The notes below the pieces were generated by a model that was not told where the DNA came from, ran no database searches, and worked only from the letters and a program-made list of their open reading frames with translations. Source: Desulfurobacteriaceae bacterium (lineage in GTDB: Bacteria > Aquificota > Aquificia > Desulfurobacteriales > Desulfurobacteriaceae). From it: a DNA stretch of 32,429 nt. The stretch covers positions 1-32,429 of the forward strand of contig JALSNF010000044.1 in NCBI GenBank assembly GCA_026987115.1, read 5' to 3'. The translations under genes and the position numbers were made by a program. Positions within the stretch are counted from its first letter, which is position 1, and each line of letters begins with the position of its first letter. Below, piece by piece: positions 1-32,429 of the stretch.

Positions 1-31
1 ATGACATAGTAAATTTTTGTAAGGAGGAATA

Positions 32-1252
32 ATGACTCCCGAAGAACAGTTGGAGATAATAAAGAGGGGATGTGCTGAGATAATAGGAGAAGAGGAGCTC
101 TTAAAGAAACTAAAGGAAGGTAGAAAACTTAAGGTAAAGGCAGGATTTGACCCAACGGCTCCTGACCTTCACTTGGGACACACCGTTTTACTGTGGAAGT
201 TGAGGGACTTTCAAGAGCTAGGCCACGAGGTTTACTTTCTCATAGGGGACTTTACGGCAATGATAGGAGACCCTACCGGAAAGTCAAAGACCCGCCCTCC
301 CCTTTCAAGGGAAGAGGTCTTAAAGAACGCTGAAACCTACGCTCAACAGGTATTTAAGATACTTGACCCTGAGAAAACAGTTGTAGTCTTTAACAGCGAG
401 TGGCTAGGCTCAATGAGCGCTGCCGACCTTATAAAGCTCTCTTCAAAGTACACTGTAGCAAGGATGCTTGAGAGGGACGACTTCTCAAAGAGGTTTAAGT
501 CAAACAAAGAAATCCACATCCACGAGTTCCTCTACCCTCTCCTTCAAGGTTATGACTCGGTAGTTTTAAAGGCAGACGTTGAGCTTGGAGGAACAGACCA
601 GAAGTTTAACCTCCTAGTTGGAAGACACCTTCAAAAAGAGTACGGCCAAGAACCCCAAGCCTGCATAATGATGCCCATACTTGAAGGACTTGACGGCGTT
701 CAGAAGATGAGCAAGTCATTGGGAAACTACATAGGGATACTTGAACCCCCAGAAGAGCAGTTTGGAAAGGTAATGAGGATATCTGACGAGCTAATGTGGA
801 GGTACTACAGGCTCGTTACGAGAGTTCCTCAAGAAGAGATAGAGAGGATGGAGAGAGAGGTTAAAGAAGGGAAACTCCATCCTATGGAAGCCAAAAAGAG
901 ACTAGCTGAGATAGTGGTAAAGACCTTCCACGGAGAAGAAGCGGCAAAAAGGGCAAGGGAGCACTTTGAAAGGGTGTTCTCTAAAAGGGAGCTCCCAGAA
1001 GAAATCCCAGAGCCCAAGGTAAGAGTCCCTGAAAACCCGGTGTGGCTTCCAAAGCTCTTAAAAGAGGCAGGACTCGTAAAGTCAACAAGCGAGGGAAGGC
1101 GTCAGGTAAAGGGAGGAGGAGTTAGAATTAACGGAGAGAAAGTCCTTAACGAGAACCTCAAAGTTGACATACTGAGTAAAGAGCTTATTTTGCAGGTAGG
1201 TAAAAGGCGTTTTGCAAGGATAAAACCGGAAAACGTTGAAGTTGAAAAGTAG
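32..1252 (+). CDS. tyrS: Tyrosyl-tRNA synthetase
   Basis: Cytosolic class I aminoacyl-tRNA synthetase that charges tRNA-Tyr using ATP; 406 aa, normal for the family. Seen: the nucleotide-binding HIGH-type motif HLGH at residues 47-50 within a [13 protein letters not shown] block, the KMSKS loop at 225-229, and an S4-like RNA-binding domain at about 340-406. The [13 protein letters not shown] form is typical of the TyrZ-like subgroup of bacterial TyrRS. The ATG start has AAGGAGG five to six bases upstream. The stop lies 2 bp before a tRNA-Pro, so enzyme and tRNA probably share a transcript. The first 31 bases of the window carry no complete gene. Confidence 0.97.
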
Positions 1253-1254
1253 TT

Positions 1255-1332
1255 CGGGGCGTGGCGCAGCCTGGTTAGCGCGCTTGGTTCGGGACCAAGA
1301 GGTCGGGGGTTCAAATCCCCCCGCCCCGACCA
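1255..1332 (+). tRNA. tRNA-Pro, anticodon CGG
   Basis: Folds as a full cloverleaf: 7-bp acceptor stem CGGGGCG/CGCCCCG, D stem GCGC/GCGC, anticodon stem CTTGG/CCAAG with loop TTCGGGA (anticodon CGG at 1290-1292, reading CCG), T arm with GGTTCAAAT, discriminator A at 1329, and an encoded CCA at 1330-1332. Stems are almost entirely G-C, as expected in a thermophile. It begins two bases after the tyrS stop and was probably processed from the tyrS transcript, as no separate promoter is visible. Confidence 0.97.
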
Positions 1333-1833
1333 CTACAATTTAACTACTGCTAAGCGAGTATGAACACTCCAATTCTTTATGCCGGCTGGTTTAGCAATCT
1401 CTTGGACATCACTTATAACGAAAAGTATTGCCGGTTTAGAAGTTCTCTCACTTCTTCCCTCTTCTACCTTCTCACTTTTCCATTCTTCTAAAACTTTACT
1501 TACTACTTCACTACAATAGCCTTTATAGTCCATAACAAACATTTGCCAAGGAAAAGCTAACTCGTACTTTTTTTTCCACTCGGAGGGTAAACCACCTAAA
1601 GGATTCTCAACAAAATCAACACAGGTCAACAAGTAATACTTTTCTTTTGAGCGACAGAAAATAGGGAAAAACCCTCAGTTTTCTAAGGAAACCCTAAGAT
1701 TTTTTAGAGTCTCCTCTCCTCCGTCTGGCAACTGGTGCCACCGAAAATAGGCAATGGGAAGGTTGCCTAACCTACTTTTTAAATCTTCAAGGAAATCTTG
1801 GGCTTCTTGATCAACGAAATAAAAACCCAACAT
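1333..1833 (-). pseudogene. Unknown 166-codon reading frame interrupted by an in-frame UGA (pseudogene or recoded)
   Basis: I do not recognise this protein. On the reverse strand an ATG at 1833-1831, with AAGG about eight bases upstream, opens 52 codons ending in ...RVSLEN. A TGA at 1677-1675 follows, and the same frame then continues for 113 codons (GFFPIFCRS... to ...LAVVKL) to a TAG at 1335-1333 abutting the tRNA-Pro CCA. The downstream part has only a TTG at 1632 with no ribosome site, so it is unlikely to be a separate gene. Simplest reading: one gene broken by a CGA-to-TGA change (ENRGFF would read naturally). Alternative: selenocysteine insertion. A 6-bp, mostly A-U stem (1661-1656 with 1645-1640) begins 13 nt after the UGA, with a G-U at the start of its loop, but it is weak. 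A sequencing error is also possible. The gene converges on tRNA-Pro. The remaining 1834-1888 holds the next gene's promoter. Confidence 0.55.
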
Positions 1834-1852
1834 AAGAAAACCCTTCAAGTTG

Positions 1853-1881
1853 TTGTTTCTTTTTTGATTTTAGTTTAAATT
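1853..1881 (+). promoter_or_regulatory. Promoter for the heptosyltransferase gene, leaderless type
   Basis: TTGTTT at 1853-1858, a 17-bp spacer, and TAAATT at 1876-1881. Only seven bases (ttgcttt) separate the -10 from the ATG at 1889, so transcription should begin at or next to the start codon. No Shine-Dalgarno is present. Confidence 0.5.
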
Positions 1882-1888
1882 TTGCTTT

Positions 1889-2878
1889 ATGAAAGTTTTA
1901 ACTTTTCAAACGGCGTTCTTAGGGGATTTAATACTTACGTCTCCTCTTCTAAAAAGTCTTAAAAAGAGTTTAAAAGGAGAGCTCCACTTAGTAGTTAGGA
2001 AAGGCTTAGAAGATGTATATAAGGGCTTTTGGGCAGTTGACAAGGTAATTCCTTTTGACAAGAAGGGAATCTTTAATCTGGCTAATCAGCTAAAAAAGGA
2101 AAAATATTCTCTTGCAATTTCACCCCACCGCTCCCACAGGACAAGTTTAATACTGTTCCTGTCGGGGATAAAAAGGAGAATAGGGTACGATAAAGCAGGC
2201 TTTTCCTTTCTCTACACAGATAGAGTAAAACACGAGTTTAAAGAGGGATACCACGAAGTTGAAAGGCTTTTAAAGTTAACGGAACCACTAAAGAGGGAAT
2301 TTCAAATTGAAATTGAAAAGGAGCTGGAGCTCCCCCTAAAAGAAGAGGAGAAATTAAAGACACGGGAAAAGTTTAAGATTAAAAATAGGTACGCAGTTTT
2401 AGCCCCCGGCTCTGTTTGGCCTACAAAAGCTTGGCTTCCAGAATACTTTGCAGAAGTGGGAAGGTGGCTAATTAAAGTAGGACTAATGCCGGTAATAATC
2501 GGGGCAAAAGGAGACTACAAGTACTGTAAAGAGGTAGAAAAAGGGCTCCCCCTATCGTTAAACCTCTGCGGGAAAACCACCCTAAGAGAGTTCTTCTCCA
2601 TAATAGAAGGGGCAGAAGTGGTTATATCAAACGATTCTGCCCCTGTTCACGCTGCCTGTGCCCTTAAAACCCCCGTAGTTGAAATATACGGTCCAACTGT
2701 ACCAAGGTTTGGCTTCTTCCCTTACGGCAAAGGGAAAATCGTAGAGTTAAAGGGCCTTAAATGTAGGCCTTGTTCAATTCACGGGGGGAAAAAGTGTAAA
2801 GAGGGAGACTTTAAGTGTATGAAAGACCTTAAGCCTGAAAGAGTAATTAAAGCTACCAAAGAGCTTTTAAACTGCTAG
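1889..2878 (+). CDS. waaF: Glycosyltransferase family 9, ADP-heptose:LPS heptosyltransferase (WaaF-like)
   Basis: Inner-membrane-associated GT-B enzyme adding heptose to the lipopolysaccharide inner core; 329 aa. Seen: N-terminal strand and loop with GDLILTSPLL (residues 12-21), the sugar-nucleotide region APGSVWPTKAW with its conserved Lys, and the donor-site stretch ISNDSAPVHAACALKTPVV followed by EIYGPT. A Cys-rich tail (CRPC, then two further Cys) is typical of WaaF-type proteins. The family starts directly at the first beta strand, which supports ATG 1889 even though it lacks a ribosome site. Its presence indicates a Gram-negative outer membrane. WaaF (heptosyltransferase II) is preferred to WaaC because of the tail cysteines, but the exact acceptor is inferred. 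Confidence 0.85.
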   Translation: MKVLTFQTAFLGDLILTSPLLKSLKKSLKGELHLVVRKGLEDVYKGFWAVDKVIPFDKKGIFNLANQLKKEKYSLAISPHRSHRTSLILFLSGIKRRIGYDKAGFSFLYTDRVKHEFKEGYHEVERLLKLTEPLKREFQIEIEKELELPLKEEEKLKTREKFKIKNRYAVLAPGSVWPTKAWLPEYFAEVGRWLIKVGLMPVIIGAKGDYKYCKEVEKGLPLSLNLCGKTTLREFFSIIEGAEVVISNDSAPVHAACALKTPVVEIYGPTVPRFGFFPYGKGKIVELKGLKCRPCSIHGGKKCKEGDFKCMKDLKPERVIKATKELLNC

Positions 2879-2895
2879 TCAAATTCTGGTATATT
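2866..2895 (+). promoter_or_regulatory. Promoter upstream of S-adenosylmethionine synthetase
   Basis: An extended -10, TGG followed by TATATT at 2890-2895, with a weak -35 (TTTAAA at 2866-2871, 18-bp spacer) overlapping the end of the preceding gene. Expected start near 2902 gives a leader of about 29 nt containing AAAGGAGG, too short for a SAM riboswitch. Confidence 0.45.
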
Positions 2896-2930
2896 TCATA
2901 CACCAACTTAAACCTAAAGGAGGCCAATAA

Positions 2931-4124
2931 ATGAACATAAAGCTCACTCCCCTTGACACAACTCCCGTTTACAGTCAAGAGATTGAAATCGTTGAGAGAA
3001 AAGGCCTTGGCCACCCGGATACCATCTGTGATGCCCTTGCAGAAAAACTATCTGCCGAACTGTGCAAGTTCTATTACGAGAAGTTTGGTTTTGTTCTCCA
3101 CCACAACGTTGACAAAAACTTGCTGGTTGGAGGTAGCGCCCTTCCAAAGTTTGGAGGAGGAGAGGTCATAGAACCCATAGAGATTTTCCTCTCCGGTAGG
3201 GCAATAAAAGAGTACAAGGGAGTTAAAATACCTGTGGACGAGATAGCAGTTGAGAGTGCAAAAGAGTGGCTGAAAAACAACATCCACGCAATAGACCCTG
3301 AAAAACACGTTAAGATACACACTTACATAAGACCCGGCTCCGTTGACCTAGTTGACATATACATGAGACAGCTAAAGGAGGGAGTTCCCCTTTCAAACGA
3401 TACCTCTTTTGGCGTAGGTTATGCTCCCTTTGACGACGTAGAAAGGGTAGTTTACAACATTGAAAAGAGGCTAAACAGTAAAGAAACCAAAAAGGAAAAC
3501 CCAGAGATAGGAGAAGACATAAAAGTAATGGGCGTTAGGGTAGGTGAGAAGATAAAGATAACTATAGCCTGTGCCTTCGTTGATAAGTTCGTCAAAGACG
3601 TTAAAGACTATGTAGAAAAGAGGGAAAAGGTTAAAGAGATTGCCTACTCGGTAGCCAAAGGGCTAACAGAAAGGGAAGTTGACATTGAGATAAACACAGG
3701 AGACGACTTAGAAGGAGGAAACGTTTACATTACAGTAACCGGAACTTCAGCAGAGGCAGGAGACGACGGAGAAGTAGGAAGGGGAAACAGGGTAAACGGC
3801 CTTATCACTCCTTATAGGCCTATGAGCTTAGAAGCGGCTGCAGGGAAAAACCCAATTACCCACGTAGGAAAGCTCTACAACATAACTTCTAACGAGATTG
3901 CAGACAGGGTAGTTAAGAGCATACCCGAAGTTGAAGAGGCCTACGTTTACATGGTAAGCCAAATAGGAAAACCTATTAACGAACCTCTAGCAGTTGACGT
4001 TAAGGTAAGGACAAAGGGAGCTCTTAATTTCCAAAGTAAAGTTGAAGAGATAGTTAAAGAGTGCCTCTCTGAAATGAAGGACACATGGAGGAAGTTAGTC
4101 AACGGAGAAATTACAGTCTATTAG
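2931..4124 (+). CDS. mat: S-adenosylmethionine synthetase, archaeal type
   Basis: Makes S-adenosylmethionine from methionine and ATP in the cytosol. At 397 aa it belongs to the archaeal-type MAT family (COG1812), not bacterial MetK: it begins with IEIVERKGLGHPDTICD, where bacterial enzymes have SVSEGHPDK, and continues with HHNVDKNLLVGG, NDTSFGVGYAP (about residues 155-165), GRGNRVNGLITPYRP and AAAGKNPITHVGK. Strong AAAGGAGG ribosome site before ATG. Archaeal MAT occurs in Aquificota, one reason for the lineage proposed. The window holds SAM users in KamA, AhbD and RlmB, but none is obviously co-transcribed. It converges on the KamA-family gene 20 bp downstream. Confidence 0.95.
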   Translation: MNIKLTPLDTTPVYSQEIEIVERKGLGHPDTICDALAEKLSAELCKFYYEKFGFVLHHNVDKNLLVGGSALPKFGGGEVIEPIEIFLSGRAIKEYKGVKIPVDEIAVESAKEWLKNNIHAIDPEKHVKIHTYIRPGSVDLVDIYMRQLKEGVPLSNDTSFGVGYAPFDDVERVVYNIEKRLNSKETKKENPEIGEDIKVMGVRVGEKIKITIACAFVDKFVKDVKDYVEKREKVKEIAYSVAKGLTEREVDIEINTGDDLEGGNVYITVTGTSAEAGDDGEVGRGNRVNGLITPYRPMSLEAAAGKNPITHVGKLYNITSNEIADRVVKSIPEVEEAYVYMVSQIGKPINEPLAVDVKVRTKGALNFQSKVEEIVKECLSEMKDTWRKLVNGEITVY

Positions 4125-4141
4125 GGGAGGTTTTCTCCCCT
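4123..4141. terminator. Hairpin between convergent genes, possible bidirectional terminator
   Basis: AGGGGAG at 4123-4129 and CTCCCCT at 4135-4141 form a 7-bp stem around a GTTTT loop, starting inside the mat stop codon and lying in the 20-bp gap between convergent genes. No clear T tract follows on either strand, so intrinsic termination is plausible but not certain. Confidence 0.45.
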
Positions 4142-4144
4142 CTC

Positions 4145-5173
4145 TTACCTGTCTTCCATAGTAAATAGGCGTCCGTCGTAAGCCTCAAACTCATAGAAAT
4201 TCCCTAACTTCTTGAACCTTTGAGGCAAGAGAGGAACCTTCCCGTACCCTCCCGGACCGTCAACTGCGTAGTAGGGAATGGCAAGGGGAGAAAGCCTCTT
4301 AAAGAGCTCCCTTAAAATATCAAGCCCTTTAGTTATAGAGGTTGAAAAGTGCATAACTCCCTTTACAGGGTCGCAGTGGAAGAGGTAGTAGGGACGAACC
4401 TTTATCTTCTGGAGCTCCCTAAGGAGCTTTTCAATAACTCCAACAGAATCGTTTACTCCTTTAAGGAGAACTGCTTGGTTGTTAACGGGAATTCCCCTTT
4501 TTAAAAGGGCCAAAACTGCCTCTTTAGAAAGAGGGGTAATTTCGTCTGGGTGGTTAAAGTGAGTGTTAACCCAAACCTTTTGAGCCTTCTCTAAAAGGGA
4601 AAGGAGCTCTGGCTCTAAAACTCTCTCAGGCCAAACTACCGGAAGTCTGGTTCCTATCCTTACAACTTCAACGTGGTCTATAGACTTTAAACCAATAAGC
4701 AACCTTTCCAGCTTCTCAGCAGGGATAAGAAGAGGTTCCCCTCCTGAGATAAGAACATCTCTTACTTTGGGGTTATCGGCTATGTACTTTAAGCACCTTT
4801 CAATCTCCCTTTCAGTTATGTAAAAAACCCCCTTCTTCCAATTCCTCTTCCTCATACAGTATCTACACAGAACGGGACAGTAATTGGTAGTTATTATTAA
4901 AACTCTATCTGGATACCTGTGAGTAAGGAGAGGAACTTTAAAGTCCCTCTCTTCCCTTAATGGGTCTTCTTCCCCTCTACCTTGAACGCTTGGGTCTATC
5001 TCTAAAAGAGAAGGAAGAAGCATTTTCCTAACTGCCAAACTCTTTCTGGCAAGCTCTAAATAGTAAACGGTAGAAGAGAAAGGATAGACTTTAACTACCT
5101 CTTTAAAGGCCCTCTCTTCTTCTTCTGTTAAAGGGAAGAGCTCCTTAACTTCCTTTAAACTCTTTACTATCAA
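4145..5173 (-). CDS. KamA-family radical SAM aminomutase (lysine 2,3-aminomutase-like)
   Basis: A 342-aa radical SAM, PLP-dependent aminomutase of the KamA/AblA/EpmB family. Seen: HRYPDRV at 85-91; the cluster motif CPVLCRYC with C99, C103 and C106; the SAM-binding GGEPL; and GGYGKVP near the C terminus, whose Lys312 aligns with the PLP lysine of lysine 2,3-aminomutase (GGGGKTP). The two Asp that hold the lysine side chain in that enzyme appear conserved (HCDPVKG and AVDGPGG), whereas glutamate aminomutases change them, so a lysine substrate, free or on a protein, is favoured. It lacks the C-terminal extension of ~416-aa lysine aminomutases and has EpmB length. The start is TTG, overlapping the upstream TGA (TTGA), so it is translationally coupled to the coiled-coil gene. 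No acetyltransferase or EF-P gene is nearby. Confidence 0.85.
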   Translation of the reverse strand: MIVKSLKEVKELFPLTEEEERAFKEVVKVYPFSSTVYYLELARKSLAVRKMLLPSLLEIDPSVQGRGEEDPLREERDFKVPLLTHRYPDRVLIITTNYCPVLCRYCMRKRNWKKGVFYITEREIERCLKYIADNPKVRDVLISGGEPLLIPAEKLERLLIGLKSIDHVEVVRIGTRLPVVWPERVLEPELLSLLEKAQKVWVNTHFNHPDEITPLSKEAVLALLKRGIPVNNQAVLLKGVNDSVGVIEKLLRELQKIKVRPYYLFHCDPVKGVMHFSTSITKGLDILRELFKRLSPLAIPYYAVDGPGGYGKVPLLPQRFKKLGNFYEFEAYDGRLFTMEDR

Positions 5174-5922
5174 CTAAAACTCCAGTTGCTTGCATCAAGC
5201 TCTTGATAGATAGAGTCCCTCTGACCAAACCTTACAAACTTAATAACATCGTCCTCAAGCTTTAAGTAAACTGCCCTATACTCTCCGTAAGGAGAGGTAA
5301 TCCTGAGCCTGTAAATGTCGTGTTTTGAATCCCTCTTTAAGAGCTTTGAAGTAGTCTCTATCCTATCAAGGGCCGAGATAAAACCGTTAAGGAGAAACGG
5401 CCTTACTGAAACTTCCTTTACTACATCCTTTCTAAACCTTTTTGAAAAGAGAACCTTTAACCTCTTCTTACCTGCAGTAAACTCTGAAAGGGAGTTTAGG
5501 GCAACCTCTATAAAGAGCTCCACCTTCGGTTTTGGAACTTCCCTAGCCTTAAGGCTCTCTATTTGGGTCTCCTTCTCCTTAATCTCACCTTTTAACCTCG
5601 CAACCTCTTCTTTTAAGACTTTAATCTTGTCTTTAAAGTCCTCAATTTCCTTAAGCTCTTCTTCTCTCCTCTTTAGCTCTTCCTCTCTCTTCCTGTACCC
5701 GTCAAGCTCCTCCCTTAACTCTACTACTTCCCTAATAAGCTCTTTTATTTTCCTATCCTTGCCCTTTAACTTCTCAGAAAGGCTCTTTACCTTTAAAAGG
5801 AGCTCCTCTCTACTTTCTACCCTCTGAACCCTTTTCCGCTTCTGAGCTTTAGGCAGAGTTTGCCTCATTTCCTTTTCAGCCTGAAGGAAAAACTCTTCAA
5901 TATCCCTAAACCCTTTTTCCAT
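5170..5922 (-). CDS. Coiled-coil protein with C-terminal RelE/ParE-like domain
   Basis: Function unknown. I place the start at the ATG at 5922 (250 aa), which has AGGAG eight bases upstream. An ATG 15 codons earlier would overlap the divergent gene and lacks such a site. Residues about 37-129 are strongly charged and heptad-like (long E/K/R/L coiled coil). The C-terminal ~55 residues contain HDIYRLRI, GEYRAVYLKL and DDVIKFVRFGQRDSIYQEL, resembling the Y-R-x-R ... Y-R-x-x-Y ... HR-x-x-x-Y core of RelE/ParE/YoeB-fold proteins. No antitoxin is adjacent, so it is more likely a repurposed or regulatory fold than a free toxin. It is coupled to the KamA-family gene by a 3-4 bp overlap, implying a joint role. 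The RelE assignment is pattern recognition only. Confidence 0.75.
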   Translation of the reverse strand: MEKGFRDIEEFFLQAEKEMRQTLPKAQKRKRVQRVESREELLLKVKSLSEKLKGKDRKIKELIREVVELREELDGYRKREEELKRREEELKEIEDFKDKIKVLKEEVARLKGEIKEKETQIESLKAREVPKPKVELFIEVALNSLSEFTAGKKRLKVLFSKRFRKDVVKEVSVRPFLLNGFISALDRIETTSKLLKRDSKHDIYRLRITSPYGEYRAVYLKLEDDVIKFVRFGQRDSIYQELDASNWSFS

Positions 5923-5949
5923 TGCAAGCTCTCCTAAAGTTGATATACT
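5922..5949 (+). promoter_or_regulatory. Promoter of the metallo-beta-lactamase-fold gene, leaderless type
   Basis: TTGCAA at 5922-5927, a 16-bp spacer, TATACT at 5944-5949, then six bases to ATG 5956. The expected start point coincides with the ATG. There is no AGGAGG. The -35 overlaps the start codon of the divergent coiled-coil gene. Confidence 0.5.
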
Positions 5950-5955
5950 TGGAAA

Positions 5956-6711
5956 ATGAAGCTCCAAGTAGAAAATTTAGGTCACTCCACCTTTAGGGTA
6001 AAGTTTGATTGTTTGGAAATCCTAACTGACCCTTTTTTAACAGAAAGTGCCGGAGGAATTAAGAGGGTAGTTCCTCCACCATTGAAGCCTGAAGAACTAT
6101 CGCCAGACATAGTTTTAATTTCCCACGCACATTACGACCACTTAGACTTAAAAACACTTAAAAGACTTAAAGGGGATTTCACCACTTTAACCCCTTTAGG
6201 ATGCAGGGAAATAATAAAGAAAGGGAAAATTATTGAACTTAAAGACTTTGAAACAGTCTCCATCAAAGGGGCAAAGATTACCAAAATCCCAGCAATCCAC
6301 AACAAGGGAAGAAGCCCACTTCACATGAAAACTGAGGTAGGAGGGTACATAGTTGAGTTTAAAGGAGTTAAACTCCTCTTTGCCGGAGATACAGCCTTTT
6401 CAGAAAAACTCTACAGCCTCTGGAAAGAGAAAGGAGGAGAGATAAAGTTTGCGTTTTTGCCAATCGGCGGGTTTATGCCCTTTTTCAGGAAGTTTCACCA
6501 AACGCCAGAAGAAGCTCTAAAAGGATTTAAGATACTTGGAGCAGAAACTCTCATACCAATTCACTTTGGAACTTGGCACCTTATCCCTTACTACGCAAAG
6601 GGGGAAAGGGCCCTTGAAAGGCTTTTAGCCTACAGCTATATTTGCTCTTTAAGGGAAAAGGTTAAGGAGCTCCTACCGGGAGAGAAGAGGAGCTTTGACA
6701 TAGAAACCTAA
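5956..6711 (+). CDS. Metallo-beta-lactamase-fold hydrolase, NAPE-PLD/UlaG-like
   Basis: A 251-aa metal-dependent hydrolase. Metal-site residues visible: HAHYDH at 57-62, H115 (IPAIHNKG), D145 in FAGDTAFS, and H203 in IPIHFGTW. The block HQTPEEALKGF (181-191) followed by GAETLIPIHFGTW is characteristic of the N-acylphosphatidylethanolamine phospholipase D-like and UlaG-like branch (COG2220). No signal peptide; cytosolic. The substrate cannot be read from the sequence; a phosphodiester or lactone is possible. The family begins with NLGHSTF a few residues from the start, supporting ATG 5956 despite the missing ribosome site. The gene is probably transcribed separately from the secreted-protein gene behind it, which has its own -35. 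Confidence 0.85.
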   Translation: MKLQVENLGHSTFRVKFDCLEILTDPFLTESAGGIKRVVPPPLKPEELSPDIVLISHAHYDHLDLKTLKRLKGDFTTLTPLGCREIIKKGKIIELKDFETVSIKGAKITKIPAIHNKGRSPLHMKTEVGGYIVEFKGVKLLFAGDTAFSEKLYSLWKEKGGEIKFAFLPIGGFMPFFRKFHQTPEEALKGFKILGAETLIPIHFGTWHLIPYYAKGERALERLLAYSYICSLREKVKELLPGEKRSFDIET

Positions 6712-6726
6712 TTGGTATAGCATACT
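6695..6726 (+). promoter_or_regulatory. Promoter of the small secreted protein gene
   Basis: A perfect TTGACA at 6695-6700 inside the end of the preceding gene. Candidate -10 elements are TATAGC (6716-6721, with an upstream TGG) and TAGCAT/CATACT (6718-6726). Any of these starts transcription within a few bases of ATG 6733, which has no Shine-Dalgarno. Confidence 0.5.
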
Positions 6727-6732
6727 TAAGTT

Positions 6733-6987
6733 ATGAAACTTAAAAGCTTAATAGTTGGAATTATAATCATAACTGCTGCCGTTTGTGGAGCACCCCAAGA
6801 AGGTTATTCCTACTCCTTTACCGTAGTTCAGTGTCAAGTTCAGCAGGTAAAAGCTCCAAAAGAAGAAAGGGAAAAGAGCCCCTTTGAAAGAAAGGAAAGG
6901 AAAAAAGAGAAAAGGAAAATAAGAGAAAAGGAACCATTTAGAGATATAGCCTTTAAAAAGGGAGCTCCCACCAGAGCCTCTCCTTAA
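6733..6987 (+). CDS. Small secreted, highly charged hypothetical protein
   Basis: 84 aa, unrecognised. Residues 1-26 form a signal peptide (MKLK, a run of Ile/Val/Leu, then AAVCGA, or a later site near SYS). The rest is dominated by Lys, Arg and Glu, with repeated KERK/REKE-like clusters at about 45-70, so the mature part is probably disordered. The Cys at 18 is not in a convincing lipobox; a second Cys occurs at about 34 in VQCQVQQV. Bounded by its own promoter upstream and the secA ribosome site 50 bp downstream. It could be a periplasmic adaptor or filler; nothing in the sequence gives a function. Real translation is supported by the signal peptide and by the gap it fills. Confidence 0.6.
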   Translation: MKLKSLIVGIIIITAAVCGAPQEGYSYSFTVVQCQVQQVKAPKEEREKSPFERKERKKEKRKIREKEPFRDIAFKKGAPTRASP

Positions 6988-7039
6988 CACTCCCCCCTAA
7001 AAGCTTTTCTTTAACTTTAAATCCCCTCAGGAGGAGAAA

Positions 7040-9637
7040 ATGATAAACGCCGTCTTAACAAAGATATTTGGTAGTAGAAACGAAAGAGTGATAAAGAAAA
7101 TAAAGCCGATAGTTGAAAAGATAAACTCCCTTGAAAAGGAGTTTGAAAAGAAGAGCAAGGAGGAGCTCCAGAGCCTAACTGCAAAGTGGAAAGAAGAGAT
7201 AGAAAAAATAGAAACTGACCAAGAAAAGTTTAAATACATGGACAAAATACTTCCTGAAGCCTTTGCCGCCGTGAGGGAAGCAGCGAAAAGAACCTTGGGA
7301 ATGCGCCACTACGATGTTCAGCTTATAGGCGGAATCGTCCTACATCAGGGGAAAATTGCAGAGATGAAAACAGGTGAAGGGAAAACCTTAGTTGCGACGC
7401 TGCCTTCATACCTTAACGCCCTTGCAGGGAAAGGAGTTCACGTAGTAACCGTAAACGACTACCTGGCAAAAAGGGACGCAGAGTGGATGAGCCCAGTTTA
7501 CAACTACCTGGGCCTTTCTGTTGGCTACCTTCAAAACCACATGGAAAGAGAAGAAAGAAAAGAGATGTACCGTAAGGACATAACCTACGGAACAAACTCA
7601 GAGTTTGGATTTGACTACTTAAGGGACAACATGGTCTTCTCAAAAGAAGAAAAGGTGCAGAGGGAGCTCTTTTACGCAATAGTTGACGAAGCAGACTCAA
7701 TTCTCATAGACGAGGCCAGAACCCCGTTGATAATCTCGGGACCTTCAGAAGAGAGCGTTGACGTTTACTACATAGCAGACGCAATAGTAAGACAGCTCAA
7801 AAAAGACAGGGACTTTAAAGTGGAAGAGAAAACGAAAACTGCCGTCTTAACAGACGAAGGGATAAAGAAAGTAGAAGAGATAGTTAAAAACATGACAGGA
7901 ATGAAGGAATTTAACCTCTACGACCCTAAGTTCTCAGACCTTCTACACGGGATAATCCAGTCCTTAAGGGCCCACCACCTGTTTAAAAAGGACGTTGACT
8001 ATGTGGTTAAAGACGGGAAAGTAATCATAGTTGATGAATTTACAGGAAGGATAATGCCAGGCAGGCGCTGGAGCGACGGTCTTCACCAAGCAGTAGAAGC
8101 AAAAGAGGGAGTTAAGATAGAAGCAGAAAACCAGACGTTGGCAACTATTACCCTACAAAACTACTTCAGGCTCTACAAAAAGCTTGCGGGAATGACGGGA
8201 ACGGCAGAGACAGAAGCAGCAGAGCTTAAAGAGATATACGGGCTTGACGTTGTAGTGATACCCACAAACAAGCCGGTAATAAGGAAAGACCATCCAGACC
8301 TTATATACAAGACAAAGAGAGCAAAGTTTGAAGCAGTAATAAAAGAAATTGAGAAAAACTACGAAATCGGAAGGCCGGTTCTGGTCGGAACAAACTCAAT
8401 AGAGGACTCAGAATACCTTTCAAGGCTCCTTAAAAAGAGGGGAATTCCCCACCAAGTTTTAAACGCAAAGTACCACGAAAAAGAGGCAGAGATAGTAGCT
8501 CAAGCCGGAAGGCTTAAAGCAGTTACCATTGCAACAAACATGGCAGGAAGGGGAACTGACATCCTCCTTGGAGGAAACCCTGAGTTCCTCGCCAAAAAGG
8601 AGTTGAGAGAGAAGGGAATAACTCCAGAAAAGGTAGGAAAGGAGAAATACGAGGAAATCTTCAAGGAGACCCTAAAGAAGTATAAGGAAATAACCGAAAA
8701 AGAGAAGGAGAAGGTAAAAGAGCTGGGAGGCCTCTACATAATAGGAACAGAGAGGAACGAGTCTAGGCGTATAGACAACCAGTTAAGGGGAAGGGCAGGA
8801 AGACAGGGAGACCCGGGAGAGTCAAGGTTCTTCCTCTCACTAGAGGACAACCTCTTAAGGCTCTTTGGCTCAGATAGGATAAAGAAGATGATGGAGATAA
8901 TGAATGTCCCGGAAGACGAGCCTATAACCCACAAGATGGTAAGCAAGGCACTTGAAAACGCCCAAAGGAGAGTGGAAGAGCAGAACTTCCAGATTAGAAA
9001 GAGGCTGTTAGAATACGATGAGGTTTACAATGTTCAAAGGAAGGTTATCTACGAACAGAGGAACAAAATACTAGAAGGGGAGAACTTTAAAGAGGAGATA
9101 ATAGGGTTTTTTGAGGACATTGCTTGGGAGCTTGTTGACCTCTTTGCACCTGAAAACGTCCTCCCAGATGAGTGGAACCTTAAAGAGCTTAAGAAGACTC
9201 TAGAAGACAGGTTTGGTTTTAACTTCCCTATCCCTGAAACTTACGAAGAGCTAATGAAACTCAATGTTGAAGGAGCCGTTAGCGATAGGGAAAAACTGGC
9301 AAAGCTGATTTACGATAAGCTACTGGAAAAGTATAAGGAGCTTGAAGAAATAGTAGGAGAAGGCCAGCTAAGAGAAATTGAGAGAATGGTAATGCTTGAC
9401 AGGCTTGACCACTACTGGAGGGAACACTTAAGAGCCCTAGACCACATAAAGGAAAGTATCGGATGGAGAGGCTACGGCCAGAGGGACCCCGTAGTAGAGT
9501 TTAAAAAGGAGGCATTTCTCCTCTTTGAGGACCTTATATCAAACATTGAAAACGGAGTAGTTGACTCTCTCTTTAACTACTACAGATACGTAAAAGAGGT
9601 TCAAGATAACCAAATGGCAACTTTGAATGAAGTATAA
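7040..9637 (+). CDS. secA: Preprotein translocase motor ATPase SecA
   Basis: The ATPase that drives unfolded proteins through SecYEG; cytosolic and membrane-associated. 865 aa, normal. Seen: helicase motor with Walker A MKTGEGKT at 109-116, DEAD box at 216-219 followed by SILIDEARTPLI, the preprotein cross-linking insert, and motor II with TNMAGRGTDI, the GTERNESRRIDNQLRGRAGRQGD stretch and the helical scaffold. The C terminus (…DNQMATLNEV) lacks the CxCx8CH zinc-binding linker found in many SecAs that interact with SecB, consistent with thermophiles without SecB. Start ATG has CAGGAGGAG seven bases upstream. The next three genes encode exported proteins (NlpC/P60, HtrA) and a sigma factor, a coherent envelope group. 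Confidence 0.98.
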   Translation: MINAVLTKIFGSRNERVIKKIKPIVEKINSLEKEFEKKSKEELQSLTAKWKEEIEKIETDQEKFKYMDKILPEAFAAVREAAKRTLGMRHYDVQLIGGIVLHQGKIAEMKTGEGKTLVATLPSYLNALAGKGVHVVTVNDYLAKRDAEWMSPVYNYLGLSVGYLQNHMEREERKEMYRKDITYGTNSEFGFDYLRDNMVFSKEEKVQRELFYAIVDEADSILIDEARTPLIISGPSEESVDVYYIADAIVRQLKKDRDFKVEEKTKTAVLTDEGIKKVEEIVKNMTGMKEFNLYDPKFSDLLHGIIQSLRAHHLFKKDVDYVVKDGKVIIVDEFTGRIMPGRRWSDGLHQAVEAKEGVKIEAENQTLATITLQNYFRLYKKLAGMTGTAETEAAELKEIYGLDVVVIPTNKPVIRKDHPDLIYKTKRAKFEAVIKEIEKNYEIGRPVLVGTNSIEDSEYLSRLLKKRGIPHQVLNAKYHEKEAEIVAQAGRLKAVTIATNMAGRGTDILLGGNPEFLAKKELREKGITPEKVGKEKYEEIFKETLKKYKEITEKEKEKVKELGGLYIIGTERNESRRIDNQLRGRAGRQGDPGESRFFLSLEDNLLRLFGSDRIKKMMEIMNVPEDEPITHKMVSKALENAQRRVEEQNFQIRKRLLEYDEVYNVQRKVIYEQRNKILEGENFKEEIIGFFEDIAWELVDLFAPENVLPDEWNLKELKKTLEDRFGFNFPIPETYEELMKLNVEGAVSDREKLAKLIYDKLLEKYKELEEIVGEGQLREIERMVMLDRLDHYWREHLRALDHIKESIGWRGYGQRDPVVEFKKEAFLLFEDLISNIENGVVDSLFNYYRYVKEVQDNQMATLNEV

Positions 9638-9662
9638 TTAGGGGAAGCTGGAGGAGGAGAGA

Positions 9663-10520
9663 GTGAGAGGTTTACTACTTGTCGCTTTAACAGTTCTTTT
9701 TACCTCAACTCAAGCCTTCGGGGATATCTATAGAGTAAGACCTGGAGATTCACTTTACAAAATAGCAAAGAGGTTTCACACCACAGTAAGGAAGATAATG
9801 AGGGTAAACGGACTGAGGCACTCTAGAATAAGGGTAGGACAGAGACTCATAATACCAGGAACCAGACACACTCCCTCTTGGTACAGGAAGTTTAAGCCTC
9901 AAAAGAGTAAGCAAACTATAGCATTCCTTGAAAAGAAGTCTCAAAAGGAAATGGCAAGTCAGATAGTTGGGAAGGAGATTAACCCTATCACAAACGTGGT
10001 TTACAGGGAATCTGAGCTTATAAGCCAGTTTCTGTCAACTCCTTTAAATGTAAAGTATGATAACTGGAGCTTGTCAATACTGAATAACCCTGAGTATAAG
10101 GGAGCTCTCCTTAAACTGCTTGCAAAGATCTTCAAAAAGTTAAAAAACACACCATACGTCTTTGGAGGTAATTCTCCAAGCTTCGGGTTAGACTGTTCTT
10201 CATTCACTATGTACGTTTACAGAAAGCTCGGAATAAACCTACCGAGAACCGCTAGAGCCCAGTTTAACACTGGAATTCCCGTAGACTTAAAACACCTAAA
10301 AGTTGGAGACTTGGTATTCTTTAGAACTTACGCCAGATACCCTTCTCACGTAGGGATATACATTGGAAACGGAAAGTTTATCCACTTCTCTTCCATGTTT
10401 CACGGACTAGCAATATCAAGCCTCAACAACAGGTATTTTAGAAAAAGGTTCATAGGTGCAAGGAGAGTTCTAAGCGAAAAGAGAGTTCAGAAAATACTAT
10501 ATTCGCTAAACAACAAGTAA
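9663..10520 (+). CDS. LysM plus NlpC/P60 cell-wall hydrolase
   Basis: A periplasmic peptidoglycan endopeptidase, probably cutting stem peptides or cross-links. 285 aa from a GTG start preceded by GGAGGAGGAGA. Domains: signal peptide 1-20; LysM 22-66 (YRVRPGDSLYKIAKRF ... VGQRLIIPG), which binds glycan; a linker; then NlpC/P60 from about 155. Catalytic residues visible are C178 in LDCSSF and H229 in SHVGIYIG; H241 (FIHFSS) is a third polar candidate. 25 bp separate it from secA and 15 bp from the HtrA gene, suggesting a single operon. It resembles the E. coli MepS/Spr type in function, but with an N-terminal LysM. The peptide bond specificity is not evident. Confidence 0.9.
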   Translation: MRGLLLVALTVLFTSTQAFGDIYRVRPGDSLYKIAKRFHTTVRKIMRVNGLRHSRIRVGQRLIIPGTRHTPSWYRKFKPQKSKQTIAFLEKKSQKEMASQIVGKEINPITNVVYRESELISQFLSTPLNVKYDNWSLSILNNPEYKGALLKLLAKIFKKLKNTPYVFGGNSPSFGLDCSSFTMYVYRKLGINLPRTARAQFNTGIPVDLKHLKVGDLVFFRTYARYPSHVGIYIGNGKFIHFSSMFHGLAISSLNNRYFRKRFIGARRVLSEKRVQKILYSLNNK

Positions 10521-10535
10521 AAGGAGGTAAGTGCG

Positions 10536-11969
10536 ATGAACACAAGACAGCTTCTAAAGGGAGTAGCTTTACTCGGTCTATCCTTAACCTTAATGTCTTC
10601 ACCGTCATACTCTCAAGTAAGCCAAGAAGACCTAAAAGTGGCCCAATCTTTACAGAAGGTCTTTGAAAACGTTGCAGAGAAAGTAAAACCGGCAGTAGTA
10701 AACATAAGCACAGTTTCAGAGATAAAGCTTAACCATCCTCCAATACCTCCAGAGTTTAGGGACTTCTTTCACCAGTTCGGTTTTCCTTTCCCAGACTTTC
10801 CAGAAAAGTTTGAAACGAGAGCTCTCGGTTCAGGGTTCATAGTAAAAGTTAAAGATGGCTGGGCGTACATACTAACCAACAACCACGTTGTAGCAAAAGC
10901 GAAGAGGATAAAGGTAAAACTTACAGACGGCTCCGTTTACAGGGCAAAAGTAGTTGGAAGAGACCCGAAAACAGATGTAGCCTTAATAAAAATAAAAGTT
11001 GGAAACAAGAAAGTCCCAGTAGTAGAGCTTGGAGACTCAGACAAGATAAAGATAGGAGAATTCGTCATAGCAATAGGAAACCCGTACGGCCTTAACTGGA
11101 CAGTAACCCACGGGATAATATCTGCAACGGGAAGACACGGTCTTGGTCTAAACCCAATAGAAGACTTTATTCAGACAGACGCAGCAATAAACCCGGGAAA
11201 CAGCGGAGGCCCCCTTTGCGACATTAACGGAAAGGTCATAGGGATAAACACGGCCATAGTAAGAAACGCCCAAGGGCTAGGTTTTGCAGTTCCGATAAAC
11301 ATCGCCAAAAAGGTAATGGAAGACCTCCTTAAGTACGGGAAGGTAATTAGAGGTTGGCTCGGCGTTTACATAGAAGACATCTCACCTACACTGGCAAAGA
11401 AGTTTGGAGTTAAAGGAGGAGTCCTAATTACGAGGGTTATGCCAAACTCCCCTGCTCAAAAGGGAGGAATAAAGAGCGGAGACATAATAGTTGAGTATAA
11501 CGGTGAACCTGTTAAGAACGTCTCAGACCTCCAGCTTAAGGTAATTAATACAAAGCCTGGAGAAGTAGTTAAGATTGTAGTAGTGAGGAACGGGGAAAGG
11601 AAGGTTCTCTCAGTAAAAATCGGTCAGATGCCAGGCTCAGAAAAACTTGCCTCAACTGACTTAATGTCAAAATTTGGATTCTCCGTCCAAGAGTTAACCC
11701 CTGAGCTTAGAAGGAAGTTAGGAGTTCCAAATTGGATAAAGGAAGGGGTAATAGTCACGGAGGTCAAACCCGGCTCCCCTGCAGATGACGCAGGACTAAG
11801 GGAAGGAGACATAATAGTTGGAGCTGGAATAACTCCAAGGGACTTAAAGCCAGTAAAGAAAGCTGAAGACCTATTGAAGGTTATAGAGAAGGCAGGAAGT
11901 AAAGGTGTACTCCTTAAAGTTATTAGAGGAGAAGGGGTACTTTACATAGTTTTAAATCCTGAAGAGTAG
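10536..11969 (+). CDS. degP: Periplasmic serine protease of the HtrA/DegP family
   Basis: An envelope chaperone-protease that degrades misfolded periplasmic proteins; 477 aa. Seen: signal peptide 1-27 ending SYS; trypsin-like domain with catalytic H117 (TNNHV), D147 (DVALIKI) and S223 (GNSGGPL); two PDZ domains, about 275-365 (GWLGVYIED...) and 385-475 (...GVIVTEVKPGSPADDAGL). Two PDZ domains match DegP/DegQ rather than DegS. A loop rich in Phe and Pro (FFHQFGFPFPDFPE) lies before the protease core, as in DegP LA loops. Strong AAAAGGAGG ribosome site. The stop codon overlaps the ribosome site of the sigma factor gene, so the two are translationally linked. Confidence 0.95.
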   Translation: MNTRQLLKGVALLGLSLTLMSSPSYSQVSQEDLKVAQSLQKVFENVAEKVKPAVVNISTVSEIKLNHPPIPPEFRDFFHQFGFPFPDFPEKFETRALGSGFIVKVKDGWAYILTNNHVVAKAKRIKVKLTDGSVYRAKVVGRDPKTDVALIKIKVGNKKVPVVELGDSDKIKIGEFVIAIGNPYGLNWTVTHGIISATGRHGLGLNPIEDFIQTDAAINPGNSGGPLCDINGKVIGINTAIVRNAQGLGFAVPINIAKKVMEDLLKYGKVIRGWLGVYIEDISPTLAKKFGVKGGVLITRVMPNSPAQKGGIKSGDIIVEYNGEPVKNVSDLQLKVINTKPGEVVKIVVVRNGERKVLSVKIGQMPGSEKLASTDLMSKFGFSVQELTPELRRKLGVPNWIKEGVIVTEVKPGSPADDAGLREGDIIVGAGITPRDLKPVKKAEDLLKVIEKAGSKGVLLKVIRGEGVLYIVLNPEE

Positions 11970-11979
11970 GAGTTTTACT

Positions 11980-12936
11980 ATGGAAGAAAAGGAATTTCTC
12001 TTTGAAGACGATAACTTAGAGATAAATAGCTTTGAAGAAGAGGGGGAAGAGTCCCCCTTTTCTCTCTTTGACCAGGAAATAGACCCCTCGCTTATAGAGT
12101 CCTTTGTCCCTGATAAAGACTCTTTAGACGCCTTTTTAAAGTCAATATCAAAAATCCCCCTGCTGAGCAGAGAAGAGGAAGTTGAACTTGCAAAGAGGGC
12201 AAAGAAAGGAGACAAGGAAGCCCTTAAAAAGCTGGTTGAATCAAACCTTAGGTTTGTAGTCAGCGTAGCAAAGAAATACTTAGGATGCGGACTTCCCCTT
12301 CACGACCTTATAGCAGAAGGGATTTTAGGCCTTATAGAGGCTGCAAGGAGGTTTGACCCAGATAAGGGAGTAAAGTTTATATCATACGCAGTCTGGTGGA
12401 TTCGCCAGTCTATAATGCAGGCACTTGCCCAGCAAACAGGAGCAGTAAAGATACCCGTTAAGCAAGCTGTTTTGGTTAACAAGATTACCCGTTCTTACGG
12501 GGAGCTCCTTAAGAAACTCGGCAGAGAGCCAACAATTGAAGAACTGGCAGATTATGTAGGAATGGAACCAAAGGAAGTAGAGAGACTCCTTTCAATATGT
12601 CAAGTTCCCCTTTCACTTGACACTCCAATAGGAGATGAGGAAGACACCACCTTCAAAGACTTCTTAAAGGGAGAAGGGACGGCAGAGGTGGAGGAAAAGG
12701 TGGTTCAAGAAGAGCTGAGACAGAGCATCCAAGAGATGCTTGAACAACTTACCCCACAAGAAAAGAAGATAATAATAATGAGGTTCGGCCTTGACGGAAA
12801 CGAGCCGAAGACTTTAAGAGAGATAGGCGAGAAGTTAGGTATAAGCAGGGAAAGGGTCCGCCAGCTTGAGACGAGGGCCAAAAAGAAGATGAGAGAATAC
12901 GCAATGAGGAAAAAACTTAACGTTTTCCTGAACTAA
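11980..12936 (+). CDS. Sigma-70 family RNA polymerase sigma factor (RpoD/SigA-like, short form)
   Basis: 318 aa. Seen: an acidic N-terminal ~45 residues, region 1.2 (SLDAFLKSISKIPLLSREEEVELAKRA), region 2 with NLRFVVSVAKKYLGCGLPLHDLIAEGILGLIEAARRFDP, the -10-binding helix SYAVWWIRQSIMQAL, region 3 (KLGREPTIEELADYVG) and region 4.2 (TLREIGEKLGISRERVRQLE). Region 1.1 and the long non-conserved insert of many primary sigma factors are missing. It is therefore either a compact housekeeping factor or a group 2 (RpoS-like) factor; sequence alone does not decide. The ribosome site TAGGAG overlaps the htrA stop. The 3' end overlaps the convergent motB2 by 20 bp. Coupling to htrA suggests output tied to envelope or heat stress, which is inference. 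Confidence 0.9.
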   Translation: MEEKEFLFEDDNLEINSFEEEGEESPFSLFDQEIDPSLIESFVPDKDSLDAFLKSISKIPLLSREEEVELAKRAKKGDKEALKKLVESNLRFVVSVAKKYLGCGLPLHDLIAEGILGLIEAARRFDPDKGVKFISYAVWWIRQSIMQALAQQTGAVKIPVKQAVLVNKITRSYGELLKKLGREPTIEELADYVGMEPKEVERLLSICQVPLSLDTPIGDEEDTTFKDFLKGEGTAEVEEKVVQEELRQSIQEMLEQLTPQEKKIIIMRFGLDGNEPKTLREIGEKLGISRERVRQLETRAKKKMREYAMRKKLNVFLN

Positions 12937-13669
12937 TCTTCTTCTTGGAGGGCTCTTCCTCCTCTTTTATAACTTCTTTACCTTTTTCACTGGTCCTTTG
13001 AACGTTTACTTTTATGTATATCTCAACCCTCCTGTTTCTGGCTTGAAGAATTGGGTTATTCCAAGTGTAAAGAGGCCTTACTGCGTCATAACCTACAATT
13101 TCAATCTTTGTAGGGTCAACCCCTCTAGAAATCAAGTACCTTGCAACTACAGCAGCCCTGTAAATAGACAAGTCCCAGCTATCAAGGATATTCTTCATAG
13201 GAACGGTAGGCTCATCCTTACTCGTATGACCTTCTACGGTAATTAAAAAATCTCCCTTTAAAGACTTTATAACTTTAGCAATCTTATCTAAAGCTTCCTT
13301 AGCTTCGGGAGTTAGCCTAAGGGAATTCTCCTTAAAAAGGACCCTATTAAAGAGTCTAATCATTACGTAGTCTTTTGCAACTACAATCTGATAAGCAGAA
13401 ATTGGTAAGATTCTTTTAATCAGCTTTTTAACTTTCTTTGCAATGTCTTGAGTGTATATCTGTATTGGCTTTACTATTGAAATCTGCTCAAAGGTCTTTG
13501 CCTTCTCACCTTGAAAGTAAGAGAGGAACTTAATTGCCTTAGTTATGTCAAGGGTTGACATAGAGTAAAGGAGAATAAAGAAAGTCAAAAGGAGGGACAT
13601 TAAATCACTAAAACTTGTAAGCCATGCTGGAACTGACTTACACTCTTCTCCTCTTTTCCTCCTCGCCAT
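12917..13669 (-). CDS. motB2: Flagellar stator protein MotB, second paralogue
   Basis: 250 aa. One transmembrane helix after a basic N terminus (MARRKRGEEC), with the proton- or sodium-binding Asp22 in SFSDLMSLLLTFFILLYSMS, then an OmpA/MotB peptidoglycan-binding domain (VEGHTSKDEP ... DSWDLSIYRAAVVARYLISRGVDPTKIEIVGYD ... ARNRRVEIYI). It pairs with MotA to form the ion channel that drives flagellar rotation and anchors it to the wall. It lies 9 bp downstream of motB1 and shares its N-terminal block almost exactly (LTSF-DLMSLLLTFFILLYSMST), but the periplasmic region diverges. The 3' end overlaps the convergent sigma factor gene by 20 bp. The C-terminal Lys/Glu-rich tail (EEEEPSKKK) is extra. 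Confidence 0.9.
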   Translation of the reverse strand: MARRKRGEECKSVPAWLTSFSDLMSLLLTFFILLYSMSTLDITKAIKFLSYFQGEKAKTFEQISIVKPIQIYTQDIAKKVKKLIKRILPISAYQIVVAKDYVMIRLFNRVLFKENSLRLTPEAKEALDKIAKVIKSLKGDFLITVEGHTSKDEPTVPMKNILDSWDLSIYRAAVVARYLISRGVDPTKIEIVGYDAVRPLYTWNNPILQARNRRVEIYIKVNVQRTSEKGKEVIKEEEEPSKKKISSGKR

Positions 13670-13678
13670 TTAAAAAAC

Positions 13679-14380
13679 CTACAGGGGAAGTTTTATAGCT
13701 ATCTCTATTCTCCTATTTTTCGCCCTCCCTTCAGGGGTGTTATTGGGAGCAATAGGATGGTATGGGCCGAAACCAGCTGCAGAGAGCTTTTTAGGGTCAT
13801 AACCGCACTGGAGGAAGAGCCTTAAAACCGAAACTGCTCTTGCTGCTGAAAGCTCCCAGTTTGAAGGGAAACGGGAATTCCTTATAGGAGTACTATCTGT
13901 ATAACCTTCAATAGTGATAGGAAGGTCAAGCTCCTTAAGCTTTTTACACAAATCCATAATAATAGGAATTGCTTTAGGATAAAGCCTATCGCTACCTGGA
14001 GGAAACAGCTTATCGGTATTTATCCTCAGCTTTATAACGCTACCGTACTTTACCACTTGAGACTTAATACCCAACCTCCTTAAGTTCTCCCTCACCTCAC
14101 TTAACTTCTCCTCAAGGGCCCTTCTTGTCCTCATTTTAGGGTACATGTTTGGCATCTGAACAGGTATATTCTTACCGTTTATAACCCTTTCCTCATAAAT
14201 TACATAGTGGCCTCCAAATGCCTCTATTATCCCCTTCATAGCTTGATAGAACTTTTCAAGGGAAATAGTTGACATTGAGTAAAGGAGGATGAAGAAAGTT
14301 AAGAGGAGGGACATTAAGTCCCCAAAACTTGTAAGCCATGCCGGAGGAGCTTTACACTCCTCCTTCTTTCTCCTTGCCAT
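13679..14380 (-). CDS. motB1: Flagellar stator protein MotB, first paralogue
   Basis: 233 aa. Same plan as its downstream neighbour: basic start, one membrane helix with ion-binding Asp21 (SFGDLMSLLLTFFILLYSMS), a plug/linker, and an OmpA/MotB domain (TIEGYTDSTPIRNSRFPSNWELSAARAVSVLRLFL ... GFGPYHPI ... AKNRRIEIAI). The ATG follows the motA TAA with no gap, so the two are translationally coupled and made in balance. The linker GHYVIYEERVINGKNIPVQMPNMYP differs from that of the second MotB, so the two may anchor or gate differently. The wall-binding residues NWELSAARA are classical, which makes this the more conventional MotB. Confidence 0.93.
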   Translation of the reverse strand: MARRKKEECKAPPAWLTSFGDLMSLLLTFFILLYSMSTISLEKFYQAMKGIIEAFGGHYVIYEERVINGKNIPVQMPNMYPKMRTRRALEEKLSEVRENLRRLGIKSQVVKYGSVIKLRINTDKLFPPGSDRLYPKAIPIIMDLCKKLKELDLPITIEGYTDSTPIRNSRFPSNWELSAARAVSVLRLFLQCGYDPKKLSAAGFGPYHPIAPNNTPEGRAKNRRIEIAIKLPL

Positions 14381-15142
14381 TTAGCCCTCTTCCACCTCTA
14401 CTCCAAAGAGACCTGCGAGTTTCTGCCTTAAAATGTTAGGATTAGTTCCCTTTTCTATTGACTCTGCAGTTAAGAGATAAGCTTCCAAGAAAAGTAGCTT
14501 TAAGTCTTTGTAATACTTTAACTTCTTAGAAACAGGAATACAGAGCGTATTTGCCAAAATAGCACCGTAAAGAGTGGTAATCATAGCTACGGCCATTCCT
14601 GGACCTAAAGCGGAAGGGTCAGAAAGGTTCTGGAGCATCTGAATTAGTCCTATAAGGGTTCCTATCATTCCGAAGGCAGGGAAAAGGTCGCCTAATGACT
14701 CCCAAACGGCAACCTCCGTTGAAAGCTTTTGCTCTACCTGTGCCATAGAAGCTTCAGCGGTGCTTTTTATCTCCTCAATTTCTAGACCGTCTATGAGCAT
14801 CCTCATAATCTGCCCGAAGAAAGGGTCTTTAGAGTAAAACTCATCTATGTTTGACTCAAGGGCCAATATCCCTTCCTTCCTGGCTCTCTTTGCAATGTCC
14901 GTCAGAAAATCTATCATTTCTAAAGGATTGGGAAGGCCAGGGTTAATAGCTTTTAAAAGGGCTTTAAGCCCCCCGATAAACTCTCCCATAGGGAAACCTG
15001 CCATACCGGCAGCTATTCCCCCTCCTACGGTAATCAAAAGGGAAGGAATGTTTATAAAAGCTCCCGGACTTCCCCCAATAACTATTGATATAACAATTAA
15101 AAGATAAGCTGCTCCAATACCTATCAGGGTAGCTATATCCAT
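14381..15142 (-). CDS. motA: Flagellar motor stator protein MotA
   Basis: Inner-membrane channel subunit of the flagellar motor, 253 aa from the ATG at 15142. This start (MDIATLIG) has AAGGTG five bases upstream; a TTG five codons earlier reads through that site and is less likely. Four membrane segments: about 1-20, 27-50, and a pair near 145-200 containing AFGMIGTLIGLIQML with the conserved Pro/Gly region. The cytoplasmic loop between helices 2 and 3 carries charged residues expected to contact the rotor (RARKEGILALE). It is first in a three-gene operon with two MotB paralogues. A single MotA shared by two MotB forms implies a choice of partners. About 50 bp lie between this gene and the GlcD-type gene. 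Confidence 0.93.
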   Translation of the reverse strand: MDIATLIGIGAAYLLIVISIVIGGSPGAFINIPSLLITVGGGIAAGMAGFPMGEFIGGLKALLKAINPGLPNPLEMIDFLTDIAKRARKEGILALESNIDEFYSKDPFFGQIMRMLIDGLEIEEIKSTAEASMAQVEQKLSTEVAVWESLGDLFPAFGMIGTLIGLIQMLQNLSDPSALGPGMAVAMITTLYGAILANTLCIPVSKKLKYYKDLKLLFLEAYLLTAESIEKGTNPNILRQKLAGLFGVEVEEG

Positions 15143-15193
15143 CCCTTCACCTTGCAAATACTGATTCTTTATTCAAAAACTTATAAAAAAAAA

Positions 15194-16570
15194 TTAAAGG
15201 TCAAAAACTTTACCTGGATTTAGTATGTTGTTAGGGTCAAGAGCTCTCTTTACAGCTTTCATCTTCTCAAGGGCTTCACCTACCTCCAAAGGTAAGAACT
15301 CTTTTTTCATCCATCCAATTCCGTGCTCCCCGGAAATTGAACCTTCCAAGCTAAGAGTAAGTTCAAAAACTTCTCTTACCGCCATTTTTACCTTTTCCTC
15401 TTCTGAAGGCTCATACATAAAGTTAACGTGTATGTTCCCGTCTCCTGCATGACCAAAGTTAACTACCATCAAGTTATACTTATCGGCTATTTTATAGACA
15501 TTTTTAATTAGCTCTGGTATCTTGCTTCTGGGAACAACTACGTCTTCGTTTATCTTCTTTGGCTTTAGCTGGACTATGGCCGGAGATACTGCCCTCCTTG
15601 CCATCCAGAGCTTTTCCCTTTCCTCTTGAGTTGAAGCTCTTCTAATTTCTTGAGCTCCAGTCTCTTTACACACTTTAATAACTCTACTTATAAGCTCGTC
15701 AACTACAGCCTCATACCCGTCCACTTCAACAACCAAAAGACCCTCTGCATAGGTAGGTAAGCCTATCTTTGCGTAGTTCTCAACTGCAACAATTGAGTTC
15801 CTGTCTAAGAACTCACAGGCAGTAGGTATGACCTTTTCCTTAAACATGTTGGCAACCGCTTGAGCTGCTTGCTCTACTTTAGGAAATATGGCCATTGCAG
15901 TTCTAACAGACTCAGGGGAAGGTATAAGCTTTAAGTAGGCCTTGGTAATAAAAGCCAGCGTCCCTTCAGAGCCCACTATCAAGTCTTTTAAGTTATACCC
16001 GGCAACTGACTTTACGGCCTTTGAGCCTACTTTAGAAATAGTCCCGTCTGCAAAGACAACTTCAAGCTGCATCACGTAGTCTTTCGTAACGCCGTACTTT
16101 ACGCACCTGGGGCCTCCTGCGTTTTCAGCTATGTTCCCGCCAATTGTTGAGTACTTGTAGCTTGAAGGGTCAGGAGGGTAGAAGAGCCCTCTCTTTTCAA
16201 CCTCTTTCTGAAGGTCGTAAGTAATAACTCCTGGCTCTGTTAAAACGGCGAGGTTGTCTTCGTCTATCTCAATAATCCTGTTCATCTTCTCAGTAGAGAT
16301 AACTATTCCCCCCTCTAAAGGAGCAGCTCCTCCCGTAAGACCCGAGCCTGCCCCCCTTGGGTAAACGGGTATCCTTTCCTGATTTGCAAAGGAAAGGACT
16401 TTAGAGACCTCCTCTGGAGTTTCCGGAAAAACGACAACGTCTGGAACTCCTTTATAGCCGGTAGGCGTTCCGTCATAGGCGTAAGAGAGTCTCCAGCCTG
16501 TAGATGACTTAACTTTTTCTTTACCTATCAACTTTGAAAGGTGGTCTGCAACTTTATTTGACTTTAGCAA
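15194..16570 (-). CDS. FAD-linked oxidase, GlcD/D-lactate dehydrogenase family
   Basis: A flavoprotein of the GlcD/Dld2 type oxidising a 2-hydroxyacid such as glycolate or D-lactate; 458 aa if started at the TTG at 16570, which has AGGAGG seven bases upstream. An ATG 19 codons earlier overlaps trkH and is less likely. N-terminal FAD-binding PCMH domain: PVYPRGAGSGLTGGA and PPDPSSYKYSTIGGNIAENAGG. C-terminal FAD-oxidase domain with NFGHAGDGNIHVN and SGEHGIGWMKKEFL, metal and substrate His residues as in the family. No Fe-S CCG-domain partner (GlcF) is in this window, so the electron acceptor is unknown. It follows trkH closely and may be co-transcribed. The substrate is not resolved by sequence. 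Confidence 0.88.
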   Translation of the reverse strand: MLKSNKVADHLSKLIGKEKVKSSTGWRLSYAYDGTPTGYKGVPDVVVFPETPEEVSKVLSFANQERIPVYPRGAGSGLTGGAAPLEGGIVISTEKMNRIIEIDEDNLAVLTEPGVITYDLQKEVEKRGLFYPPDPSSYKYSTIGGNIAENAGGPRCVKYGVTKDYVMQLEVVFADGTISKVGSKAVKSVAGYNLKDLIVGSEGTLAFITKAYLKLIPSPESVRTAMAIFPKVEQAAQAVANMFKEKVIPTACEFLDRNSIVAVENYAKIGLPTYAEGLLVVEVDGYEAVVDELISRVIKVCKETGAQEIRRASTQEEREKLWMARRAVSPAIVQLKPKKINEDVVVPRSKIPELIKNVYKIADKYNLMVVNFGHAGDGNIHVNFMYEPSEEEKVKMAVREVFELTLSLEGSISGEHGIGWMKKEFLPLEVGEALEKMKAVKRALDPNNILNPGKVFDL

Positions 16571-16604
16571 CTTAAAACCTCCTAACAGCTTAGTTTCTTT
16601 AAAT

Positions 16605-18056
16605 TTATAGCTCTTTCCAGAACTCAATCATAAAGAGAGAGTATATGGGGAAGACTTCAAGCCTGCCTAAAAGCATTTCAAGGGAAAGGAGCAGTTTGTC
16701 AAAGGAGGAGAAAAAGGCAAAGTTCCCGGCAGGCCCTACTTTTCCAAGGCCCGGCCCTAAGCTGGTTATGCAGGCTATTGAGGCAGAAAAGGAGGTTATT
16801 AAGTCGTAGCCAGATAGGGAGATTATAAGACCAAAGAGAACCGTAGTTGAAAAGTAAACCGAGATAAAAGCCCAAACGGCGTTTAAGAGAGAAACGTCAA
16901 GAACTTTGTCTCCTAAGGAGATAGTATAGATCAGCCTAGGGTGAATTGTCTTTTTTATTTCCTTGATGGAGGTTTTTAGCATTATTAAAAACCTAAACTG
17001 CTTTATACCTCCGGCCGTAGAGCCTGAAGAGGCTCCTATTAGAGAGAGTATCATTAAAAGGGCAAGCACAAAGGGAGGCCAGTTTGAGTAGTCTGTTGAG
17101 GCAAAGCCGGTTGTTGAGGCAGCAGTTGAGACCTGAAAGAAAGCGTATCTAAAGGAGGTTAAGAGGTCTTTGTAGTAGCCATCAAAGTAGAGGATTAAGG
17201 TTGAAATTATAGTTGATACAAGAACTATAATTAGGAAGCTTTTTACCTCATAGTAGGAGAAAAAGGTCTTTAAGCTCCTCTTTTTAAAAGCTTTGTAGTA
17301 GAGGGATAGGTTAAGAGCTCCCAAAATCATAAAAACCCCTATTATCATCTCTACTGCGAAGGAGTGAAAGGCCGCAACGCTTTGGTTTTTAGTTGAAAAC
17401 CCTCCCGTGGCAATCGTAGCAAATGTGTGGTTCACAGCTTCGTAAAGAGAAAGACCTGCAAGTTTAAGCAAAACCGTTTCGGCAACGGTAAGGCAAACAT
17501 AGACTATAAGTATTGCTTTGGCTATTTCTTTAACTCTCGGCAGAACTCTTTCCTCAAGGGCTTTTGCAGCCTCAAATCTCATAAGTTGAGCTCCACCTGT
17601 TCCAAGGAGAGGCAAAAGAGAAAGGGAAAAGACTACAAAGCCAACGCCTCCTATCCAGTGAGTAGTTGAACGCCAAAGGAGAACGCTTTTTGGAAGGGCT
17701 TCTATGTTCGTAAGAATGGAAGCTCCGGTAGTGGTAAAACCTGAAACAGACTCAAAGTAAGCATCCGGAAAGCTTGGAATGGCTCCAGTTTCCATGTAGC
17801 ACAGAGCAGACAAGGCAGGGAAAAGGAACCAACTTAAGACAACTACAAGGAGAGCCTCTTTTACATTAATATCTGAAACTTTCTCTTTAACTTGAAGGGC
17901 CAAAAGTAATAAAGCTCCCGTAAGGAAGAGGGGAAAGAGGAAGTCTTCGGTTAAACCGTCCTTTACAAAGAAAGAGTAAACGGCAGGTATAAGAAAGGAG
18001 GTTGAAAGGAGAAAGAGTATGATAACGACGTACTTGAAAACAAGGGTGAACCTCAT
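16605..18056 (-). CDS. trkH: TrkH potassium uptake channel subunit
   Basis: Membrane channel of the Trk/Ktr potassium system, 483 aa with about ten helices. Four selectivity-filter segments are recognisable: GFTTTGAS, IATGGFST, ASTTGFAS and TSLGPGLG, each with the conserved filter glycine. It works with the TrkA regulatory protein encoded directly upstream; the ATG overlaps the trkA TGA (ATGA), so the two are translationally coupled. Charge pattern and length fit TrkH rather than the shorter KtrB. It supplies K+ for turgor and, in thermophiles, for protein stability (family knowledge). Confidence 0.93.
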   Translation of the reverse strand: MRFTLVFKYVVIILFLLSTSFLIPAVYSFFVKDGLTEDFLFPLFLTGALLLLALQVKEKVSDINVKEALLVVVLSWFLFPALSALCYMETGAIPSFPDAYFESVSGFTTTGASILTNIEALPKSVLLWRSTTHWIGGVGFVVFSLSLLPLLGTGGAQLMRFEAAKALEERVLPRVKEIAKAILIVYVCLTVAETVLLKLAGLSLYEAVNHTFATIATGGFSTKNQSVAAFHSFAVEMIIGVFMILGALNLSLYYKAFKKRSLKTFFSYYEVKSFLIIVLVSTIISTLILYFDGYYKDLLTSFRYAFFQVSTAASTTGFASTDYSNWPPFVLALLMILSLIGASSGSTAGGIKQFRFLIMLKTSIKEIKKTIHPRLIYTISLGDKVLDVSLLNAVWAFISVYFSTTVLFGLIISLSGYDLITSFSASIACITSLGPGLGKVGPAGNFAFFSSFDKLLLSLEMLLGRLEVFPIYSLFMIEFWKEL

Positions 18057-19330
18057 TTTCTCTCCACAACACAGATTAATTTATCTCCAGGCTTTAACTT
18101 GGTTAACCCCGTAGCCAGATGAACTTTTCCGTCCCTGTTTACGGCAATTATGAGACCGCAGTTTTTAAAGTCCTTGACCATAACTTCTTTGTCCACTACC
18201 GTTTCAACAACATCCACCTTCTCTGAGAGCTCCACAATCTCAAAGAACTTCCTCTTGCTAAGTTTCCTATAAACCTTAGAAGCTAAGACTTTCCTTGGAG
18301 CAATAGGAAGGTCTATCCCGATGGACTCTATTATCTCCTCGTATTCAGGATGGGTAATTAAGGCACAGGTCTTTTTCGCTCCAAGTTTTTTTGAAAGAAC
18401 GGCACTGAGTATGTTATTCTCTTCATCTTCTGAAACTGAAACTACAAGGTCTGCACGGTCTATCCCTTCTTCTTTTAAAAGTTCCGTATCTGTAAGCTCT
18501 CCAAAGAAGACATCAACGTTCTGAAATCTCCCTGAGAGCTCTTGAGACCTTTCTTTACTGTTTAAAACGAGCTTAACCTTAAGTCCTTTTAATTCAGAGA
18601 GCCTTAAAAGGAGCTCCTCCGTAAACTGAGAATAGCCCATCACGAAAACGAGCTTAACCGGCTGATAGGGAATCTTTAAGAGCTCTGCTATCTTTTCAGC
18701 CTCTTCCTCCTTTACCGCAACATAGACGACATCGCCGGGAAAAAGGAAAGTATCCCCTCTGGGAATTAAGAGACTGCCTTCCCTCTCAACTGCAACTATG
18801 GTAAAAGGGAACTTCTCCCTCAAAGGAGCAAGTTCTAAAACCTGCTTACCAGCTAAAAAGCTCTCAACTGTTATAGGGAGCTTAAATATTACTAACCTTT
18901 CCTTTTCCAACTTAATGACTTCCTTTGCAAAAGGATACCTAACGGCGAGAAATACCTTTTGAACAGTTTCCGAAAGGATGTTAACGGGCTCGGCACCTAA
19001 AAACTCCTTCACGGGAGGAGAGGAGAGAGACTTATTCTTTACTCTAAACAAAACCTTCTCCTTTTTAAAGAGGGAGCGAAGTAAAGTAGTAATCGTAAGG
19101 TTTTTCTCGTCATTTTCAGTAACTACAACGAAAAGGTCAAAGTCTGAAATCTGCTTTAAACAGTTAGCTTCGGTAGCATCACAGTTAAGGGTCATAATGT
19201 CTGCACTTAGGGAGATTTGCTCAAGCTTTGAAGGGTCAACGTCAACCACCACAACGTCGTAATCCTCTTTACTTAACCTTTTAGCAAGGAAACTTCCTAC
19301 AATCCCTGCACCGATAATTGCTACTTTCAA
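18053..19330 (-). CDS. trkA: TrkA potassium channel regulatory protein, two RCK domains
   Basis: Cytosolic gating subunit of the Trk K+ uptake system, 425 aa with two RCK (TrkA_N plus TrkA_C) units. First unit: dinucleotide motif G7AGIVG12 with an acidic residue after strand 2 (VVVVDVD, D30/D32). Second unit begins near 226 (LVFVMGYSQF), where the glycine motif is degenerate, so only the first half is likely to bind NAD(H) or ATP well. Start is TTG at 19330 with AGGGGG eight bases upstream. This ribosome site lies on the opposite strand of murJ's short leader, and only 14 bp separate the two start codons. Its promoter must lie within the murJ coding region. Confidence 0.93.
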   Translation of the reverse strand: MKVAIIGAGIVGSFLAKRLSKEDYDVVVVDVDPSKLEQISLSADIMTLNCDATEANCLKQISDFDLFVVVTENDEKNLTITTLLRSLFKKEKVLFRVKNKSLSSPPVKEFLGAEPVNILSETVQKVFLAVRYPFAKEVIKLEKERLVIFKLPITVESFLAGKQVLELAPLREKFPFTIVAVEREGSLLIPRGDTFLFPGDVVYVAVKEEEAEKIAELLKIPYQPVKLVFVMGYSQFTEELLLRLSELKGLKVKLVLNSKERSQELSGRFQNVDVFFGELTDTELLKEEGIDRADLVVSVSEDEENNILSAVLSKKLGAKKTCALITHPEYEEIIESIGIDLPIAPRKVLASKVYRKLSKRKFFEIVELSEKVDVVETVVDKEVMVKDFKNCGLIIAVNRDGKVHLATGLTKLKPGDKLICVVERK

Positions 19331-19331
19331 C

Positions 19332-19337
19332 TATAAT
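19332..19337 (+). promoter_or_regulatory. -10 element for murJ, leaderless type
   Basis: A consensus TATAAT at 19332-19337, then seven bases (tccccct) to ATG 19345. The -35 region (about 19309-19314) is poor. No Shine-Dalgarno precedes the ATG; on the other strand the same C run is the ribosome site of trkA. Confidence 0.45.
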
Positions 19338-19344
19338 TCCCCCT

Positions 19345-20859
19345 ATGAAACGGCTAATTAAGTCAGCACTTATTGTATCACTCTCAATCCTTGCAAGTAG
19401 GATTCTAGGTTTAGTAAGAGATATTGTAATAGCAACTCTCTTTGGAGCAGGGAGCTTAACCGATACTTTCTTTGTAGCCTTTAGAATTCCTAACCTCTTA
19501 AGGAGGATTTTCGCAGAAGGAGCCTTTAATTCAGCCTTCGTCCCGGCGTTAAAGAGGAAGTTAAAGGTTTCCTTTAAAGAAGCAGTTATCTTTAGCTCCC
19601 AGATGCTATCGGTTTTAACGTCGCTTTTAATGATAACTTTAGCGTTAGGGGAGCTCTCCTCCCCTTACATAATAAAAGTTGTAGCTCCGGGGTTTAAAGG
19701 GGAGAACTTTTACCTTGCAGTGAAGCTCTTAAGGGAGCTTTTACCTTACATCTTCTTAGTAAGTTTAGTAGCCTTCTTCGGAGGCATTTTAAACTCCCTT
19801 GAACACTTCTTTGCTCCTGCTTTTTCAACGGCACTTTTTAACTTGGCGATAATACTTTCTGCACTTTTCCTTCACAAGGAGCTCTCAATTGAGAGCCTAT
19901 CTGTAGGAGTAATTTTAGGAGGCATCTTACAACTTACTCTCCAGCTCTTCTTCTTAAGGAAGAAAAGCTTCCCCGTTAAGCTCTCTATCTCAGTATCAGA
20001 AGAGGTAGTTAAAACCCTAAAAAACACCATTCCGGGGATATTCGGCTTTGCCGTTAGACAGTTTTCAATGCTCATAGACACGGTAATAGCCTCCTTCTTA
20101 AAAAGCGGGACGATATCTTACCTCTACTACGCAAACAGGTTCGTTCAGCTCCCGTTAGGGATGTTTGCAATAGGGCTCTCCCAAGTCCTCCTTCCAAGGT
20201 TCTCGGCAAAGGAGAGCTCCAAGGAGCTAAGTAAAGAGCTCTCAGACAGTATTACCCTCTGCTCAAGCATAATTGTTCCCTCTGCGGTAGGACTTATAGC
20301 CTTTGGAATGCCAATAGTTGACCTGGTGTTTAAACACGGAAGTTTTACAGAAGAAGACCTTAAAGGAACTTACTTGGTCTTGGTAGGGTACACCTTAGGC
20401 CTCTTCTTCTTCTCGCTAGAAAAGATAGTCGTTAACGCCTTTTACTCGCTAGAAGAGTTTAAACTCCCAGTTAAGGTTTCTGCAATCACCTTAGGGCTCA
20501 ACTTACTTCTCTCTGTCTTCTTCTGCTTCGCTTTAAAGCTAAAAGCCTTCGGCTTAGCTTTAGGAACCAGCCTTACCTCATTAGCAAACCTTACCCTTTT
20601 ATCCTACTACCTTTCAAAGAGAGTGGGAAATAACCTAAACAGGGAAATATGGAAAAAGGGACTAAAGTACTTCGTCCTCTCAATTCCTATAGCTTTTGTA
20701 GCTTTTCCCTTTGAAAAGTTTTACTTTACTTTAAGCTCAGTATATACTAAAACAGCCTTAGTGATTTTAGTTATTCTGGCCTCGGGAGCTCTCTACTTCA
20801 CGCTACTTTACTTAACTAAAGACGAAATTTACAAAGGACTCTTTGAAAAGGAGGTCTAA
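19345..20859 (+). CDS. murJ: Lipid II flippase MurJ (MviN family)
   Basis: Inner-membrane protein that flips lipid II for peptidoglycan synthesis; 504 aa with about 14 helices. Family features: KSALIVSLSILASRILGLVRDIVIATLFGAG at the N terminus, DTFFVAFRIPNLLRRIFAEGAFNSAFVP (residues about 40-67) and YANRFVQLPLGMFAIGLSQVLLPRFS (about 255-280), all characteristic of MurJ. I start at ATG 19345 (MKRLIKS); upstream codons of the same frame overlap trkA and read as antisense. The next gene, lgt, begins one base after the stop. Forms the head of a dense forward block with lgt, ilvE and others, so envelope assembly and amino-acid synthesis may share a transcript. Confidence 0.93.
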   Translation: MKRLIKSALIVSLSILASRILGLVRDIVIATLFGAGSLTDTFFVAFRIPNLLRRIFAEGAFNSAFVPALKRKLKVSFKEAVIFSSQMLSVLTSLLMITLALGELSSPYIIKVVAPGFKGENFYLAVKLLRELLPYIFLVSLVAFFGGILNSLEHFFAPAFSTALFNLAIILSALFLHKELSIESLSVGVILGGILQLTLQLFFLRKKSFPVKLSISVSEEVVKTLKNTIPGIFGFAVRQFSMLIDTVIASFLKSGTISYLYYANRFVQLPLGMFAIGLSQVLLPRFSAKESSKELSKELSDSITLCSSIIVPSAVGLIAFGMPIVDLVFKHGSFTEEDLKGTYLVLVGYTLGLFFFSLEKIVVNAFYSLEEFKLPVKVSAITLGLNLLLSVFFCFALKLKAFGLALGTSLTSLANLTLLSYYLSKRVGNNLNREIWKKGLKYFVLSIPIAFVAFPFEKFYFTLSSVYTKTALVILVILASGALYFTLLYLTKDEIYKGLFEKEV

Positions 20860-21618
20860 ATGCACCCTATCCTCTTTAAGCTTGGCCCCATAACCATTTA
20901 CACTTACGGAGTTATGGTTGCCTTAGGTATATTCTTTGGCTCCCTTATACTCGTTAAGCTTGCAGAAAAAGAGGGAATAAAAAAGGAAGACATAACCGAT
21001 ACGGCCTTCTGGAGCGTAGTTGCAGGACTAATAGGAGCAAGACTGTTCTTCTTCCTCTACAACCCAGAATACGCAAAACCCCTATATAGGATTTTCTTTA
21101 TCTGGGAAGGAGGACTCGTTTGGTACGGAGGAGTAATCTTTGGAGGGCTTACTGCCCTTTACTTTATAAAGAAAAGGAAAATACCCCTATGGAAATTTGC
21201 AGACATAGTCTCAATAGCCCTATCTGTAGGGCTAGGATTTGGAAGAATAGGGTGCACTATGGCAGGGTGCTGCTACGGTAAAGTATGCCACGCCCCCTTT
21301 GCCTTAATATTCACCAATCCCCACTCAGCCGCTCCCTTAGGAATTCCCCTCTACCCTACCCAGCCTATATCCTCTGCCGCAAACTTCCTGATAGCTGGGA
21401 TTCTCTACCTAATTTACAAGAGAAGGAAGTTCCCAGGAGAGGTATTCGGCTTTTACCTTATACTCTACGGAGTCTTTAGGTTCTTAATAGAGTTCTGGAG
21501 GGCAACTCCAAAAGAGATAATGGGGACCTTCAGCAACAACCAAATTATTAGTATCATAATGGTACTAATCGGCCTTGTAATCCTCTTATACAGAAGAAAA
21601 ACTGTGGAGGAAAAATGA
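20860..21618 (+). CDS. lgt: Prolipoprotein diacylglyceryl transferase Lgt
   Basis: Membrane enzyme that transfers diacylglycerol from phosphatidylglycerol to the lipobox cysteine of prolipoproteins; 252 aa, about seven helices. Seen: YTYGVMVALGIFFG, IWEGGLVWYGGVIFGG, and the signature region GFGRIGCTMAGCCYG. Compared with E. coli, the His of FHGG is Tyr here (WYGG) and GRIGNFINGE reads GRIGCTMAGC; such forms are known outside Proteobacteria as I recall them, so activity is still expected. Strong AAAAGGAGG before ATG, starting directly after the murJ stop. The ilvE start overlaps its TGA (ATGA). The predicted lipoprotein at the right end of the window would be a substrate. Confidence 0.93.
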   Translation: MHPILFKLGPITIYTYGVMVALGIFFGSLILVKLAEKEGIKKEDITDTAFWSVVAGLIGARLFFFLYNPEYAKPLYRIFFIWEGGLVWYGGVIFGGLTALYFIKKRKIPLWKFADIVSIALSVGLGFGRIGCTMAGCCYGKVCHAPFALIFTNPHSAAPLGIPLYPTQPISSAANFLIAGILYLIYKRRKFPGEVFGFYLILYGVFRFLIEFWRATPKEIMGTFSNNQIISIIMVLIGLVILLYRRKTVEEK

Positions 21619-22529
21619 AAAGGTTTGCTTACTTTGAAGGAAAGTTCGTGCCTATTGAGGAGGCAAAGGTAAACATACAGACAAACTCTTTCCACTACGG
21701 AACGGCAGTATTTGAAGGAATAAGGGCATACTGGAACGAAGAAAAGAAACAGCTCTTTGTCCTCTTTGTAAAAGAGCACTACGAGAGAATGCTTGTAAAC
21801 TGCAAAATTCTCAACTTGAAAGTTAACAAAAGCGTAGAAGAGTTAACCCAAATTACAGTTGAACTCCTTAAGAAGTGTCAGCACAGGGAAGACGTTTACA
21901 TAAGACCTATAGCCTACTTCTCAGACCTTAAGATATCCCCTAAGCTAATTGGCTATAAAACGGAAATTGCAATTTACACGGTTCCCCTTGGAGACTACCT
22001 AGACCTTTCTAGGGGCCTTAAGGCAAAGACCTCTTCTTGGCACAGGATAAACGACACTATGATACCTGCAAGGTGCAAGGTAGCGGGAGCTTACGTTAAC
22101 AGCGCTTTTGCCAAAACAGAAGCACTACTAAACGGGTATGACGAAGCGATAATGCTAAACCCTGACGGAACGGTAGCAGAGGGAAGCGGAGAGAACGTCT
22201 TTATAGTAAAGAAGGGGAAGCTGATAACTACCCCTCCTTCCTCCAACATCCTTGAAGGTATAACGAGAAGCGCAGTAATAACTTTAGCAAAAGAAGAGTT
22301 AGGAGTTGAAGTTGAAGAAAGGCCAATACTGAGGAGCGAGCTTTACGCAGCTGACGAGGTCTTCTACACGGGAACTGCAGCACAGGTTGCTCCTGTAGTT
22401 CAAGTGGACCACGTAATTATAGGGAACGGAGAAATAGGAAGGATAACAAAAGCCCTTCAAGAAGTTTACTTTAAAGCTGTAAAGGGAGAAAAGGAAAAAT
22501 ACCTTAACTGGTTAACGCCGGTTTACTAG
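21615..22529 (+). CDS. ilvE: Branched-chain amino acid aminotransferase
   Basis: Class IV PLP aminotransferase converting branched 2-oxo acids to valine, leucine and isoleucine with glutamate; cytosolic, 304 aa. Seen: FHYGTAVFEGIRAYW (residues 27-40), YIRPIAYF (95-102), the PLP lysine K155 in ARCKVAGAY, and GSGENVFIVKKG followed by ITRSAVITLAKEE. PLP phosphate-binding GTAAQVAPV near 255 is also present. The start overlaps the lgt stop by 4 bp, so the gene is translationally coupled despite a different pathway. Alternatives in the same fold (D-amino acid aminotransferase, aminodeoxychorismate lyase) fit less well because of the HYGTAVFEGIRAY motif. Confidence 0.95.
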   Translation: MKRFAYFEGKFVPIEEAKVNIQTNSFHYGTAVFEGIRAYWNEEKKQLFVLFVKEHYERMLVNCKILNLKVNKSVEELTQITVELLKKCQHREDVYIRPIAYFSDLKISPKLIGYKTEIAIYTVPLGDYLDLSRGLKAKTSSWHRINDTMIPARCKVAGAYVNSAFAKTEALLNGYDEAIMLNPDGTVAEGSGENVFIVKKGKLITTPPSSNILEGITRSAVITLAKEELGVEVEERPILRSELYAADEVFYTGTAAQVAPVVQVDHVIIGNGEIGRITKALQEVYFKAVKGEKEKYLNWLTPVY

Positions 22530-22638
22530 ACGAAGTTCAACCCTAAGGTAAGGAGCTTACAACTTTCCCTACTGGAAAGGCAAAGGATTTGAAGTTGCCT
22601 TAAACTTAAGGCCAACCTTATTTAGAAGGTTTAGAGCT

Positions 22639-22890
22639 TTGAAGTTAATTAAAGGAAGGAATCTCCTTTGCAGAGTGAACCCAAAGGACATTGCCTTTAT
22701 AAACGCTATATTTGAGTGGTACCACGAGATAGCAACCGTTAGAACCAGAGACCCAAAAGAGGGACTCATAGAACTTTGGATATCCCCGGACTTTTACGAT
22801 GAAGCCTTAAAGGCAATAAATTACATAAAGAACTTTGTTAAAGAGTTTGAAGTAATAAAAGAGGTAGGCGATGAGTGGTGGAGAGAGTAG
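22639..22890 (+). CDS. DUF4911-like small protein
   Basis: 83 aa, function unknown. The core (LLCRVNPKDIAFINAIFEWYHEIATVRTRDPKEGLIELWISPD...) resembles the DUF4911 family as I recall it: short alpha/beta proteins with an AxVRTxDP motif. The best start is TTG at 22639 with AGAAGG nine bases upstream. The frame stays open back to 22552 but offers no ATG, GTG or TTG, so either TTG is used or the true start is a rare codon. The 109 bases between the ilvE stop and this start contain no other convincing signal. The 3' end overlaps gspG by 20 bp. There are no cysteine pairs or membrane segments. Confidence 0.65.
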   Translation: MKLIKGRNLLCRVNPKDIAFINAIFEWYHEIATVRTRDPKEGLIELWISPDFYDEALKAINYIKNFVKEFEVIKEVGDEWWRE

Positions 22891-23281
22891 AAGAGGCTTT
22901 ACTTTAATAGAACTTATGGTAGTAATAGTTATCCTTGGACTCCTTGCAGCACTGGTAGCCCCAAAGTTCTTAAAAAGAGGAGAGGAAGCAAAGATAACTA
23001 CAACCAAAGTCCAAATGAAAAACATTGAGCAGGCCCTTAAGCTTTATAAGCTCCACAACTCCTTTTACCCCACCACAGAGCAGGGGCTAAAAGCCTTAGT
23101 GGAAAAGCCGGAAACAGAGCCAATACCTAAGAACTGGAAAGGGCCTTACATGGACGAAATACCAAAGGACGCTTGGGGGAATAACTTTATCTATGTATCA
23201 AACGGAAAGCACTTTACTTTAGTCTCTCCCGGACCAGACGGAGAAGAGGGAACAGAGGACGACCTGAAGGTTAGCCAGTAA
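22871..23281 (+). CDS. gspG: Type II secretion major pseudopilin GspG
   Basis: Inner-membrane pseudopilin that polymerises into the type II secretion piston; 136 aa. Seen: prepilin peptidase site after G9 (RRG|FTLIELMVV) with the essential Glu at mature +5 (E14), a 20-residue hydrophobic helix, and the GspG-specific C-terminal region YPTTEQGLKALVEKP, GPYMDEIPKDAWGN and SPGPDGEEGTEDD, where acidic residues bind calcium. ATG preceded by GAGGTAGG. The start lies within the end of the DUF4911-like gene, and the stop TAATG shares one base with rlmB. No other gsp gene is in the window, so the rest of the machine must be encoded elsewhere. Confidence 0.95.
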   Translation: MSGGESRRGFTLIELMVVIVILGLLAALVAPKFLKRGEEAKITTTKVQMKNIEQALKLYKLHNSFYPTTEQGLKALVEKPETEPIPKNWKGPYMDEIPKDAWGNNFIYVSNGKHFTLVSPGPDGEEGTEDDLKVSQ

Positions 23282-24012
23282 TGGTAGTTTACGGGATAAA
23301 CCCAGTTGCAGAAGCGGTTAGGGCAGGCTATCCGGTCTTAAAGCTCTTTATTGACGAGAACTTTAAAGACAGAGAAAGGATAGTTCCCCTTGCAAAGAAA
23401 AGGGGGATAAAGGTAGTAAAAGTTCCAAGGCAGAAGTTAAAGGAGCTCTCTAAAACCAGTAAACACCAAGGGATAGTTGCCCTAATTTCACCTGTTGAGC
23501 CGAAGGATTACGGGGAGCTCTTAGAAAAGACTATAAGGGAGAAGGGAATTCTTCTCTTTTTAGACAGGATAGAGGACCCCCACAACCTCGGTGCAATATT
23601 CCGTTCAGCAGACGCCTTTAAGGTTTCTGGAATAGTCCTACCTAAGGATAGAAGCGCAACAATTACAGAAACGGTAGTTAAGTCTTCAACAGGAGCAGTC
23701 TTTTACGTTCCCTTTTCGGTAGTAAACAGCTTCCACAAAGCCCTCAAAGACTTTAAAGAGGCCGGAGGCTGGCTCTTTGGTTTAGAAAGGGGAGGGAAGC
23801 CCCTCTCTAAAGTAGAAATCCCTTTCCCCTTAGGAGCAGTAGTGGGCTCTGAAGGAAAAGGCCTTTCAAAGACAACCTTAAAAGAGATAGACCAACTTGT
23901 AGAAATTGAGATGGGAGGACACGTTAACTCCTTAAACGTATCAAACGCAACGGCAATTTTCCTGTACACCGCCTTTAAAGAGAGGTATATATTAAACGGA
24001 CAACAAAGTTAG
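23281..24012 (+). CDS. rlmB: 23S rRNA 2'-O-methyltransferase, TrmH family (RlmB)
   Basis: SPOUT-class enzyme, 243 aa, using S-adenosylmethionine to methylate a ribose 2'-OH in 23S rRNA (Gm2251 in E. coli). Seen: N-terminal substrate-binding domain (VYGINPVAEAVRAGYPVLKLFI), then knot motifs 1 (LDRIEDPHNLGAIFRSADAF, about 98-117), 2 (GAVVGSEGKGLS) and 3 (HVNSLNVSNATAIFLY). The catalytic Arg is that of FRSA. Start ATG overlaps the gspG stop. Related TrmH-family members with other targets cannot be fully excluded. Its neighbour is a small Sm-like protein, which fits an RNA context. Confidence 0.9.
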   Translation: MVVYGINPVAEAVRAGYPVLKLFIDENFKDRERIVPLAKKRGIKVVKVPRQKLKELSKTSKHQGIVALISPVEPKDYGELLEKTIREKGILLFLDRIEDPHNLGAIFRSADAFKVSGIVLPKDRSATITETVVKSSTGAVFYVPFSVVNSFHKALKDFKEAGGWLFGLERGGKPLSKVEIPFPLGAVVGSEGKGLSKTTLKEIDQLVEIEMGGHVNSLNVSNATAIFLYTAFKERYILNGQQS

Positions 24013-24024
24013 TGTGGAGGAGAG

Positions 24025-24420
24025 ATGGAAGAGCTAAAAGGTAAGCTGGTGTTCATTCAAACCGCCGGAGGAGAGAGTATAGTCCCTACTTCAGGGATAA
24101 TAGGGGTGGTTGAGGATATAACGCCTGAAGCCATAAAGCTTAAAGAAGCCGGGGTATTTGCACTCCTTCCTACCACAAAGGGAGCTCAGGCAACGATAAT
24201 GCCTTTAGACCCCACTGCCAACGAACCTGTAGAAGCTTACATTCAAAGGTCTCAAGTAGTTGCAGTAGTGCCCGTTAAGGAGAGCTCAAAGCTAAAGGAA
24301 TTTCACCAGCAGTTTAAGGCTGCAGCAGCTGGAATAGAGCTCCCTTCGGCAGGAGCAATAGACGTTTCAAAGCTTAAAGAGTTTCCCAAAGGGGGAAAAG
24401 GAGGAGGATTAATAACTTAA
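24025..24420 (+). CDS. Hypothetical protein with possible Sm-like beta-barrel
   Basis: 131 aa, not recognised. Residues 1-80 alternate predicted beta strands (KGKLVFIQTAGGESIVPTSGIIGVVEDITPEAIKL ... VEAYIQRSQVVAVVPV) in the order of an LSm/SH3-like barrel: a V-x-hydrophobic-x-T-x-G-G-E strand pair, a GxVxDI turn and a final strand with R-S-Q-V-V-A-V-V-P-V like the Sm2 motif. This is inference from pattern only. The C-terminal 45 residues are Ala/Lys-rich and end in a Gly/Lys tail (GGKGGG). ATG with TGTGGAGGAGAG upstream, 12 bp after rlmB. Position beside rlmB suggests an RNA or ribosome role; position before a sensor kinase could equally suggest regulation. Confidence 0.65.
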   Translation: MEELKGKLVFIQTAGGESIVPTSGIIGVVEDITPEAIKLKEAGVFALLPTTKGAQATIMPLDPTANEPVEAYIQRSQVVAVVPVKESSKLKEFHQQFKAAAAGIELPSAGAIDVSKLKEFPKGGKGGGLIT

Positions 24421-24430
24421 GGGGACCAAT

Positions 24431-25429
24431 TTGGAACTGGAAGACCTCCTTTTTTCCCACCCCTTCCCACTGGCCATAACCGACGGAGAAGGGGTGGTTG
24501 TTAAAGTGAACCAGAAGTTTGAACTTTTGCTAAACAAATCCGAGAAATTTTTAAAGGGAAAAGAAATATCCAAACTCTTAGGATGTCCTGAGCTTAAAGA
24601 GAGAGTAAAACGCTCCTTTGAAGAGGAAGTAGAGTTTTTGGGATATCGTTTTAAGGACAAGTACATCCACCTTTCTCCCTTCTTCTCCTCATCTGTAAAG
24701 AAAGGAGTCTTAGCCATTATTGAACCTGTTCCTGAAAGCCCTTTCACTGAAAACGTTAACCTATTCTTAAAAGGACTTTCCCACGAAATCAGGAACCCTT
24801 TAAGCGGCATAAAGGGAGCGGCAAAACTGTTTAAGGAACTCAAAAGCTACGACGAAGAGCTAACAAACGTAATAATCCAAGAGGTAGAAAGGATAGAAAG
24901 ACTCCTTAACGAGATTACCAGAAGTTATGACTTTACAAAACCCAACTTTAAGTGTGAGAACATACACAAGATAATACAGAAAGCAGTAAGCACCTTTTCC
25001 CACAAAATCTCTCAGTTATCGGTTAAAGTAAACTACAACTTTGACCCTTCCTTACCTGAAATACCTTTAGATTCAGACAAACTTACTCAGGCAATAGTTA
25101 ACGTAATAAAAAACGCCCTTGAATCTATGGAAGACAGCAAAAATAGGGTATTAACCGTTCAAACGGGATATTCAATAAGGCCTGCAGACTTCATTTTTGT
25201 TAAATTTATAGACACGGGAAAGGGAATGGAGGAAGAGGAAGTTAAGAACTTCTTCCTCCCCTTCTTTACGACAAAAGAAAAGGGAACCGGAATAGGAACC
25301 TTTATACTAAAAGAAATAGTTAAAGGGCACGGCGGAGAGGTAAAGGTAAAGAGCAAGAAAGGAAAAGGAACCGAAATAACAATTCTCTTACCTATGAAGA
25401 GGAAAGATGGCAAAAATCCTTGTAGCTGA
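24431..25429 (+). CDS. NtrB-type sensor histidine kinase
   Basis: 332 aa. PAS-like N terminus (about 1-100; SHPFPLAITDGEGVVVKVNQKFELLL), HisKA dimerisation helix with phospho-acceptor H118 in FLKGLSHEIRNPLSGIKGA, then HATPase with N box (QAIVNVIKNALESM), G1 (FIDTGKGM), F and G2 (GTGIGTFILKEIVKGHGG). No membrane segment is visible, so it is cytosolic, as in NtrB. Start is TTG with AAGGGG upstream. The end overlaps the response regulator by 23 bp. The HEIRNPL form is the NtrB/AtoS subgroup. The signal sensed is unknown; nitrogen status is a guess from the family alone. Confidence 0.9.
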   Translation: MELEDLLFSHPFPLAITDGEGVVVKVNQKFELLLNKSEKFLKGKEISKLLGCPELKERVKRSFEEEVEFLGYRFKDKYIHLSPFFSSSVKKGVLAIIEPVPESPFTENVNLFLKGLSHEIRNPLSGIKGAAKLFKELKSYDEELTNVIIQEVERIERLLNEITRSYDFTKPNFKCENIHKIIQKAVSTFSHKISQLSVKVNYNFDPSLPEIPLDSDKLTQAIVNVIKNALESMEDSKNRVLTVQTGYSIRPADFIFVKFIDTGKGMEEEEVKNFFLPFFTTKEKGTGIGTFILKEIVKGHGGEVKVKSKKGKGTEITILLPMKRKDGKNPCS

Positions 25430-26771
25430 CGATGAAAAGAGTATAAGGCTGGTTTTAAAGAGATACCTTCAGTCAAAGGGACATCAAGTAGTTGAAGCAG
25501 AAGACGGTCTTAAGGCCCTAAAGGCTTTAGAAGAAGAGGCAGTTGACCTTGCCTTTGTTGACGTTAAAATGCCTAAACTCTCTGGAATAGAGCTCTTAAA
25601 GAGAGCGAAAAAGAGAGCTCCCATAGTGATACTTACGGCTTACGGGACTATGGACATTACGGTAAAGGCAATTGAGGAGGGAGCTGCAGAGTACATAACA
25701 AAGCCTTTTTCTTTTGAAGAGATATCGGAAGTTCTTGAGAGGTTTTTAAAGAGAGAGGAAGACAAGGAAGAGTTTGAAAGGGAGAAAGAAGAGGTAATAG
25801 GAAGCAGTAAGAGGATGCAGGAGGTATTTAAGATTATAGGGAGGGTAGCAAGGAGCTCCATAACAGTTTTAATAACCGGAGAAAGTGGAAGTGGAAAGGA
25901 AGTAATAGCAAGAGCTATTCACAACTACTCAGACAGGAAAGAAAAGCCCTTCATAACCGTAAACTGTGCAGCCCTACCTGCAAACCTTCTAGAGGCAGAA
26001 CTTTTTGGGTACGAAAAGGGAAGCTTTACCGGGGCAATTACTTCAAAGAAGGGGCTCTTTGAGCAGGCAGAGGGAGGAACCCTCTTCCTTGACGAGATAG
26101 GGGAGCTCCCTTTAGAACTCCAGGCAAAACTCCTTAGAGTTTTACAGGAAAAGGAGATAAGGAGAATAGGCTCAGAGAAAAGCAAAAAAGTAAACGTTAG
26201 GATAATAGCGGCAACGAACAGAAATTTAGAAGAAGAAGTTAAAAAAGGCAACTTTAGAGAAGACCTCTTTTTCAGGTTGAACGTTGTAAGGATAGAAGTT
26301 CCTCCACTAAGGGAGAGGAAAGAAGACATTATTCCCCTTGCCTACCACTTTATAAGGAAGTTTTCAAAGGAGTTTAAGTTAAAGCCAAAAGAGCTATCAA
26401 AAGGAGCAGTTGAATTCCTGCTTAACTACAACTTCCCCGGGAACGTGAGAGAACTTGAAAACATGATATTAAGGGCAATGGTTCTCTCCCCGGGAGAGCT
26501 GATAAAAGAAGAGGACTTAAAAGAGCAAAGCCAACAAGAGAAAGTTCCCTCCTTTGAAAAGGCTATAGAGAACTTCGTTCAGAAAGTCTTTACCGTTGAG
26601 CAGAAAGAGAGGAACAACCTCTACCACTTAGTAGTAAAAAGCGCAGAGAAAATCCTTATAAGGGAAGTCCTAAAAAGATGTGAATTTAATCAAGTAAAAG
26701 CTGCACAAGTGCTTGGAATCCACAGAAACACTTTAAGGAAGAAGATAAAGGAGCTGGGAATAGACTCTTAA
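25407..26771 (+). CDS. NtrC-type sigma-54-dependent response regulator
   Basis: 454 aa. Receiver domain with phospho-acceptor D52 (FVDVKMP), conserved T78 region (LTAYG) and K99 (ITKPF). AAA+ sigma-54 activator with Walker A GESGSGKE at 158-165, the sigma-54 loop GSFTGA at 205-210 (GAFTGA in most members, an Ala-to-Ser change seen in other activators), and Walker B GGTLFLDE at 223-230. C-terminal Fis-type helix-turn-helix (FNQVKAAQVLGIHRNTLRKKIKELG). ATG lies within the 3' end of the kinase gene, so the two are coupled. It implies a sigma-54 regulon, although I found no clear -24/-12 promoter in the window. Confidence 0.95.
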   Translation: MAKILVADDEKSIRLVLKRYLQSKGHQVVEAEDGLKALKALEEEAVDLAFVDVKMPKLSGIELLKRAKKRAPIVILTAYGTMDITVKAIEEGAAEYITKPFSFEEISEVLERFLKREEDKEEFEREKEEVIGSSKRMQEVFKIIGRVARSSITVLITGESGSGKEVIARAIHNYSDRKEKPFITVNCAALPANLLEAELFGYEKGSFTGAITSKKGLFEQAEGGTLFLDEIGELPLELQAKLLRVLQEKEIRRIGSEKSKKVNVRIIAATNRNLEEEVKKGNFREDLFFRLNVVRIEVPPLRERKEDIIPLAYHFIRKFSKEFKLKPKELSKGAVEFLLNYNFPGNVRELENMILRAMVLSPGELIKEEDLKEQSQQEKVPSFEKAIENFVQKVFTVEQKERNNLYHLVVKSAEKILIREVLKRCEFNQVKAAQVLGIHRNTLRKKIKELGIDS

Positions 26772-26785
26772 GATTACATTCTACT

Positions 26786-26813
26786 TTGCCAATCAAGCAA
26801 AAATCGCTATAAT
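26786..26813 (+). promoter_or_regulatory. Sigma-70 promoter of the ferredoxin locus
   Basis: TTGCCA at 26786-26791, 16-bp spacer, TATAAT at 26808-26813. The -35 lies within a short inverted repeat, TTTGC at 26785-26789 and GCAAA at 26797-26801, which could be an operator. Predicted leader about 30 nt ending in AGGAAGAG before ATG 26849. Confidence 0.6.
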
Positions 26814-26848
26814 TTAATTATGTAATGTCCTTATCAACGTAGGAAGAG

Positions 26849-27106
26849 ATGAGAAAGGAAAAGTATAAAAGGAGCTTAAACCAAGTTATCCTCTGTCAAG
26901 ACGGCTCGCCCTTTATTCCCCAATATCCCGGAGGAATTAACACGGAAAAGTGCACCGGTTGCGGAGAGTGCGTTAAGGTCTGTCCACAAGGGTGCATAGA
27001 GATAAAGGAGATAAGAGGGAAAGAGGTTGCAGTAATAACAAAACTTGACCTGTGCATAGGAGACGGGTTCTGTAAGATAGTATGTCCCGAAGATGCTTTT
27101 CTCTGA
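26849..27106 (+). CDS. FdxB-like ferredoxin module (first half of a possible UGA-recoded double ferredoxin)
   Basis: Small electron carrier, 85 residues to the TGA at 27104-27106. The N-terminal DGSPFIPQYPGGINTEKC block matches nif-type ferredoxin III (FdxB). Cluster motif 1 is classical, C35xxC38xxC41xxxC45P; motif 2 is C69xxD72xxC75xxxC79P, with Asp in place of the second Cys, as in ferredoxins of Pyrococcus, so one cluster is probably [3Fe-4S] or Asp-ligated [4Fe-4S]. Start ATG has AGGAAGAG. It could be a complete short ferredoxin, since it ends soon after motif 2. However, the same frame continues past the TGA into a second ferredoxin module with no ribosome site of its own and a SECIS-like hairpin between them, so it may be the N-terminal half of a 202-residue protein with selenocysteine at position 86. 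Confidence 0.85.
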   Translation: MRKEKYKRSLNQVILCQDGSPFIPQYPGGINTEKCTGCGECVKVCPQGCIEIKEIRGKEVAVITKLDLCIGDGFCKIVCPEDAFL

Positions 27107-27137
27107 GGGATAAACTGCTCCTCCAGTTTGGAGGAGG
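27107..27137 (+). promoter_or_regulatory. SECIS-like hairpin directly after in-frame UGA
   Basis: After UGA 27104-27106 come 11 unpaired nt (27107-27117), then CTCCTCC at 27118-27124 pairing with GGAGGAG at 27130-27136 around the loop AGTTT (27125-27129). Distance from UGA to the loop is 18 nt, and G is the second loop base followed by U. This fits the described bacterial SECIS consensus: loop 3-14 nt, 16-37 nt from UGA, G in the first two loop bases. It is not a terminator because no T run follows. Confidence 0.5.
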
Positions 27138-27457
27138 TTGAAGTTAACGAAGAGGAGCTCTTAAGCGACGAAAACGGCAATTACGCTTACCTTACATTAG
27201 GAGGACACCTTTACACTCCTTCCTACCTTGAACTGATAGACCACAATAAATGTGAGCAGTGCGAAAAGTGCTTGAACATGTGTGAAACTAGGGGAATTGA
27301 CGAAGAAGGAAACATAGTTCCAGAGATGCCCGAAATATGCAACGGGTGCGGCCACTGTGGAAACATATGCCCTGCAAACAGTATAGTGGCAAGGCCCATT
27401 CCCCTAGAGGAGATGAAAAGAAGGGTAAAAAGGTACAAGGAGCTCAAGAGCAAGTAG
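27128..27457 (+). CDS. Second ferredoxin module, in frame with the first
   Basis: 109 residues if begun at TTG 27128, ending at TAG 27455-27457. It repeats the layout of the first module: GGHLYTPSYLELIDHNKC compares with GSPFIPQYPGGINTEKC, then C42xxC45xxC48xxxC52 and C71xxC74xxC77xxxC81P, enough for two [4Fe-4S] clusters. The acidic linker (EEVEVNEEELLSDENGN) precedes it, and a basic tail (RRVKRYKELKSK) ends it. TTG 27128 has no ribosome site and lies inside the hairpin; GGAGGAGG at 27130-27137 is followed by no in-frame start. The module is 279 bases, or 93 codons, from the first start and therefore in frame. Either it is reached by UGA readthrough, or by weak re-initiation, or it is a remnant of a split gene. 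The 3' end overlaps the convergent gene by 14 bp. Confidence 0.75.
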   Translation: MEEVEVNEEELLSDENGNYAYLTLGGHLYTPSYLELIDHNKCEQCEKCLNMCETRGIDEEGNIVPEMPEICNGCGHCGNICPANSIVARPIPLEEMKRRVKRYKELKSK

Positions 27458-28322
27458 AGAACTTAACTCCCAGCTCCTTAATAAGGGAATTAAGGTTTAG
27501 GTTAGAAGAGAGAAACTTCTTTAGAGTCTTAAAGTTAACCGGCTCTTTAGGCTGCACACTAAGGGAAAGACACTTAGGGTTATCAATAAAGTTAATTAAG
27601 GGATAGCCTATGTCCTCAAAGAGTTGAGGGTCGTTCCTTAAGCTCTCTGCAACCATTTTTTTAAGCTCTTTTTTAACCTGAAAAGGGGATTCTCCTTCTT
27701 GAGAGCTTATGTAAGAGAGTGCCTTATTAAAGAGTCCAAAATCCCTGTAAACGATGTTTACCTTTTCTAAGTAAAGTTTCCTTTCTACAGAGCTAAAAGG
27801 AACTCTTCCTTCTAAAAGTTTCTTTAGGTAGGTCTTTTTGGTTCCCTCAATGGACACAGTCGTAAAAAAGTCTGCAAGTTTGTAAGCATCTAAACGGAAT
27901 TTGCCCAAAAGCTCCTTTCCGTCAATGGAATAACCTAAATCCAAGTCAAACTTAAGGTTTGGAACCTTATATCCAATAAGGTTTAAAAGGTAAACGGAAG
28001 GCACAGTTATACTGTAAGCTTTAACCTTTAAAGAATCTGGAACTTCCTTTTTCCTTAAGTAAAAGGGTAGGTCAACTTTAAGTTCTTTTACCTTTAGAAG
28101 TTCTAAATTGCCTTCCTTTACAGTAATACCCTTAAAGTCAAAGTCGTTAAGTAGGAGGTTGTAGTGGAAGTCCTCGTAAGAGACTTCTTCCGGAAGTTTT
28201 GAAAGCCTCCTGTCTATTTTTTCTTTTAGCTTGTAGTTGGCGTAAGCTTCAAGTGCAAAGTAGGAAGAGATAAGAGCTCCCGCCAAAAGGAGAACAATTA
28301 AAGCTAACTTCTTTCCCCTCAT
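27444..28322 (-). CDS. Membrane-anchored hypothetical protein, possibly AsmA-like periplasmic
   Basis: 292 aa, not firmly recognised. One N-terminal transmembrane segment (about 6-27, LALIVLLLAGALISSYFAL), then a soluble portion with repeated beta-strand patterns (YEDFHYNLLLNDFDFKGITVKEGN, VKELKVDLPFYLRKKEV, LKFDLDLGYSIDGKELLGKFRL) that recall AsmA/DUF945-type barrel-like repeats in envelope proteins. No catalytic motif is visible. ATG overlaps the hemE stop by 4 bp, so it is translated with hemE. A role in haem or envelope lipid handling is only suggested by position. Two Cys at the C-terminal end (NPKCLSL, FSTCS) are not in a recognisable pattern. Confidence 0.65.
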   Translation of the reverse strand: MRGKKLALIVLLLAGALISSYFALEAYANYKLKEKIDRRLSKLPEEVSYEDFHYNLLLNDFDFKGITVKEGNLELLKVKELKVDLPFYLRKKEVPDSLKVKAYSITVPSVYLLNLIGYKVPNLKFDLDLGYSIDGKELLGKFRLDAYKLADFFTTVSIEGTKKTYLKKLLEGRVPFSSVERKLYLEKVNIVYRDFGLFNKALSYISSQEGESPFQVKKELKKMVAESLRNDPQLFEDIGYPLINFIDNPKCLSLSVQPKEPVNFKTLKKFLSSNLNLNSLIKELGVKFSTCS

Positions 28323-29365
28323 CCCCTTAACTCCTTGCTTATTCTGTGAACAGTTTCAACTAAAAACTTAGCCTTTTTAGGGTCCGTAGGAGGCAGTATT
28401 CCGTGGCCTAAGTTAAATATGTGTCCCTTAGCTTTAAGGCCGTCTGCAACTATCTTTCTAACCTTACTCTCAATAGTCTCCTGGTCTGCAAAGAGGGCAA
28501 CTGGGTCTAAGTTCCCTTGAATTGCCTTGTCAACTTTAGTTAAAGCGTAGGGAATTTCCGTCTTCCAGTCTAAACCTATAACGTCAACTTTTAGTCTGTT
28601 GTTCACTTCAAGGAGGTGTTGAGAGTTAACTCCAAAGTGGATTATGGGAACTTGGGGAAACTCCTCTTTAAGCCTGTTAACTACCTTCTCAGTATAGGGA
28701 AAGGCAAACTCCTCGTAGTCCTCTTTAGAGAGAACCCCCATCCAGGAGTCAAATATCTGGACAAGGTCAACTCCAGCTTCTATTTGGGAGCGAAGGTACT
28801 TAAATACCGTCTCTGAGAGCTTTTCCATTAAGGAGTCCCAGAGCTCCCTTTCATTCCACATTACAGACTTTGCCTTTATGTAGTTTTTAGAACTTCCCCC
28901 TTCAAGTATGTAGCTTGCAAGTGTAAAGGGAGCTCCAGAAAAACCTATTAAGGGCCTATCCTTTAACCTCTCTTTAATGAGCTTTATAGTATCAAGAACG
29001 TAAGAGAGCTCCTTTTGTGGAACTGGAACCCTTAACCTCCTTACGTCTTCAAGGGAACTTATCTTAGGCTCTAAAACAGGCCCCTTACCCTCAAGGAACT
29101 TTACCCCTATTCCCATTTTCTCAACGGGAACGAGGATGTCTGAAAAGAGAATCGCAGCATCAACTCCTATCTCATCTATGGGGATAAGACTAACTTCAGC
29201 TGCCAGCTCAGGGTTTTTACACAGGTCCATAAAGCTGCCGGCCTTTTCCCTTATCTTCCTGTACTTTTCAGAGTACCTACCTGCTTGCCTCATAATCCAA
29301 ACTGGAGTATAGGGAACCTCCTCCCCTCTGGCTGCTTTCAGGATTGGGTGGTCTTTTAAAGACAT
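28319..29365 (-). CDS. hemE: Uroporphyrinogen III decarboxylase
   Basis: Cytosolic enzyme removing four carboxyls from uroporphyrinogen III to give coproporphyrinogen III; 348 aa, normal. Seen: the N-terminal signature TPVWIMRQAGRYSEKYRKIREKAGSF, then FSDILVPVEKMG, GFSGAPFTLASYILEGG, FDSWMGVLSKEDYEEF and NLGHGILPPTDPKK at the end. ATG with AAGGAGG, nine bases after the ahbD stop. Its presence means the pathway goes through coproporphyrin rather than only the sirohaem route. Operon order is prfA, ahbD, hemE, then the membrane-anchored gene. Confidence 0.96.
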   Translation of the reverse strand: MSLKDHPILKAARGEEVPYTPVWIMRQAGRYSEKYRKIREKAGSFMDLCKNPELAAEVSLIPIDEIGVDAAILFSDILVPVEKMGIGVKFLEGKGPVLEPKISSLEDVRRLRVPVPQKELSYVLDTIKLIKERLKDRPLIGFSGAPFTLASYILEGGSSKNYIKAKSVMWNERELWDSLMEKLSETVFKYLRSQIEAGVDLVQIFDSWMGVLSKEDYEEFAFPYTEKVVNRLKEEFPQVPIIHFGVNSQHLLEVNNRLKVDVIGLDWKTEIPYALTKVDKAIQGNLDPVALFADQETIESKVRKIVADGLKAKGHIFNLGHGILPPTDPKKAKFLVETVHRISKELRG

Positions 29366-29374
29366 AAAGCCTCC

Positions 29375-30484
29375 TTACCGCTTTATTTTTAAGTTTGGAT
29401 TAAGTTTCATTCTCACTGGAACGTAAGTGCATATTGGGTCTTCGTGCATGTAGTCTCCGTGCTCCCAGTAAGCCCTTACCCTACAGCCGTTGCATATCTT
29501 AACGTACTCGCAAACGCCACACCTTCCCTTGTACTCCTCAATTCTCCTCATGTCCTGCATAATCTTTGACTTAAACCACGCTTCGTGGAAGGGAACTTCA
29601 AAGACATTTGCATCGGATATTGGAAAGTAGCTACAAGGTCGCAGCCAACCGTGGCAGTCTATGTAGGCTATTGATTGACCTGCAACGCAGCCTTTCCCTC
29701 CTCCGGTTCCGAAAACCAAGTTCCTCCTTTTAAGGTCAAGCCCGTCTCTCTTTGCGTTCTGGTAGAAAATCCTGTAGTAGTGGGGAGCACAAGTAGGCCT
29801 TACAAGTATTGAGTTATCGCCTTTTAAGATAAGCTCCTTTTCAAGCTCGTAGTGCCAGTTGAGCCAGTATTCGGCCTCTTTAGCGTCTAAGAGCTCTGCA
29901 TTTGCTTCTTCTCCCCTTCCTACGGGCAGAACTATAAACATATACCAAGCCTTGGCCCCTAGCTCCCTTGCTTTCCTGTAAACGTTTGGAATGTCGTGAG
30001 CGTTCCTCTTTGTAAAGGAGGAGTTTATAAGGAAAGGAATTCCGTGCTTGTTAAAGAGCTCTGCAGCCCTAACTACCCCTTCAAAAGCTCCCGGCTGTTT
30101 CCTAAAGTCGTCGTGTATCTCAGGAGTTGAACCGTCTAAAGAGAGGGAGACCATCCTTATTCCAACCTCTTTCATCTTCTTACAGACTTCATCGTCAACA
30201 AGGGTCCCGTTAGTTGCAATACACATCCTAAAGCCGAGCTTGGTTCCGTAGTCTGCAAGCTCCCATACGTCATCCCTTAAAAGGGGCTCACCTCCGGTTA
30301 AAACTACAGTAGGCTTTGAAAGCTTCCCTATGTCGTCAAGGAGTTTCTTACCGTCTTCAGTTGTAAAGTCCCCCTGCTCAGACTCTATCGTTGAAGCAGA
30401 GCGGCAGTGAATACACTCTAAATTGCAACGCCTGGTTATCTCCCAGGCTATCCACTTTGGCAAGAACTCTTCTTTTACGGCCAT
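29375..30484 (-). CDS. ahbD: AhbD-type radical SAM haem b synthase (Fe-coproporphyrin decarboxylase)
   Basis: A radical SAM enzyme with twitch/SPASM-like C-terminal cluster region; 369 aa. Seen: [17 protein letters not shown] with cluster C20, C24 and C27, [53 protein letters not shown], and [14 protein letters not shown], followed by [13 protein letters not shown]. These are the blocks I know from AhbD of sulfate reducers and archaea. C-terminal Cys ([24 protein letters not shown]) bind auxiliary Fe-S clusters. AhbD decarboxylates the two propionates of Fe-coproporphyrin III to form haem b. NirJ and AhbC are close relatives; the HDDF and GRGEE blocks favour AhbD. ATG with AAGGAG, 34 bp after prfA. 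Confidence 0.82.
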
Positions 30485-30518
30485 AACATCTCCTTACCTA
30501 TAGTTTTCCTCATTTTAA

Positions 30519-31607
30519 CTAATCCTCTTTAACAAGAGCCTCTATCTTCTTCTCCTGTTCGGCAGCTGCAAGGGCGTCTATCATTTGGTCCAAGTCCCCG
30601 TCAAGGAATTCCTGAAGGTTGTAGAGGGTAAGTTTTATCCTGTGGTCCGTCACTCTACCTTCGGGGAAGTTGTAAGTCCTTATCTTCTCGCTCCTGTCTC
30701 CCGTTCCAACTTGGGAGCGGCGGGCAGAATCAAGCTTTTCCTTCTGTTCCCTTTCGTAAAGCTCCTTTAGTCTTGCCCTGAGTATCTTCATCGCTTTAAT
30801 CCTGTTTTGTATCTGGGAACGCTCGTTGGAACAGGTAACCACTATGCCGGTAGGTATGTGGGTAATCCTAACTGCAGAGTCTGTGGTGTTAACGTGCTGT
30901 CCTCCAGCACCTGAAGAACGGTAAGTGTCTATCTTTAGGTCTTTCTCGTTAATTTCTACCTCAACGTCTTCAGCCTCAGGAAGAATCGCAACTGTAGCAG
31001 TTGAAGTGTGTATCCTCCCTCCAGACTCTGTGATAGGGATTCTTTGAACCCTGTGAACTCCCGACTCAAACTTAAGCCTTGAGTAGGCACCTTTACCGGA
31101 AATCATTGCAACTACTTCTTTTATTCCCCCAAGCCCAGTTTCACTTAAAGAGAGTATCTCCACCTTCCAGCCTTTCCTCTCTGCATACCTTGAGTACATC
31201 CGGAAAAGGTCTTGAGCAAAAAGGGCCGCCTCTTCTCCCCCTGCTCCTGCCCTAATCTCAAGTATTACGTTCTTTTCATCGTTGGGGTCTTTGGGTATAA
31301 GGAGCTTCTTCAACTCTTCCTCTAGCCTCTCTGCTTTCCTTTCAAGCTCCTTTTTCTCCTCCTTTGCAAGTTCCACAAAGTCCTCATCTTCAGAGTTTTC
31401 TATTATCTCTATGGCCTCTTCAATTCCCTTCTTTGCTCTCTTGTATTCAGAGTAGGCCTCGTAAATGGGCAGGAGCTCTTTGTGCTCCTTAGCAAGAGCC
31501 TGAAACTTCTTCTGGTCGGCTATTACTTCAGGTTTACCTAAGCTTTCCTCTATCTCCTTAAACTTCTTGGCTATGCTCTCAAGCCTCTTTTCAATAGCCC
31601 TTTCCAT
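30519..31607 (-). CDS. prfA: Peptide chain release factor 1
   Basis: Terminates translation at UAA and UAG; 362 aa. Seen: coiled N-terminal domain, the recognition tripeptide region [14 protein letters not shown] with PIT at 191-193 (RF1 PxT type, not RF2 SPF), and the peptidyl-hydrolysis motif SGAGGQHVN with GGQ at 235-237. ATG has TTGGAGTCC upstream. RF1 does not read UGA, so this gene does not bear on the recoded UGA candidates except that UGA release depends on RF2, which is elsewhere. In many bacteria prfA lies next to haem genes (hemA-prfA); here the neighbours are ahbD and hemE. Confidence 0.97.
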
Positions 31608-31680
31608 TGCAGGACTCCAAAAGTATTTGGTTTAATTTGGTAAGTTTAATCAACTAATTCCCACTTTCAAGGAGGAATTT

Positions 31681-32277
31681 ATGCTAAAGAGAGCTCTTTG
31701 TTTACCCCTTATTCTACTGACCTTTTCCTGCGGAGGACCTGAATTTTCAATATCTTACAGGTACATACCTCCCAAAGACAACGGAAACTGTTTAGAAAAG
31801 TGCCAAGAGGAGTTTTCAAACTGTCAGCTTGAGTGTTCAAAAAAGAGAAACGGATGTTTAGAGAAGGTAAGACTAGAAGCCCAAAAGCTCTACCAAAAAG
31901 AGCTAGAAATTTATCAAAGGGAAATATCTGCCTACAACAAGGACTATACAACCTACCAGAGAAGGCTTTTAGAGTGGAACAGGAACTATAGAAACCTTTA
32001 CAGGGACTACCTCTACTTTAAAAAGGCCTGTAAAAAGAGCAGGGACTACTTTGCCTGCAACAGGAAAGAGGAGCTTGAAGAGGCCCTTGAAACCCTCAAT
32101 CAAGTTAAACCTCAACCTCCGGTAAAGCCAAATAGGCCTTCCCTTTCAAGTATAGTAAACAGGCTCAGTTTAACCTGCCCTACAGAGTGCGGTTGTAAAG
32201 AGGAGTACAACACTTGTTATACCTCCTGTGGAGGACAGATAATACCTGAGAGAATATGCGTTAAGAACTGTAAGTAG
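31681..32277 (+). CDS. Cysteine-rich coiled-coil lipoprotein, unknown
   Basis: 198 aa. Lipoprotein signal (MLKRALCLPLILLTFSC, predicted lipidated C17 followed by GG). The mature part has a first Cys cluster C37-x3-C41-x6-C48-x3-C52-x6-C59, a charged helical middle (about 60-140, many Tyr, Glu and Lys, with C117 and C126), and a second cluster C166, C170, C172, C179, C183, C193 and C197. The CX3C pairs spaced by 6-7 fit helical hairpins locked by disulfides or metal binding (inference). I know no family. ATG preceded by AAGGAGG and a ribosome site for the next gene overlaps the stop. Lgt, encoded in the window, would lipidate it. Could be an outer-membrane assembly or stress protein. Confidence 0.75.
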   Translation: MLKRALCLPLILLTFSCGGPEFSISYRYIPPKDNGNCLEKCQEEFSNCQLECSKKRNGCLEKVRLEAQKLYQKELEIYQREISAYNKDYTTYQRRLLEWNRNYRNLYRDYLYFKKACKKSRDYFACNRKEELEEALETLNQVKPQPPVKPNRPSLSSIVNRLSLTCPTECGCKEEYNTCYTSCGGQIIPERICVKNCK

Positions 32278-32285
32278 GAGGAAAG

Positions 32286-32429
32286 GTGGAAGTAAGAACC
32301 CACTTAAAGGTAGATAGGGAGCTGTGTGGAAAACCTATTTTTATAGAAAAGGGAAAAGCCAAGGTTTTACTGGAGACAAACGAGAGGATGTTAGCAGACG
32401 AAAAAGGGCTTGTTCACGGAGGCTTTATC
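32286..32429 (+). CDS. Hotdog-fold thioesterase, partial (start only)
   Basis: 48 codons to the window edge from a GTG start (AGGAGG four bases upstream, overlapping the preceding stop). The sequence VEVRTHLKVDRELCGKPIFIEKG then AKVLLETNERMLADEKGLVHGGFI matches the N-terminal half of 4HBT/PaaI-like hotdog thioesterases, with the catalytic-loop LVHGGFI region. The C-terminal half is outside the window, so the subgroup cannot be assigned. It would hydrolyse a CoA or ACP thioester. Likely translated with the lipoprotein gene. Confidence 0.7.
   Translation, partial: MEVRTHLKVDRELCGKPIFIEKGKAKVLLETNERMLADEKGLVHGGFI

Follow-up and report, generated by a model that had tools for sequence, protein, structure and literature searches.

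A coiled-coil protein with a RelE-fold domain is the gene partner of a lysine 2,3-aminomutase homologue in one order of the Aquificota

Proteins of the RelE fold follow a beta-alpha-alpha-four-beta-strand order with an optional C-terminal helix, and the toxins of RelBE modules are small, stand-alone proteins of about 90 aa. We take K52, K54, R61, R81 and Y87 to be the catalytic residues of E. coli RelE. To our knowledge, RelE-fold proteins domesticated outside toxin-antitoxin and defence modules have rarely been described. A RelE-like stretch within a larger protein is found in the CRISPR-associated Cami1 (PDB 8PHB/8PHJ; chain residues about 260-364 match the domain studied here), which was solved bound to the 70S ribosome according to the structure title and which we take to be a signal-activated RelE fusion. 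KamA-family enzymes have a described role in the EpmB/YjeK-EpmA/YjeA-EF-P pathway, which combines such an enzyme, lacking the C-terminal domain of lysine 2,3-aminomutase (LAM), with an EpmA-like ligase and an EF-P carrying K34. We know of no description of this pathway that includes a coiled-coil/RelE-fold partner. One survey distinguishes YjeK/EpmB from LAM by the missing C-terminal part (section 6), counts scattered Aquificales among the genomes with both yjeA and yjeK, and reports that in 9% of its 200 genomes the three pathway genes all lie apart (PMC2821294).

The locus described here lies in a window of 32,429 nt (contig JALSNF010000044.1, assembly GCA_026987115.1) from a member of the Desulfurobacteriaceae (order Desulfurobacteriales, phylum Aquificota), a family of bacteria from hot vents. 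Its features are listed below in window coordinates.

4145-5173, minus strand: kamA, coding for a KamA-family radical SAM lysine 2,3-aminomutase homologue of 342 aa (profile and structure-sequence alignment, active-site residues)
5170-5922, minus strand: gene of the 250-aa coiled-coil/RelE-fold protein, ATG start at 5922 (ORF reading; orthologues found)
5170-5173, minus strand: TTGA, in which the stop of the coiled-coil gene overlaps the TTG start of kamA (sequence reading)
5180-5184, minus strand: TGGAG spanning W247 near the end of the coding sequence, a likely kamA ribosome-binding site 6 nt from the TTG start
5191-5463, minus strand: RelE-fold domain, residues 154-244 (profile matches, profile-profile comparison, predicted structure)
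5206-5208, minus strand: Y239, at the position of RelE Y87 (alignment and conservation, as for the next four)
5218-5220, minus strand: R235, at the position of RelE R81
5275-5277, minus strand: R216, at the position of RelE R61
5302-5304, minus strand: R207, at the position of RelE K54
5308-5310, minus strand: R205, at the position of E. coli RelE K52
5479-5532, minus strand: extra helix, residues 131-148, KVELFIEVALNS, densely conserved (conservation and predicted structure)
5542-5811, minus strand: coiled coil, residues 38-127, with the conserved start LNEKLKGKDRKIKEL (predicted helix and heptad periodicity)
5881-5922, minus strand: conserved N-terminal motif KGFxDIExxFL, residues 1-14 (21-sequence comparison)
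5931-5935, minus strand: AGGAG, Shine-Dalgarno-like, 8 nt upstream of the ATG of the coiled-coil gene (sequence reading)

A first-pass annotation of the window, made from the letters alone, had described this ORF as a RelE/ParE-like domain at the end of a coiled coil of about 90 residues, and the ORF and all three C-terminal strings that it quoted (HDIYRLRI, GEYRAVYLKL and a third) are present. The coiled coil holds as well. A helix is predicted for residues 38-127, with pLDDT 80-92 over residues 41-120, and the hydrophobic 3.5-residue periodicity of the 20 Desulfurobacteriaceae proteins was equalled by only 1 of 5000 shuffles; a single-register heptad test of the window's protein by itself failed to reach significance (540/2000 shuffles as good). 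Its first turns, LNEKLKGKDRKIKEL, are conserved across the family, whose members measure 227-250 aa with the coiled coil included. Ahead of it lies a variable linker and, at the N-terminus, the motif in which D7, E9, F12 and L13 are invariant among the 21 family sequences. The extra helix that follows the coiled coil presumably falls outside the RelE fold.

Several lines of sequence comparison bear on the C-terminal domain. Against the domain alone, Pfam ParE_toxin gives E 0.0014 over its full profile (1-89/89), and 20 of the 21 family members match this profile at E 1 or better. Both NCBIfam RelE_StbE and the PHROG 'RelE-like toxin' family are matched by 11 of 21. Since the Pfam score (19.6 bits, gathering score 23) and the NCBIfam score (18.1 vs. 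27.9 bits) lie under the curated cut-offs, the domain is, as judged by sequence, a remote homologue of the RelE/ParE superfamily and not a standard member. When the family profile was compared with solved structures, the best sequence was that of M. jannaschii RelE (E 0.018). A profile-profile comparison with 17 RelE sequences scored 41.9 (probability 92.7%) over 46 aligned columns, which correspond to the C-terminal half of the domain, while the controls reached a maximum of 22.9 over 200 column shuffles and 12.3 with the reversed target; the RelE pattern exceeds chance. The 17 sequences were E. coli RelE and 16 toxin rows taken from Aquificota loci by HMM search; one protein occurs twice (L138, L155), two rows are partial (L146, L150), and two loci with two toxins each contribute only the second.

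The predicted structure of the full-length protein (mean pLDDT 77.7, pTM 0.44, blocks of 72-86 across residues 151-240) places strands at 156-159, 192-197, 202-210, 213-223 and 226-234 and helices at 161-173, 176-186 and 235-244, an element order that equals the RelE topology. Judged by their titles, the 50 matches listed in a VIA search were all toxins from toxin-antitoxin pairs, Cami1 or H. pylori HP0892/HP0894; we assume that the less known toxins among them belong to the RelE/ParE superfamily. The best of those listed was YafQ (Z 10.1, rmsd 2.3 over 81 residues), and the list included M. jannaschii RelE 3BPQ (Z 9.4, rmsd 2.1 over 77 residues, 27% identity) and ribosome-bound RelE (Z 8.9). 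Foldseek returned nothing below E 0.001 with the full-length model. The domain-only prediction was poor (pLDDT 60.8), with a Foldseek list that mixed NTF2-like folds with RelE, and we therefore relied on the full-length model. Three family libraries, the shuffle-controlled profile comparison and the predicted structure agree on a RelE fold, so that the similarity on which the first-pass annotation had staked its reading was found.

The positions of E. coli RelE were mapped through the 17-RelE profile alignment, and the residue letters were checked. The set R/R/R/R/Y occupies the five catalytic positions in 20/20 Desulfurobacteriaceae proteins, and the identical set occurs in 8 of the 16 rows of free RelE-like toxins of Aquificota (one duplicate, two incomplete). 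RNase activity is possible in this family. In the homologue from the sister family (genome G022), all five have changed, to I, E, A, K and L, although its domain keeps 22 of 39 positions that are invariant in the Desulfurobacteriaceae; all five would be lost from among such positions with a probability of 0.011, a value calculated post hoc on a single genome. The check for catalytic residues that had been suggested thus shows a complete R/R/R/R/Y set in one family and a changed one in the single homologue from its sister. As the kamA pair is kept in G022, the pairing is independent of the five residues in that lineage and, in this one genome, outlives the catalytic set. The loss of the basic residues of the head there means that RNA binding by the head may not be general.

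The gene was found in 20 of 22 genomes of Desulfurobacteriaceae and in one of two genomes of the sister family, as a single copy by profile search. The sister-family genome without it is 64% complete. Of the two Desulfurobacteriaceae lacking it, one (G012) is 62% complete and has a kamA truncated at the end of a contig, and in the other (G021, 83% complete) neither the coiled-coil gene nor kamA was found. A profile search of 112 other Aquificota genomes revealed no orthologue of the coiled-coil/RelE-fold protein, so the pair, for which a comparison across the Aquificota had been proposed, is confined within that phylum to one order. Matches in G059 and G037 and a second one in G020 were judged to be coiled-coil or chance similarity, and one in G108 (E 0.009) to be chance; none was counted as an orthologue. 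A wider, pattern-based genome search that covered close relatives yielded 8 loci, from Desulfurobacteriaceae, Thermovibrio or Desulfurobacterium. No match was obtained by tblastn among 72,556 plasmid and 50,697 phage records, by which we ruled out cargo of a mobile element. A role in defence was likewise rejected: PADLOC gave 18 weak matches for the full protein, nearly all on the coiled coil, and one with the RelE-fold domain alone (E 0.015). In G000, no Pfam ParE_toxin gene was found at E 0.001, a search that misses the coiled-coil/RelE-fold protein too. The gene is one of a single order and not a mobile toxin-antitoxin module.

As the first-pass annotation had stated, no antitoxin gene adjoins the coiled-coil gene: its neighbours are kamA on one side and, 33 nt away on the other, a divergent gene for a metallo-beta-lactamase-fold protein. 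An ordinary RelBE module is rejected on the basis of this lack, the family-wide presence and the overlap with kamA. The protein shares its fold and sequence pattern with RelE/ParE toxins (E. coli RelE, 3BPQ, YafQ, HP0892/HP0894) and, in the Desulfurobacteriaceae, the catalytic-type positions. Unlike these toxins, it has its RelE domain preceded by a coiled coil and an additional helix, lacks an antitoxin gene, occurs throughout one order and gave no hit among the plasmid and phage records searched. It also differs from Cami1, which is cA4-bound by its title, in that a coiled coil but no sensor domain could be found, and in its pairing with kamA. Literature searches whose scope lay outside most subscription journals gave no match for Cami1 or for a RelE domain with a coiled coil or without an antitoxin, and no pair of RelE with an aminomutase or KamA among the matches listed.

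The pairing with kamA is close and constant. The TTGA overlap was read correctly at the outset, with TTG as the kamA start, and the pair, whose absence from close relatives was to count against it, recurs throughout them: kamA lies directly 3' of the coiled-coil gene in 21/21 genomes that have the gene. A start/stop overlap of 1, 4 or 8 nt is available in 20/20 Desulfurobacteriaceae genomes (20/21 overall), the overlapping kamA start codons being mostly TTG; in G022 the genes are separated by a gap of 29 nt. W247 is near-invariant and encoded within a TGGAR element that is present among the closing codons in 20/20 Desulfurobacteriaceae and absent from G022 with its non-overlapping genes. Since this element occupies the place expected of a kamA ribosome-binding site, is found family-wide and is lost in G022, the conservation of the protein's tail may be partly at the RNA level. 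We compared 8 neighbourhoods over 18 kb and found no third gene common to all. Beyond the pair, nothing in the G022 neighbourhood recurs in the other seven over this span, and the g7 genomes have no gene in common with L033 and L039; with L037 they have three, about 6-8 kb away, plus weak paralogue matches. The pairing is thus kept also where the flanking genes differ.

KamA itself aligns with lysine 2,3-aminomutase 2A5H over residues 29-343 of 416 (E 9e-86), without the C-terminal multimerization domain of LAM. C99, C103, C106, R108, D268, D305 and K312 are invariant in 21/21 sequences; we take them to include the three cluster cysteines, the PLP lysine (K312) and the lysine-binding aspartates (D268 and D305). 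Among NCBIfam models LAM scores best (336.8 bits), and EpmB reaches 192.8 against a cut-off of 369.3. The genome encodes an EpmA-like ORF that scores 275.7 bits with genX (cut-off 286.9) vs. 169.0 with the best lysine-tRNA ligase model, and an EF-P with a modifiable lysine of the K34 type. Short genX-type ORFs (311-364 aa) occur in at least 20 of 22 Desulfurobacteriaceae genomes among the matches listed, which included none of EpmA type from G004, G015 and G022. EF-P was found in 127 of 136 genomes, and its loop reads PGKGQAF in 30/30 loci inspected, of which 13 are from Desulfurobacteriaceae. In the window's assembly, efp (contig C36) and the EpmA-like gene both lie off the kamA contig (C44). 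No AblB scored over the cut-off in 23 genomes (15 of Desulfurobacteriaceae), nine of which gave weak matches. With an EpmA-like ligase, an EF-P with a modifiable lysine and no AblB over the cut-off, KamA probably supplies beta-lysine for EF-P, and from these sequences we infer that EF-P beta-lysylation would be its best use. The set resembles the EpmB-EpmA-EF-P pathway in having a KamA-family enzyme that lacks the C-terminal domain of LAM, an EpmA-like ligase and EF-P K34, and differs from it in a KamA that is nearer to LAM by score and in the constant coiled-coil/RelE-fold gene partner. A literature search on EpmB, EF-P and Aquifex, again outside most subscription journals, returned B. subtilis work only.

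The KamA sequences of other Aquificota carry an N-terminal WQxxNR segment in all 17 loci examined, and none of these has a coiled-coil neighbour; the segment is found in 0 of 21 KamA of the order that has the partner, with a degenerate trace in those of L037 and L052. One KamA alignment left out L122, L124 and L128, whose N-termini were read separately. In G022, KamA is 36% and EF-P 75% identical to its counterpart in the window's genome, and the KamA branch is longer. Ratios of KamA to EF-P distances, which cover the genomes with EF-P loci at hand, are about 4-8 in the outgroup and about 5-10 in the Desulfurobacteriaceae; the G022 branch alone stands out. Accelerated evolution of KamA was dismissed as proof of co-evolution, being unsupported in general with outgroup ratios like those of the Desulfurobacteriaceae. 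With KamA evolving rapidly in the outgroup as well, the case for co-evolution is weak outside G022. At the G022 locus (L050, 8199-9928), KamA and the coiled-coil protein have both diverged strikingly, unlike the EF-P of that genome, and the five catalytic-type positions have changed.

What emerges is a RelE-fold domain taken from a toxin-antitoxin setting and fixed, in one order, as the constant companion of a lysine aminomutase gene. This suggests a one-time toxin that has been recruited for protein synthesis. Our preferred explanation, to which we give a probability of roughly 0.4, is a domesticated, antitoxin-free RelE-fold accessory factor of KamA and EF-P beta-lysylation that contacts the ribosome or RNA. 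The early suggestions of a ribosome-associated regulator or a partner of the modified substrate become more plausible because the EpmA-like ligase and K34-type EF-P make KamA a likely supplier of beta-lysine. In such a mechanism the coiled coil would form an oligomer, a parallel dimer being the simplest guess, and the basic residues conserved in the RelE-fold heads would let these dock to the ribosome or another RNA; either the N-terminal motif or the extra helix could recruit a partner, most simply KamA, and the overlapping genes might set the expression ratio. That KamA feeds EF-P, that the coiled-coil protein binds KamA and that the head binds the ribosome or RNA are steps we infer. A sharper version, that the tethered head brings KamA to the ribosome or else cuts mRNA on ribosomes lacking modified EF-P, is rather doubtful. 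Against an accessory factor speak the best score of KamA as a LAM, the EpmA-like ORF slightly under its cut-off and the location of efp and the EpmA-like gene elsewhere, as does the presumed operation of the pathway in other Aquificota that have no coiled-coil protein.

The accessory factor has two main rivals, each of them unlikely. The protein could be an active ribosome-dependent A-site mRNA endonuclease without an antitoxin, acting for instance on stalled ribosomes and restrained by its own coiled coil, its extra helix or KamA. The complete R/R/R/R/Y set of the Desulfurobacteriaceae, shared with half of the free-toxin rows, would fit such an enzyme, as would the presence of Cami1, another larger RelE-containing protein solved with the 70S ribosome, among the structural matches; however, an always-present RNase would demand tight control, the arginines that stand here in place of K52 and K54 of E. 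coli RelE make activity uncertain, and G022 keeps the kamA pairing with all five residues changed (0.011, post hoc, one genome). The same retention of the pair, in a genome whose KamA is unusually divergent, favours the other rival, a protein that serves KamA alone as a scaffold or structural subunit, replaces its missing N-terminal segment and uses the RelE fold as a protein-binding module with no role in RNA. The complementary distribution of WQxxNR (17/17 without the partner, 0/21 with it) points the same way, but the catalytic and basic set is fully kept in the Desulfurobacteriaceae, L037 and L052 retain their trace of the segment, and co-acceleration is backed by G022 only, KamA being fast in the outgroup as well.

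It is improbable that the two genes are merely co-transcribed, sharing an operon by history and serving unrelated processes. Operons can persist historically in small genomes, and a few rearrangements could explain part of the flank differences, given the three genes shared by the g7 genomes and L037; yet the pair is the sole thing common to G022 and the other seven neighbourhoods, and the genes overlap, with kamA starts that are mostly non-ATG. Least credible is that the beta-lysine (or another beta-amino acid) made by KamA serves a purpose other than EF-P, with the coiled-coil protein tied to that use. The profile scores favour LAM over EpmB, and the genome carries a further KamA-family gene, which shows that such enzymes diversify here, but no AblB passed the cut-off in the 23 genomes, and an EpmA-like ligase and K34-type EF-P are present.

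The domestication looks deep, with the gene in nearly every genome of the family, and the order offers a natural experiment: one family retains a complete catalytic set, all of this set is altered in a genome of the sister family, and the pair is kept in both. If the link to KamA is physical, the protein would be an unsuspected accessory factor for EF-P beta-lysylation, and cultured thermophiles of the genera Desulfurobacterium and Thermovibrio make that link testable. Should the sharper version, with its tethered head, be true, a toxin fold would have been recruited as a subunit devoted to modifying a translation factor, and lysine chemistry would be coupled to ribosome rescue.

Some further observations concern the window and its genome. 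The second KamA-family protein (401 aa; L131, 5829-7034, contig C54) has C-R in place of C-D at the lysine-binding position and lacks the VD motif, so that its substrate is probably not lysine; its gene adjoins a nitroreductase-like ORF, presumably of the SagB/ThcOx type. In the window, the metallo-beta-lactamase-fold gene occupies 5956-6711 on the plus strand, and the 33 nt between its start codon and the divergent one of the coiled-coil gene (5922-5956) leave little room for two promoters. Between this metallo-hydrolase gene and secA lies a small, very Lys/Glu-rich ORF (6733-6987) with a signal-like N-terminus.
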